48,901 nucleotides of DNA from contig SVNX01000019.1 in the NCBI GenBank assembly GCA_015066665.1, positions 1 to 48,901 of the forward strand, in the 5' to 3' direction. How positions within the stretch are numbered: position 1 is the first letter of the stretch; the number at the start of each line of letters is the position of its first letter. The notes beneath the pieces were generated by a model. It had not been told where the DNA came from. It ran no database searches and saw nothing but the letters and a program-made list of their open reading frames with translations. Source of the stretch: Ruminococcus sp. Its GTDB lineage: Bacteria; Bacillota; Clostridia; Oscillospirales; Ruminococcaceae. The position numbers and the translations under genes are program-made. Shown one piece after another: positions 1-48,901 of this stretch.

Positions 1-136
1 GGGTGGGGAGACGTCACGAAGTGACAGAGGGGACGGCGGCAGTAAGCCGCGCAGTACCCTCCAAATATAGCCCCTCCCCCTTTGGGGGAGGGGTTGGGGT
101 GGGGGCAGGTTTTAGAAAAGCCCCCTTTTTGACAAA
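1..136 (-). mobile_element. terminator-associated repeat element, copy B1 (cut by window edge)
   Basis: Non-coding repeat in reverse orientation. It shares with the elements at 22512-22722 and 47173-47444 a core of about 60 identical bases (around 1-62 here) that includes a GTCACTTCGTGAC hairpin. It ends at 131-136 in the same terminus (reverse complement TTTGTC followed by A5 and GGGGGC) directly against the terminator hairpin 137-164. The other end lies outside the window. No open frame in it looks genuine. Confidence 0.7.
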
Positions 137-164
137 CCAAATCCTCCCGAAAGGGAGGATTTGG
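137..164 (-). terminator. terminator hairpin downstream of the LRR-dockerin gene
   Basis: Inverted repeat with an 11-12 bp stem (CCAAATCCTCCC pairing with GGGAGGATTTGG) a few bases after the stop codon of the minus-strand gene. Read on that strand it lacks a proper T-tract, because the repeat element begins immediately after it. This matches the left hairpin copy at the other two element insertions. Confidence 0.75.
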
Positions 165-166
165 CT

Positions 167-1108
167 TTATTCAGTTCTGTACCCCTTGGCGTTCAGGAAC
201 TCCATCAGGGTCTGTGTGGAACCGGCACCCTTGTCGGCGGCGTACTGCAGAATCAGAGAGGCATCCACAGCATCAATCATGCCGTCACCGCTCAGGTCGG
301 CGAGGGCGAGGTCGGCATTCTCTTCCTCCTGCCAGGTGCTGCCGTCACTTGCTGTGCCGTCAGCATAGCGGATGACTGCATATTTCAGGGATTCGTTGTA
401 GTTCTCAATCGCAATTGCATCCCATGCCGCTGCATTGCTGCCGTAGTTCACATAGCTCAGATCCTCGCAGCCGCTGAATGCGGAGGACTCGATGGATACA
501 ACTGTCGAGGGAATTGTGACCTCGTGCAGCATCGCACAGTCACGGAACATGTACTGGCCGATGACCGTTACACCCTCGGGGAATGCCAGCTCTTTCAGGC
601 TCTCACATGCTGTGAACACGGAGTAGCCGATTTCCTCCACGCTCTCGGGGAGGGTGAGCGAATCCATCGATGCGCAGTTGTAGAAGGCGAAGTTGCCGAT
701 GCTGGTCACGGTATCGGGGAGGGTGATGTTGGAAAGGCTCGTGCAGCCGTAGAAGGTCGAGCCGAGAATGGCTTCCACGCCCTCGGGCAGCACAACTGTA
801 ACGAGATTCCCGCATTCGGCAAACGCCGACTCGCCGATGGTTGTGACGCTGTCCGGAATCACAACGCTTGTGAGAGATGTGTACTGCTCAAAGGCACAGC
901 TATCGATGCAGGTGACGGGCAGACCCTCGATCTCCTCAGGGATGATGAGTGTGGAAGCGTTCACATCACCGCCGGTGATCTTGATGTAATCGCCGCAGTT
1001 TTCGTACTTCCATGTCGTTTCAGTTTCGGCAGAGACGGGCAGAAGGCTGCCGCCTGCGGTCATCATTGCAGCAGCAAGAAGGGCTGCCATAAGCTTGGTT
1101 GTTTTCAT
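167..1108 (-). CDS. secreted BspA-type leucine-rich-repeat protein with C-terminal dockerin-like module
   Basis: The 313-residue product has a signal peptide (about 1-27, MKTTKLMAALLAAAMM...). Residues about 45-245 form repeated LRR_5/BspA units of the pattern L..I.LP..V..IG..AF..C..L. Near 262-285 there is a single EF-hand-like calcium loop followed by DASLILQYAADKGAG, a half-dockerin. I chose the ATG at 1106-1108 because GGGAGGA lies 4-10 bases upstream; an ATG four codons earlier overlaps that site. BspA repeats usually mediate surface or ligand binding, and the dockerin motif suggests docking to a cohesin. Only one calcium-binding repeat is visible, so cohesin binding is uncertain. The gene follows glnN by 74 bases without a clear terminator, so read-through is possible. 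Confidence 0.85.
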   Translation of the reverse strand: MKTTKLMAALLAAAMMTAGGSLLPVSAETETTWKYENCGDYIKITGGDVNASTLIIPEEIEGLPVTCIDSCAFEQYTSLTSVVIPDSVTTIGESAFAECGNLVTVVLPEGVEAILGSTFYGCTSLSNITLPDTVTSIGNFAFYNCASMDSLTLPESVEEIGYSVFTACESLKELAFPEGVTVIGQYMFRDCAMLHEVTIPSTVVSIESSAFSGCEDLSYVNYGSNAAAWDAIAIENYNESLKYAVIRYADGTASDGSTWQEEENADLALADLSGDGMIDAVDASLILQYAADKGAGSTQTLMEFLNAKGYRTE

Positions 1109-1182
1109 AAATCCTCCCATTTTTGATGTATTGTTGATCTTTATCTTGTGCGGATGCTGTATGAAAATGTGCCGGCGGGCGA

Positions 1183-3282
1183 TTATACGGAGAACAGCAG
1201 ATCCGTATACGACGGCATCGGCCAGTCCTTGGCGGAAACAATGGTCTCCAGCTCGTCAACCAGTGCACGCATGGACTGCATTGCCGTGAAGACATCGGAA
1301 CGGCAGAACTTTGCGGCACCTTCCACATCGGCGATGGCCTGTGCGGCGGTCAGCTTTTCGTCGAGTATATTCACCGCATTGCCGATGCCCGCTGTCAGGC
1401 CGGAAAGACGGGAGGCATAGCCGGTCTCAAAGGCAGCATCCAGACCCAGCTGCTTCTTTGAGAGGGCGGCATCGCAGACGTCCTTTGTCACCTTGACCGC
1501 AGCCGGAATGATCTGCTTGCGGGCCATATCCAGCATGGTCAGCGCTTCGATGGTGATGACCTTGGTGTAGTTTTCGAGCAGGATTTCTGTTCTGGACTCG
1601 ATCTCCACACGGCTGTAGACCTTGAAGCGTTCAAACAGCTCGACATATTCGTCACGCTTGTAGAGCGGTACGCAGTCGACGGTGGACACGAGATTCGGCA
1701 GGCCGCGTTTTTCGGCTTCTGCGACCCATTCGTCGGCATAGCCGTTGCCGTTGAAGATGATCTGCTTGTGCTCCTTGATGGTGCGGACGAGCAGCTTCTT
1801 GAGGGCCTTGTCGAAGTTCTCGGCCTGCTCCAGCTCGTCGGCAAACTGACGCAGCTCCTCGGCAACGATTGTATTGAGAATGGTGTTGGTGCAGGAAATG
1901 GAATCGGCGGAGCCGAGCATTCTGAACTCGAACTTGTTGCCGGTGAAGGCAAACGGGGAAGTTCTGTTTCTGTCAGTGGTATCCTTCTTGAAGTTCGGCA
2001 GGGCATCCACGCCGATGTCGAACTCGGCTGTATTGGACACATAGGGCTTGCCGCTTTCGAGTGCCTCGATGACAGCCTCCAGCTCACTGCCGATGAATAC
2101 GGAGATGATGGCAGGGGGCGCTTCGTTGCCGCCGAGACGATGGTCATTGCCGGCGGATGCGGCGGACAGACGCAGCAGCGGTGCATACTCATGCACGCCC
2201 TTGAGGATGGCACAGAGGAAGGTCAGGAACTGCATATTATCCTGCGGTGTGGCACCGGGATCGAGCAGGTTCTGTCCGTCGTTGGAGGTCAGTGACCAGT
2301 TGTTATGCTTACCCGAGCCGTTGATGCCGGCGAAGGGCTTTTCATGCAGCAGGCAGATGAGATTGTGCTTGCGGGCGATCTTCTTCATCAGCTCCATGGT
2401 CAGCTGATTCTGGTCAGCGGCGATGTTGGAGGTGGTGAAGACGGGAGCCAGCTCATGCTGTGCGGGCGCAGCCTCATTGTGCTTGGTCTTGGCATAGACG
2501 CCCAGCTTCCAGAGCTCATAGTCCAGCTCCTTCATGTAATCGGAAACACGCTGCTTGATATTGCCGAAGTAGTGATCCTCAAGCTCCTGACCCTTGGGGG
2601 GCTTGGCACCGAAGAGCGTGCGGCCGGTGATGACCAGATCCTCACGCTGATCGAAATAGCTCTTGTCGACGAGGAAGTATTCCTGTTCCGCACCGACAGT
2701 GGTCATCACGCGGGTAGCGGACTGGTTGCCGAAGAGGCGGAGAATACGCAGTGCCTGCTCGCCGACGATGTTCATCGAACGCAGCAGGGGTGTTTTCTTG
2801 TCGAGGATTTCGCCCGTATAGGAGCAGAATGCGGTGGGGATGTAGAGTGAATCATCCTTGATGAAGGCATCGGAGGTGGGGTCCCATGCGGTATAGCCTC
2901 TGGCCTCGAAGGTGGCACGCAGGCCGCCGGAGGGGAAGGAAGAGGCATCGGGCTCGCCCTTGATCAGCTCCTTGCCGGAGAATTCGAGGATGATGCGGCC
3001 GTGGTCGGTGGGGGTGATGAAGGCATCATGCTTTTCCGCAGTCACGCCGGTCATGGGCTGGAACCAGTGGGTATAGTGGGTGGCGCCATGCTCGACAGCC
3101 CAGTCCTTCATGGCATTGGCAACGACATCGGCCACAGCGGGCTCGAGGGCAATGCCGAACTGCTTTGTGCGCTGGACGGATTTGTAGACGCTTTTGGGCA
3201 GACGTTCACGCATGACGGTATCGCTGAATACGTTGCAGCCGAAATATTCGGTAACATTGGAGTAAGCCGGTGTATCAGACAT
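1183..3282 (-). CDS. glnN: glutamine synthetase type III
   Basis: The 699-residue product has the length and sequence of GSIII, the large glutamine synthetase of Bacteroides, cyanobacteria and many Clostridia. It catalyses ATP-dependent ligation of ammonium to glutamate. Recognisable blocks are an N-terminal GSIII-specific region ([13 protein letters not shown]), the metal/substrate segment [11 protein letters not shown], and the [11 protein letters not shown] segment of the catalytic core. The ATG at 3280-3282 is preceded by AGGAGGC at a suitable distance; the upstream in-frame ATG has no ribosome-binding site. A consensus promoter lies at 3382-3410, leaving a leader of about 90 nt. Nothing in the neighbourhood (no amtB or glnK) explains its regulation. 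Confidence 0.97.
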
Positions 3283-3381
3283 AGATAAGCCTCCTGTAAA
3301 AAAATAAGCATCCCGATTGCCGGTGTCATCCACCACACGATCGAAACGCCAATGGTTCTGCTATTGAATTGGTATGCTATT

Positions 3382-3410
3382 ATCATACACCGAAAATACG
3401 GATTTGTCAA
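3382..3410 (-). promoter_or_regulatory. sigma-A promoter of glnN
   Basis: On the minus strand TTGACA (3405-3410), a 17-bp spacer and TATGAT (3382-3387), about 100 bases upstream of the glnN start codon. Confidence 0.85.
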
Positions 3411-3513
3411 GGAATTTCGGCTGTTTTCAGAAACTTTGTGGAATATCATAAAAATTAACGGGAGGGGGGGAGAGGTCTTGGGCAGAATTTTGGGGGCATC
3501 CTTCCCAAAAAGA

Positions 3514-3535
3514 AAACCCGCCATGCGGCGGGTTT
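3514..3535 (-). terminator. terminator of the SPKTG surface-protein gene
   Basis: Perfect GC-rich hairpin (AAACCCGCC / GGCGGGTTT) five bases beyond the stop codon, followed on the minus strand by a T-rich stretch. The same hairpin occurs at 18865-18886 behind the paralogue. Confidence 0.9.
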
Positions 3536-3540
3536 GTGGG

Positions 3541-4878
3541 TCATCTGGATTTTCTGCGGCAGAGGCACATGCCGGCGAGTGCAGCGGCGGCGCCCATGCA
3601 GAGTGCAGCGGCGGATGCATCCCCTGTCTTTGGGGAGGATGCGGCACCGGATGCGGCTGCCGTGGTTGTGGTGGAGGCGGCAGTTGTTGCAGCAGCAGTT
3701 GTTGCGGCGGCTGTTGCGGATGCGGTGGTGGATGCAGTGGTGGTCTCAGGGGGGAGTGTGGTGGTGGATTCGGGGAGTGTGGTGGATTCGGGGAGTGTGG
3801 TGGTTTCGGGGAGTGTGATGGTGGTTTCAGCTGTGGTTTCACTGCCTTCACCCATAATGTATTCCGGATACAGCCTTTCTACATGCGGATGCGTGCTGAG
3901 CCAGATGTATGAGCCGATAAACACCGTCTTCTCGTCATAGCCCTGATAGGATGTATAGTCAGGGTCGATGACATAAGAATAAAGATGGTTCTCACTTCCA
4001 TCAGGATTGAACGTAATGAAATTGGTCATATAACTGAATGCATCCGTATCCAGAATGGGCAGGTCGAGAAGCGCAATGATGTCCTCATACAATTCGAATT
4101 CTTCGTACAATACAAGGTGCTGAATGTAGAATCCGCCGTTTTCAAACGGTCTGTATGCCTTTTCGGCTTCCTCGTACACCGCAGGCATTTCCTCAGAAAG
4201 TGCACAGATTTCTTCCTTGGACATGGCGAGCAGGTCGTCGAAAGTGGGGGTGATGGTGGTTTCGGGGGTGGTGTCCGTGGTGGTGGTTTCGGTGGTAGTG
4301 TCGCCACGCAATGGGTATTCTGCATAGACATTGAATACGTCCGGATGTGCACAAAGGAGTGCTACAAAACTGGCGATTTCATCACAATAAGAATAACCCT
4401 GATACGGATTCAGCCAAATTGTGATATTATAATAAGCAAACGGCGAGCCTTCCCAATTCACAGTACGGGCATTGCTCAGTGCGAGCATCAGCGATTCCGG
4501 TATTTTCAGAATGTCGGGCAAAGGCGAATCATCAACATCATACTGCCAGCCGTCCCTCATAAGAAATCGGAAAGAGAATGTCGGCGAATAATCCAAAGAT
4601 TCATATAGATCTGCATAATAGGGATAACTATCCACCGCCTCTCTGTAAAGCAGGCAGAAATTTTCAATATTCTCTTCGGGGTCATTCTGTGCGACATAGG
4701 CGATGCGCTCTTCATCGGTCATTTTCATGAGCATCTCGAAGTTTTCTGCATATTCAGGGGTGTCGACAATCGGATTGTCTGAGGTGTACGCATCTTCGGC
4801 TGAAATGGGAGATGCGGGAAGCATGAAGAGACAGAATATGCCGGCGAGAAGTCCGGCGATTGATTTTTTAATAAGCAT
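3541..4878 (-). CDS. putative sortase-anchored surface protein, two-domain, unknown function
   Basis: The 445-residue product has a signal peptide (about 1-28, ending SPISAE) and two copies of an unrecognised domain of about 130-150 residues. One begins PEYAENFEMLMKMTDEER and the other TFDDLLAMSKEEICAL. Each ends in a helix plus a HPxVxxxY motif (HPDVFNVY, HPHVERLY). A Thr/Glu/Pro linker and the cell-wall sorting signal SPKTGD, a hydrophobic segment and a CRRKSR tail follow. SPKTG fits the (S/P)PxTG motif known for clostridial class B sortase. GGGAGG ends directly before the first ATG (4882-4884), so the ATG at 4876-4878 is the better start. The paralogue is at 18892-20190. Function is unknown to me. 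Confidence 0.85.
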   Translation of the reverse strand: MLIKKSIAGLLAGIFCLFMLPASPISAEDAYTSDNPIVDTPEYAENFEMLMKMTDEERIAYVAQNDPEENIENFCLLYREAVDSYPYYADLYESLDYSPTFSFRFLMRDGWQYDVDDSPLPDILKIPESLMLALSNARTVNWEGSPFAYYNITIWLNPYQGYSYCDEIASFVALLCAHPDVFNVYAEYPLRGDTTTETTTTDTTPETTITPTFDDLLAMSKEEICALSEEMPAVYEEAEKAYRPFENGGFYIQHLVLYEEFELYEDIIALLDLPILDTDAFSYMTNFITFNPDGSENHLYSYVIDPDYTSYQGYDEKTVFIGSYIWLSTHPHVERLYPEYIMGEGSETTAETTITLPETTTLPESTTLPESTTTLPPETTTASTTASATAAATTAAATTAASTTTTAAASGAASSPKTGDASAAALCMGAAAALAGMCLCRRKSR

Positions 4879-5106
4879 GTACATCCTCCCTTAACTCGGT
4901 GGGAATTACGTTTCAATCGTTGTGTTTGTTTTCCTCAGAACAACAGCTTATCCCTCCATCGGATTCACCCCTTTTCTGTTTCGGCCATTCCGCACATCTC
5001 CCTCGATGCACGGAAAAATCATCCTCCTGATTCTATGATAGCATAATTAAACACATTTGTCAATCGTATTCGCAAAATTTTCTGAAAAAATATGAATGTT
5101 GAACAA
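4794..5106 (-). repeat. duplicated promoter/leader/signal-peptide block, copy 1
   Basis: About 312 bases nearly identical to 20106-20417, with a few substitutions and short indels. The block spans the promoter, a leader of about 150 nt and the first 30 codons of the surface-protein gene. Identity stops abruptly after the shared TTGAACAA at 5099-5106. Confidence 0.9.
5035..5063 (-). promoter_or_regulatory. sigma-A promoter of the SPKTG surface-protein gene
   Basis: TTGACA (5058-5063), 17-bp spacer ending in TGC, and TATCAT (5035-5040) on the minus strand. The leader to the start codon is about 150 nt. Both boxes are conserved in the second copy at 20346-20374. Confidence 0.85.
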
Positions 5107-5110
5107 ATGC

Positions 5111-5137
5111 AAAACCCCATGCAGTGCATGGGGTTTT
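5111..5137 (-). terminator. terminator of the LacI-sensor/AraC regulator
   Basis: Hairpin AAAACCCCATGCA / TGCATGGGGTTTT five bases after the stop codon of the minus-strand regulator gene, with a T-tract on that strand. Confidence 0.9.
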
Positions 5138-5142
5138 TGAAA

Positions 5143-7374
5143 TCATATCGTCTCGTTGCCGAGGGGGGAGAGCTTCTGCTTGCGGAACTGCGTCGGGGTC
5201 ATGCCCGTTTCCTTCTTGAACTGCTGCATGAAGTAGATTTCACTGTCATAGCCGCAGGCCGCCGCAATTTCGGCAATGCTCCGCCGCTCCGAGGTCAGCA
5301 GCTGCTTGGCCAGTGCAATGCGTGCCGTGATGACGTCCGCCATCGCACTTACGCCGAAATTCTTCTTGTACAGCCGCTGGAAATAGGCACGGCTCAGCAG
5401 CATCGTCTGCGACATCAGATCCACCGTCCAGCGCTTCTGCGGATCCTTGTAGATCTGCTTGCGCAGCTCCAGCAGACTGTTGAGATAGGTGATGCGCTTG
5501 TTGTCCTCCAGACGGTTCTGCTCGATGATGCGGTTCACCTTCGCAATCAGTCCGTGGAGCGAATCGTCCTCGCCCACCTTCTCACAGGTGCAGCCCATGT
5601 CCAGCTCAATGTGCAGATTGCCGCCCGTATCCTCCAGATGCTTGGCGAAATACCGCCGGATGTTTTCCATATGTACCTTGCCCGCATCGGCCGGATAGTC
5701 GAACGAGCCGAGAATGTAGAAATTGTCATCGCCGCAGCGGCAGCAGATCTCATTGCCTCGGCAGCTGCTGTTGACCGCATCCGCCAGTGTCATCAGTACG
5801 CTGTCACCAAAGGCATAACCCATCTTCTGGTTAATTTCACGGAACTGGTAAATGTCCACCGCCAGCAGCAGGAACTTTTCCTTGTTGATGATGGCCTGTT
5901 CGAAGACCTCGGCGGAGATTTCCTCGAATCCACGGCGGTTATAGAGTCCCGTCATCGGGTCACGCAGGGCGTTGAGACGGGTGCGTTCGCTGAATTTGCG
6001 GATGTAGTTACGGATGCGGATGGTCTCGAGTGCCGCACTGACCTGCTTTGTCCATGTCCAGAACTGGCGGTCAAAGGAGAAGTATTCCTTCTGCACCTGC
6101 AGTGCCACAAAGCCGAAGCATCTGTCCTCATAATGCAGCGGCACAAAGAAATGCACGGCTGCCTCGTCGTTTTCAAGAATATGGCTGTGCAGCTCGTCAC
6201 GGTCGATCATGCAGTAGGACATGCGCTCGGTGTTGCAGCCGTGACGATAGACCAGCAGCTGGTCGGAATAGCCCGTGACACGGTAGGTGTCGGCCTCGGT
6301 GTTGTTGATGCCGTCCCAGTCGTCGCAGATGCAGATGTGCATCTTTTCCATGCCTCGCACGAGGTAGTTGTAGCGGTGCAGTTCCTCGGAGAAGTGCACA
6401 AGATTATCGGGGCGGGAAATGCTGTGGAGCATGCCGCTGGCCTGGTACAGCTCCTGATAGAAGATCAGCTCGGACAGTTCCTTGCGGTACCATTCGAACA
6501 GACCGTGGCGCTGATGATGACAGCCGCAGCTCTCACCGGGTTCGATGATCTCATCACGCAGATGGGGCGTATCGCAGCGTTCGCCGGTGATGCGCTCGTG
6601 CAGACCTGTCACGCCGAGCACACCGCGGTTGAAATGCATGCCCGAGAGGGTGGTGATCGAGGGGGTGTTCAGGACGTTGCCGAAGAAGGAGTCATAGCCC
6701 ACAACGGCAATGTCATCCGGTACACGCAGACCGCAGCTGATGAGCGTATTGGTGAGCGAGAGTGCCATGGCACCGTTTGCACAGGCTACGGCGTCGGGTC
6801 TGTCCAGATCGCCGCAGGCAATACGTTCGCCGAGAGCCTTGGCGGCCTCCGTCCAGAAATCGCCGTAGAATTCGTCGTTTTTATCGTGGGGCAGGCCATG
6901 GAAATTCATGGCGTCACGGTAGCCCTCCAGACGGGACTCCGACTGATGGAAGCCCGCCATACCGGTGAGACAGTAGATCTTGCGGGCATTGTGCACCTCG
7001 ATGAGGTGGGACACCAGCTCGCAGAAGAGCACACGGTCGCCCTTGAGACCATCGCCCAGCTCGTAGTCATCAAGGTCGGCATAGGGCAGACCCGACTCAC
7101 GGCAGAGACGGTCAAGGCGGTTGCGGATGCTGGGCTTGTTGAAGGATGCCTTCTGAATCAGAATGCCGTCAGCGGTCTGCGGGTCGAAGAGGTTGATGAT
7201 GTTCTCCTCGCCCACCTGCATGATCTCGTCCGCCTCACGGTTTGAGAAACAGGTGTATACATCTATATTATAGCCGAGTATGCGTGCCTGATCGGTGATG
7301 CCTTCCATGATCTGCTGGTTGTACTCGGTCTGCAGATCGGCAATGAACACGGCGATCGTTTTTCGTTTGTTCAT
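5143..7374 (-). CDS. three-part regulator: LacI-type ligand-binding domain, degenerate GGDEF, AraC DNA-binding domain
   Basis: The 743-residue product begins without a helix-turn-helix. Residues about 5-270 resemble the periplasmic-binding-protein fold of LacI-family effector domains (KTIAVFIADLQTEYNQQIMEGI; later DIAVVGYDSFF). A middle region (about 290-450) may be GAF-like. About 455-620 is GGDEF-like (RDPMTGLYNRRGFEE), but the signature loop reads CGDDN instead of GG(D/E)EF, so cyclase activity is unlikely. Residues about 640-735 form an AraC/XylS double helix-turn-helix (SIAEIAAACGYDSEIYFMQQFKKETGMTP). The start has AGG/GGAGG just upstream and a near-perfect promoter. It is probably a cytoplasmic sugar-responsive transcription factor. 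The divergent pectate lyase gene 381 bases away is the obvious candidate target; this is inferred from position only. Confidence 0.9.
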   Translation of the reverse strand: MNKRKTIAVFIADLQTEYNQQIMEGITDQARILGYNIDVYTCFSNREADEIMQVGEENIINLFDPQTADGILIQKASFNKPSIRNRLDRLCRESGLPYADLDDYELGDGLKGDRVLFCELVSHLIEVHNARKIYCLTGMAGFHQSESRLEGYRDAMNFHGLPHDKNDEFYGDFWTEAAKALGERIACGDLDRPDAVACANGAMALSLTNTLISCGLRVPDDIAVVGYDSFFGNVLNTPSITTLSGMHFNRGVLGVTGLHERITGERCDTPHLRDEIIEPGESCGCHHQRHGLFEWYRKELSELIFYQELYQASGMLHSISRPDNLVHFSEELHRYNYLVRGMEKMHICICDDWDGINNTEADTYRVTGYSDQLLVYRHGCNTERMSYCMIDRDELHSHILENDEAAVHFFVPLHYEDRCFGFVALQVQKEYFSFDRQFWTWTKQVSAALETIRIRNYIRKFSERTRLNALRDPMTGLYNRRGFEEISAEVFEQAIINKEKFLLLAVDIYQFREINQKMGYAFGDSVLMTLADAVNSSCRGNEICCRCGDDNFYILGSFDYPADAGKVHMENIRRYFAKHLEDTGGNLHIELDMGCTCEKVGEDDSLHGLIAKVNRIIEQNRLEDNKRITYLNSLLELRKQIYKDPQKRWTVDLMSQTMLLSRAYFQRLYKKNFGVSAMADVITARIALAKQLLTSERRSIAEIAAACGYDSEIYFMQQFKKETGMTPTQFRKQKLSPLGNETI

Positions 7375-7445
7375 AAAAACCTCCGTTCATCCGATGTTAC
7401 GAATTAAGAAATCGGATACTTTTCAACGAATCATCTCCTATGTCT

Positions 7446-7474
7446 ATTATATAAGAAATTGTGACATTTGTCAA
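7446..7474 (-). promoter_or_regulatory. sigma-A promoter of the regulator gene
   Basis: TTGACA (7469-7474), 17-bp spacer and TATAAT (7446-7451) on the minus strand, a full consensus match. It sits in the 381-base divergent spacer 7375-7755. Apart from the two promoters that spacer is AT-rich, and I see no clear operator palindrome in it. Confidence 0.9.
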
Positions 7475-7676
7475 GAGCAAAATGAGAAAAATCCACAAAA
7501 AATCAGGGCATTTTTTCAAAATATTATTGTTTTATCAGGCGAAAGCACTTTGCACAAACCAATTGTACCATAAATTACCATATGAAGGCAATGGGGAAGC
7601 GGGGGAAAAGATACCATTTTGTTGCCTTTGGAAAAACAAAATAGCAGAATCACTTAGTCGGCGGCAGATTTATGTA

Positions 7677-7705
7677 TTGCATTCCGGCGGGGGATGTGGT
7701 AGAAT
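7677..7705 (+). promoter_or_regulatory. probable promoter of the pectate lyase gene
   Basis: TTGCAT (7677-7682), 17-bp spacer and TAGAAT (7700-7705). It is weaker than the regulator's promoter, as would suit an activator-dependent gene. Confidence 0.65.
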
Positions 7706-7755
7706 GTCATTGTAAGAAACATTGACATGAATTGTTCAAATTTGGGAGGAATCAT

Positions 7756-10674
7756 ATGAAAATGGTAAAAAGAGCAGCCGGCATTCTGACGGCAGCAGTA
7801 CTGGGTGTGAGTGCAGCAGCATTCGATCCGGCGGGTCTTGCGCAGATGAGTGTGAAGGCCTCGGCGGCGGCATCGGATTTCAGTTATCCCGTGCAGCAGT
7901 TCCGTATGGGCATTGCCGACACGAACCGCAATGTGAACATCAGCGCTGCCGAAGCCGGTGCGCCGGTCACATCCGCCAAGAACAACGGCACATCCGCAGA
8001 GAACTGGTACCTCAATTACATCAGCGCAGGCGTATATGAGATCGTCAGTGCCGATACGGGTCTGGTGCTCACGGCCGAGAACGGCTACTGCACCGTGTCT
8101 TCCGATACGGATGCGGCCAACCAGCGCTGGAACATCACATCCGTGCAGAAGGATTTTGAGGGCTATGATCTCTACTACAAGATCACAAGCAATGCCGACA
8201 GCAGCAAGGCACTGACCTTCACCCCCGACACCAATTCGTTTGCACTCGAGAGCTACAGCGGTGCGACCTATCAGAAGTACAAGCTGAACCTCAAGGGTCT
8301 GGAGGGCTTTGCCGCCAATGCCAAGGTTTCCGGCGGTGAAAAGGCCGGTACCATCGGCGGTCTGCTGGGCGAAACGGTATTCGTGGATACCACAGAAGAA
8401 TGCGTGGCTGCCATGAAGCGCACAGAACCCCTGACCATCGTTGTGACGGGCAATCTTGAATTCAACGACTGGGATCAGGCCGATCAGAAGATCGAGGACG
8501 ACAAGACCATCCTCGGCTCGTATTCGGCGAACATCATCTACAACTCCCGCTGGAGAAACGATGATTTCAACGGCGATATTAACATCACCCCCAGCAACAA
8601 CATCGTGCTGCAGAACCTGCATTTCCGTGCCACGGAGCTCAATTCCAACGGCTGCGGCGTGATTCTGGTTTACATTTATTGCGGCAGAAATATCTGGTTC
8701 GACCACAATGACTTCAGCGCAAGCTTTGCGCACAACAGAGATGTGGAGGTCGGCAAGTTCATCTGGATCAACACCCCCGTGGACAACTGGTCGGACGGCT
8801 GCTACAACGGCATCAGCCCTGACTACATCACCATCTCCTACAACCATTTCAACAACCGTTACTGGACAGTGGCCTATGGCACGCAGAACACCGAGACCAC
8901 CCGTGACCGCACGACCCTGATGTTCAACAAGTGGGAGAACTGCGCACGCCGTACTCCCCAGATCGGCAATGGTACGGGTCACGTTTACAACAGCTATCAC
9001 ACATATTCCATCTCCGATCCTTCCCAGCAGATCATTGCCGGTGACGGCTGCAAGATGCTCACCGAGTACTGCTATTTCGAGGGTCTGAAGGGACTGGAAT
9101 TCGCAGGCGGTGGCAGTGCAAGCTCCCCGATGCGTGATACCGGTTCCGTGTCAGCGGAAAGTGTCAATGGCGATGCATGGACCATGAACAAGGGCTTCAG
9201 CTACAGCCACACATGGAATCCGGGTACGGAGAATTACGGCTACAGCCTGATTCCCGCAATTGACACCAAGGTGTTCTGCAACACCTATTCCGGCAGCGTG
9301 ACAAAGCTCTCTGACATGAAGTACATCACCGACAGCGATCTTGCCGGTTATGTGATGAAGACCTATCCCTGCCCGTTCCTGAAGGACATCGAGTGCGGCG
9401 AGCTGGCGACCGGCAAGGAGGCTTCGCTGTTCAGCACGGCGAATGCCTACACTTTCAAGAATGCAGGCAGCGGTCTCTATCTTGAAGTGGCAGACGGTAC
9501 AGCGGCTGCCGGTACGGATGTCATCCAGAACGGCAAGGAAGCTGCCGCAGCAAACACATGGACACTTGAGGAAGCCGGTGACGGCTATTACCGCATCTAT
9601 TCCGCACTGGGCGATGGCAGAACGTATCTGCTCGACCTCGACTATGGTGCAGCGGACAACGGCACAAACATCGGCATCTGGACGGATACCGAGAGTGATG
9701 CCCAGCTGTTCAAGTTCGTGGCAAACGGTGACGGCACCTATCAGATGGCCACCAAGGCCACAAAGGATCAGAGCGGCATCGGCATTGTGGCAGGCTCCAC
9801 AGAAGCGGGTACCAGTGCAGTGCAGTGGAAGTATGACGGCAGTGCGAACCAGAGATGGATTGTGGAGATGCAGGGCACACTTGTGACGGATCTTGCCGTG
9901 AAGGATGCGGCAACCGCACAGTTCTGGGAAATTGCGAAGGATTCCGCAGCGGGCGACCGTCTGTTCGGCGACCGTGAAGCGGCTTATCTGACGCTGCCCG
10001 AGACACTGACCGGCGCAGAACGCATTCTGACATCCTGCGATGCGAAGTACATCAGCGATGATCTTGCAGCCTTCACAGCCGGTGCGGACATTGAAGTGTA
10101 TGTGGCACTGGACGAGCGTGTGACGTCGGCACCTGCATGGCTGCAGGGCTGGACACTGACGGACATGACCACAGCCTACAACACGGACTTCAGTTTTAAG
10201 ATCTACAGCAAGGCCTTTACTGCGGGCGAAGTGATTACCCTTGGCACAAACGGCCAGAGTGCATCCTGCGTGAACTACACAGTATTTGTGAAGGCACAGG
10301 AGGAAGAGGTGCCCACGACGGAAGCGACCACGGAGGCGACTACCGAAGCGACGACGGAAGCAACCACCGAGGCCACAACAGAAGCAACAACAGAAGCCAC
10401 CACCACAGCCAGCGAACCGGTATCCGACCCGACAGAGACCACAACGAGTGACATCGGGGAAGAGACGATGTACGGTGATGTAAATGTGGATGAAGGCGTA
10501 AGCATTGTGGATGTGATCATGCTCAACAAGTTTGTGATGGGCAGTCAGTCCCTGAATGACCAGCAGCAGCGCAATGCGGACTGCAACGGCGACGGCAATG
10601 CAGACGCAGCCGACTCGCTGATTATTCTGAAGCATCTGGTTGATCTGATCGAGACGCTTCCGATTACAGCCTGA
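7756..10674 (+). CDS. cellulosomal pectate lyase (PL1-like) with two ricin-type lectin modules and dockerin
   Basis: The 972-residue product has a signal peptide. A first beta-trefoil-like lectin domain (about 45-180, with NQRWNITS) precedes a family-1-type pectate lyase beta-helix (about 195-470) containing NIWFDHNDFS, YITISYNHFNN and the CARRTPQIGNG segment with the R-x-P pattern. A second ricin/CBM13-like domain (about 560-705, ending NQRWIVEM), an unassigned beta-rich region, a (TTEA)n linker and a two-repeat type I dockerin follow (GDVNVDEG...CNGDGNADAADSLIILKHL). It cleaves polygalacturonate by beta-elimination and would be incorporated into a cellulosome. GGGAGGA at 7744-7750 selects the ATG at 7756 over an earlier in-frame ATG. 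The lyase family call rests on motifs only. Confidence 0.93.
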   Translation: MKMVKRAAGILTAAVLGVSAAAFDPAGLAQMSVKASAAASDFSYPVQQFRMGIADTNRNVNISAAEAGAPVTSAKNNGTSAENWYLNYISAGVYEIVSADTGLVLTAENGYCTVSSDTDAANQRWNITSVQKDFEGYDLYYKITSNADSSKALTFTPDTNSFALESYSGATYQKYKLNLKGLEGFAANAKVSGGEKAGTIGGLLGETVFVDTTEECVAAMKRTEPLTIVVTGNLEFNDWDQADQKIEDDKTILGSYSANIIYNSRWRNDDFNGDINITPSNNIVLQNLHFRATELNSNGCGVILVYIYCGRNIWFDHNDFSASFAHNRDVEVGKFIWINTPVDNWSDGCYNGISPDYITISYNHFNNRYWTVAYGTQNTETTRDRTTLMFNKWENCARRTPQIGNGTGHVYNSYHTYSISDPSQQIIAGDGCKMLTEYCYFEGLKGLEFAGGGSASSPMRDTGSVSAESVNGDAWTMNKGFSYSHTWNPGTENYGYSLIPAIDTKVFCNTYSGSVTKLSDMKYITDSDLAGYVMKTYPCPFLKDIECGELATGKEASLFSTANAYTFKNAGSGLYLEVADGTAAAGTDVIQNGKEAAAANTWTLEEAGDGYYRIYSALGDGRTYLLDLDYGAADNGTNIGIWTDTESDAQLFKFVANGDGTYQMATKATKDQSGIGIVAGSTEAGTSAVQWKYDGSANQRWIVEMQGTLVTDLAVKDAATAQFWEIAKDSAAGDRLFGDREAAYLTLPETLTGAERILTSCDAKYISDDLAAFTAGADIEVYVALDERVTSAPAWLQGWTLTDMTTAYNTDFSFKIYSKAFTAGEVITLGTNGQSASCVNYTVFVKAQEEEVPTTEATTEATTEATTEATTEATTEATTEATTTASEPVSDPTETTTSDIGEETMYGDVNVDEGVSIVDVIMLNKFVMGSQSLNDQQQRNADCNGDGNADAADSLIILKHLVDLIETLPITA

Positions 10675-10677
10675 TAA

Positions 10678-10703
10678 TAAAAACCGCCCTGATGGGCGGT
10701 TTT
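10678..10703 (+). terminator. terminator of the pectate lyase gene
   Basis: AAAACCGCCC-TGAT-GGGCGGTTTT followed by T-rich sequence, immediately after the double stop. Confidence 0.95.
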
Positions 10704-10811
10704 TTATTTGGAGTTGGCTTTGCGGGGGCAGCCGGAAGCTGCGAGGTTTCAAGGTGTGGCCGAGGTACTGCGGGGTTTCAAGGTGCAGCCGGAATGCCAT
10801 AGGGGTTCAAA

Positions 10812-11006
10812 GGGGGCGAGCGCAGCGATGCCCCCTTGGCGGGGGCGGGGACGCAGTCCCCGCCCCAAAAGCCCCCTCTCCCCCGTGGGGGAGAGGGGGT
10901 TGGGGGTGAGGGGGCAAAACCCTGTGGGATGCCGGGGCAGCGCCCCGGTTGAGCACAGGGTTCCACCCCTCCCATATTGCATTTTTCTGCATAATGTGCT
11001 ATAATA
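10812..11006 (+). repeat. intergenic repeat A, copy 1, ending in a promoter
   Basis: GC-rich repeat with several nested hairpins (CCCCGCC/GGCGGGG, CCCTCTCCCCC/GGGGGAGAGGG, and CCCTGTG...CACAGGG enclosing CCGGGGC/GCCCCGG). It matches 15155-15350 almost base for base, including the -35/-10 region at its right end. The stretch before it (10714-10811) holds degenerate forms of the 39-bp unit seen at 14757-15160. No gene is visible between 10675 and 11065. Confidence 0.85.
10977..11005 (+). promoter_or_regulatory. promoter of the GldG-like lipoprotein gene, carried on repeat A
   Basis: TTGCAT (10977-10982), 17-bp spacer ending TGC, and TATAAT (11000-11005). This is an extended -10 promoter identical in layout to 15321-15349. 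Confidence 0.85.
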
Positions 11007-11065
11007 GTAACCAGTACATCCCCATGATAAAAAAGGGAACCAAATACAGAAAGGAATCATGCCCC

Positions 11066-11977
11066 ATGAACAGAAAACCAGCACTTTTCTGCACGGCATT
11101 GCTGCTTGCCGTGACCCTCGGTGCGTGCAGCACAGGGGAGAATGCCTCCTCGTCTGACAGCAGCTCCGCTGCCGAAAGTTCTTCTGCTGCTACGGAAGAA
11201 CCTGCCGCCACCGAACCCCCCGCTCCCTGTCAGATCGGCTATGTCACCGGCCACGGCGAGATGGATGATGCCGAAATCTCCAAGTTCGTTGCCCAGACTG
11301 CACAGGATGGCTATGAGTGGGAAGAGGTCTCCCTCCTCGAAATCCCCGAGGAAACCGACCTCCTTATCATCAATTCTCCCACCGCCGACCTCTCATCCGA
11401 TGAGCTGAATGCCCTCGATGCTTATGCCGATCAGGGACGCCATGTCCTGCTTCTGCTCCCTGCCAATGAAGCCGAAACACGCTATAAGAACCTCGGCCAC
11501 TTCCTCGACGGCTTCTGCCTTACCATCGACTATGACCATATCACCGAAACCGATTCCACACGCATGCTGAACGACAATGACGCTTTTATCCTCGCCGATG
11601 TCATCAGCTATCCGTCCAATATGACCCTCTATTCCGAGGAAGCCGCATCCGGCCTTCCCTTCCTTCTCGATGCCCGCAGCTTCCACTTCGTGTATCGTGA
11701 GAATTTCGATACCATCAAGATCGATGCCATGCTCCAGACTGCTCCCACTGCCATCGGTACGCCCTGCGGCGGTACGGAAGATGACCCCCTCACCTTTGAG
11801 GAGGAACGCCTCACCGTCATGGCCTATTCCCGTGATGAGGGGAGAAAAAATGCCTGCGTCGTTGCCGTCGGTGCATCCAATTTCCTCACCGATGCCCATT
11901 ATGAAGAGTCCTATTCCCGTTCTCCCGTCGATTTTGTCCATAGTACACTCGGCTGGTTCCGTTTCTATGCCGAATAA
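11066..11977 (+). CDS. lipoprotein with GldG/ABC-transporter-auxiliary-like domain
   Basis: The 303-residue product has a lipoprotein signal peptide with lipobox LGAC (Cys 21) and a Ser/Ala/Glu-rich spacer. Its globular domain starts IGYVTGHGEMDD and contains DLLIINSPTADLSSDELNALDAYADQGRHVLLLL. That pattern, a GHGE motif followed by a Rossmann-like strand with DLSxxE and a hydrophobic strand, is typical of GldG/PF09822-type auxiliary domains of ABC transporters. No transporter gene is adjacent, so the partner is unknown. The start at 11066 uses AAAGGA about 10 bases upstream. The family call is by motif resemblance. It would sit outside the membrane, anchored by lipid. Confidence 0.8.
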   Translation: MNRKPALFCTALLLAVTLGACSTGENASSSDSSSAAESSSAATEEPAATEPPAPCQIGYVTGHGEMDDAEISKFVAQTAQDGYEWEEVSLLEIPEETDLLIINSPTADLSSDELNALDAYADQGRHVLLLLPANEAETRYKNLGHFLDGFCLTIDYDHITETDSTRMLNDNDAFILADVISYPSNMTLYSEEAASGLPFLLDARSFHFVYRENFDTIKIDAMLQTAPTAIGTPCGGTEDDPLTFEEERLTVMAYSRDEGRKNACVVAVGASNFLTDAHYEESYSRSPVDFVHSTLGWFRFYAE

Positions 11978-12021
11978 TCCACTCGAAATTTGGCTAAAAT
12001 TCCTGAATTTTTTAATAACTC

Positions 12022-12050
12022 TTGCAATTCTTTGCACAATATGCTATAAT
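12022..12050 (+). promoter_or_regulatory. promoter of the FIST-EAL gene
   Basis: TTGCAA (12022-12027), 17-bp spacer and TATAAT (12045-12050), with the extended TGC before the -10. The leader to the start codon is about 135 nt. Confidence 0.85.
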
Positions 12051-12112
12051 ATATGCAGATTCGTTTGCATTAGTCCGGCTGGATTTCCGGCCGCTCTGCC
12101 AAGCTTTTGTTG

Positions 12113-12142
12113 ACCAACGACGTTCATAAATTTACCAACGAC
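12113..12142. promoter_or_regulatory. direct repeat pair, possible LytTR-type operator
   Basis: Two perfect 9-bp repeats ACCAACGAC (12113-12121 and 12134-12142), 21 bp start to start, between promoter and gene. On the minus strand each reads GTCGTTGGT. Paired 9-bp boxes with 12-13 bp spacing are the layout of LytTR-family sites; the match to the published box consensus is partial. Confidence 0.4.
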
Positions 12143-12191
12143 AAAAGATCATACTGATATATAAAGAGACAGTGTGATGGGGGAAATGACA

Positions 12192-14681
12192 ATGAAAACT
12201 TACAACCATTTGTTTACAACACTTCAGGAGTTTGAAAAATTCCTGACGGAACAGAACATCGACTGTGCTGCACCCATGGTGCTGCGCATCCATACTGGTG
12301 TCCATGCCAGCAGTGAGATGAGTGAAATGCTCGCCTGCCTGCATACCTATCTGCCCAATGCGCAGATTGTCGGATGCAGCAGCACCAGCGTCATCTATAA
12401 CGGCCGGCATATGAACGAGGTGTGCCTTCTGTCCCTGACTATGACGGAACAGTGCGCCATCGACAGTGCCCATGTGCCCTGCTTTGAAAACGGGATCGCT
12501 GTGCCCGGTGACCTGCTCGCCGAGCGGCTTTGTGATGCCCTGTCCCTGCACGGCAAAAAAGGCATCCTGCTCGCATTTGTCCCGCAGCTGTATTATCACT
12601 GCTCCCGCTTTGCACGGAAAATCACTGATCTTGCACCCAATGTCCGCCTCGTCGGCGGCGTGGCCAACCAGATGTCCGTGATGGAGGACGGCCGCATTTC
12701 CAGCACCGATTATACCTTCACACTCGAAGGATGCAGCAATCAGACCGTTTCTGCCGCTGTCATCCTCGATGAAGATCTCTATTGCTACGCCGATTATGCT
12801 CTCGGTGTCGAACGCATCAGCGATTCCTTCCGTGTGACGGATTACAAGGGCAATAGCATCCGTGCTGTGGATGATATTCCCGCCTTCAAGTGGCTTGTCG
12901 ATATGACCGGTGAGCATGTGGTCGAGGAGAATCAGGAGATTCTCAATATCTTCCCGCTCATTCGCAGCAGCCAGCCCGATACGGCATGGGCCATCCAGCT
13001 TTCCGGTGACAGCCGGGAAGCCTCCGTGTTCCTCATGACCGATGATATTGAACCCGATGAGACCATCTGCATCGGCTATGTCAATCCCAATGTCATCGTC
13101 GATGAGGTTAACCGTCTTTATCGTGAAATCAAGCGGCATCCTGCGGAAACGCTGTTTGTATACAGCTGTACGCTCCGCAAGAAGATCCTGCAGAACTGCT
13201 CTGCATGGGAGACGGGGCCGCTCAAGAATACATGTGCCTCGGGTGCCTTCCTTGGCGGCGAGTTCTTCTATGATGGCACAAGCTGCCGCTTCGGCAACTG
13301 TGCGTTCACGCTGACTTCGGTGGCCACGCAGGAGGTTTATCCCAACCTCAATACCCAGGTGCTGAACAATACGCACAATCTGCACCATGACAATGAGCAT
13401 CTGGTAGATTATCTCAGCTCCTGTGCCATGGGCGAACGCAGCAACATGCAGGACAAGGGAGAAATTTTCTCCGGCATCCGCTCATTGCTGTATGCGGATA
13501 AAACCGAGCGGCTCGGCAATATGACCAAGCTTGCCTATGACATTCAGGTACGCAAGCTCAACAAGCTCTGCCTCATTGCCATCCGCAATGCCAGCGAGCT
13601 GATTGCCTATGCCGGCTATCGTTCCTACCATTACATGTTCCAGGAAGTCCTGTCGAAGATGCAGGCCTTCCTGCGTGAATACGGCGTCCGCTATTATCTG
13701 TCCGAGCAGGGTGAAATCCTCATCTGCGGCAACGATCAGATTGAGGATGCAGTCTTTGAACAGGCCATGCGGCGGCTGGATCAGTATCTGGTTTCGGCGA
13801 ATTATTTCCGTCTGATGCCGGTATTCGAATTTTGTCTGGTGCTGCACGAGGTGAATCTCCTGCGCAGTGCCAAGGTGGTACAGAGTGTACTCCGCACCGA
13901 CACCAAGAAGCGTTTCATTGTCTATTCCAAGGACATGGGCTTTGAGGAGCGCAATGTGCACGATGTCCAGATGCTGCACATCATCAACGAGGCACTCAGC
14001 CATCAGCGGGTGCAGCCGTTCTATCAGGGCATTTTCGACAATAACGTGAAGCAGATCACGATGTTCGAGTCCCTCATGCGTCTGACGGATGAGGATGGAA
14101 AGCTCTATTTTCCGGATGAATTCTTCCCCGTAGCCAGAAAATACGGTTTGTACGGTGAGCTGTCCCGCTGTCTGATTGACAAGGTAATGCGGACATTTGA
14201 GGACAAGGATGCTTGTGTGACGATGAATCTGTCGATGCAGGACATTCTGGATCCGGCCATGACCGAGCTGATTTACGGGCACATGCAGCGTGCACGCCAT
14301 CCGGAGCATTATGTATTCGAGGTGGTAGAGACGGAGGACATTGACGATTACAAGGCGATCGGTGAATTTGCCGACCGGATTCATCAGTACGGCGGCAAGA
14401 TTGCGTTGGATGATTTCGGCAGTGGTTTTTCGAATCTGGTGCATGTAATCGGACTGGATCTGGATTATCTGAAGGTTGACGGCGGGATCATCCGCAAGAT
14501 CTGTGAAGATCCGGACTGCCGGAGTCTGCTGGAGCTGGTAGCGGTCTGGTGCCGTCTGCACAACAAGAAGGTCATTGCGGAATTCGTGGAGAATCAGGAC
14601 ATTCAGATGATTCTGTGCGAATACAACGTAGACTATTCACAGGGTTATTTCTTTTCAAAGCCTGCACGAATTTTTGATTAA
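12192..14681 (+). CDS. FIST sensor - degenerate GGDEF - EAL protein (probable c-di-GMP phosphodiesterase)
   Basis: The 829-residue soluble protein has FIST_N (about 20-195, AQIVGCSSTSVIYNGRHM) and FIST_C (about 210-370) domains, which are thought to bind small ligands. A GGDEF-like remnant (about 415-570) has SEQGE where the active loop should be. The EAL domain (about 595-829) keeps the catalytic set: ESLMR (Glu 626), the Asn of NLSMQD, EVVETE, DDFGSG (from Asp 740), LKVDG, EFVEN and SQGYFFSKP. It should therefore hydrolyse c-di-GMP. GGGGGAA at 12179-12185 places the start at the ATG 12192; several earlier in-frame start codons overlap that site. No membrane segment is seen. It is monocistronic, with its own promoter and terminator. 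Confidence 0.9.
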   Translation: MKTYNHLFTTLQEFEKFLTEQNIDCAAPMVLRIHTGVHASSEMSEMLACLHTYLPNAQIVGCSSTSVIYNGRHMNEVCLLSLTMTEQCAIDSAHVPCFENGIAVPGDLLAERLCDALSLHGKKGILLAFVPQLYYHCSRFARKITDLAPNVRLVGGVANQMSVMEDGRISSTDYTFTLEGCSNQTVSAAVILDEDLYCYADYALGVERISDSFRVTDYKGNSIRAVDDIPAFKWLVDMTGEHVVEENQEILNIFPLIRSSQPDTAWAIQLSGDSREASVFLMTDDIEPDETICIGYVNPNVIVDEVNRLYREIKRHPAETLFVYSCTLRKKILQNCSAWETGPLKNTCASGAFLGGEFFYDGTSCRFGNCAFTLTSVATQEVYPNLNTQVLNNTHNLHHDNEHLVDYLSSCAMGERSNMQDKGEIFSGIRSLLYADKTERLGNMTKLAYDIQVRKLNKLCLIAIRNASELIAYAGYRSYHYMFQEVLSKMQAFLREYGVRYYLSEQGEILICGNDQIEDAVFEQAMRRLDQYLVSANYFRLMPVFEFCLVLHEVNLLRSAKVVQSVLRTDTKKRFIVYSKDMGFEERNVHDVQMLHIINEALSHQRVQPFYQGIFDNNVKQITMFESLMRLTDEDGKLYFPDEFFPVARKYGLYGELSRCLIDKVMRTFEDKDACVTMNLSMQDILDPAMTELIYGHMQRARHPEHYVFEVVETEDIDDYKAIGEFADRIHQYGGKIALDDFGSGFSNLVHVIGLDLDYLKVDGGIIRKICEDPDCRSLLELVAVWCRLHNKKVIAEFVENQDIQMILCEYNVDYSQGYFFSKPARIFD

Positions 14682-14685
14682 CATC

Positions 14686-14718
14686 AAGCCATCCTTCCAT
14701 TGGGAGGATGGCTTTTTT
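14686..14718 (+). terminator. terminator of the FIST-EAL gene
   Basis: AAGCCATCCT / AGGATGGCTT hairpin followed by six T, four bases after the stop codon. Confidence 0.93.
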
Positions 14719-14756
14719 GCGGGTATGTTCTGATGGGATGCGGCGTAGGCAGTGGC

Positions 14757-15160
14757 GTGCAGCCAGAGTGGTCAAGGGGAGCGTTCAAACCGAGCGTGCA
14801 GCTGAAGGGGATCAAGGGGAGCGGTCAAACCAAGTGTGCAGCCAGAGGGGTCAAGGGGGCGAGCGCAGCGCTGCCCCCTTGGCGGGAGGCGGGGACGCAG
14901 TCCCCGCCCTAAAAGCCCCCTCTCCCCCGTGGGGGAGAGGGGGCAAAAACCCTGTGGGCAGTGACGAGTGCATGGGGCGTGCAGCCGGAGGGGTCAAGGA
15001 GAGCGGTCAAACTGAGCGTGCAGCCGGAGGGGTCAAGGGGAGCGGTCAAACCAAGTGTGCAGCCAGAGGGGTCAAGGGGAGCGGTCAAACCGAGCGTGCA
15101 GCCGGAGGGGTCAAGGGGGCGAGCAAACCGAGTGTGCAGCTGGAGGGGGTCAAGGAGGCG
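14757..15160 (+). repeat. 39-bp tandem repeat region
   Basis: About seven to eight degenerate copies of a unit of about 39 bp beginning GTGCAGCC(A/G)GAGGGGTCAA, at 14757, 14796, 14836, 14977, 15016, 15055, 15094 and about 15132. They are interrupted at 14846-14953 by a partial copy of repeat A. Units are head to tail without spacers. The 700 bases from 14682 to 15383 contain no convincing gene. Confidence 0.85.
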
Positions 15161-15350
15161 AGCGCAGCGCTGCCCCCTTGGCGGGGGGCGGGGACGCAGT
15201 CCCCGCCCTAAAAGCCCCCTCTCCCCCGTGGGGGAGAGGGGGTTGGGGGTGAGGGGGCAAAAACCCTGTGGGATGCCGGGGCAGCGCCCCGGTTGAGCAC
15301 AGGGTTCCACCCCTCCCATATTGCATTTTTCGGCAGAATATGCTATAATA
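15155..15350 (+). repeat. intergenic repeat A, copy 2, ending in a promoter
   Basis: Nearly identical to 10812-11006. It has the same chain of GC hairpins, the same CCCTGTG/CACAGGG outer stem, and the same promoter at the right-hand end. It again lies directly upstream of a lipoprotein gene. Confidence 0.88.
15321..15349 (+). promoter_or_regulatory. promoter of the small lipoprotein gene, carried on repeat A
   Basis: TTGCAT (15321-15326), 17-bp spacer ending TGC, and TATAAT (15344-15349). Confidence 0.85.
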
Positions 15351-15383
15351 GAAGAAACACAGCAAAAAGGAGAGGAGACATCC

Positions 15384-15992
15384 ATGAAATTCGCAAATAC
15401 AGCCGCACTTCTGGCGGTCTGCGGCCTGCTGAGCCTGACAGGCTGCGGTCAGGCGGAAGAGACTGCATCGATTGCCGAGACCCAGCCCGCCACAAAGCCC
15501 TTTGTGCCGGAGGGGGCCATTGCCGATGACTCCGGAGAATTCGTCTATACCGGACAGCTCAAGGAGGTCGGCGATGCGGAAAATGGGTATATCAAAGTGC
15601 CGGTGACCTTTGTGCAGTTCCAGGAGGAGGGCGTTTCGGGTCTGACACAGTATTCCGACCCCACGGGCAGCAATGTCATCACGCTCGATTTTTATGAGGG
15701 GATCCCCTATGAGGATGCCGCCAACAGCATCGTTTACCACATGGCCGAGGATGAAAATGTTGAGGGCCTGACCGGTGCATCCGTGACCGTGGCCGGCTAT
15801 AACGCCAAGCAGATCTACTGTCACTATACGGATGATGACAAATTTGTCGTGATCTGGCTGATTGAGGATCCCTCAAATCCGTCGGACAGCTATTATCTGG
15901 CCATCGAGTTCTTTAACGAGTCGGCGGACATTATGGCCTGCTCATCCACCTTCCGGACGGTGCATGACCATGCAGGCGAAAGCCAGAGATAA
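15384..15992 (+). CDS. small lipoprotein of unknown function
   Basis: The 202-residue product has a type II signal peptide (MKFANTAALLAVCGLLSLTGC, Cys 21) and a Thr/Ala/Glu-rich spacer. A domain of about 160 residues (FVYTGQLKEVGDAENGYIKVPVTFVQF...) then alternates strands and acidic turns, and I do not recognise it. GGAGAGGAG upstream of 15384 supports the start. The Nudix gene follows after 30 bases without a terminator, so the two are probably co-transcribed from the repeat-borne promoter. Location: outer face of the membrane. Confidence 0.82.
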   Translation: MKFANTAALLAVCGLLSLTGCGQAEETASIAETQPATKPFVPEGAIADDSGEFVYTGQLKEVGDAENGYIKVPVTFVQFQEEGVSGLTQYSDPTGSNVITLDFYEGIPYEDAANSIVYHMAEDENVEGLTGASVTVAGYNAKQIYCHYTDDDKFVVIWLIEDPSNPSDSYYLAIEFFNESADIMACSSTFRTVHDHAGESQR

Positions 15993-16022
15993 TCAATCGA
16001 AATAGAATCGGAGGAAAAAACA

Positions 16023-16520
16023 ATGGAATACTGGGATATTTATGACATCAACAAGCAGCGTACCGGCCGCACCATGGAGCGGAATGATTTTACCATGCAG
16101 GAGGGGGATTATCACCTTACCGTGCTCGGCGTCATCATGCGTCCCGACGGCAAATTCCTCATCACACAGCGTGCACTCGACAAGCATTGGGCACCGGGCT
16201 GGTGGGAAGTGCCGGGCGGCGGCGTGACAGCAGGGGAGGATTCCCGTGATGCCGTCATCCGTGAAGTGATGGAGGAAACCGGACTCGATGTGTCCGGTTG
16301 TGAGGGCGGATTGCAGTTCACCTATCGCCGTGAGAGCAAGGGCGACAATTATTTTGTCGATGTGTATCGCTTCGTGCTTGATTTCAAGGACGAGGATGTG
16401 ACCCCGCAGCTGGCAGAGATGACGGGCTATATGCTCGCCGACCGCAGCCAGATCGAGGCCTTTGCTGCTGAGGGCATCTTCCTGCACTATGACAGCATTA
16501 AAGAGGTTTTTGATGATTGA
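16023..16520 (+). CDS. Nudix hydrolase
   Basis: The 165-residue product has a complete Nudix box G-x5-E-x7-REVMEETGL at residues 66-88 (GGVTAGEDSRDAVIREVMEE). Nudix enzymes cleave nucleoside-diphosphate-linked or related pyrophosphates with Mg2+. The N-terminus (YWDIYDINKQRTGRTMERNDF) resembles the Nudix subgroup that shares an IPP-isomerase-like start, but the substrate cannot be told. GGAGG precedes the ATG. The gene is second in a likely two-gene operon with the lipoprotein, ending at the bidirectional terminator 16531-16560. Confidence 0.93.
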   Translation: MEYWDIYDINKQRTGRTMERNDFTMQEGDYHLTVLGVIMRPDGKFLITQRALDKHWAPGWWEVPGGGVTAGEDSRDAVIREVMEETGLDVSGCEGGLQFTYRRESKGDNYFVDVYRFVLDFKDEDVTPQLAEMTGYMLADRSQIEAFAAEGIFLHYDSIKEVFDD

Positions 16521-16530
16521 AGATAAAAAG

Positions 16531-16560
16531 AACCCCGAAAGATATTATTCTTCCGGGGTT
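16531..16560. terminator. bidirectional terminator between Nudix and mnmA genes
   Basis: AACCCCGGAAGA-like stem with a short loop between convergent genes. A/T-rich flanks on both sides allow use in both directions. Confidence 0.85.
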
Positions 16561-16579
16561 CTATGTTCATATTTCTTCT

Positions 16580-17647
16580 CTATATGATCGTTCCGCCGCC
16601 GAGAACTGTGTCGCCCTGATACAGTACAACGGCCTGACCGGGTGTCACTGCACGCTGGGGTGTATCGAATTTCACATGCAGCAGACCGTCATCACTCACC
16701 CATGCAAGCGCCGGCTGTGCCGTGTGCCGGTAGCGGATCTTCGCTTCCACCCGCATGGGCACCGGCATGGCATCCACGGCGATGAGATTCACGCGCTCCG
16801 CTGTCACCGCATCCTGGAAGAGATCTTCATTTTCTCCCAGAATTACGCGGTTTTGATCCGTGTCCAGACCGCATACATACAAAGGATGCCCCACCGCAAT
16901 CCCCAGCCCCTTGCGCTGGCCGATCGTATAGTGGATCACGCCACGGTGTCGACCAAGCACGCTGCCTTGCAGATCAACAAAATCCCCTTCGGGACAGCTT
17001 CGGCCGGAAAAACGCTCAATGAATCCCGCATAATCCCCGTCCGGTACAAAACAGATGTCCTGACTGTCCTTCTTTTTTGCCGTAACGAAGCCGTTTTCTT
17101 CGGCGATACGCCGCACCTCCGACTTTTCCAGCTCACCCAGCGGAAACCGGATGTGCGCCAGCTGCGAGGGCGTGAGGGCATAGAGAAAATAGCTCTGATC
17201 CTTTGCGGGATCGACCGCCTTTTTCAGCAGGAAACGGCCGGTTTCCTGATCCTTTGCAACTCTTGCATAGTGTCCTGTGACGATGCAGTCCAGTCCAAGC
17301 TCTGCCATTTTATCCATCAGGCAGCCGAATTTCAGGCAGCGGTTGCATTCCACGCAGGGATTCGGCGTGCGGCCATGCTCATAGGCATCGGCAAAACCGG
17401 CCATCACATGCGTCCGGAACGCTGCCGAGGCATCGAAAACATGATGCTTCATGCCAAGTCTTGCCGCCACGGCTGCTGCATCGGCGGCATCATCCGGTGC
17501 GCCGCATGCCCGCTCGCAGACGATCTGATCGCCTGCACGGAACAGCGTCATCGTCGCACCGACGCAGTCATAGCCCTGCTGCTGCATAAGAAGAGCGGCC
17601 ACGGAACTGTCCACGCCGCCGCTCATGGCAATCATTGCCGTTTTCAT
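16580..17647 (-). CDS. mnmA: tRNA-specific 2-thiouridylase MnmA
   Basis: The 355-residue product installs the 2-thio group on U34 of Lys, Glu and Gln tRNAs, using ATP and a relayed persulfide. The PP-loop motif SGGVDSS is at residues 9-15. The catalytic cysteines are Cys 101 in ECNRCLKF and Cys 199 in KKDSQDICF, equivalent to E. coli Cys102 and Cys199. TGHYAR and the C-terminal beta-barrel (QAVVLYQGDTVLGGGTI) are present. The start at 17647 is set by GGAGG at the very end of nadA, whose stop codon lies one base upstream, so translation is probably coupled. The pairing with nadA is unusual, as no sulfur-relay gene is nearby. Confidence 0.97.
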   Translation of the reverse strand: MKTAMIAMSGGVDSSVAALLMQQQGYDCVGATMTLFRAGDQIVCERACGAPDDAADAAAVAARLGMKHHVFDASAAFRTHVMAGFADAYEHGRTPNPCVECNRCLKFGCLMDKMAELGLDCIVTGHYARVAKDQETGRFLLKKAVDPAKDQSYFLYALTPSQLAHIRFPLGELEKSEVRRIAEENGFVTAKKKDSQDICFVPDGDYAGFIERFSGRSCPEGDFVDLQGSVLGRHRGVIHYTIGQRKGLGIAVGHPLYVCGLDTDQNRVILGENEDLFQDAVTAERVNLIAVDAMPVPMRVEAKIRYRHTAQPALAWVSDDGLLHVKFDTPQRAVTPGQAVVLYQGDTVLGGGTII

Positions 17648-17648
17648 T

Positions 17649-18566
17649 TTAACCTCCAAGCGCAATCATGCGGTCAATGCAGCGTCTTGCTGCGGCCGCT
17701 GTCTCAGCATCCATCTCGATCTCCGCACCGGCCTGACCCTGCAGGGCGAGATATACATCCATGAGGGTGGTGGCCTTCATATCCGGACAGATCAGGCGTT
17801 CGGACATGGGGTAGAAGCGTTTGTCGGGACATTCAAACTGCAGATGCTGCACAATGCTGATCTCGGTGCCGATGATGAATTCCTTTGCCTCGGATCTGCG
17901 TGCATAATCCATAATGCCCGCAGTGGAACCGGCATAATCCGCCAGTGCCGATACAGCGGGGATGCACTCGGGATGGACAAGCAGAAGCGCATTGGGATGG
18001 CGTTTTTTCGCAAGCTCCGCTTCCTCGAGGGTGATGTGGGAATGCACGGGGCAGCCGCCGTTGAGGAGGCGGATCTGCTTCTGGGGCACCTTGGCAGCGA
18101 CATAGGCACCGAGGTTGCAGTCGGGGATGAAGAGGATTTTATCGTTCTCAATCTGCGCAACGATGCGCACAGCGGAGGAAGAGGTCACACAGACATCGCA
18201 GATGGTTTTGAGGGCTGCGGTGGTATTGACATAGGCCACGACCGTATGATCGGGGTACTGTGCCTTCACTTCCTGAATCATGGCGGGGTCCATCTGTTCG
18301 GCCATGGGACAGCCGGCGTGGGGGGCAGCGAGGATGACTTTTTTCTCGGGGGAGAGCATCTTGACGGTCTCGGCCATAAAGCGCACGCCGCACATGAGGA
18401 ATGCGTCGGCGGGGGACTTGGCGGCCATGACGCTGAGCTGATAGGAATCGCCGGTGATGTCGGCGATCTCACAGATTTCACGGGCCTGATAGCTGTGTGC
18501 GAGGATGCAGATGCCGGTCTCCTGCTTGAGCCGGATGATTTCCTGCTGTAATTCTGCGATATTCAT
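17649..18566 (-). CDS. nadA: quinolinate synthase NadA
   Basis: The 305-residue [4Fe-4S] enzyme condenses iminoaspartate with dihydroxyacetone phosphate to give quinolinate, the second step of de novo NAD synthesis. The three cluster cysteines fit the short NadA class by spacing: Cys 86 (HAGCPMAE), Cys 172 (NGGCPVHSH) and Cys 260 (LICPDMKATT). Also seen are ILAHSYQ near the N-terminus and a VAYVNTTAALK strand. The partners nadB and nadC are not in the window. The ribosome-binding site is AGGAAGGA. The promoter lies upstream at 18792-18820, and the transcript leader of about 220 nt is mostly the MITE-like element 18620-18787. It is co-transcribed with mnmA. Confidence 0.97.
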   Translation of the reverse strand: MNIAELQQEIIRLKQETGICILAHSYQAREICEIADITGDSYQLSVMAAKSPADAFLMCGVRFMAETVKMLSPEKKVILAAPHAGCPMAEQMDPAMIQEVKAQYPDHTVVAYVNTTAALKTICDVCVTSSSAVRIVAQIENDKILFIPDCNLGAYVAAKVPQKQIRLLNGGCPVHSHITLEEAELAKKRHPNALLLVHPECIPAVSALADYAGSTAGIMDYARRSEAKEFIIGTEISIVQHLQFECPDKRFYPMSERLICPDMKATTLMDVYLALQGQAGAEIEMDAETAAAARRCIDRMIALGG

Positions 18567-18619
18567 AGGTATTGTCCTTCCTGTTCAATCGGGATTCCGC
18601 TCACGGGCGGCGGATTGTC

Positions 18620-18787
18620 TTAGGGAGTGTTGACACTAAAATAATACGCAGATTTTCGAGCGAAAATTTTATGCAGCCAAGGCGAAAAGGTGCAGGCAGG
18701 CTGTCGCCTGTCAAACCTTTTCAACGCAGGATGCGTGAAATTGTGCCGAAAAGATGTGTTGTTAGGCGTAGTGTCAACACGACCTAA
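18620..18787. mobile_element. MITE-like element with 12-bp perfect terminal inverted repeats in the nadA leader
   Basis: GTGTTGACACTA (18627-18638) is exactly inverted at 18769-18780. Pairing extends outward through TTAGG/CCTAA with a two-base mismatch. Both ends are bordered by TA, as expected for IS630/mariner-type insertions. Internally there is an imperfect hairpin (AAAAGGTGCAGGCAGGC / GCCTGTCAAACCTTTT). No transposase is encoded. A structured regulatory leader is an alternative reading. Confidence 0.6.
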
Positions 18788-18791
18788 TGTA

Positions 18792-18820
18792 ATTGTACAC
18801 CATCCACGGGGGAATGTCAA
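18792..18820 (-). promoter_or_regulatory. sigma-A promoter of nadA-mnmA
   Basis: TTGACA (18815-18820), 17-bp spacer and TACAAT (18792-18797) on the minus strand. The predicted start of transcription (about 18785) falls on the edge of the inverted-repeat element. Confidence 0.8.
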
Positions 18821-18864
18821 GAGGCTTGCGGAAACTGCGCTGCCCTCTGCCCCCCGAAAAAAGA

Positions 18865-18886
18865 AAACCCGCCATGCGGCGGGTTT
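18865..18886 (-). terminator. terminator of the second SPKTG surface-protein gene
   Basis: Same hairpin as at 3514-3535 (AAACCCGCC / GGCGGGTTT), five bases after the stop codon on the minus strand. Confidence 0.9.
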
Positions 18887-18891
18887 GTGGG

Positions 18892-20190
18892 TCATCTGGA
18901 TTTTCTGCGGCAGAGGCACATGCCGGCGAGTGCAGCGGCGGCGCCCATGCAGAGCGCAGCGGCGGATGCATCCCCTGTCTTGGGGGAGGATGCGGCACCG
19001 GATGCGGCTGCCGTGGTTGTGGTCGTGGCTGCGGGGGCAGTTGTTGCAGCTGTTGTTGCGGATGCGGTGGTGGATGCAGTGGTGGTCTCAGGGGCGAGTG
19101 TGGTGGTGGATTCGGGGAGTGTGGTGGTTTCGGGGGTGGTGGTGGTTTCAGGAGCGGTAGTCCCTTCGCCAGCAGCTGCCGGATATGACAGCCGTACATT
19201 ATAGATGTCGGGGTGGACGGAAAGGAGCACCAGGAAGCTGCCGATGACGTCTTCGTCAGAGTATTCAGGATAATAAGGATTAAGACCGACAGAGAATCTG
19301 CTGTTCATGCTGCCATCATCCTTAAAGGGTTTGTGGGGGACCATCATGGCGCCGAAGGTTTCGGGAATTTTCAGAAAAGCCTTGATTTCCTCCTCTGCAT
19401 AGTAGTATCGTTCACCGTCTTTTATCGTAAACGTATAAACAGTATACGGCTCACAGCCATTCTTTTCACGTTCCTGATTATAATACTCCTGATAGAACTG
19501 GTAAGAAAAGAGCGTCTGCTCGTATTGCATTCTGAAAGCATCCATGTCCTCTTCGGGGTCGTTCTGTGCGACATAGGCGATGCGCTCTTCATCAGTCATA
19601 TTCACGAGCATTTTGAAGTTTTCTGCATATTCAGGGGTGTCGACAATCGGATCGGGCGGCGGCGGAGGCGGATCATTCGTATACATACAAGTGACATCGG
19701 AATGATGGAATATGTAGAATATCAGCGCGGTAAATACTTTCTCACGCGGGTAGCCGTGGTAGTCGGCGTTCGGAATGTTGATGAAAAAAGAGTAGGAAGG
19801 CTCCGGGTCTTGGAAGTAATTGAATGTCTGGAAATAGGTAACGCTTGTGACAAGATCTTCGGGGAGATCAAGATAGTCTACAAGCCCCATGGGGTCTTCC
19901 ACATAGTCTCCCGCATTGTACAGATCGACACGGGCGGATAATTCGTCATATTGGTTTTCATCAAAAATCCGGATGGAATCAATGATGCCGTCGTAAAATT
20001 CTGCATGATCCCACCGTAAGAAAGTGATCCTGAGCTCCTTATCCGCAAGCGTCTCACAGAGGGCATCTTTATCCATGGCCATGAGTTCATCTAAGGTGTA
20101 TGCTTCTTCGGCTGAAATGGGAGATGCGGGAAGCATGAAGAGACAGAATATGCCGGCGAGAAGTCCGGCGATTGATTTTTTAATAAGCAT
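18892..20190 (-). CDS. putative sortase-anchored surface protein, mosaic paralogue
   Basis: The 432-residue product has a signal peptide practically identical to that of the 3541-4878 protein. A unique first domain (TLDELMAMDKDALCE ... HHSDVTCMYTN), a PPPPPDPIV spacer and a second domain (PEYAENFKMLVNMTDEER ... HPDIYNVRLSYP) follow. Next come a Thr/Pro/Glu linker and the same SPKTGD sorting signal, hydrophobic helix and CRRKSR tail. The DEERIAYVAQNDPEE block that follows the signal peptide directly in the paralogue stands in the middle of this protein, so domains have been shuffled. The start at 20190 is chosen by GGGAGG, as in the paralogue. No known fold is recognised. It is probably covalently attached to the cell wall. 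Confidence 0.85.
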   Translation of the reverse strand: MLIKKSIAGLLAGIFCLFMLPASPISAEEAYTLDELMAMDKDALCETLADKELRITFLRWDHAEFYDGIIDSIRIFDENQYDELSARVDLYNAGDYVEDPMGLVDYLDLPEDLVTSVTYFQTFNYFQDPEPSYSFFINIPNADYHGYPREKVFTALIFYIFHHSDVTCMYTNDPPPPPPDPIVDTPEYAENFKMLVNMTDEERIAYVAQNDPEEDMDAFRMQYEQTLFSYQFYQEYYNQEREKNGCEPYTVYTFTIKDGERYYYAEEEIKAFLKIPETFGAMMVPHKPFKDDGSMNSRFSVGLNPYYPEYSDEDVIGSFLVLLSVHPDIYNVRLSYPAAAGEGTTAPETTTTPETTTLPESTTTLAPETTTASTTASATTAATTAPAATTTTTAAASGAASSPKTGDASAAALCMGAAAALAGMCLCRRKSR

Positions 20191-20417
20191 GTACATCCTC
20201 CCTTAACTCGGTGGAAATTACGTTTCAATCGTTGTGTTTGTTTTCTCAGAACAACAGCTTATCCCTCCATCGGATTCACCCCTTTTCTGTTTCGGCCATT
20301 CCGCACATCTCCCTCGATGCACGGAAAAATTATCCTCCTGATTCTATGATAGCATAATTAAACGCATTTGTCAATATCGTTCGCAAAACATTCTGAAAAA
20401 ATATGAATGTTGAACAA
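20106..20417 (-). repeat. duplicated promoter/leader/signal-peptide block, copy 2
   Basis: Near-identical to 4794-5106. Similarity ends at TTGAACAA (20410-20417), beyond which the two loci are unrelated. Confidence 0.9.
20346..20374 (-). promoter_or_regulatory. sigma-A promoter of the second SPKTG surface-protein gene
   Basis: TTGACA (20369-20374), 17-bp spacer ending TGC, and TATCAT (20346-20351) on the minus strand. Confidence 0.85.
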
Positions 20418-20442
20418 GTCCTGTGCCGGCACCCGCTTGTTC
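20412..20442. other. nested palindrome in the divergent spacer
   Basis: GAACAAG ... CTTGTTC encloses the perfect palindrome GTGCCGGCAC (20423-20432). It lies between the surface-protein promoter and the divergent dockerin gene, so it may be an operator or transcription-stop structure. The rest of 20191-20580 holds the promoter block above and no gene. I find no strong promoter for the plus-strand gene. Confidence 0.5.
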
Positions 20443-20580
20443 ACAAAATGTTTACAAAAAACTTTGCCGGATGATCCAATTTTTTTCCCGCTGCGTTGTT
20501 ATATAGACAGAAGCCTGCCGCACAAGGGACAGTGACGCCGGCAGCATATTTTCCTTCACATGAGAGAGAGGTTGATTTTT

Positions 20581-22449
20581 ATGAAAAAACGCATTCTTGC
20601 CGGTGCCGCCGCCCTTTGTCTGGCAGGCAGTTCTCTTCCGGTGCAGGCCGCTGATTTTACCGCCGATCTGACCGGCGACGGCACACTCACCTGCATCGAC
20701 GCCATCGCCATGCAGAAATATCTGCTTGGGGCTGACACCCTCACAAAATCCCAGCGTGCCGCCGCCGACATGAACCTCGACGGCCGTGTCAATGCCTTCG
20801 ATGCGGCGCTTCTGAAGCGCAGTCTGCTCGATGCATCCGCCCCCGCACGCTATGGCCGGATTGGCTTGTTCGACGGGACTTCCGCCTATTGGGATGCCGC
20901 CTGGGCGGGCGAATCCTTTGTGATTGCGACCCGTGCGGAGCTGGAAGCATGGACGGCAGAAATGCTGAGCAGTGAGGCGCGGTTCGGTGTGCATCTGCTT
21001 GAAACCTATGACGAGGCCTATTTTGAGACGTCCACCCTCTATCTCCATGCCATGATGCAGGGTGGCTCGGACTGTACCTATGATATTACGAATATGTTCG
21101 CAGCGGACGGCATTCTGCAGATTCAGTATGCCGATGTGCGTCCGCATACGCCCCTCGATGTTGAGATGCCGCTCCTTGGCGAGGCAAGCGTGCCGAAGTC
21201 CATGTACAGCGGGCACACGGCCGCCTGGACGGAGATTGCACAGAACGGCAGGATCACTTCGTGGTCGGAACAGGAAGTGCCGGTTGCACCCGATGCACTG
21301 CCGTCCGGCGAGGGCTTCATGATCCAGACGGGTGCGGCGTATCTGAAATTCATTGAGCAGTGCGGACTTTCCGGCGAGGATTGCGCACCGCCGGATCTGT
21401 CCGTTTTTACGGACTACACCTTGCTCGTGCTGCCCTGCGGATTGCAGGATGCAAGCGATCAGCGTGAAATCAGATCGATCATTCGGGAGGACGATGCAAT
21501 CGTGGTCGATCTGGATGTCGTGGAGCAGGAGACTCTCGGCGGCTGCGGTCTTTACATGGTCTACATCCCGAAGACGGATGCCGAGCGTGTGGTCTGGAAC
21601 AAGCGTTATCTCACGGCACTGCCAGACAGCCGTGTGCGTGTGGAGAGCCTGTATGCCAAAGAGAACAGCTATGCACCCTACAACCGGTATGCGGGGCTGT
21701 TTGACAATGCGGATGACTTCCGTCGGTTCCTGCGGAGCTTTGCGGCACAGGCAATCTATGAGTATCCGGAAGTGATGCATGCGATGATTGAGGATCCGGA
21801 CAGCCCGTACGGCTACACCTGCATCACCATTGAGCTGCCGGCGGTGCGTGCCTGGAAGAATGGCGTGGAGCTGGCACTCGGCGATACTTCCTGGCTGCAG
21901 AATCTGATGGAAGCCATTCCGGAGCAGTCGCTGGAGACGGATGGTCTTCTGACAACGGAGGATGTGGAAGCGCACATGGAAAACGGCTATGCAGTGCGTG
22001 TGACCTATTCCGATCCGGTGAAGATCGAATGCGGCAGCGAGAACATCGCTGTGCGGGAGCTGTTCCTTCTGACGGACGGCGTGGATGCACAGCTTGCGGT
22101 TGTGACGGATGAGGGCACACGGACATTCGGCGTGGATGCGGACATCCTGAACGAGATCCTCACGATGGCGGAGGAGAGCGAAGCGAAGGATCGGACGCTC
22201 GAGCCGGATGTGGATGCACTGGAAGCGCTGTATGATGAGGCCTTTTTCGAGGAATACCGGCTTGTGGCGGTGCATGACAGACGGGGTGCAGAGATTGTAT
22301 CGCTGGCACCGGAGGTGGACAACAGCAGCTGTCTGAGCATGACGCTGCAGGTGGGAGAAGAGGACACTGACCCAAGCGAGCTGCTTCTGGCGGCGATTCC
22401 GATTAAGGACTGTCCCGATGTGACACATCTGTTTGTGGATGAGAGATGA
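20581..22449 (+). CDS. secreted protein with N-terminal dockerin and three PrcB-like repeats
   Basis: The 622-residue product has a signal peptide (about 1-25). A two-repeat dockerin lies at the mature N-terminus (about 27-90: DLTGDGTLTCIDAIAMQKYLLG and DMNLDGRVNAFDAALLKRSLL). The remaining 530 residues contain three related segments of the pattern Y(D)E.(Y/F)F....L followed by a beta-rich stretch: TYDEAYFETSTLYL, LSVFTDYTLLVL and LYDEAFFEEYRLVA. They resemble the PrcB C-terminal fold (PF14343) in layout. A region near 370-520 is unassigned. The start at 20581 is preceded by AGAGAGG. Dockerins are usually C-terminal, so the arrangement is uncommon. No catalytic motif is recognised; it may be an inhibitor, adaptor or binding protein. 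Confidence 0.83.
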   Translation: MKKRILAGAAALCLAGSSLPVQAADFTADLTGDGTLTCIDAIAMQKYLLGADTLTKSQRAAADMNLDGRVNAFDAALLKRSLLDASAPARYGRIGLFDGTSAYWDAAWAGESFVIATRAELEAWTAEMLSSEARFGVHLLETYDEAYFETSTLYLHAMMQGGSDCTYDITNMFAADGILQIQYADVRPHTPLDVEMPLLGEASVPKSMYSGHTAAWTEIAQNGRITSWSEQEVPVAPDALPSGEGFMIQTGAAYLKFIEQCGLSGEDCAPPDLSVFTDYTLLVLPCGLQDASDQREIRSIIREDDAIVVDLDVVEQETLGGCGLYMVYIPKTDAERVVWNKRYLTALPDSRVRVESLYAKENSYAPYNRYAGLFDNADDFRRFLRSFAAQAIYEYPEVMHAMIEDPDSPYGYTCITIELPAVRAWKNGVELALGDTSWLQNLMEAIPEQSLETDGLLTTEDVEAHMENGYAVRVTYSDPVKIECGSENIAVRELFLLTDGVDAQLAVVTDEGTRTFGVDADILNEILTMAEESEAKDRTLEPDVDALEALYDEAFFEEYRLVAVHDRRGAEIVSLAPEVDNSSCLSMTLQVGEEDTDPSELLLAAIPIKDCPDVTHLFVDER

Positions 22450-22482
22450 GGGGCATGGGAATTTTCCTGAAATATGCAAAGA

Positions 22483-22511
22483 AAACCCTTGCAGAAAATC
22501 TGCAAGGGTTT
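22483..22511 (+). terminator. terminator hairpin, left copy of the duplication around element B2
   Basis: AAACCCTTGCAG / CTGCAAGGGTTT hairpin after the dockerin gene. It is preceded by an A-rich stretch but not followed by a T-tract. It is repeated with one mismatch at 22723-22751. Confidence 0.85.
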
Positions 22512-22722
22512 GCGCTTGTCAAAAAAGGGGGCTTTTTCAAAAACCTGCCCCCACCCCCTCCCCTCCCCCTGAGGGGGAGGGGCTATATGTGGAGGGTACT
22601 GCGCGGCTTACTGCCGCCGTCCCCTCTGTCACTTCGTGACGTCTCCCCACCCCGTGGGGAGCAGCCCTCCACCCGCCAAAGGGCTATGCCCTTTGCATCC
22701 ATTTGGTTTTTTCGAAAGACTG
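22512..22722 (+). mobile_element. terminator-associated repeat element, copy B2
   Basis: Non-coding, about 210 bp. Left end is CTTGTC followed by A6 and GGGGGC (22515 on). Right end is T-rich and closes with TTCGAAAGACTG. The inverted termini are imperfect (TTGTC.AAAAA against TTTTTTCGA.AG). Internal hairpins include CCCCTCCCCCT/AGGGGGAGGGG, GTCACTTCGTGAC, CCCCACCCCGTGGGG and AAAGGGCTATGCCCTTT. It is flanked by direct copies of a 29-bp terminator hairpin. Confidence 0.75.
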
Positions 22723-22751
22723 AAACCCTTGCAGAAAATCTGTAAGGGTTT
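22723..22751 (-). terminator. terminator hairpin, right copy of the duplication around element B2
   Basis: Same hairpin as 22483-22511 with one C-to-T change, followed on the plus strand by T5. It now serves the convergent SGNH gene. Confidence 0.85.
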
Positions 22752-22783
22752 TTCGTTTCATTGATAAGAATTTCCCGCTTCAC

Positions 22784-24730
22784 TTAGTTGTAATGCAGTG
22801 TGACGGAGACCAGAGACATGCTGCCCCAGTAATTGTAGATGGTCATTCTGTCCTGCGGATTGGTGATGGTGATTTCGATCGTGTTGTCTGCGGTCAGGTT
22901 TGCACGATCATAGGCATTCTGGGAAGCCCAGCTGCCCATGACAACGCATCCGCCGAAGCCGTGGCCGATTTCACCGTCCAGCTGCAGGGTGATGCTTGTG
23001 ATATTGGCAAAGTCATAATCCGCCAGAGAATAGGAATTGCCATAGACAACATCCGTCAGTACCACGGTGCCGCCGGTCACAGGCTCTGTGGTCGTCTCTT
23101 CTGTGGTCGTCGTGGTGGTCGTGGTCTCCGGTGCTGTCGTCTCGGGAACGGTTGTGGTCGTTGTGGTTGTGGTTTCCGGTGCGGGAGTGGTTGTCGTGGT
23201 GGTGGTAGTTGTCGTGGTAGTGGTTGTTGTGGTGGTTGTAGTAGTTGTGGTGGTGGTAGTTGTTGTTGTGGTAGTTGTTGTAGTCGTTGTAGTCGTGGTT
23301 GTGGTGGTGGTGGTCGTTGTAGTCGTAGTCGTGGTTGTTGTAGTTGTGGTGGTAGTAGTGGTCGTCGTTGTCGTCGTGGTGGTTTCGGGTGTTGTTGTGG
23401 TTGTTGTGGTTTCTGCGGGCGTATCGCCGCCGAAGGAGAGAACCACATGCTTCAGATTGGTATCGCCGTACCACTTATAGAAGACGAAGGAATCATACTC
23501 CGCATCCAGTGTGAAGGTCAGGGTGTTGTTCACGAGATCGTCACCCGTATAATTGATGCTCTTCGACCAGTTGTTGAAGGCGACGCAGCCGTTCATGCCG
23601 TAGGGCGGGGTCTGGTCAAAGACAAAGGAGATCTCCTTGATACCGTCGTAAGCAGAGAGGTCATAGTTCACGCCGATCTCTGCATCCGTCAGGATGATGT
23701 CGCCGCTGACAGAGGGAGCGGTGGTTTCGGGAGCCGGTGCTTCGGTGGCAGGCTCGGTTTCAACAGGCTCGGTTTCGGCAGGCGCAGTGACAGTGGGTTC
23801 GGTTTCCGTTGCGGGTGCATCGGTTTCGGGCGGTGTGACTTCCGGCAGGGAGCCGCCCAGATAGGAGACAATGTTCTCTGCCCAGTGGGCACCCATCTTT
23901 GCATAGCCCTGCTCACTCGGATGGCAGCCGTCCTCAAGATCGCCTGCGGTGTAGTCGATCACGCTGTTCACGTCACCGAACTGCACGTTCTTGCCCTCAG
24001 CCTGTTTTTCGGCCACCAGTGCCTTGACGCCGTCATTGTATGCGTCCACGCATTCGGTGACAACCTGCATCAGGCCGTCCTTGTCGTTGTAGGAATCCGT
24101 GCCGTAATTGTAGTTGTAATTGTTCAGCCAGTCGTAACGTGTATAGGCGTCAATATCCGGAATGGTCGATACAAAAAGCACATCGGAGCTGTCCATGTTG
24201 GCGAGGATTTCATCGACCAGATATTCGAGTCGATCCACCGCACGCATGCTCAGTGCGCCGCTGGAACCGGTGGCCTCAAGATTGGCATCGAGAAGATCGT
24301 TCGTGCCGATCTGGAGCAGAACCATGTCCGGATCGTAGGTTTCCATCATATTGCCCCCGCCGAACAGGAATTCATAGATGCCGCTGCGGCCGGGATAATT
24401 CATGATCGAATAGCCGCTGTTGCCGGCATGGGCGGGGTCATAGGTGAAGGATTGGCCGTTCCAGTTGTAGGAAACGCTGTTCGTCCAGTTGTTGTTCGGG
24501 CCGACCATGTCATAGTCGATGCCCTCCTGCTGGAGGTAATAGCAAAGGTACTTGCGGTAGCCGTTGTCGCCGTTGATGTAGCCATGCGTGATGGAATCAC
24601 CAACCGCCATGATCTTGATGGCATCGCTTGTGTCCGCTGCGGAAGCTGTGGTCATGCCCGCAGTGCCGATGGTGCAGCTGATGCCCAGACAAAGTGCAAG
24701 AGCAGCTGCCAGATTTCTTCGTTTTTTCAT
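22784..24730 (-). CDS. secreted SGNH/GDSL esterase with two beta-sandwich modules and a 66-Thr run
   Basis: The 648-residue product has a signal peptide (about 1-32). The SGNH hydrolase domain (about 37-295) has block I GDSIT (Ser 46), Gly 103, IGTND (Asn 144) and EDGCH (Asp 267/His 270), which is a CE3-like acetyl-esterase layout. A Pro/Thr/Glu linker (PVETEPATEAPAPETTAPS) leads to a first beta-sandwich (about 345-432). A Thr tract of about 110 residues, with 66 uninterrupted Thr at 450-515, then leads to a second copy of the sandwich (about 555-648). The two sandwiches share the pattern ILTD/VLTD...Y.LxxYD...GCV.(F/M)..W and are likely carbohydrate-binding modules, perhaps CBM37-like. There is no dockerin. 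It is probably a free secreted deacetylase of hemicellulose; the substrate is inferred. Confidence 0.9.
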   Translation of the reverse strand: MKKRRNLAAALALCLGISCTIGTAGMTTASAADTSDAIKIMAVGDSITHGYINGDNGYRKYLCYYLQQEGIDYDMVGPNNNWTNSVSYNWNGQSFTYDPAHAGNSGYSIMNYPGRSGIYEFLFGGGNMMETYDPDMVLLQIGTNDLLDANLEATGSSGALSMRAVDRLEYLVDEILANMDSSDVLFVSTIPDIDAYTRYDWLNNYNYNYGTDSYNDKDGLMQVVTECVDAYNDGVKALVAEKQAEGKNVQFGDVNSVIDYTAGDLEDGCHPSEQGYAKMGAHWAENIVSYLGGSLPEVTPPETDAPATETEPTVTAPAETEPVETEPATEAPAPETTAPSVSGDIILTDAEIGVNYDLSAYDGIKEISFVFDQTPPYGMNGCVAFNNWSKSINYTGDDLVNNTLTFTLDAEYDSFVFYKWYGDTNLKHVVLSFGGDTPAETTTTTTTPETTTTTTTTTTTTTTTTTTTTTTTTTTTTTTTTTTTTTTTTTTTTTTTTTTTTTTTTTTTTTTTTTTPAPETTTTTTTTVPETTAPETTTTTTTTEETTTEPVTGGTVVLTDVVYGNSYSLADYDFANITSITLQLDGEIGHGFGGCVVMGSWASQNAYDRANLTADNTIEITITNPQDRMTIYNYWGSMSLVSVTLHYN

Positions 24731-24778
24731 ATGTAATCCGTTCCTTTCATGAGGTCACGCCTCAGATGTTCTGTCTAT

Positions 24779-24807
24779 ATTATACAACGAAGATTACATT
24801 TTGTAAA
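24779..24807 (-). promoter_or_regulatory. promoter of the SGNH esterase gene
   Basis: TTTACA (24802-24807), 17-bp spacer and TATAAT (24779-24784) on the minus strand. The divergent spacer 24731-25095 is AT-rich. For the plus-strand gene I see only a -10 (TATAAT at 25032-25037) with a poor -35. Confidence 0.8.
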
Positions 24808-25095
24808 TAGATAATGTGTAAAACGGGCATGAATTTTCGTTCACATTTGCTTTATCGCGCTAATAAAACTGCCTGTTTATGGGAAAATGCGGCTTGCACA
24901 AGAAAACGGACAACGAAATCGTTTAAGCTACTTTTACTATGTTTGTATACAATATGTAATGAAATGCGAGGGAATGGAAAATTACTTTTCTCTTTTTAGA
25001 AAAACATCACAAAATTGCCACATTTCCCCTGTATAATGAATCACAGAAAGACAGAACACCGGAATTGGGCCATTTTACAGAAAGTGGTGAACCCT

Positions 25096-27132
25096 ATGTA
25101 TACAAAAAGACCGATGGCAGGGCTGATTGGTGCGGCCCTGACTTTCTCGCTGCTTGCGGCGGGATGCAGTGCGGATACCTCTTCGGACAGCACGCAGGAG
25201 ACCACTGCACCGACTGCCGCAGCCGAATACACGCCTCCTGCGCCCGGTGATCGGGGCGGCCGTGATTTCTTCGGCGATCCCGCACAGACAGCGGTTTCCG
25301 CAGAGCTGCCCGAATACGAGGCACTCGCACGGACGACGGATACCGCAGCACTCTTCACTGAGCGTGACCTTGACGGCCACTATGACAGCATCACCGCCGA
25401 AATCCGGCTTGACGGCCGGACGGCGTCCGTTACAGGTACGGGTGCAGCCGTGGACGGCGGCGTCATCACCATCACGGATGAGGGCACCTACCGGATCTCC
25501 GGCACGCTTGAGGAGGGACGCATCCATGTGAACAGTCCGGGCAAGGTACAGCTGCTGCTTGCCGGTGCGAGCGTGCATTGCAGCGATTTTGCCCCGATCT
25601 ACATCGAACAGGCAAAAAAAGCCTTCATCACGACCGAATCCGGCACGGTCAACAGCATTTCGGACGGTGCGGATTATGTCTGGCCGGAGGGCACGGAGAG
25701 CGAACCCGATGCCGCCATATTCAGCCGTGACAGCCTGACACTCAACGGCAGCGGCACGCTTTTGGTGACAGGGCTGTACAACGAGGGCATCACCTGCAAG
25801 GATGATCTTGTCATCACCTCCGGCAGCCTTCAGGTGACGGCCGCAGGCAACGGCATCAAGGGCAAGGACTACATTGCCGTGGCAGGCGGTGACATTACGG
25901 TTGAAGCCGGCGGCGACGGCATGAAATCCGACAACCTGACGGATGCCGGCATGGGCTTTGTCTATGTACAGGATGGCAGGATTCAGATCACTGCTGCCGA
26001 GGACGGTATACAGGCGGATACGGAGCTGCTGCTGGACGGCGGCAGTCTTACGGTCACGGCGGGCGGCGGCATTGCGAATGCCGTGCCCCATACGGAGGAT
26101 TTCGGCGGACGCGGCGGCTGGGGCGGCGGTTTCTTCGGCGAAGAGACCACGCAGGAAACCGAGGAGACAAGCCCCAGCACGAAGGCACTCAAGGCAGGCA
26201 CGCTGCTTGCAATTGCGGGCGGCATCCACAGTCTCGAGGCGGCCGATGACGGCCTGCACGCCAATGGCGACCTCAGTCTGACGGGCGGCACAGTGGAGAT
26301 TCTCGCAGGGGGCGATGGCATCCATGCCGATGGCAGAGCCGATTTTTCCGGCGGCAGTGTGACCATCACGCAGTCCTATGAGGGCATTGAAGCGGCGGTG
26401 ATCCGCTGTCTCGGTGCGGATATATCGCTGACAGCTTCCGATGACGGCTTCAATGCTTCGGACGGAACGGCGCAGGGCGGCATGGGTACATATTCCGAGG
26501 GCTGCTGTCTTGTGATGGCGGACGGCATGGTCTATGTCAATGCGGGCGGTGACGGTCTGGATTCAAACGGACTGTTCTTTGTCACCGGCGGCACGGTGCA
26601 TGTGGATGGCCCGACCAACAGCGGAAACGGTGCCCTCGATGCAAACAGTGCGATTCAGTGCACGGGCGGCGAGCTGATCGCTGCGGGCATGTCCGGCATG
26701 GCGGAATATCCGCAGGGCAGCCATACGCTTGTCATCACGCTTGATACAGTGCAGGAGGGCGGCACGCCGATTTCTGTCCGGGGCGATGATGGCAGCACGC
26801 TGACCTACACGCCGGCAAAGAGCTATAATTCGGTCGTGATCCGCTCCGACCAGCTGCAGGCCGGTATACATTATACAATATATGCCGGTGAGAGCGAAGT
26901 GGGCAGTGTGGACATGACGGAGGAGACGACATTCTTCGGCGAGGCCGGCGGCATGATGGGCGGCTGGCAGCAGGGCGGATTCCATGGCGGCCACGGCGGC
27001 CGTGGAGATTGGATGCAGGAAGGCGAAATGGACGGCACAAGGCCTGCCATGCCCGATGGTATGACGCCCCCCGATGGCATGACGCCCCCCGATGGCATGA
27101 TGCCGCCGGATGGAGCGGCGATCCCGTCGTAG
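25096..27132 (+). CDS. Cthe_2159-like carbohydrate-binding beta-helix lipoprotein
   Basis: The 678-residue product has a lipobox LLAAGC and then a low-complexity spacer. A long right-handed beta-helix-like region (about 115-590) is built of repeated G-x-I-x-I/V..(G/A)GDG turns: VITITDEGTYRISG, AGNGIKGKDYIAVAGGDITVEAGGDGMKSDN, DDGLHANGDLSLTGG. This matches PF14262, the family of Clostridium thermocellum Cthe_2159, which binds cellulose and polygalacturonate. The tail is Gly/His-rich and ends in repeated P-D-G-M-(T/M)-P-P units. A Gly-rich insert of about 45 residues near 340-385 interrupts the helix. The ATG at 25096 has only a weak ribosome-binding site (AGTGGTGA). It is likely a surface-held pectin/cellulose binder. 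Confidence 0.88.
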   Translation: MYTKRPMAGLIGAALTFSLLAAGCSADTSSDSTQETTAPTAAAEYTPPAPGDRGGRDFFGDPAQTAVSAELPEYEALARTTDTAALFTERDLDGHYDSITAEIRLDGRTASVTGTGAAVDGGVITITDEGTYRISGTLEEGRIHVNSPGKVQLLLAGASVHCSDFAPIYIEQAKKAFITTESGTVNSISDGADYVWPEGTESEPDAAIFSRDSLTLNGSGTLLVTGLYNEGITCKDDLVITSGSLQVTAAGNGIKGKDYIAVAGGDITVEAGGDGMKSDNLTDAGMGFVYVQDGRIQITAAEDGIQADTELLLDGGSLTVTAGGGIANAVPHTEDFGGRGGWGGGFFGEETTQETEETSPSTKALKAGTLLAIAGGIHSLEAADDGLHANGDLSLTGGTVEILAGGDGIHADGRADFSGGSVTITQSYEGIEAAVIRCLGADISLTASDDGFNASDGTAQGGMGTYSEGCCLVMADGMVYVNAGGDGLDSNGLFFVTGGTVHVDGPTNSGNGALDANSAIQCTGGELIAAGMSGMAEYPQGSHTLVITLDTVQEGGTPISVRGDDGSTLTYTPAKSYNSVVIRSDQLQAGIHYTIYAGESEVGSVDMTEETTFFGEAGGMMGGWQQGGFHGGHGGRGDWMQEGEMDGTRPAMPDGMTPPDGMTPPDGMMPPDGAAIPS

Positions 27133-27167
27133 GATTCAGAGCAAATTGATCTTTCACAACAATATCA

Positions 27168-27200
27168 ACAGCATGCACCGATCATTGTGCATGCTGTTTT
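27168..27200 (+). terminator. terminator of the Cthe_2159-like gene
   Basis: ACAGCATGCAC / GTGCATGCTGT hairpin followed by TTTTTG. Confidence 0.93.
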
Positions 27201-27234
27201 TGATCTCTCGCATGGTAAAATCTGGTTCAACTGC

Positions 27235-27263
27235 TTGACAAATCCCTCCCATTGTGCTATCAT
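27235..27263 (+). promoter_or_regulatory. sigma-A promoter of the clan-A glycoside hydrolase gene
   Basis: TTGACA (27235-27240), 17-bp spacer ending TGC, and TATCAT (27258-27263), about 40 bases before the start codon. Confidence 0.88.
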
Positions 27264-27304
27264 TGAAACAGAACAAATTTCAACTGCATTTCAAGGAGGG
27301 ACTC

Positions 27305-29899
27305 ATGAAATATACACAAAAAATCCGATGCATTCTGACAGCGGCTGCCCTCGGTGTGGCCGGCATGCCTTTGCCGGCGCTTGCCGCCGAGTCGGAACCG
27401 GCACTGCTCGATGTATCGCAGTTCACCATCCTCGATGAGAATCTTGTCCACCTCGGCGCCGGCCATCTGCGTGATGTCAGCTGGCTCTTCGGCGATCAGG
27501 ACAAGGTGCCCGCTTCTCCTTCGGACACCAAGGTCGATGCCGCTCTCTGGGAGGCCACCGACCACCTCAACTGGAAACCTAATGAACAGGCCGAATTCGG
27601 CGAGAATTCGTTCTATATCGACCTCGGGGCGAACTATGTCATCACGGGCTTCTGCTACCTCGATTCGAACGGCGTACAGGACTGGTCGGTGCAGAGCGGC
27701 GAGCCGTTTGCATGGGAGGAAATCGCTTCCTTCACCACCGATGCCTATAATGCGTGGCGGGGTGTCACCCTCGAGGGGGCAACGCCCACCCGCTACCTGC
27801 GCTTCTCCACCGGCAGCGGCGATACGGGCGTATCGGAGCTGGCACTCTATGGCTACAAGGCCTCGGAGCTGACCGAGGCGCAGAAGAAAATCACCGCCCC
27901 CAAGCCCAGCGGCGGTGTGCCCTCCGACCTGACGGCGGGCGGGAAAATCGGCTTCAATGCCTTCATCGATGACCCCATGACTGCCATCATGGCTGCGGGG
28001 CATGTCCGTGAATACCATAATTTCTCGTGGCTGCTCGATGAAAGCGGCAAGACCAGATTCACGCAGGGTACATGGGGTGATATGGACAGCTATTACGCCG
28101 CCATGAAGGCGCAGAACATCAGCATCATTCCCTGCTTTCAGGGCGGCAGTGCCGTGATCCGGAAAGATGGCGATTCCGTGCCGGAAATCCCCGTGGCCGA
28201 GGGGGCGGATCCGCTCGATCCTGCAAGCTATGCCCTCCATGCCCAGTCCATGTATCAGGTAGCGGCACGCTACGGCAGCAATCCGGATGTGGATCCTGCC
28301 GCCATCAACATCACCGATGCGCAGGAAGTCAGGATCGGTATGGGTCTGCTCGATGCGCTCGAGAATTCCAATGAGCCGAACAAGAGCTGGAGCGGCAAGG
28401 GCAGCTATTTCAGCCCCTATGAGCTGGCCGCCATGTGCTCGGCTGATTACGACGGCCATGAGGGCACCATCCCGAATGCCGGCGTCAAGGCCGCCGATCC
28501 GAATTTCCGCCTTGCCATGGGCGGACTGCTTGCAACGGAATCCATGCTGACTTACCTCACCGAAATGAAGCTCTGGTTCGATTATAACCGCACCGACGGC
28601 AAATTTGCCGTGGACATCATCAATGTCCACATCGGCCCCGATACGGCCGTACCGGAGGAGAGCGGCTATCTCGACCGCATCCGTCAGCTGCAGGACTGGA
28701 TTGATGAAAACGCCCCCGGCACCGAGCTGTGGGTGTCCGAGTTTGAGGTGCCCATGAGCGACTGCGAGATTGAGGGCACGGACAATCACGACAACGAAAA
28801 TTACCAGCTTCAGTATGCCCGCCGTGTGGCACGCACCTATCTGTCCATGATCGGGGCGGATGTGGATCGTGTGACAAAGTTCCAGCTCCGTGATGAGGGC
28901 GAGGGCGTGTACTACAATTCCGGTCTTGTCACCCAGAAGGGCAAGTGGGAGAAGAAGATGGCGTGGTACTATGTTTCCTGCATGAGCGATGTGCTCGAAA
29001 ATGCCGATTTCAAGGCGGATCGTTCGGCGGACGGCGTCTGTGTCTATGAATTTGCCGACCGTGTGACGGGCGAGACCATCACCTGCCTCTGGTCGCCGAC
29101 GAATGAGGACAGAGTGGTTAAGGACTATACGCTCGATGTGGGCGACTGCGGCTATGCCTATCTGACTGTGCCGTCCGAATATGCCGAGGGCACCACCGCA
29201 CCGATGATGATCGACGGCGGCAAGGTGACACTCGATGTAACGGAAACACCGGTTTTCATCCGCACAAGCAGAACGCAGCAGGTCATCATCAACGGCAAGG
29301 GTGCCTATCTGAAACCCTCTGCGCTTTGTCTGACCGAGGACCGCAGCACGGAGATCTGCGATCTGAGTGCCGCACCTGCGGATGGAACACTCATGCAGTT
29401 CTACCGGATGCTTGACGAACCGGACACGATGCCGGAGATGATTTACGGCGATACTGCGTCGCTTTCCGCACCGGAGACGAATGTGACCGCAGGGAACATC
29501 ACCTGTTATGTGGATTTTGCACAGCCGGTGTGCCTGACGGGCTTTGGTGTGTATGATACGTTCGGCACGGGAAGCATTGCGGTGTACGATGCCAATACGG
29601 ATGCCCTTCTCTGGTCGAGCGATCTGGGCGGCTACATGTACCGTGCGATGACGATGACAGAGGCTTCCGCTCCGACGGACAGGGTGAAGATCGTCAAGGG
29701 CGGCGGTGACCTGAACGAGCTGGCATTCTATGGCTATGCGGTGCCGGAGACTCCGGCGGCATTTGATCTCGATGTGGACGGGGACGGCCATGTGGACGGC
29801 TTTGATCTGGGACTGGCAAAGAAGCAGTTCCGTGCGGGTGTTTTCGCCGGTACAACAGCGGATCTTGTGCGGCTGCATCGTTTTTTGCTTGGAAAATAA
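27305..29899 (+). CDS. cellulosomal clan GH-A-like glycoside hydrolase with discoidin-like modules and dockerin
   Basis: The 864-residue product has a signal peptide. A discoidin/CBM32-like N-terminal domain (about 30-205, FYIDLGANYVITGFCYLD...GVSELALYGYK) precedes a TIM-barrel-like catalytic region (about 215-590). The putative acid/base is Glu 357 in NSNEPNK and the putative nucleophile Glu 479 in WVSEFEVP, a spacing normal for clan A. A beta-sandwich follows, then a second discoidin-like module (about 715-815, DLNELAFYGYA) and one good dockerin repeat DVDGDGHVDGFDLGLAKKQF. The second repeat (ADLVRLHRFLLGK) lacks its calcium loop. AAGGAGGG supports the start. I cannot fix the GH family; GH39 or a relative is possible. 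It would act on plant polysaccharide as a cellulosome component. Confidence 0.85.
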   Translation: MKYTQKIRCILTAAALGVAGMPLPALAAESEPALLDVSQFTILDENLVHLGAGHLRDVSWLFGDQDKVPASPSDTKVDAALWEATDHLNWKPNEQAEFGENSFYIDLGANYVITGFCYLDSNGVQDWSVQSGEPFAWEEIASFTTDAYNAWRGVTLEGATPTRYLRFSTGSGDTGVSELALYGYKASELTEAQKKITAPKPSGGVPSDLTAGGKIGFNAFIDDPMTAIMAAGHVREYHNFSWLLDESGKTRFTQGTWGDMDSYYAAMKAQNISIIPCFQGGSAVIRKDGDSVPEIPVAEGADPLDPASYALHAQSMYQVAARYGSNPDVDPAAINITDAQEVRIGMGLLDALENSNEPNKSWSGKGSYFSPYELAAMCSADYDGHEGTIPNAGVKAADPNFRLAMGGLLATESMLTYLTEMKLWFDYNRTDGKFAVDIINVHIGPDTAVPEESGYLDRIRQLQDWIDENAPGTELWVSEFEVPMSDCEIEGTDNHDNENYQLQYARRVARTYLSMIGADVDRVTKFQLRDEGEGVYYNSGLVTQKGKWEKKMAWYYVSCMSDVLENADFKADRSADGVCVYEFADRVTGETITCLWSPTNEDRVVKDYTLDVGDCGYAYLTVPSEYAEGTTAPMMIDGGKVTLDVTETPVFIRTSRTQQVIINGKGAYLKPSALCLTEDRSTEICDLSAAPADGTLMQFYRMLDEPDTMPEMIYGDTASLSAPETNVTAGNITCYVDFAQPVCLTGFGVYDTFGTGSIAVYDANTDALLWSSDLGGYMYRAMTMTEASAPTDRVKIVKGGGDLNELAFYGYAVPETPAAFDLDVDGDGHVDGFDLGLAKKQFRAGVFAGTTADLVRLHRFLLGK

Positions 29900-29918
29900 A
29901 CACTGCATCAGCAGATGG

Positions 29919-29945
29919 AGGGCGGAATGCGCAGCATTCTGCCCT
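29919..29945 (+). terminator. terminator of the clan-A glycoside hydrolase gene
   Basis: AGGGCGGAATGC / GCATTCTGCCCT hairpin followed by a T-rich stretch with a few interruptions. Confidence 0.8.
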
Positions 29946-29970
29946 TTCGGTTTTCTTCCATGCGGCTCCA

Positions 29971-29999
29971 TTGACACCACTGTGAAAGTATGTTATAAT
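29971..29999 (+). promoter_or_regulatory. sigma-A promoter of the beta-sandwich/dockerin gene
   Basis: TTGACA (29971-29976), 17-bp spacer and TATAAT (29994-29999), a full consensus match. Confidence 0.92.
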
Positions 30000-30043
30000 G
30001 AAATCACGAAAATATACCCCATCCCATGAATCGGAGGAATCCT

Positions 30044-31357
30044 ATGAAATACAGATCCATTGCCGCTCTCACCGCATGCAGCCTGCTTCTGGGCACTGCT
30101 TCCATCCTGCCCGCTTCTGCGGGTTATGGTGAGGGTGAACTCACTTTTGCCCTGCGTCCTGTGGAAACTGCCGACAGTGCCTATGACGCCGACGGCAACA
30201 CCGCCTTTGTCAGTGCTGAAGATGCCGAAAAAGGCCTGACCATCGATGTGAGTATGTTCATCGAGGCCGAATATGCCGACCTCATCTATCTCTATGCATC
30301 CATGTACTCGAGCAGTCCCCAGCTGACCTTCTGTGCTGACAGCCTCGACAGCCCCACAGCCCCCTATACTTCCGAAAAGGTCGGCTACACCCTCTCCGAC
30401 GGCACCGTCATCCCCCCGACCACGCTCAAGCCCTACTGCTTTGGCTATATCAACAATTCGAATGTCTATGTGGCGACAAGTCCCTTCTTTGTCTCCAGCT
30501 TCAGCGAGGCCGGCGATACCCTCAATCTGACATGGATGTACGGCATGAGCGGCCAGTATAAGGATACCGCCAGCTTCCTCGGCACCCGTTCCGATGCGGT
30601 GAGCTTTGTCGATTTTCAGGTTGCGCTGGCTGCCGGAACGCAGCCCGGTGTGTATGAGATTGCATTCGAGTTCGGCGAGACCGCCGACGGCACGCCCCTG
30701 ACTGCTGTGGAGAGCGATGATTCCGCCGAGGGTCAGGGCTACTCGACCTCTGTGCCGCAGAGCAAGAGCCTGACGATCGTGGTGGAGGAGACCCCGCCCG
30801 CCCTTGTTGGCTATGACTACAAAATCGAACAGGATGCACATCCGCTCTTTTTCTCCGAGGACACTGCGGCTTTTACGGACGCATTCGACTGGAGCGTGAC
30901 CCGTTACGGACTCTATGCCGATGGCACAAAGTCCACGGTGGGCGAGGAGATTGCCGCTGCCGGTCTGCTCCATTTTAACGGCGTGACGCCTGCGGATCTC
31001 TATACTCCGGGCGTGTATGACTATGCGCTCGTTCCCTATGTGAAGGATGAATTCGGTGAGCGGGCACTGGAGCAGAATGCTGCTGTGCAGATCGGTCTGC
31101 GTGGGGATGTGAATCGTGATGAAGTCCCCGATGCCGCCGATGCGGCCGCAGTGCTTGTATATGCTGCGGAAAAGGGCGCAGGCGGGACACCCTTCATGAC
31201 GGAGGAAGCCGATCGTCAGTATGAGGAGCTTGCGAAATTCACTGCGGATGTCGACAAGAACAATGTCCTCGATGCCGCCGATGCGGCTGTGATTCTGGTG
31301 TATGCTGCTGAGCAGGGCGCCGGCCGCCAGCCGGTCTGGGATGATCTGATCAGCTGA
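30044..31357 (+). CDS. secreted beta-sandwich protein with C-terminal dockerin (possible adaptor)
   Basis: The 437-residue product has a signal peptide. Its N-terminal beta-rich domain (about 28-240) ends SFVDFQVALAAGTQPGVYEIAFEFGE, a strand arrangement like the last strands of cohesins. A second small domain (about 255-355) is of unknown type. The dockerin (about 358-430) has repeats GDVNRDEVPDAADAAAVLVYAAEKGAG and ADVDKNNVLDAADAAVILVYAAEQGAG, separated by an unusually long insert. The dockerin helices differ from the GFDLGLLKK type of the enzymes here. CGGAGGA supports the start at 30044. It may be a dockerin-bearing adaptor or a plain binding protein. Two small membrane-protein genes follow without a terminator. 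Confidence 0.8.
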   Translation: MKYRSIAALTACSLLLGTASILPASAGYGEGELTFALRPVETADSAYDADGNTAFVSAEDAEKGLTIDVSMFIEAEYADLIYLYASMYSSSPQLTFCADSLDSPTAPYTSEKVGYTLSDGTVIPPTTLKPYCFGYINNSNVYVATSPFFVSSFSEAGDTLNLTWMYGMSGQYKDTASFLGTRSDAVSFVDFQVALAAGTQPGVYEIAFEFGETADGTPLTAVESDDSAEGQGYSTSVPQSKSLTIVVEETPPALVGYDYKIEQDAHPLFFSEDTAAFTDAFDWSVTRYGLYADGTKSTVGEEIAAAGLLHFNGVTPADLYTPGVYDYALVPYVKDEFGERALEQNAAVQIGLRGDVNRDEVPDAADAAAVLVYAAEKGAGGTPFMTEEADRQYEELAKFTADVDKNNVLDAADAAVILVYAAEQGAGRQPVWDDLIS

Positions 31358-31380
31358 GTGATCTCCGAGGAGGGACGAAC

Positions 31381-31803
31381 ATGGCTGTAGTTGGAATCCT
31401 TGTGATTCTGTATGCGCTGACTGCATGGGCGCTGCTGGCCGGAATGGAGCAGAAGAAGCTGACGGGCCATACGGCATGGTGCATCTACCTTGCCGGCAAT
31501 GTCCTGTTCCTGCTGCCCGAACTTCTCAAGCAGCTGCTGCCCTATTCGCTTGTGGAGGGGCTGGATGCGGGGCTGCTGCACACGGTTCTTGTGGGCTATA
31601 CAACCGCAGTGATCGCTTACTATCTTTTCGGTCTGGCGGTACTGCATCTGATCCTCTGTGCGGGACTGCTCATCTGGTTCATTCGCCATTATCTGAAAAC
31701 GCACAGAATTAAGCCATTTCTGATCTCGATCGTTCTGGTGTGCGCTGCCGTGGGTCTGAATCTCTTCTGGATTTGTACGGCACGTCCCTATTTAAGCGTA
31801 TAA
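31381..31803 (+). CDS. small integral membrane protein, unknown function
   Basis: The 140-residue product is very hydrophobic, with four likely membrane helices (near 3-22, 34-50, 72-103 and 113-132). No motif is recognised. GAGGAGGGA precedes the ATG by a good distance. It starts 23 bases after the dockerin gene, and the next small membrane-protein gene starts 12 bases later. The three genes probably form an operon ending at 32032-32063. Confidence 0.8.
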   Translation: MAVVGILVILYALTAWALLAGMEQKKLTGHTAWCIYLAGNVLFLLPELLKQLLPYSLVEGLDAGLLHTVLVGYTTAVIAYYLFGLAVLHLILCAGLLIWFIRHYLKTHRIKPFLISIVLVCAAVGLNLFWICTARPYLSV

Positions 31804-31815
31804 GGAGGCACCCCT

Positions 31816-32028
31816 ATGGCTTTTATGGGCATTCTGCTTGTCTTTGTGATTGTCGGAGCAGTACTGCTGCTGGCGGGGCTGGTGCCGCTCATTGCGGGCA
31901 GCATTCTGTACAGCCGCACCCGATTCCGGAAAACCGGACTGGTACTTCGCCTCATCGGCATCATCATCCTGACGATGGAGATCGGCACAGTGCTGCTGGC
32001 CGCCATCGCCATGATTCTGAATCGTTAA
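31816..32028 (+). CDS. small two-helix membrane protein, unknown function
   Basis: The 70-residue product has two hydrophobic segments (about 4-31 and 43-66) separated by a basic loop SRTRFRKTG. AAGGAGGC gives a strong ribosome-binding site. It is last in the operon with the 140-residue membrane protein, with which it may form a complex; that is inference from spacing only. Confidence 0.8.
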   Translation: MAFMGILLVFVIVGAVLLLAGLVPLIAGSILYSRTRFRKTGLVLRLIGIIILTMEIGTVLLAAIAMILNR

Positions 32029-32031
32029 ATG

Positions 32032-32063
32032 AACAGCCCCCGGCGGTGTGTCCGGGGGCTGTT
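32032..32063. terminator. bidirectional terminator between the membrane-protein operon and the nucleoside phosphorylase
   Basis: AACAGCCCCCGG / CCGGGGGCTGTT hairpin between convergent genes, with T-rich sequence on the plus side and an AT-rich flank on the other. Confidence 0.92.
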
Positions 32064-32082
32064 TTCATTTTGTTCAGTTTGT

Positions 32083-33387
32083 TCAGCTGCCGATGACCTG
32101 ATGCAGCAGGGCAGGGGCTTCGATGGGCGTATCCGACAAGCCGGCGGCCGCCAGAATCCGTGCAGCGGCCTGCTCGCAGCGGGAAACGGTATCGCCGTAC
32201 ACCGTGAAGAGGGGCGCACCTGCTTCAATCCGATCACCCACGGCTGCATGCAGCATTACGCCCGCACCATAGTCGATTTCCGCGCACGATGCCGTCCGGC
32301 CTGCACCGAGTGCCAGACACGCAAGGCCGACTTCCTCACTCTGGAGCCCGCACAGCCAGCCGGCTGTTTCCGCATGTACTGTGAGGCTTTCCCTTGCCTG
32401 CGGCAGCAGCGAGAGATCCTCCGTCACAGCAGGATTGCCGCCCTGTGCAGCGAGCATTTCGGCGAATTTCCGCAGAGCCTGCCCCGATGTGAGGGCTTCC
32501 TCCGCACGCTTGCGGCAGTCGTCATAGCTGCCATGGCCGGACAGCTCGAGCATATGCGCTGCCAGTGAGAGCGAGAGTGTACGCAGTCCGCCCGTCAGTT
32601 CGCCCCGCAGAATGCGGATGACTTCCGCCACCTCCAGTGCATTGCCCACGGCACAGCCGAGGGGTGCATTCATATCGGTCAGCACCGCACGGCAGCGGCG
32701 TCCGGCGAGTGTGCCGACCTCGACCATGGCGGTGGCAAGTGCCGCCGCATCCTCCGGCGTTTTCATGAAGGCACCATGCCCGAACTTCACATCGAGCAGG
32801 ATGCAGTCCGCACCGAGTGCAAGCTTTTTGCTCATGATGCTCGAGCAGATGAGGGGGATGCTGTCAACGGTGGCTGTGAGATTGCGCAGGGCGTACATTT
32901 TTTTGTCGGCCGGTACCAGTCCGCCGCTCTGTGAAATGACGCAGCAGCCGATTTCCTTCGTGATTTCCATGAATCGCTCCGTGGACAGGGCGGTGCAGAA
33001 GCCCGGAATGCTCTCGAGCTTGTCGATGGTGCCGCCGGTGAAGCCGAGTCCCCGACCGGACATCTTCGGTACGCAGCCGCCGCAGGCTGCTACGATCGGA
33101 GCGAGGAGCAGGGTGGTTTTGTCACCGATGCCGCCGGTGCTGTGCTTGTCGACCGTGACTGCGCCGATGGGTGAGAGGTCGAGCACGGGGCCGGAGTCCC
33201 GCATTGCGAGTGTGAGGGCGGTGGTTTCTTCCGGCGTCAGTCCCTGACAGCAGACTGCCATGAGCCATGCGGACATCATATAATCGGGGATGCTGCCGTC
33301 GCAGAAGCCCTCGGTGATGAAGCGGATCTGATCGGCAGTGAGCGGCTCCTGCCGTCTGGTTTTCTGGATGAGGTCGTACATTTGCAT
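32083..33387 (-). CDS. pyrimidine-nucleoside (or thymidine) phosphorylase
   Basis: The 434-residue product has the family signature SGRGLGFTGGTIDKLESIPG and the phosphate-binding DKHSTGGIGDK segment. The N-terminal helical domain is MYDLIQKTRRQEPLT, and the C-terminal part (DRIEAGAPLFTVYGD) folds as a lipoyl-like barrel. It phosphorolyses thymidine/uridine to base and pentose-1-phosphate in nucleoside salvage. Whether it is Pdp or DeoA cannot be settled from motifs. AAAGGAG eight bases before the ATG at 33387 favours that start over the ATG two codons later. It has its own promoter and is not linked to other deo genes. Confidence 0.96.
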   Translation of the reverse strand: MQMYDLIQKTRRQEPLTADQIRFITEGFCDGSIPDYMMSAWLMAVCCQGLTPEETTALTLAMRDSGPVLDLSPIGAVTVDKHSTGGIGDKTTLLLAPIVAACGGCVPKMSGRGLGFTGGTIDKLESIPGFCTALSTERFMEITKEIGCCVISQSGGLVPADKKMYALRNLTATVDSIPLICSSIMSKKLALGADCILLDVKFGHGAFMKTPEDAAALATAMVEVGTLAGRRCRAVLTDMNAPLGCAVGNALEVAEVIRILRGELTGGLRTLSLSLAAHMLELSGHGSYDDCRKRAEEALTSGQALRKFAEMLAAQGGNPAVTEDLSLLPQARESLTVHAETAGWLCGLQSEEVGLACLALGAGRTASCAEIDYGAGVMLHAAVGDRIEAGAPLFTVYGDTVSRCEQAAARILAAAGLSDTPIEAPALLHQVIGS

Positions 33388-33414
33388 GGGGATGGCTCCT
33401 TTCGCTTTTTTCTT

Positions 33415-33443
33415 ATTGTACTACATTTTTCATAGAAATGCAA
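33415..33443 (-). promoter_or_regulatory. promoter of the nucleoside phosphorylase gene
   Basis: TTGCAT (33438-33443), 17-bp spacer and TACAAT (33415-33420) on the minus strand. Confidence 0.8.
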
Positions 33444-33484
33444 GGGAATTCTTATTGTTTTTTTGACAAAATTCCATATTTTTG

Positions 33485-33513
33485 TTGACTGCAGATACAG
33501 TGTCTGCTATAAT
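33485..33513 (+). promoter_or_regulatory. promoter of the 413-residue lipoprotein gene
   Basis: TTGACT (33485-33490), 17-bp spacer ending TGC, and TATAAT (33508-33513). Confidence 0.88.
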
Positions 33514-33554
33514 ATGAATATAGCCCGGCATTCCGGGGAATGGAGGATAGTGAC

Positions 33555-34796
33555 ATGAAAATGAGAGTATGGGCTTTGGCAATGGCGTGTGTGCTGGGAT
33601 GTGCGTCGATGACTGGGTGTGGCAGTGCGAGGGAGCAGAACACACATAGTCTGGGAGCGGATAAGCCGTTTGGAGAAGTAAAACGGGAAACAGAAGTGGT
33701 GCAGACCTTCTCTGCTGAAAAGGAAACAACTGAATCAGTGGTGCCTGAGGAAACTGTTCCGACCGCAGAAATGACCTGTGCGACATTGGTGACAGAAGAG
33801 GAAAAGGAATTTCTCGACAGTATCATGGATGTTGTGGAGGAGATAACGACTGGTGGTTCTGCAGAAGGGTTATATGTGAACCTAAATGGGATGGGCGATT
33901 TTGTTCAAGTCTACAAAAACGATGTGGATGCAGGCATCAGGGCTGTACTTGATGAATATGATGCGAATAAACGGTCGAACCATATTTTACTGAAGGATAA
34001 TCTGTTTTCTATTGCAACGTATCGAAGCAGTGCGTGTGCGATTTATGATGGGCACTATGAAATCAATGGTGGACGGGTCTGTTTTTCGTACGAGTCATAT
34101 ACAAATGGGAATGACCCAAATGCCCAAGTAATCCGGATTGATGAACCCAAGGATGATCGTTCATGGAAAGCGATCAGTGAGAGATTACTTAACATGAATG
34201 AATTCGGCACATATTGTGAACCGTGTATGCCGAAGGTATATGGCATTGACCGATTTCCTGTGCAAGGCGTGTACCCGATCATGATAGAACGCAATGTGAC
34301 AAGAAAAGCGGAAGAAGAGGATGTTGCTTTGGAGCATCATGGTGAGTTTCTCTGTGTGGAAACATATGGATTTGAGCTGGACACCTACACTAAGGGAGAA
34401 GCATTTTCAATTACCTATAATCCTGAAAGAACCATCCTGCTGGATGAATACTCACGTTATAATATGGAGGGGTGGGATGAAGCGGCAATTGATAAGCAGC
34501 TGGGCCGTTACTGTTCCTTCTTTGGACAGGATGAATCTGCAATTGGAGAAGATACCACGCTGGAATTTTCAGATGGTCATTGGGAGTGGTACAATAGCGA
34601 TGGTGGATTGATCAACAACGGCATTTATCAGGAGAGTCAGGATTATCCTGGATTCATCATGATGAGTGTCGAAGAGAATTCTGTTGCTGTTGACACGGAT
34701 CAGGAAAAGGCAACCTTTACCCACTGCATGCCCCTCCTCTTCTACATCGCCGAAGACGGCGAAATATACTACCCCGCCTTTGTCCGTGCAGAATAG
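33555..34796 (+). CDS. lipoprotein of unknown function, AT-richer than its neighbours
   Basis: The 413-residue product has a type II signal peptide ending in SMTGC (MKMRVWALAMACVLGCASMTGC) and a Glu/Thr-rich spacer (about 30-80). It has two mostly beta regions with repeated short motifs of the kind found in secreted lipocalin-like or DUF domains (DGHYEINGGRVCFSYESY; EFSDGHWEWYNSDGGLINNGIYQES). I do not recognise the family. GGAGGA upstream of 33555 supports the start. Codons are visibly less GC-biased than in surrounding genes (many AAT, GAA and ATT), which hints at more recent acquisition. Only the last 25 codons revert to the local style. It has its own promoter and terminator. Confidence 0.8.
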   Translation: MKMRVWALAMACVLGCASMTGCGSAREQNTHSLGADKPFGEVKRETEVVQTFSAEKETTESVVPEETVPTAEMTCATLVTEEEKEFLDSIMDVVEEITTGGSAEGLYVNLNGMGDFVQVYKNDVDAGIRAVLDEYDANKRSNHILLKDNLFSIATYRSSACAIYDGHYEINGGRVCFSYESYTNGNDPNAQVIRIDEPKDDRSWKAISERLLNMNEFGTYCEPCMPKVYGIDRFPVQGVYPIMIERNVTRKAEEEDVALEHHGEFLCVETYGFELDTYTKGEAFSITYNPERTILLDEYSRYNMEGWDEAAIDKQLGRYCSFFGQDESAIGEDTTLEFSDGHWEWYNSDGGLINNGIYQESQDYPGFIMMSVEENSVAVDTDQEKATFTHCMPLLFYIAEDGEIYYPAFVRAE

Positions 34797-34823
34797 AAAT
34801 CCCCGCCATATGCGGGGATTTTT
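34797..34823 (+). terminator. terminator of the 413-residue lipoprotein gene
   Basis: AAATCCCCGC / GCGGGGATTT hairpin followed by T's, directly at the stop codon. Confidence 0.93.
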
Positions 34824-34870
34824 GCATATTCAAAAAAATCCCGTCCATACTTCTCACAGAGGTGATCGAA

Positions 34871-35485
34871 ATGAGAAGATGGGAACTGGCTGCGGCGCTC
34901 GGACTGATCGGTGCGATCTTCTGCAGCAGCAATATGGATTTTTCGGAGCGGATGACGCATCTGCGTGAGCAGGTGCTGCGGCTCCATATTCTGGCAAACT
35001 CCGATTCTCCGGAGGATCAGGCACTCAAGCTCCATGTGCGTGACACGCTGCTTGCGGCATCCGACACGCTCTTTGCCGGATGCGATACCCATGAGGAGAT
35101 GCGGGAGCGTGCCGCAGACCAGCTTGAGACCATCCGCCTGATTGCACAGGATGCGGTGGAGGAAGCGGGGTTTGACGATGTGGTTTCGGTGCAGCTGGTC
35201 AATATGGAGTTCGATGCGAAGCAGTACGAGGAAATCACCATGCCCGCCGGTGCATACGATGCAGTGCGGATTCTGATCGGGGAGGCAGAGGGGCAGAACT
35301 GGTGGTGCGTGATGTATCCGCCGCTGTGCATTCCGTCCGAGGCGGTGGTGCTGGGGGATCCGGAGGCAGCCGAGCAGTGCTTCGGGGCGGAAACGGCCGA
35401 GATTCTGACCGATCCGCCCCGCTATGAGGTGAAGCTGAAATGCCTGGAATGGTGGGAAGAGCTGGTGAAGTTTGTGAAGGATTAA
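34871..35485 (+). CDS. spoIIR: stage II sporulation protein R
   Basis: The 204-residue product matches SpoIIR: an N-terminal membrane anchor or signal (WELAAALGLIGAIFCSS), the core RLHILANSDSPEDQALKLHVRD, and the C-terminal block MPAGAYDAVRI...GQNWWCVMYPPLCI. In Bacillus this secreted signalling protein is made in the forespore under sigma-F and triggers SpoIIGA to process pro-sigma-E in the mother cell. GAGGTGAT sets the start at 34871. No other sporulation gene is near. I did not find a convincing sigma-F promoter in the short spacer after the preceding terminator. Confidence 0.93.
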   Translation: MRRWELAAALGLIGAIFCSSNMDFSERMTHLREQVLRLHILANSDSPEDQALKLHVRDTLLAASDTLFAGCDTHEEMRERAADQLETIRLIAQDAVEEAGFDDVVSVQLVNMEFDAKQYEEITMPAGAYDAVRILIGEAEGQNWWCVMYPPLCIPSEAVVLGDPEAAEQCFGAETAEILTDPPRYEVKLKCLEWWEELVKFVKD

Positions 35486-35501
35486 CAACTAAAAAAGCGT
35501 A

Positions 35502-35810
35502 AGCAAACAGGGGGGATTCCAAAGGGAGTCACTTCCTTTGGCAGGGGGTCAAGGGGGACAGCGTCCCCCTTGAAAGGGAATCACAGTAAACAGGCGGAAT
35601 GATTCAAAATTGAATGTTTTGCCTTTAGTTTTCAAAATCCTTCACTCTGCGATGCGTGAGCGAGCAGACGCACTGCCTTGGATGCAGTCAACCCGACAAA
35701 AATACGCCGCCCCTAACGGACGGCGTATTTTTCGATTCTTGATTCTAAGTTCGCCGCTTAGTCAACGATCAGGGAAGTACCTGTCATTTCCTTCGGCTGC
35801 TCCAGATCGA
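35502..35810. repeat. 309-bp tandem duplication, copy A (distal to gpmI)
   Basis: Head-to-tail copy of 35811-36118, differing at about five bases and one indel. The unit runs from a GC-hairpin repeat (GGGGGACAGCGTCCCCC; CCAAAGGGAGTCACTTCCTTTGG) through a terminator hairpin (about 35698-35733) into the last 53 bases of gpmI. No functional gene lies in 35486-36065. Confidence 0.95.
35758..35810 (-). pseudogene. duplicated 3' end of gpmI (17 codons plus stop)
   Basis: On the minus strand it encodes DLEQPKEMTGTSLIVD and a stop, identical to the C-terminus of the real gpmI. It has no start and no upstream coding sequence, being a by-product of the 309-bp tandem duplication. Confidence 0.9.
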
Positions 35811-36118
35811 AGCAAACAGGGGGGATTCCAAAGGGAGTCACTTCCTTTGGCAGGGGGTCAAGGGGGACAGCGTCCCCCTTGAAAGGGAATCACAGTAAAC
35901 AGGCGGAATGATTCGAAATTGAATGTTTTGCCTTTAGTTTTCAAAATCCTTCACTCTGCGATGCGTGAGCGAGCAGACGCACTGCTTTGAATGCAGTCAT
36001 CCCGACAAAATACGCCGCCCCTAACGGACGGCGTATTTTTCGATTCTTGATTCTAAGTTTGCCGCTTAGTCAACGATCAGGGAAGTACCTGTCATTTCCT
36101 TCGGCTGCTCCAGATCGA
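35811..36118. repeat. 309-bp tandem duplication, copy B (overlaps gpmI 3' end)
   Basis: Second unit of the duplication. Its right-hand 53 bases are the genuine 3' end of gpmI. Confidence 0.95.
36007..36040 (-). terminator. terminator of gpmI
   Basis: AAAATACGCCG / CGGCGTATTTT hairpin (the loop side contains CCCCTAACGGA) about 25 bases after the gpmI stop codon. An identical hairpin lies in the other duplication unit near 35698-35733. Confidence 0.9.
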
Positions 36119-37586
36119 GGAGCTTCAGGATGGTCGGGGAGAGGTCAGCCAGAACGCCGCCCTCACGCAGCTTGCAGTCGCCTGCGCCTACGACGATGAA
36201 CGGAACGGGGTTTGTGGTGTGTGCGGTGAATGCACTGCCGTCGGGTTCATACATCTTGTCTGCATTGCCGTGGTCAGCGGTGATCAGAGCCGCACCGCCC
36301 TTTGCCAGAATCGCATCCACCATTCTGCCAACGCAGGTATCCACAGCCTCAACAGCAGCAACAGCGGCATCGAAAATACCGGTATGGCCTACCATGTCGC
36401 AGTTTGCATAGTTCAGGATGATGACATCATACTTGTCGGATTCGATTGCCTCCACAACAGCGTCAGTCACTTCGTATGCGCTCATTTCCGGCTTCATATC
36501 GAAGGTTTCCACATCGGGGGACTTGATGAGGATTCTGTCCTCGCCCTCGAACTGCTTCTCCTCGCCGCCGTTGAAGAAGAAGGTTACATGCGCATACTTC
36601 TGTGTCTCTGCAATGCGGAGCTGTGTCTTGCCGCACTTGCTCAGGTATTCGCCCAGTGTCATGGTCAGTGCCTCGGGCGGGAATGCAACGGATACGTTCG
36701 GCATGGTTGCATCATACTGTGCCATGCAGACAAAATGCAGCGGGAAGAACCCATTCTTTCTTTCAAAACCGGTGAATGCCTCGTCCACAAATGCTCTTGT
36801 GATCTGTCTTGCACGGTCGGGACGGAAGTTGAAGAATACCACGCTGTCATCCGCTGCGATCTTGGCACCGCCCTCCACAACAGTCGGGAGCATGAATTCG
36901 TCAGTCACTTCATTTGCATAGGAATCACGGATTGCCTGTACGGGGCAGCAAGCGTTCACGCCCTCGCCGTATACCATTGCTGCATATGCCTTTTCTACAC
37001 GATCCCAGGCATTGTCTCTGTCCATTGCATAGAATCTGCCCATGACGGTGGCAACCTTGCCCACGCCGATTTCGTTCATCTTGGCAACAGCCTCTTCCAT
37101 GAAGTCCGCTGCGGAGGACGGAGGAACGTCACGGCCGTCGAGGAATGCGTGAACGTAAACCTTCTCAAGGCCAAACTTCTTTGCCATCTCGCACAGACCA
37201 TAGAGGTGCTCCATGTGGCTGTGTACGCCGCCGGGGGACAGGAGACCCATCAGGTGCAGGGCAGTACCCTTAGCCTTGCAGTTCTCCATTGCATCCACGA
37301 GTGCCTTGTTTTCGAAGAAATCACCGTCCTTGATGGACTTGGAGATCTTCACCAGCATCTGGTACACGATTCTGCCTGCGCCGATGTTGGTGTGACCAAC
37401 CTCGGAGTTGCCCATCTGACCGTCCGGCAGACCAACGTCAAGACCGCTTGCACCGATGATGGTGTTCGGGCCCTGCATATATTTGTCGAGGTTCGGCGTC
37501 TTTGCAGCGACAATGGCGTTGCCGTAATCGCTCGCATTGTAGCCGAAACCGTCCATAATAATCAGTGCGACAGGTTTTTTGCTCAT
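36066..37586 (-). CDS. gpmI: 2,3-bisphosphoglycerate-independent phosphoglycerate mutase
   Basis: The 506-residue Mn-dependent enzyme interconverts 3- and 2-phosphoglycerate. Alkaline-phosphatase-superfamily metal sites are visible: LIIMDGFG at the N-terminus, the phospho-serine loop GQMGNSEVGHTNIGAGR, HAFLDGRDVPP, NYANCDMVGHTG and the TADHGNAD motif. Full length for the family. AAAGGG upstream of the ATG supports the start. It lies 29 bases behind a small membrane-protein gene and is probably co-transcribed with it. Its last 53 bases are duplicated downstream. Confidence 0.97.
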   Translation of the reverse strand: MSKKPVALIIMDGFGYNASDYGNAIVAAKTPNLDKYMQGPNTIIGASGLDVGLPDGQMGNSEVGHTNIGAGRIVYQMLVKISKSIKDGDFFENKALVDAMENCKAKGTALHLMGLLSPGGVHSHMEHLYGLCEMAKKFGLEKVYVHAFLDGRDVPPSSAADFMEEAVAKMNEIGVGKVATVMGRFYAMDRDNAWDRVEKAYAAMVYGEGVNACCPVQAIRDSYANEVTDEFMLPTVVEGGAKIAADDSVVFFNFRPDRARQITRAFVDEAFTGFERKNGFFPLHFVCMAQYDATMPNVSVAFPPEALTMTLGEYLSKCGKTQLRIAETQKYAHVTFFFNGGEEKQFEGEDRILIKSPDVETFDMKPEMSAYEVTDAVVEAIESDKYDVIILNYANCDMVGHTGIFDAAVAAVEAVDTCVGRMVDAILAKGGAALITADHGNADKMYEPDGSAFTAHTTNPVPFIVVGAGDCKLREGGVLADLSPTILKLLDLEQPKEMTGTSLIVD

Positions 37587-37615
37587 AGTAATTAACCCTT
37601 TCTTTCTTTTATTTT

Positions 37616-38296
37616 TTAATCATACCGCAGCTCAAAATATCCGGTGCGTTCGTTCAGGATATAGACCGCACGATCGGAAGAATGCGGGAAAACATACAAT
37701 TCTGCGTCAGAACCGTAATTTTTGGCGGAATCCAGCCATTTCGATGCCTTCTCATCTGCGGCAGCAATCATTTCTGCATCCTGTGACAAGGCGTGTTCCC
37801 GATATGCCGCAATGGTTTCACTGTCCGTGAGATAGGTCAGCCGGATGCCGGCAGGCGTCAGAGAAATATCATAGCCGTCCGTCTTTTCAGGCAGTGATTC
37901 CGGCAGCAGGATATCTGCAAGTTCCGACCGTTCTGTTGTATAGGCAAGCCGCTGAACGGGATAATACCACGTCCAATTGTTTTGCAGCGAAAACGGAATG
38001 AACGTCAGCAGGATTGCCGCCGGATAGAGAATGCAGCGTAATGTGACTGCAAAAATATGCAGTGCTTTCGGTGTCGGCGTATCCAAACGATACATGCGCT
38101 TGCCGGAATAGATGACAAGGAACAGCACAAATGCCGTGCCGATGCAGTACAGCATCCAGGGGCAGAGCAATGCCGACAGGAAATTGCAGATGCAGAAACC
38201 AAGACTCATCATGCAGTCGGCGGTGTGCCATCGGGAAATCATTCGGGGCTTCTTCCTGAATAATTCTTCCAGTGTCACAAATTTCAGAAATCCCAT
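37616..38296 (-). CDS. membrane protein of unknown function between tpiA and gpmI
   Basis: The 226-residue product has an N-terminal basic segment (EELFRKKPRMISRW), two or three membrane helices (about 27-66 and 80-105), and a soluble C-terminal domain of about 115 residues (NNWTWYYPVQRLAY...YVFPHSSDRAVYILNE). GAGGTGG sets the ATG at 38294-38296; an upstream GTG in frame overlaps that site. No family is recognised. It is separated from tpiA by a terminator-like hairpin and from gpmI by 29 bases. Confidence 0.78.
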   Translation of the reverse strand: MGFLKFVTLEELFRKKPRMISRWHTADCMMSLGFCICNFLSALLCPWMLYCIGTAFVLFLVIYSGKRMYRLDTPTPKALHIFAVTLRCILYPAAILLTFIPFSLQNNWTWYYPVQRLAYTTERSELADILLPESLPEKTDGYDISLTPAGIRLTYLTDSETIAAYREHALSQDAEMIAAADEKASKWLDSAKNYGSDAELYVFPHSSDRAVYILNERTGYFELRYD

Positions 38297-38315
38297 ATGT
38301 TCCACCTCATCTTAG

Positions 38316-38347
38316 AAAAAGGGGACACCGGGACGGCATCCCCTTTT
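38316..38347 (-). terminator. terminator of tpiA
   Basis: AAAAGGGGA ... TCCCCTTTT hairpin, followed on the minus strand by T's, 17 bases after the tpiA stop codon. It is probably partial, since the downstream membrane-protein gene and gpmI have no obvious own promoter. Confidence 0.85.
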
Positions 38348-38363
38348 GGTGATTCAGTTACAA

Positions 38364-39140
38364 TCAACCATTTACAGCAGCCTGTACAATAGTATTGAAA
38401 TCAGCAGCCTTCAGGGATGCGCCGCCGATCAGACCGCCGTCAATGTTGGGCTTCGCGAGCAGCTCAGCTGCATTGCCAGCATTCATAGAACCGCCGTACT
38501 GGATGGTCACAGCGTCAGCAGTTGCCTGATCATAGAGCTTAGCGAGCTGTGCACGGATGAATGCGCAAACCTCTTCAGCCTGATCCGGTGTTGCGGTCAG
38601 ACCGGTACCGATAGCCCAAACCGGCTCATATGCGATGACAGTGTTCTTTACCTGCTCAGCAGTCAGAGACCACAGATCCAGCTTGATCTGGCGAGCGATG
38701 ACTTCCTCAGTGATGTTGCACTCACGCTCCCACTTCAGTTCGCCTACGCAAACGATGGGCTTGAGGCCTGCTTCCAGAGCAGCAACAGTTCTCTTGTTGA
38801 CGGTCTCGTCAGTCTCGCCGAAGTACTGTCTTCTCTCGGAGTGACCGATGACTACATACTCAACGCCCAGCTCCACGAGCATATCAGCGGAGATCTCGCC
38901 TGTGTATGCGCCGGACTTTGCAAAGTGCACATTCTCTGCACCGATCTTTACGTTAGAACCAGCAGTTACATTCATAGCAGTCTCGAGGTTTGTGAAGGGT
39001 ACGCAAGCGATCACCTCTACATTGCCCTCAGCATTTGCTACCAGGGGCTTGATTGCTTCGAGCAGAGCCTTAGCCTCTACTCTGGTATTGTTCATCTTCC
39101 AGTTGCCGGCAATGATTGCCTTTCTTGTTGCCTTATTCAT
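38364..39140 (-). CDS. tpiA: triosephosphate isomerase
   Basis: The 258-residue TIM barrel interconverts glyceraldehyde-3-phosphate and dihydroxyacetone phosphate. The N-terminal AGNWKMN (Asn and Lys), catalytic His in IGHSERR, catalytic Glu in AYEPVWAIGTG, and phosphate-loop residues YGGSMNAGNA and DGGLIGGASL are all present. AAAGGAGT before the ATG at 39138-39140 rules out the longer frame. The codons are strongly biased, as is usual for a highly expressed gene. It follows the DUF3592-like gene by 23 bases. Confidence 0.98.
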   Translation of the reverse strand: MNKATRKAIIAGNWKMNNTRVEAKALLEAIKPLVANAEGNVEVIACVPFTNLETAMNVTAGSNVKIGAENVHFAKSGAYTGEISADMLVELGVEYVVIGHSERRQYFGETDETVNKRTVAALEAGLKPIVCVGELKWERECNITEEVIARQIKLDLWSLTAEQVKNTVIAYEPVWAIGTGLTATPDQAEEVCAFIRAQLAKLYDQATADAVTIQYGGSMNAGNAAELLAKPNIDGGLIGGASLKAADFNTIVQAAVNG

Positions 39141-39163
39141 GGTAATTACTCCTTTAAATGAAT

Positions 39164-39706
39164 TTATGAAAATATGCCGCAAATTGCAATAACGCCCATC
39201 AGAATCATCAGAATGCCAAAGAACAGCATGAAAATGCCTGCACCCTTGCTCCAGGACTGATTCGGGATGTATACTTTTGTTAATGCGGGCTTTCTTTTAT
39301 AGCAATAAATTTCCGTTTTCCCGTCACGTATGACTGGATTCCAGATCGTGCTTGTGTAGGATCGTTCTTTGTATGTGTAGGAAACCTTACAGGACTGTAC
39401 TCTTCGCATGTACCCATCATGACTGCCAATGGATGCACCTGTTTTAAGATTGTGTGCAGCCTGAAATGCCTCCGGAATGCCATGCCAGATCTCATCTTCT
39501 TCGGTATCGAGCACATCCGCTGTTACCTTTGCCCAGAATAACCGGGACGGCGGGGAATTCAGCGGTTTTCCCTGTAATGTACGAATACCCCGGCAGAGTG
39601 ACCAGCAGATCAGCCAGATGAAGAAACCAACGACAAATGCGAGAATAATCAGTGTGGAAAGCTCCATTGTAGTGTGCGTATTTCCAAAAGTGAAATCAAA
39701 TGTCAT
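39164..39706 (-). CDS. membrane protein, possibly DUF3592-like
   Basis: The 180-residue product has one N-terminal helix (about 17-38) and one C-terminal helix (about 155-177) around a soluble domain with the pattern VSYTYKERSYTSTIWNP...YIPNQS. This resembles DUF3592, two-helix proteins with a beta-rich external domain; the assignment is tentative. The ATG overlaps the stop codon of the 62-residue gene (ATGA), indicating translational coupling. It sits between pgk and tpiA in the glycolysis cluster. A role in glycolysis is not implied by its sequence. Confidence 0.78.
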   Translation of the reverse strand: MTFDFTFGNTHTTMELSTLIILAFVVGFFIWLICWSLCRGIRTLQGKPLNSPPSRLFWAKVTADVLDTEEDEIWHGIPEAFQAAHNLKTGASIGSHDGYMRRVQSCKVSYTYKERSYTSTIWNPVIRDGKTEIYCYKRKPALTKVYIPNQSWSKGAGIFMLFFGILMILMGVIAICGIFS

Positions 39707-39891
39707 TCTGCAGCATCCTCATCCTTGCCGCAGCCCTCATTGTTTTCAATGTTGTTGTTGCTGCCGATGGTGATGCCCGCCTTGATGGGGGACGCCAGAA
39801 AACCGATGATGGTACCGGTCAGGATGCCCAGTGTGAATGCCAGATAGATCGGGGTGTTTTCATTCTTTTTGATTTTGTCGATGAGATTCAT
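39703..39891 (-). CDS. small single-pass membrane protein
   Basis: The 62-residue product MNLIDKIKKNENTPIYL... has one membrane helix (about 15-38) and an acidic, Asn-rich tail (SNNNIENNEGCGKDEDAAE). AGGAGG upstream fixes the start at 39891 and excludes the longer frame. It overlaps the next gene by four bases. Unknown function. Confidence 0.78.
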   Translation of the reverse strand: MNLIDKIKKNENTPIYLAFTLGILTGTIIGFLASPIKAGITIGSNNNIENNEGCGKDEDAAE

Positions 39892-40013
39892 AGTGAAACC
39901 TCCTGATTTCTGAGTCGGCAGGTCTGTTTTAATTGACGGACAGGCTGCCAAGGGGTTGAGGGGACGGCGTCAGCTCGTCCCCCAAACGGGTGGAGGGGGC
40001 GTTAGCCCTCTCC

Positions 40014-40043
40014 CAAAAATCCCCCTCCCCTTGGGGGAGGGGG
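40014..40043 (-). terminator. terminator of pgk within a GC-rich repeat
   Basis: CCCCCTCCCC / GGGGAGGGGG hairpin followed on the minus strand by ATTTTTG. It is part of a GC-rich repeat stretch (39950-40065) with further hairpins (GGGACGGCGTCAGCTCGTCCC; GGAGGGGGCGTTAGCCCTC). The spacer 39892-40069 holds no gene. Confidence 0.8.
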
Positions 40044-40069
40044 TAGGGGGTGGGGGAAAAGTTCCGTGC

Positions 40070-41293
40070 TTACTTTTCAGCGATAACTGCTACGCCCGGC
40101 AGAACCTTACCTTCGAGGTACTCCAGAGAAGCACCGCCGCCGGTAGAGATGTGGCTCATCTTGTCAGCGAAGCCCAGCTGCATTACAGCTGCTGCGGAGT
40201 CGCCGCCGCCGATGATGGTTGTAGCATCTGTCTCAGCCAGAGCCTTCGCAACTGCGATAGTACCCTTTGCCAGAGTCGGGTTCTCGAATACGCCCATCGG
40301 GCCGTTCCATACAACAGTCTTTGCGGACTTTACAGCCTCAGCAAAGAGTTCCTGTGTCTTTGTGCCGATATCCAGACCCATCTTGTCAGCCGGAATGGCA
40401 TTGGAGGGAACAACCTCGACTGCGATCTCAGCATCGATCGGGTTCGGGAATTCTGCTGCGATTGTAGTATCTACAGGGAGCAGGAGCTTCTTGCCGAGGG
40501 ACTCAGCCTTTGCGAGCATCTCCTTGCAGTAATCGATCTTCTCATCGTCAACCAGAGAAGTACCGATGGAGCCGCCCTGCGCCTTGATGAATGTATATGC
40601 CATACCGCCGCCGATGATCAGGGTATCGCACTTTTCAAGCAGGTTGGAGATTACGTTCAGCTTGTCAGCAACCTTTGCACCGCCGAGGATGGCAACGAAG
40701 GGACGCTCCGGAACCTCTACAGCATTGCCGAGGTACTGGATCTCCTTCTGCATCAGATAGCCTACTGCTGTTTCCTTTACGAACTTGGTTACGCCTGCTG
40801 TGGAAGCATGTGCTCTGTGAGCAGAACCGAATGCATCCATAACGAAAGCTTCGCCGTCAACCAGATCAGCCAGCTCCTTGGAGAACTCTTCGCCGTTCTT
40901 GGTCTCTTCTGCACCGCGGAATCTTGTGTTCTGGAGCAGAACAACTTCGCCCTCAGCCATTGCAGCAACAGCTGCCTTTGCATTCTCGCCGACAACAGTG
41001 TCATCGTTTGCGAAAGTCACCTTTGCAGGAGCGAGTACTTCAGCCAGTCTTGCAGCAACAGGAGCCAGGGAGAACTTCTCCTCGGGACCATTCTTCGGCT
41101 TACCCAGATGAGAGCAAAGAACAACCTTTGCGCCGTTCTCGAGCAGCTTCTTGATGGTGGGGAGAGCAGCCTGGATTCTGTTGTCGTTTGTGATCACGCC
41201 GTCCTTGAGCGGAACGTTGAAATCGCAGCGAACGAGAACCTTCTTACCCTTTACGCTGATATCCTCTACGGTAACCTTGTTTAAACCTGCCAT
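40070..41293 (-). CDS. pgk: phosphoglycerate kinase
   Basis: The 407-residue enzyme transfers phosphate from 1,3-bisphosphoglycerate to ADP. N-terminal substrate residues are in [13 protein letters not shown] and SHLGKPKN. The hinge and nucleotide-binding C-domain have [15 protein letters not shown] and the GGGDSAAAV loop near the C-terminus. AAAGGA supports the start. It has its own promoter (41390-41418) and terminator, and it heads a cluster with tpiA and gpmI. gapA and eno are absent from the window. Confidence 0.98.
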
Positions 41294-41389
41294 TGTTATG
41301 ACATCCTTTCAAGTAAATTTTTGCCTTTCGGCCTGTGGAGCGTAATGCTTTCCGATAAATTCATATCGGTTTCGCACTACAACACTTAT

Positions 41390-41418
41390 ATTATACACCA
41401 TATTTCCGGATTCTGCAA
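41390..41418 (-). promoter_or_regulatory. promoter of pgk
   Basis: TTGCAG (41413-41418), 17-bp spacer and TATAAT (41390-41395) on the minus strand, about 95 bases before the start codon. Confidence 0.85.
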
Positions 41419-41482
41419 GTGGTAATTGATAATTTTTCAAAAAATTCTTATTTTGATCAGAGTGGGGTAAGAATCGCTTCAT

Positions 41483-41965
41483 GCGCACCGCACTCATCCG
41501 GAGCGCTGCTCCGGAATTCCTGCGGTGCCTTGCCCCACCCCCCATCCCCCCTCCCCACAGGGGAGGGGGCTTCAGGCCGGGGCTTGCAGCCCCGGCACCC
41601 CGCCAAGGGCAAAGCCCTTGACCCGGTGGGAAATCTGCGAAACTGGATCTGCGCACCGCACTCATCCGGAGCGCTGCTCCGGAGTTCCTGCGGTGCCTTG
41701 CCCCCCCACCCCCCCTCCCCTGTGGGGAGGGGGCTATAGGCCGGGGCTTGCAGCCCCGGCACCCCGCCAAGGGCAAAGCCCTTGACCCGGTGGGAAATCT
41801 GCGAAACTGGATCTGCGCACCGCACTCATCCGGAGCGCTGCTCCGGAGTTCCTGCGGTGCCTTGCCCCACCCCCCAGCCCCCCTCCCCACAGGGAGGGGG
41901 GCTATAGGCCGGGGCTTGCAGCCCCGGCACCCCGCCAAGGGCGAAGCCCTTGACCCGGTGGGATG
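41483..41965. repeat. three tandem copies of a 164-168 bp GC-rich repeat
   Basis: Units start at 41483, 41651 and 41815 with GCGCACCGCACTCATCCGG. Each contains the hairpins CCGGAGCGCTGCTCCGG, CCCTCCCC/GGGGAGGG, CCGGGGCTTGCAGCCCCGG and AAGGGC(A/G)AAGCCCTT. The copies are highly similar. They lie between the pgk promoter and the GH10 terminator; no gene is visible in 41294-42005. Confidence 0.93.
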
Positions 41966-41970
41966 ACACC

Positions 41971-42000
41971 AAAAATCCCCCCTCCTTGCGGAGAGGGGAT
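41971..42000 (-). terminator. terminator of the GH10 xylanase gene
   Basis: ATCCCCTCTCC / GGAGGGGGGAT hairpin followed by TTTTTGG on the minus strand, close to the stop codon. Confidence 0.88.
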
Positions 42001-42005
42001 GGACT

Positions 42006-43913
42006 TTAGTCAAACATTTCACCCTTGAGGACTGCTTTCTTCAGCAGGCCAAGGTCAAAACCATTGATGCGGCCGTTGCCGTCAATGTCGCCGCCCTTGA
42101 CCAGATCAAGAGGCATTTGGATCGAATTGTAGATCAGCGTGTCTTCCAGACCCAGCAGATAACGCTGCATGTAGATGATGTCGAGCATGTCAAGCTTCCG
42201 GTCTACATATACATCACCCAGCGGTGTGGATACGTCCGGTGCGGTCGGATAAACCGTTGTCTCGGTCGTGGGAACAGCCGGTGCCGTTGTGGGCTCCGTC
42301 GTCGGTTCCGTGGAAGGCGTGCCGCTGCCCCATTCGCTCTCCGGAATCAGGGAGGCAACCTCATGGAAGGTTTGCTTCGGTGCATAGGCCGCATCCAGCA
42401 GCAGCGGATAGCCGTCCTTACGCCAGCTTGTGCCGTCTGTAATGCCCCAGAAGCATACCGCAGTGATGTTGGCGCCGTCCTTCTTTGCATCGACAATCGC
42501 CTGCATGATGTCGCCGTACATCTGGTTCTGCTTCTCGATATTGGCTGTGTTCTGCTCATATTCGGTGATGTCAAGTTCTGTCACCTGAATCTCCAGACCC
42601 AGCTGCTTGTACTTTGCCAGTGCCTGCTTGTAGAGATCCACGCTCGGGTAGTCCGTGTCAAGATGGGACTGCATGCCGATGCCGTCGATCAGATTCTTGG
42701 CCTTCAGATCGGATACCAGATTGTAAATGGCATCCCGCTTGCCCTCGATGTATTCGTTGTAATCGTTGTAGAAGAGCTTGCAGCCCGCAGGTGCATACTT
42801 TCTTGCATAGGTGAAGGCTTCCTCAATATAGGAATTGTTGCCGTAGATCATTGTCCACATGGACTGGCCGTTGGCAGCATCTGTGCCGGCAGCACGCAGG
42901 GAACCGTCCTCCATGTAGCACTCGTTCACAACATCCCAGCAGTAGAGGTCGAGGTTCGGGAACTGTGTTTCCACAGCCTCCATCACGTTCTTGATGTAGT
43001 TTTCCATACGCTGGGACATGACTTCCTTGGAGACAAACGCACCGGTGTCGGAGAAGTTCTCACGGAAGAACCACTCGGGCGTCTGGCTGTGCCATACGAG
43101 TACATGGCCGCGGACGGAAATATTGTTGTCCTCGCAGAATTTGAGGATGGAAGCACACTTGTCAAGCGTCACAACGGGATTGACATTGCTGCCGCTGGCC
43201 TGTGTGGCGGCCTTATTGAGCAGGTTTTCGGGCTTCATTTCGTTGCCGACGGTCAGACTGTTGAAGTGGTGCTTGGTCACTTCCTGTGCAATGATCGGGC
43301 TGATTTCCGCAGCGGTGGCTGCACAGCCGATCTTGAAATAATTGGCATAGATATCCTTGAGCGGGGTTTCGTCAAGGGCCGCTGTGCTCCAGCTGGCCTT
43401 GCCGGTGACAGTCACATCGTCCACATAGAAATCCGATGTGCCGCTGGTCTGGAAGTAGATCAGCGCATCCGTTGCACCGCTCGGGATGGTCAGCTCACCC
43501 GAGAGCTTCACCCATGTGCCCGCCTCTGCATCGGCGGAGGCAATGCCGAGGTATTCGCCTGCGGATTTGGCCATCAGCTGAATGGTCTCGCCCGCATTTT
43601 TCTGCATGACCCATGCTTCAAAATGGTAGGTCTCGCCGGCCACCATCACGCTGCTCATATCGCAGGCAGCACCGTGCCATGTGTCGCCGCGGCCGGTGAC
43701 ATAGAGACTGGCATTGCCGCCGTGAGCGGCATCGGTCACGGATGTGAGCGTGGTCGAGCCAAAGCTTGTCCAGCCGCTGGTGCTGCCCTCAAAGTCAGCA
43801 CTGTGCAGCAGTGCATCCGCAGCGGCAGTCTGCAGGGGCATCATGGCCGTGCTGCTGCAGAGCAGTGCGGCTGCCGTCATCAGGCATGCCCAGTTTTTCC
43901 CTTTCAGTTTCAT
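42006..43913 (-). CDS. cellulosomal GH10 endo-xylanase with CBM22-like module and dockerin
   Basis: The 635-residue product has a signal peptide (about 1-32) and a CBM22/CBM4_9-like module (about 35-172, ASLYVTGRGDTWHGA). The GH10 barrel (about 180-525) has acid/base Glu 331 in WDVVNECYM, nucleophile Glu 446 in QVTELDIT, and the family residues NEMKPEN and RGHVLVWHSQTPEW. A Pro/Thr/Glu linker (about 530-563) leads to a two-repeat dockerin (GDVYVDRKLDMLDIIYMQRYLLG; GDIDGNGRINGFDLGLLKKAVL). It cleaves the xylan backbone and should be bound to a scaffoldin. AGGAGG before the ATG at 43911-43913 rejects the 41-codon longer frame. The promoter at 43954-43982 is divergent from the DUF4832-like gene, so the two may be coordinately expressed. 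Confidence 0.97.
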   Translation of the reverse strand: MKLKGKNWACLMTAAALLCSSTAMMPLQTAAADALLHSADFEGSTSGWTSFGSTTLTSVTDAAHGGNASLYVTGRGDTWHGAACDMSSVMVAGETYHFEAWVMQKNAGETIQLMAKSAGEYLGIASADAEAGTWVKLSGELTIPSGATDALIYFQTSGTSDFYVDDVTVTGKASWSTAALDETPLKDIYANYFKIGCAATAAEISPIIAQEVTKHHFNSLTVGNEMKPENLLNKAATQASGSNVNPVVTLDKCASILKFCEDNNISVRGHVLVWHSQTPEWFFRENFSDTGAFVSKEVMSQRMENYIKNVMEAVETQFPNLDLYCWDVVNECYMEDGSLRAAGTDAANGQSMWTMIYGNNSYIEEAFTYARKYAPAGCKLFYNDYNEYIEGKRDAIYNLVSDLKAKNLIDGIGMQSHLDTDYPSVDLYKQALAKYKQLGLEIQVTELDITEYEQNTANIEKQNQMYGDIMQAIVDAKKDGANITAVCFWGITDGTSWRKDGYPLLLDAAYAPKQTFHEVASLIPESEWGSGTPSTEPTTEPTTAPAVPTTETTVYPTAPDVSTPLGDVYVDRKLDMLDIIYMQRYLLGLEDTLIYNSIQMPLDLVKGGDIDGNGRINGFDLGLLKKAVLKGEMFD

Positions 43914-43953
43914 ACATTTCCTCCTGAACATTAAAATTTTCGAAGTACTTTTA

Positions 43954-43982
43954 ATTATAGCACACAATTCACAGAAAATCAA
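43954..43982 (-). promoter_or_regulatory. promoter of the GH10 xylanase gene
   Basis: TTGATT (43977-43982), 17-bp spacer ending TGC, and TATAAT (43954-43959) on the minus strand. Confidence 0.83.
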
Positions 43983-44087
43983 CAGGATTTGCAAATTTAG
44001 GCAGATCCGGTTGCAAAAATTAGGCAAAGAGCACAAAGACTAAGAGAAATGATTGGAAGTCATGCAGCGGTGTTTAGAGAAAACCGC

Positions 44088-44116
44088 TTGCAATTCGTGC
44101 TGAAATGCGGTACAAT
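44088..44116 (+). promoter_or_regulatory. promoter of the DUF4874/DUF4832-like dockerin gene
   Basis: TTGCAA (44088-44093), 17-bp spacer and TACAAT (44111-44116), 35 bases before the start codon. Confidence 0.82.
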
Positions 44117-44150
44117 AAAAGCAGCAATCCAACCGGAAAGGATGATCTGC

Positions 44151-47099
44151 ATGAAAAAACGATGGCTGAGTCTGCTCTGTACTGCGGCACTGACGCTGAC
44201 GGCATTGCCGCTGCCGGCGAATGCGGCGGCACTGAAGGACGCCGGACTCAATTATACAGAATATACGGGCTACGACCTCGAATACCCCGACTGCGGCTTC
44301 ACCTCCACACCCTGGATCAATGCCGCACCGGGGAAGATCTGGACGATTTCGCCGACACGCTACACCCTCATGCTCATCGGCATCGGCGGGTATTCCTCGG
44401 CGATGAATGAGAGCGGCACGGACTATGATTTCGATGAGGCCTTTTTCACGAGCCTGCGCGGCTCTCTTGAAAACGCCCGAAAGAACGGTGCGATGGTCGG
44501 TCTGCGTTTCCGCTACGATGCGGAGGGGAAGGAAAACCCCGAGCCTGCGACCTTTGAACAGGTGCTGCGGCACATCGAACAGATCGGCGAGAGCGGCCTG
44601 CTGACTGAATATGAGGACGTGCTGTCCTTTGTGGAAACCGGCTTTGTCGGCTGCTGGGGCGAGCAGTGGGGCGGCAAATACACCTCCCTTGAGCACAAGG
44701 CACAGGTACTGGACGCCTTCCTGAACATCACACCCCAAAGCGTTGCTGTCACTGTCCGCACGCCCAATATCATGCGGCAATGGCTGAAGGACTACTGCGG
44801 CATCGAAACGACCGCCGCCGATATGTCCTACACGATCACAGACCCCGATCTTGCGGCAAAGGCGGAACGCATCGGTCTCTACAACGACGGCTATATGGGC
44901 TCGGACAGCGACCTTGGCACTTATTCGAACCGTGCCGGCGAGACCGCATGGCTGCACAATGCGCCCGCCTATGGCGGCGAATTTTCGGGCAATGACGGCT
45001 GGCGCATGAAGTACACCACATGGCAGCCGGAATATGCCCTGCCGGAGATGTACTATACGAATCTCGTCCGCATCAACAGCAATATTTACCGCACGAAAAA
45101 TGCGTCGCAGAATTTCTCTACGATGGAGGAAGCACAGGCGAAGCTTGATGAGATCCGTGCACTCTACGAAGCCTGCGGTCTGGGCGATTTCAACGAGGAG
45201 GGGACGATTGCCGCCTCCGACAACGAGGACGGTACATGCACCTATGTTGCACAGTGGAAGTGGATGGGCTATGATTCATTCATTTTTGATGAGGCGCTGG
45301 ATGCGAAGCTCGGCGTGAACTGCGATAACTCTGCCTTCTACGGCAAGGATGTCTATACCTTCATGCGTGCGCATCTCGGCTATCGCTTCGTGCTGCGAGA
45401 GAGCAAAATGACCGATGCCTCCGAAGCGGGCGGCGATCTGCAGATGCAGTTTTCCGTTGAGAATACGGGCTTTTCGGAAGCGCCGAAGGACAAGGAGGTG
45501 GAAGTCCTCCTCACAAACGGCACCCTTCTCTACACCTATGAGACCGATCTCAATGCGAGGGACTGGGCATCCGGTACGAAGACCACTGAAAAGCTCGCCC
45601 TCACGCTCCCGAAGACCATGCCGGGCGGTGACTGGGATGTCTACCTGCGCATCTCCGAGCGCAACGCCGACCCCGCCTATGATACGGCGTATGCAGTGAA
45701 ATTTGCGAATGAAGAATTGCAGTTTTCCGATGAATTACAGGCAAATTACATGGGCAGCCTGACTGTTTCCGGACAGGCGGATGCCGATGCGCCCGTCCGG
45801 CCCGATCAGCGGCCTGCCGGCTATTATCCCGACAAGCAGGCGATTCCCCTCAATGAAACCGATACCGTCAATCTCCTTGACAAGACATGGAATTTCACGG
45901 AGGACGGGCATTTCGGCTTCACCTTCCTTTATAAAATGGAGGGCGTGAAGAATCCTGTGCAGCTGGGCAACTGGTATGCGGGCTTCACGCTGAATGGTTC
46001 GGGCTACGGCTCGGCCTACACGACTTATGGTCTCAATACCCGCAATCAGGCGATCGAAGCGGATGGATATTACGCCCTGCACATCCCGTTCTACGGGGCG
46101 GTGTTCAACTGTCCGGATGTATCGACAACGGCCGGAAACAGCTTCCTTTCGGCGTTTACCATCAATGACGGCCGCAACTACTGGAGTGAGGATACCTTCA
46201 CATCGCTGAATGGTCAGGAGGATGTGAAAATCACGCCCCTTGGCTTTGTGGAGGGCGGTCATGCGGGCTATGCAGTGACCTTCCATCTCCCCGACGGCGA
46301 TGTGCAGTACACGGGTGAATACGGCTTCAAGGACACCTGCCACCAGAGCATCACGAATGTGCAGGCGGTGACAGCACTTTCGCTTCTCGATCGGCGCTGT
46401 CCGGAAACCACCACGGAAAACGGCATCACGATGCAGCTGCAGGGCTTTACAACGAGACAGGGGGATGCGGCGTGCCTTATCGATGACGATTTCATTGCAA
46501 TGGGTGAAATCGAGCTGTATCCGCTCTATCTGCCCGATACGGCAGCGACCGACTGCAACCGCACGGTTCTGACGCTGACGAATGGTGCGGATGAAAACGG
46601 CGTGCGCTATGTTCTCGATGACCGCACCATGACCGCCATGATCGGCGATGGCAGTGACTGGGAGAACAACAGCGGCTTCAACGGAAGCGGCACGCTGCTG
46701 CTGCCGGCCTTTGTGGAACAGGACGGCAAGGTCTACACCGTTACGGCCATTGGTGCCCATGCCTTCACAGCCCCCCTCACGCATGTGACTGTGCCGAATA
46801 CGATTCTTTCCATCGGGGAAGCCGCCTTCCGTAAAGAGACGGTGCTGCGTGTGTATGAAAGCGGTGTGCCGTCCGAAAATCCGGCGTTTGATGCCTATGC
46901 GCAGGAGACACTGGCCGATCGTGTGCTCTGCGGCGATGTAAATGAAGACGGCACTGTGAGCACAGTGGATGCGGTGCTGCTGCATCGCTGGCTGATGGGG
47001 GAGAGCGTGACGCTCGGTGCGGCACAGGCGGATGTGGATGCCAACGGCCGCCTCAATGGCTATGATCTTGCACTGCTGAGGAGAATGCTGCTCCAATAA
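44151..47099 (+). CDS. dockerin protein with DUF4874/DUF4832-like region and LRR segment
   Basis: The 982-residue product has a signal peptide (about 1-24). A TIM-barrel-like N-terminal region (about 30-330) reads GLRFRYD...EDVLSFVETGFVGCWGEQWG and looks like the DUF4874/DUF4832 pair. This is followed by the typical HLGYRFVLRESKM turn and a beta-sandwich (about 425-535). A second beta-rich region (about 560-760, NWYAGFTLNGSGYG) is unassigned. A BspA-type LRR stretch follows (about 855-905, LLPAFVEQDGKVYTVTAIGAHAF), then a dockerin (about 920-982, GDVNEDGTVSTVDAVLLHRWLMG; DVDANGRLNGYDLALLRRMLL). The invariant acidic cluster ETGFVGCWGEQW could be catalytic, so a glycoside-hydrolase role is plausible but unproven. 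AAAGGATG sets the start at 44151. Confidence 0.85.
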   Translation: MKKRWLSLLCTAALTLTALPLPANAAALKDAGLNYTEYTGYDLEYPDCGFTSTPWINAAPGKIWTISPTRYTLMLIGIGGYSSAMNESGTDYDFDEAFFTSLRGSLENARKNGAMVGLRFRYDAEGKENPEPATFEQVLRHIEQIGESGLLTEYEDVLSFVETGFVGCWGEQWGGKYTSLEHKAQVLDAFLNITPQSVAVTVRTPNIMRQWLKDYCGIETTAADMSYTITDPDLAAKAERIGLYNDGYMGSDSDLGTYSNRAGETAWLHNAPAYGGEFSGNDGWRMKYTTWQPEYALPEMYYTNLVRINSNIYRTKNASQNFSTMEEAQAKLDEIRALYEACGLGDFNEEGTIAASDNEDGTCTYVAQWKWMGYDSFIFDEALDAKLGVNCDNSAFYGKDVYTFMRAHLGYRFVLRESKMTDASEAGGDLQMQFSVENTGFSEAPKDKEVEVLLTNGTLLYTYETDLNARDWASGTKTTEKLALTLPKTMPGGDWDVYLRISERNADPAYDTAYAVKFANEELQFSDELQANYMGSLTVSGQADADAPVRPDQRPAGYYPDKQAIPLNETDTVNLLDKTWNFTEDGHFGFTFLYKMEGVKNPVQLGNWYAGFTLNGSGYGSAYTTYGLNTRNQAIEADGYYALHIPFYGAVFNCPDVSTTAGNSFLSAFTINDGRNYWSEDTFTSLNGQEDVKITPLGFVEGGHAGYAVTFHLPDGDVQYTGEYGFKDTCHQSITNVQAVTALSLLDRRCPETTTENGITMQLQGFTTRQGDAACLIDDDFIAMGEIELYPLYLPDTAATDCNRTVLTLTNGADENGVRYVLDDRTMTAMIGDGSDWENNSGFNGSGTLLLPAFVEQDGKVYTVTAIGAHAFTAPLTHVTVPNTILSIGEAAFRKETVLRVYESGVPSENPAFDAYAQETLADRVLCGDVNEDGTVSTVDAVLLHRWLMGESVTLGAAQADVDANGRLNGYDLALLRRMLLQ

Positions 47100-47145
47100 G
47101 TCGATGCGCTCCCGCTGACCCGCAAAATGATGTATGGCAAAACAA

Positions 47146-47172
47146 GAGCTGCCGTCCTGATGGACGACAGCT
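47146..47172 (+). terminator. terminator hairpin, left copy of the duplication around element B3
   Basis: GAGCTGCCGTCC / GGACGACAGCT hairpin preceded by CAAAACAA and lacking a T-tract. It is identical over 27 bases to 47445-47471. Confidence 0.85.
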
Positions 47173-47444
47173 GAGCTTGTCGAAAAAGGGGGCTTATTCA
47201 AAAAACTGCCCCCAGCCGGCTCATATCCTGTGCCGGCATACCACTCACATTCGAGCAGCATCTTGCCTCATATTCGGGCAACCCCAACCCCTCCCCCAAG
47301 GGGGGCTATATTTGGAGGGTACTGCGCGGCTTACTGCCGCCGTCCCCTCTGTCACTTCGTGACGTCTCCCCACCCCGTGGGGAGCAGCCCTCCACCCGCC
47401 AAAGGACTTCGTCCTTTGAACCTGATAAGTTTTTTCGACAGACT
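47173..47444 (+). mobile_element. terminator-associated repeat element, copy B3
   Basis: About 272 bp. It starts GAGCTTGTCGAAAAAGGGGGC and ends TTTTTTCGACAGACT, so the inverted termini are clearer here (TTGTCGAAAAA against TTTTTTCGACAG). It has the same core as B1 and B2. An extra segment of about 70 bp (about 47213-47285, with a GCCGGC...GCCGGC hairpin) is absent from B2. No coding capacity. Confidence 0.75.
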
Positions 47445-47471
47445 GAGCTGCCGTCCTGATGGACGACAGCT
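47445..47471 (-). terminator. terminator hairpin, right copy of the duplication around element B3
   Basis: Identical to 47146-47172 and followed by CTTCTTGTTATT, the T-rich half that the left copy lacks. It ends the GH44 gene on the minus strand. Confidence 0.85.
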
Positions 47472-47481
47472 CTTCTTGTTA

Positions 47482-48901
47482 TTATTTGAGCACCGCAGAT
47501 TCGAGCGAGAACAAACTCTTATCCAGCTGCACAATATTGCCGCTTGCATCGGTTGTGGTGTAGTTGTAGGTCATGATCTCCACGCTCTTGGCCTTGTCGG
47601 GAATCGCCAGCACCAGCACCAGCATGCCGTTTTCGTCAAAGGTATGCGTGCCGAGCTTTGTTGTGTCATTGTGAATCCAGATGCCGGCCTTGCCCGTCTC
47701 GGGATTGACCGTGACCGGATCCCAGTAGCCAAAGCCGATGTTCAGCTGATTGCCCGGTTCGCCCTTGAAGGTGCAGAGCACTGTCCGGCCGCCGAAGCCG
47801 TCACGGAATTTCCACTGACCGGCCTTGGTGTTCTCATAGGGAACCGCCACCGGCTCGGGTGCGGGGTTGTTCCGGTTGTATACAAGCTTCTTCAGCACGC
47901 CGAGATCAAAGCCGTTCACTTGGCCGTCTCCGGTCAGATCGGCCGCATCATAGGCAATCTTCACATCCCGGGCGAGAATATGACTGCCCAGATCGCAGAT
48001 GTCCTTGTCATCCACATAGCCGTCCTCGTTCACGTCACCGCGGATGGTGCCTGCTTCACCCATGATCTCCACCTGCACAACCGACAGTGCGGGCACTTCA
48101 ATGCGGAAGCGGTTGCCGTCAATGGCTTCCACAGTGTCCAGCAGCCGGATCTCGGGAGAATCGCCGGTGATGCCGTAGACCTTGGCGGATTTGTAGATGG
48201 TATCGGCATCCAGCTCGATGACCGCATTCTGCGTTTCGGTCTGGGATTTGTTTGTGAGGACAAGCGTCACACGGGAGGTGTCCGCTCCGTCAATGGCCGC
48301 ATAGGAGGTGGCTCTGACACTGTCGGAGGTCTCGGATGCGATCAGCGTATCGCCGAAGGCGGCGCCGTTTCCGTCGTAATTCGTGTAGAGGTTGATGGCG
48401 GCACACTGATATTCCATTGTTGTGTTCATACGCCAGATATTGGCTGCATAAATGCCGTTCTCTGCAAAGACGCCGAGCGTATCCGCTTCGGCCACCGCAC
48501 CGGAAATGTGGTCGCCGCCGCCGAAATTATACTCCGTCAGGGCAATTTTTGTGCCCGGATAATAGGCATCGATGGTCTCATGGATTCTTGGAAAAACAGG
48601 GAGATATTCCGCAAAATTGCCTGTGAGCCAGCTGTTTTCGAGATAGGTGTAGTCGTGCAGTGTGCGGGGGGCCTGCACTCTGGCTTCAATGCAGTCGGTG
48701 TGGGTGTAGTCCGTGCATTCTGTGACACGGCACTGTCCCTTGGCCTCGGAATAGTAGTGCACATCAATGACATCGACAAGCCGCTTGCCGTGCGCTTCCT
48801 CCGCCTTGCGCATCTCATCGAGATAGTAGGCAAGGAACCAGTCATACTCCGCAGACAGTGCCGCCCAGTCGGGGGCGTTATTGAAGGTGACATAGCCCGG
48901 T
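47482..48901 (-). CDS. GH44 glycoside hydrolase, 3' part, with internal dockerin and C-terminal module
   Basis: The open frame runs off the window at 48901 (about 473 residues visible; the N-terminus is missing). The catalytic part reads NNAPDWAALSAEYDWFLAYYLDEM, VIDVHYYSEAKG, SWLTGNFAEYLPVFPRIHE and ALTEYNFGGGDHISGAVAEADTLGVF. The last carries the GH44 nucleophile Glu in TEYNFGGGDH. A beta-sandwich typical of GH44 follows, then a dockerin (GDVNEDGYVDDKDICDLGSHILA; DLTGDGQVNGFDLGVLKKLVY). After it comes a further module of about 115 residues (GQWKFRDGFGGRTVLC...VEIMTYNYTT) that is probably carbohydrate-binding. GH44 enzymes are endoglucanases/xyloglucanases. The dockerin lies between modules rather than at the end. 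Confidence 0.95.
   Translation of the reverse strand, partial: PGYVTFNNAPDWAALSAEYDWFLAYYLDEMRKAEEAHGKRLVDVIDVHYYSEAKGQCRVTECTDYTHTDCIEARVQAPRTLHDYTYLENSWLTGNFAEYLPVFPRIHETIDAYYPGTKIALTEYNFGGGDHISGAVAEADTLGVFAENGIYAANIWRMNTTMEYQCAAINLYTNYDGNGAAFGDTLIASETSDSVRATSYAAIDGADTSRVTLVLTNKSQTETQNAVIELDADTIYKSAKVYGITGDSPEIRLLDTVEAIDGNRFRIEVPALSVVQVEIMGEAGTIRGDVNEDGYVDDKDICDLGSHILARDVKIAYDAADLTGDGQVNGFDLGVLKKLVYNRNNPAPEPVAVPYENTKAGQWKFRDGFGGRTVLCTFKGEPGNQLNIGFGYWDPVTVNPETGKAGIWIHNDTTKLGTHTFDENGMLVLVLAIPDKAKSVEIMTYNYTTTDASGNIVQLDKSLFSLESAVLK

Follow-up and report, generated by a model that had tools for sequence, protein, structure and literature searches.

A gene-less element with IS1182-type ends lies between two copies of a terminator hairpin in Ruminococcus and belongs to a mobile family

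We found that B2, a short element between two convergent genes of a Ruminococcus species, is one of a family of mobile elements that lack genes (MITE) and have ends CAGNYTGTCRAAAAA. B2 is very probably mobilized in trans by a DDE transposase of the IS1182 family, one that targets palindromic terminators and duplicates the whole hairpin. An earlier note on this DNA did not recognize the type of element; our analysis assigns B2 to the IS1182 family of insertion sequences. Coordinates are given in Table 1 for the window (the whole stretch of 48,901 nucleotides that was analysed).

Table 1. Features of the B2 locus, other family copies in the window, and loci used for comparison
Feature	Coordinates	Strand	Description
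B2	22512..22722	+	211-bp non-autonomous element (MITE), IS1182-type ends, no plausible gene
Left terminal repeat of B2	22512..22526	+	GCGCTTGTCAAAAAA; family consensus CAGCTTGTCRAAAAA; first two bases altered
Right terminal repeat of B2	22708..22722	-	CAGTCTTTCGAAAAA (minus-strand reading); family consensus CAGTCTGTCGAAAAA
Left hairpin copy	22483..22511	+	29-bp terminator palindrome; target duplication
Right hairpin copy	22723..22751	+	29-bp palindrome; one mismatch
A-rich side	22478..22485	+	Presumed original bidirectional terminator
T-run	22749..22753	+	Presumed original bidirectional terminator
Left gene	20560..22449	+	629 aa, dockerin type I domain (PF00404, E 4e-15)
Right gene	22784..24730	-	648 aa, GDSL lipase (PF00657, E 1.3e-14)
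Family copy no. 2	47173..47445	+	Complete
Family copy no. 3	1..145	-	Truncated by contig start
IS copies with two different hairpins			L181, L194, L195, L196, L198, L205, L207, L211, L216, L220, L222, L229
Filled versus empty sites			L252 versus L260 and L262; L256 versus L261 and L263

Results

B2 is bracketed by two copies of a terminator hairpin

The earlier note had described two direct 29-bp hairpin copies around B2 that differ by one mismatch, with the A-rich side kept only by the left copy and the T-tract only by the right copy. Both descriptions hold. The two copies are identical at 28 of 29 nt (97%) and have a spacing of 240 bp. In the left copy, a loop of 3 nt closes a 13-bp stem with no mispairs. 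The single mismatch of the right copy gives a G-U pair in plus-strand RNA. On reading the sequence, we found an A-rich side only to the left of the left copy and a T-run only to the right of the right copy. On the minus strand, the left copy is followed by a U-run, the complement of the A-rich stretch. The stop codon of the dockerin gene is 33 nt upstream of the left copy, and the stop codon of the convergent lipase gene faces B2. Folded as single-stranded DNA, a 301-nt stretch scored far better than 100 shuffles (z = -10.1).

Each end of B2 has one mismatch to the family end motif, and the only ORFs in B2 are short and overlapping. Long runs of C in the core (22545-22580) may allow G-quadruplexes on the minus strand. 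The complete second copy in the window is flanked by a duplicated palindrome of 26 bp (47147-47172 and 47446-47471).

We rejected a group IIC intron as a candidate for B2. Rfam, which includes a group II intron model, gave no match at the family gathering score in 21900-23400 (five sub-threshold matches were seen in E-value mode), and B2 contains no ORF of the size of a reverse transcriptase.

The earlier note had also proposed that each of the two convergent genes keeps a hairpin. Each gene does keep one, but for each the needed combination of hairpin and U-run is now the distal copy, and therefore both transcripts would have to cross B2. The plus-strand dockerin transcript is predicted to contain the left hairpin without a U-run, then B2, then the right hairpin with its U-run. 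The minus-strand lipase transcript would have the reverse order, with the left copy as its full terminator. Judging from this arrangement, termination at B2 should be kept and shifted by ~240 nt, with overlap expected between the 3' UTRs of the two genes. Overlapping 3' UTRs running through the element are predicted for convergent gene pairs such as this one.

The GDSL lipase (22784-24730, minus strand) has a very long threonine-rich linker. A gene for a Cthe_2159 carbohydrate-binding protein (25015-27132, plus strand) adjoins the GDSL lipase and dockerin protein genes, and the neighbourhood would appear to be a cellulosome-like, fibre-degrading setting.

Duplicated hairpins recur throughout the family

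A 269-bp query gave 66 matches in the own genome (2.03 Mb in 40 contigs, 77% complete). Thirty loci that we inspected had a common end motif, and most complete copies were each beside a different hairpin. The end motif CAGNYTGTCNAAAAA (at most one mismatch) matched 80 times in this genome versus 12 times with a reversed control. Clustered matches were taken as 60 stretches and ends were then paired. This sample yielded 26 pairs for which both flanks were present; 25 were selected by rule, and B2 was added by hand despite its two end mismatches. Two of 28 pairs picked by hand are not among the 26: one (L090, 18447-18712) was left out as a mispairing and the other (L117) for two end mismatches, though it is duplicated. 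Flanks were called duplicated at a local alignment score of at least 16 (the 99th percentile of a mismatched-flank control), and a hairpin was called as abutting an end at a stem score of at least 7.

Flanks were duplicated in 24 of the 26 copies (B2 included) versus 7 of 650 mismatched flank pairs. Hairpins were present at both ends of 22 copies (22/26); at random positions, a hairpin on one side was found in 14 of 520. A stricter ungapped rule gave 20/25 duplicated with B2 excluded. In a congener (G002), we selected 20 stretches among the matches listed, mostly those with two close ends. Here 18 of 26 copies had duplicated flanks versus 3 of 650 mismatched pairs, with eight copies (8/26) scoring under the threshold; the ungapped rule gave 16/26. 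Hairpins were at both ends of 13/26, and one-sided hairpins were found at 5/520 random positions.

Because duplicated flanks recur genome-wide (24/26 versus 7/650), chance is excluded as an explanation for the hairpin pair around B2. The earlier note had proposed insertion into a terminator with target-site duplication of the whole hairpin, and had suggested looking for duplicated flanking hairpins at most copies; the counts in both genomes (24/26 and 18/26) support the proposal. In the own genome and in G002, the family is dispersed, multicopy and accompanied by target-site duplication, as is characteristic of MITEs.

The exact end motif was present in 37 of 38 genomes of the genus. There were 151 matches in G002 and 100 in another congener, G008 (reversed controls, 0 in both); many of the 38 genomes had few matches, close to the control level of 0-3.

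Several own-genome contigs start or stop within family copies. Assemblies are fragmented for many of the genomes, with contig ends that often fall in repeats of this family. At three loci (L117 on own contig C39, L100 and L114), element ends directly adjoin the duplicated hairpins of another copy. These are signs of repeated insertion at or beside one terminator.

An insertion sequence in the genus has the same ends

We searched 31 genomes (the own genome and 30 relatives) for the DDE_Tnp_1_6 domain and found matches in 10, above the cut-off in eight. Congener G011 contains a 1532-bp insertion sequence (L123, 449-1980) with ends CAGCCTGTCGAAAAAGTCC and CAGCCTGTCAAAAAAGTCC. Its DDE_Tnp_1_6 transposase is in two open pieces, and its flanks are a 31-bp direct palindromic duplication. 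A 15-bp end motif is common to the B2-family MITEs and this insertion sequence. In G008, a 354-residue open stretch (L122) is truncated by the contig start. The protein from this stretch (P0001) narrowly passed the NCBIfam model NF033551 for IS1182 transposases (272 bits, cut-off 270) and matched PF13751 and PF01609 above cut-off.

The MITEs have two types of end, CAGC- and CAGT-. Beyond the motif, these resemble the left (AAAAAGTC) and right (AAAAACC) ends of the consensus insertion sequence; L123 reads GTCC at both ends at these positions. A search of the own genome (77% complete), run without a positive control, gave no relative of the L122 transposase at E <= 0.01, and the DDE_Tnp_1_6 family search there gave a weak fragment below cut-off. 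An insertion sequence of the L123 type, found in the same genus and with the same ends, is likely the source type of the B2 family. Without a transposase and with the terminal repeats of a cognate insertion sequence, B2 qualifies on sequence grounds as an IS1182-derived MITE.

Whole palindromes are duplicated around named IS1182 relatives

A transposase search of named genomes returned at least 80 relatives, mostly in Firmicutes; these loci are copies, not species, and some are from one genome. Ends were found by motif search. Both ends were identified in 58 of the 80 loci listed, and flanking sequence was sufficient in 48. We found whole-palindrome duplication in 33 of these 48 copies versus 0 of 700 mismatched flank pairs, and hairpins abutted both ends in 38/48.

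The other 15 copies (15/48) had no duplication. Twelve of them had a hairpin at each end, and the two hairpins differed in all twelve (12/12; Table 1). This class could have arisen by deletion between copies; intramolecular transposition would fit as well. For one member (L207, in a complete Oscillibacter genome), second copies of both hairpins, as reciprocal recombination would leave, were absent. Two hairpins in G002 were traced in the same way: one was at a single place only, and the other recurred with its own flank.

Among plasmids, 364 records match the transposase. We chose 12 plasmid copies by hand from transposase or element matches; seven of these 12 were duplicated and five were not.

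Empty sites of two relatives have a single hairpin

In the Lactococcus plasmid pUCCL626B, an IS1182 element is flanked by two copies of a 20-bp palindrome. This region is matched by 36 plasmid records, of which one is filled and 27 have both flanks over 940-945 bp; the expected length of an empty site (query minus insertion sequence minus one hairpin) is 945. The remaining records are longer by ~727 bp (seven records) or have one flank only (one record). The two of the 27 that were read, p229B and pNUF462, have a single hairpin that is A-rich on its left and T-rich on its right. The arrangement in pGTC2 of E. faecalis is the same, with a 25-bp palindrome. Here 169 records match the region, and among the 60 listed, 29 have both flanks over 958-960 bp (958 expected); the two of these that were read, pARO1.2 and pE1123, have a single hairpin each. 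The empty sites of these two relatives thus have one hairpin and the filled sites have two.

One of the seven longer records was read (L275, Lactococcus plasmid NZ_CP084192.1). In it, the same hairpin holds a different element that has inverted ends of its own. The duplication around this element is 10 bp long and it, too, is centred on the palindrome.

The earlier note had expected empty sites to carry one hairpin flanked by A- and T-tracts. This was borne out for the two plasmid relatives, but for B2 no empty site was found in the 38 genomes searched across the genus, which included the own genome (seven candidates scored per genome, among the matches listed). The best match to the lipase gene among the matches listed was in G008 (75% identity), and beside it is one different, unduplicated hairpin. 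We infer the insertion event at B2 itself from the family.

Duplications are centred on the hairpin and vary in length

We pooled 60 perfect duplications (13 from the own genome, 9 from G002, 31 from named insertion sequences and 7 from plasmids); B2 is not in this set, which is restricted to perfect duplications. Their length was 19-38 bp, with a median of 24.5 (n=60). The centre of the hairpin was the centre of the duplication in 56/60 and was half a base off in four. Duplications that were centred and had at least 85% of the stem paired made up 48/60, versus 2 of 1200 random stretches.

The first and last bases of the duplication formed a pair in 47/60. At least one extra pair was possible outside the duplication in 39/60, so the outermost pair does not always mark the cut. 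Within the first eight positions, the extra outside pairs were A-T in 104 cases and others in 21. At least five T were found in the eight bases to the right of the right copy in 40/60, and at least five A in the eight bases to the left of the left copy in 35/60; both sides were A/T-rich in 25/60. No common sequence was evident among the targets listed.

Targets are at the 3' ends of genes

We scored ORFs by composition around 70 duplicated copies. Fifty could be classified: 26 were between convergent genes, 24 between tandem genes and none between divergent genes. The other 20 were unclear (18) or had short flanks (2). The median distance from a gene 3' end to the edge of the element was 41 nt, hairpin copy included (76 distances). 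A cruder pass using the longest ORF (68 sites) placed 27 between tandem, 21 between convergent and 20 between divergent genes; the amino-acid-composition score, with a cut-off that we set ourselves, was adopted after this result was known. We distrust the longest-ORF pass because antisense ORFs can exceed real genes in length. Long ORFs of this kind occur often in this DNA; one is at 20452-22479 on the minus strand, opposite the dockerin gene. As scored by composition, the insertion targets are gene 3' ends.

Discussion

A model for duplication of the whole hairpin

DDE transposases are known to make target duplications of fixed length, set by the geometry of the enzyme. The duplications described here follow the target hairpin in length and are centred on its dyad, and they provide indirect yet strong evidence that DNA structure is recognized. 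Our results suggest that the enzyme reads DNA shape, not sequence.

In the model that we propose, the transposase would act on B2 in trans. It would select terminators that are palindromic, probably when these are extruded as cruciforms, and would join the element's 3' ends to the 5' foot of each of the two stem-loops, which is equivalent to a staggered cut flanking the palindrome. Gap repair would then copy the single-stranded palindrome on each side, and therefore the target-site duplication would be the entire hairpin. Its length would be dictated by the hairpin and not by a fixed spacing of the enzyme. With a terminator retained by both neighbours, insertion would be nearly harmless.

How the target is recognized could be otherwise. 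The same element and family could be served by an enzyme that senses the twofold symmetry of a linear double-stranded palindrome, two subunits on two arms, with no cruciform. We consider this unlikely, with some real chance of being correct. The duplications are dyad-centred in 56/60, yet 39/60 are shorter than the longest possible palindrome, as contacts with the arms might give, and the different element (L275) in one such hairpin is likewise flanked by a duplication that is centred and 10 bp long (one case). However, fixed protein contacts poorly explain a range of 19-38 bp between hairpins, and the absence of an evident shared sequence among the listed targets also speaks against this possibility.

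Three other explanations concern the origin of the hairpins. They could be the outer ends of the element itself and move along with it. Most ends are indeed abutted by a hairpin, including both ends of 12 of the 15 named copies without duplication, and one G002 hairpin was found at six places (<=2 mismatches). However, the hairpins vary by locus and match their own partner (controls, 7/650, 3/650 and 0/700), and the empty plasmid sites, which already have the hairpin, contradict this explanation. The recurring G002 hairpin also brings along ~50 bp of similar upstream flank (L269-L271), and at one of the places read (L271) no element end adjoins it; it looks like a separate terminator-carrying repeat. 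We regard hairpins that travel with the element as highly improbable. It is just as hard to credit that B2 is a static intergenic repeat whose two hairpins have independent origins or come from a tandem duplication. Bacteria commonly have intergenic repeats rich in hairpins, but the family has similar dispersed copies with site-specific duplications, shares its end motif with a transposase-bearing element, and has insertion-sequence relatives with single-hairpin empty sites. Finally, insertion could delete the target hairpin, a stem-loop replacement like that of IS1272, which is in the same family of insertion sequences and has the same kind of target (portions available of PMC4923244 and PMC5678879). 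We give this next to no credence: duplicated copies keep a hairpin at each side, which contradicts replacement for those copies.

Consequences

Beyond B2, we favour, with considerable reserve, a general form of the cruciform model. A widespread subgroup of IS1182 transposases and their MITEs would carry out structure-measured transposition on extruded terminator cruciforms, the whole hairpin would be copied, and the neighbouring genes would keep their terminators. A duplication length that tracks the target hairpin makes the cruciform model directly testable. The findings also suggest a low-harm strategy in which elements settle in terminators and copy them. One class of GC-rich intergenic repeats in the genus, together with the contig breaks inside them, is explained by this family.

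Comparison with known systems

Group IIC introns are terminator-seeking retroelements; they insert next to the stem and are not known to duplicate any of the target. B2 is like them in its terminator-seeking insertion and unlike them in that the stem-loop is duplicated. Insertion sequences of REP palindromes have sequence-specific targets, short or no duplications, and other transposases. These elements insert in REP palindromes (PMC1525189, as far as its available text goes), and B2 is like them in having palindromic targets.

B2 is like insertion sequences of the IS1182 family (NF033551; L123 and those of pUCCL626B and pGTC2) in its ends (CAGNYTG[TA][CA]RA[AC]AA), its terminator-like palindromic targets and the duplication of the whole palindrome. 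It is unlike them in being 211 bp long, in having no transposase, and in that the first two bases of its left end are altered. For IS1182, ISfinder gives a wide range of direct-repeat lengths, and its curators may know individual cases. In the available text of PMC5678879, PMC4923244, PMC3281130, PMC9484755 and PMC10969869, whole-hairpin duplication by an IS1182 element appears only as a hypothetical pathway (in PMC5678879).

A table row for ISPse1 of Paracoccus, an IS1182-family element, lists the value 4 (in the part of PMC3281130 available). We take this as an ordinary 4-bp duplication; if so, the IS1182 family is heterogeneous. In the available portions of the reports, IS1272 of this family deletes its target hairpin and a cruciform model has been proposed (PMC5678879), and for TnSha1 of Staphylococcus, in the same family, the hairpin is deleted with no duplication (PMC4923244). 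The targets of IS1272 and TnSha1 are described there as hairpins, several of them confirmed terminators, without sequence preference (PMC4923244, PMC5678879). Unlike IS1272 and TnSha1, in which the stem-loop is wholly or partly removed with no duplication, the stem-loop is duplicated here, and B2 has a hairpin on each side. In the part of their paper available, Wan et al. give duplication of the whole hairpin as the hypothetical pathway b of the IS1272 model (PMC5678879). The copies described here are as pathway b would predict. If our model is true, structure-measured transposition would be the natural realization of duplication, which in the case of IS1272 had been a hypothetical branch.
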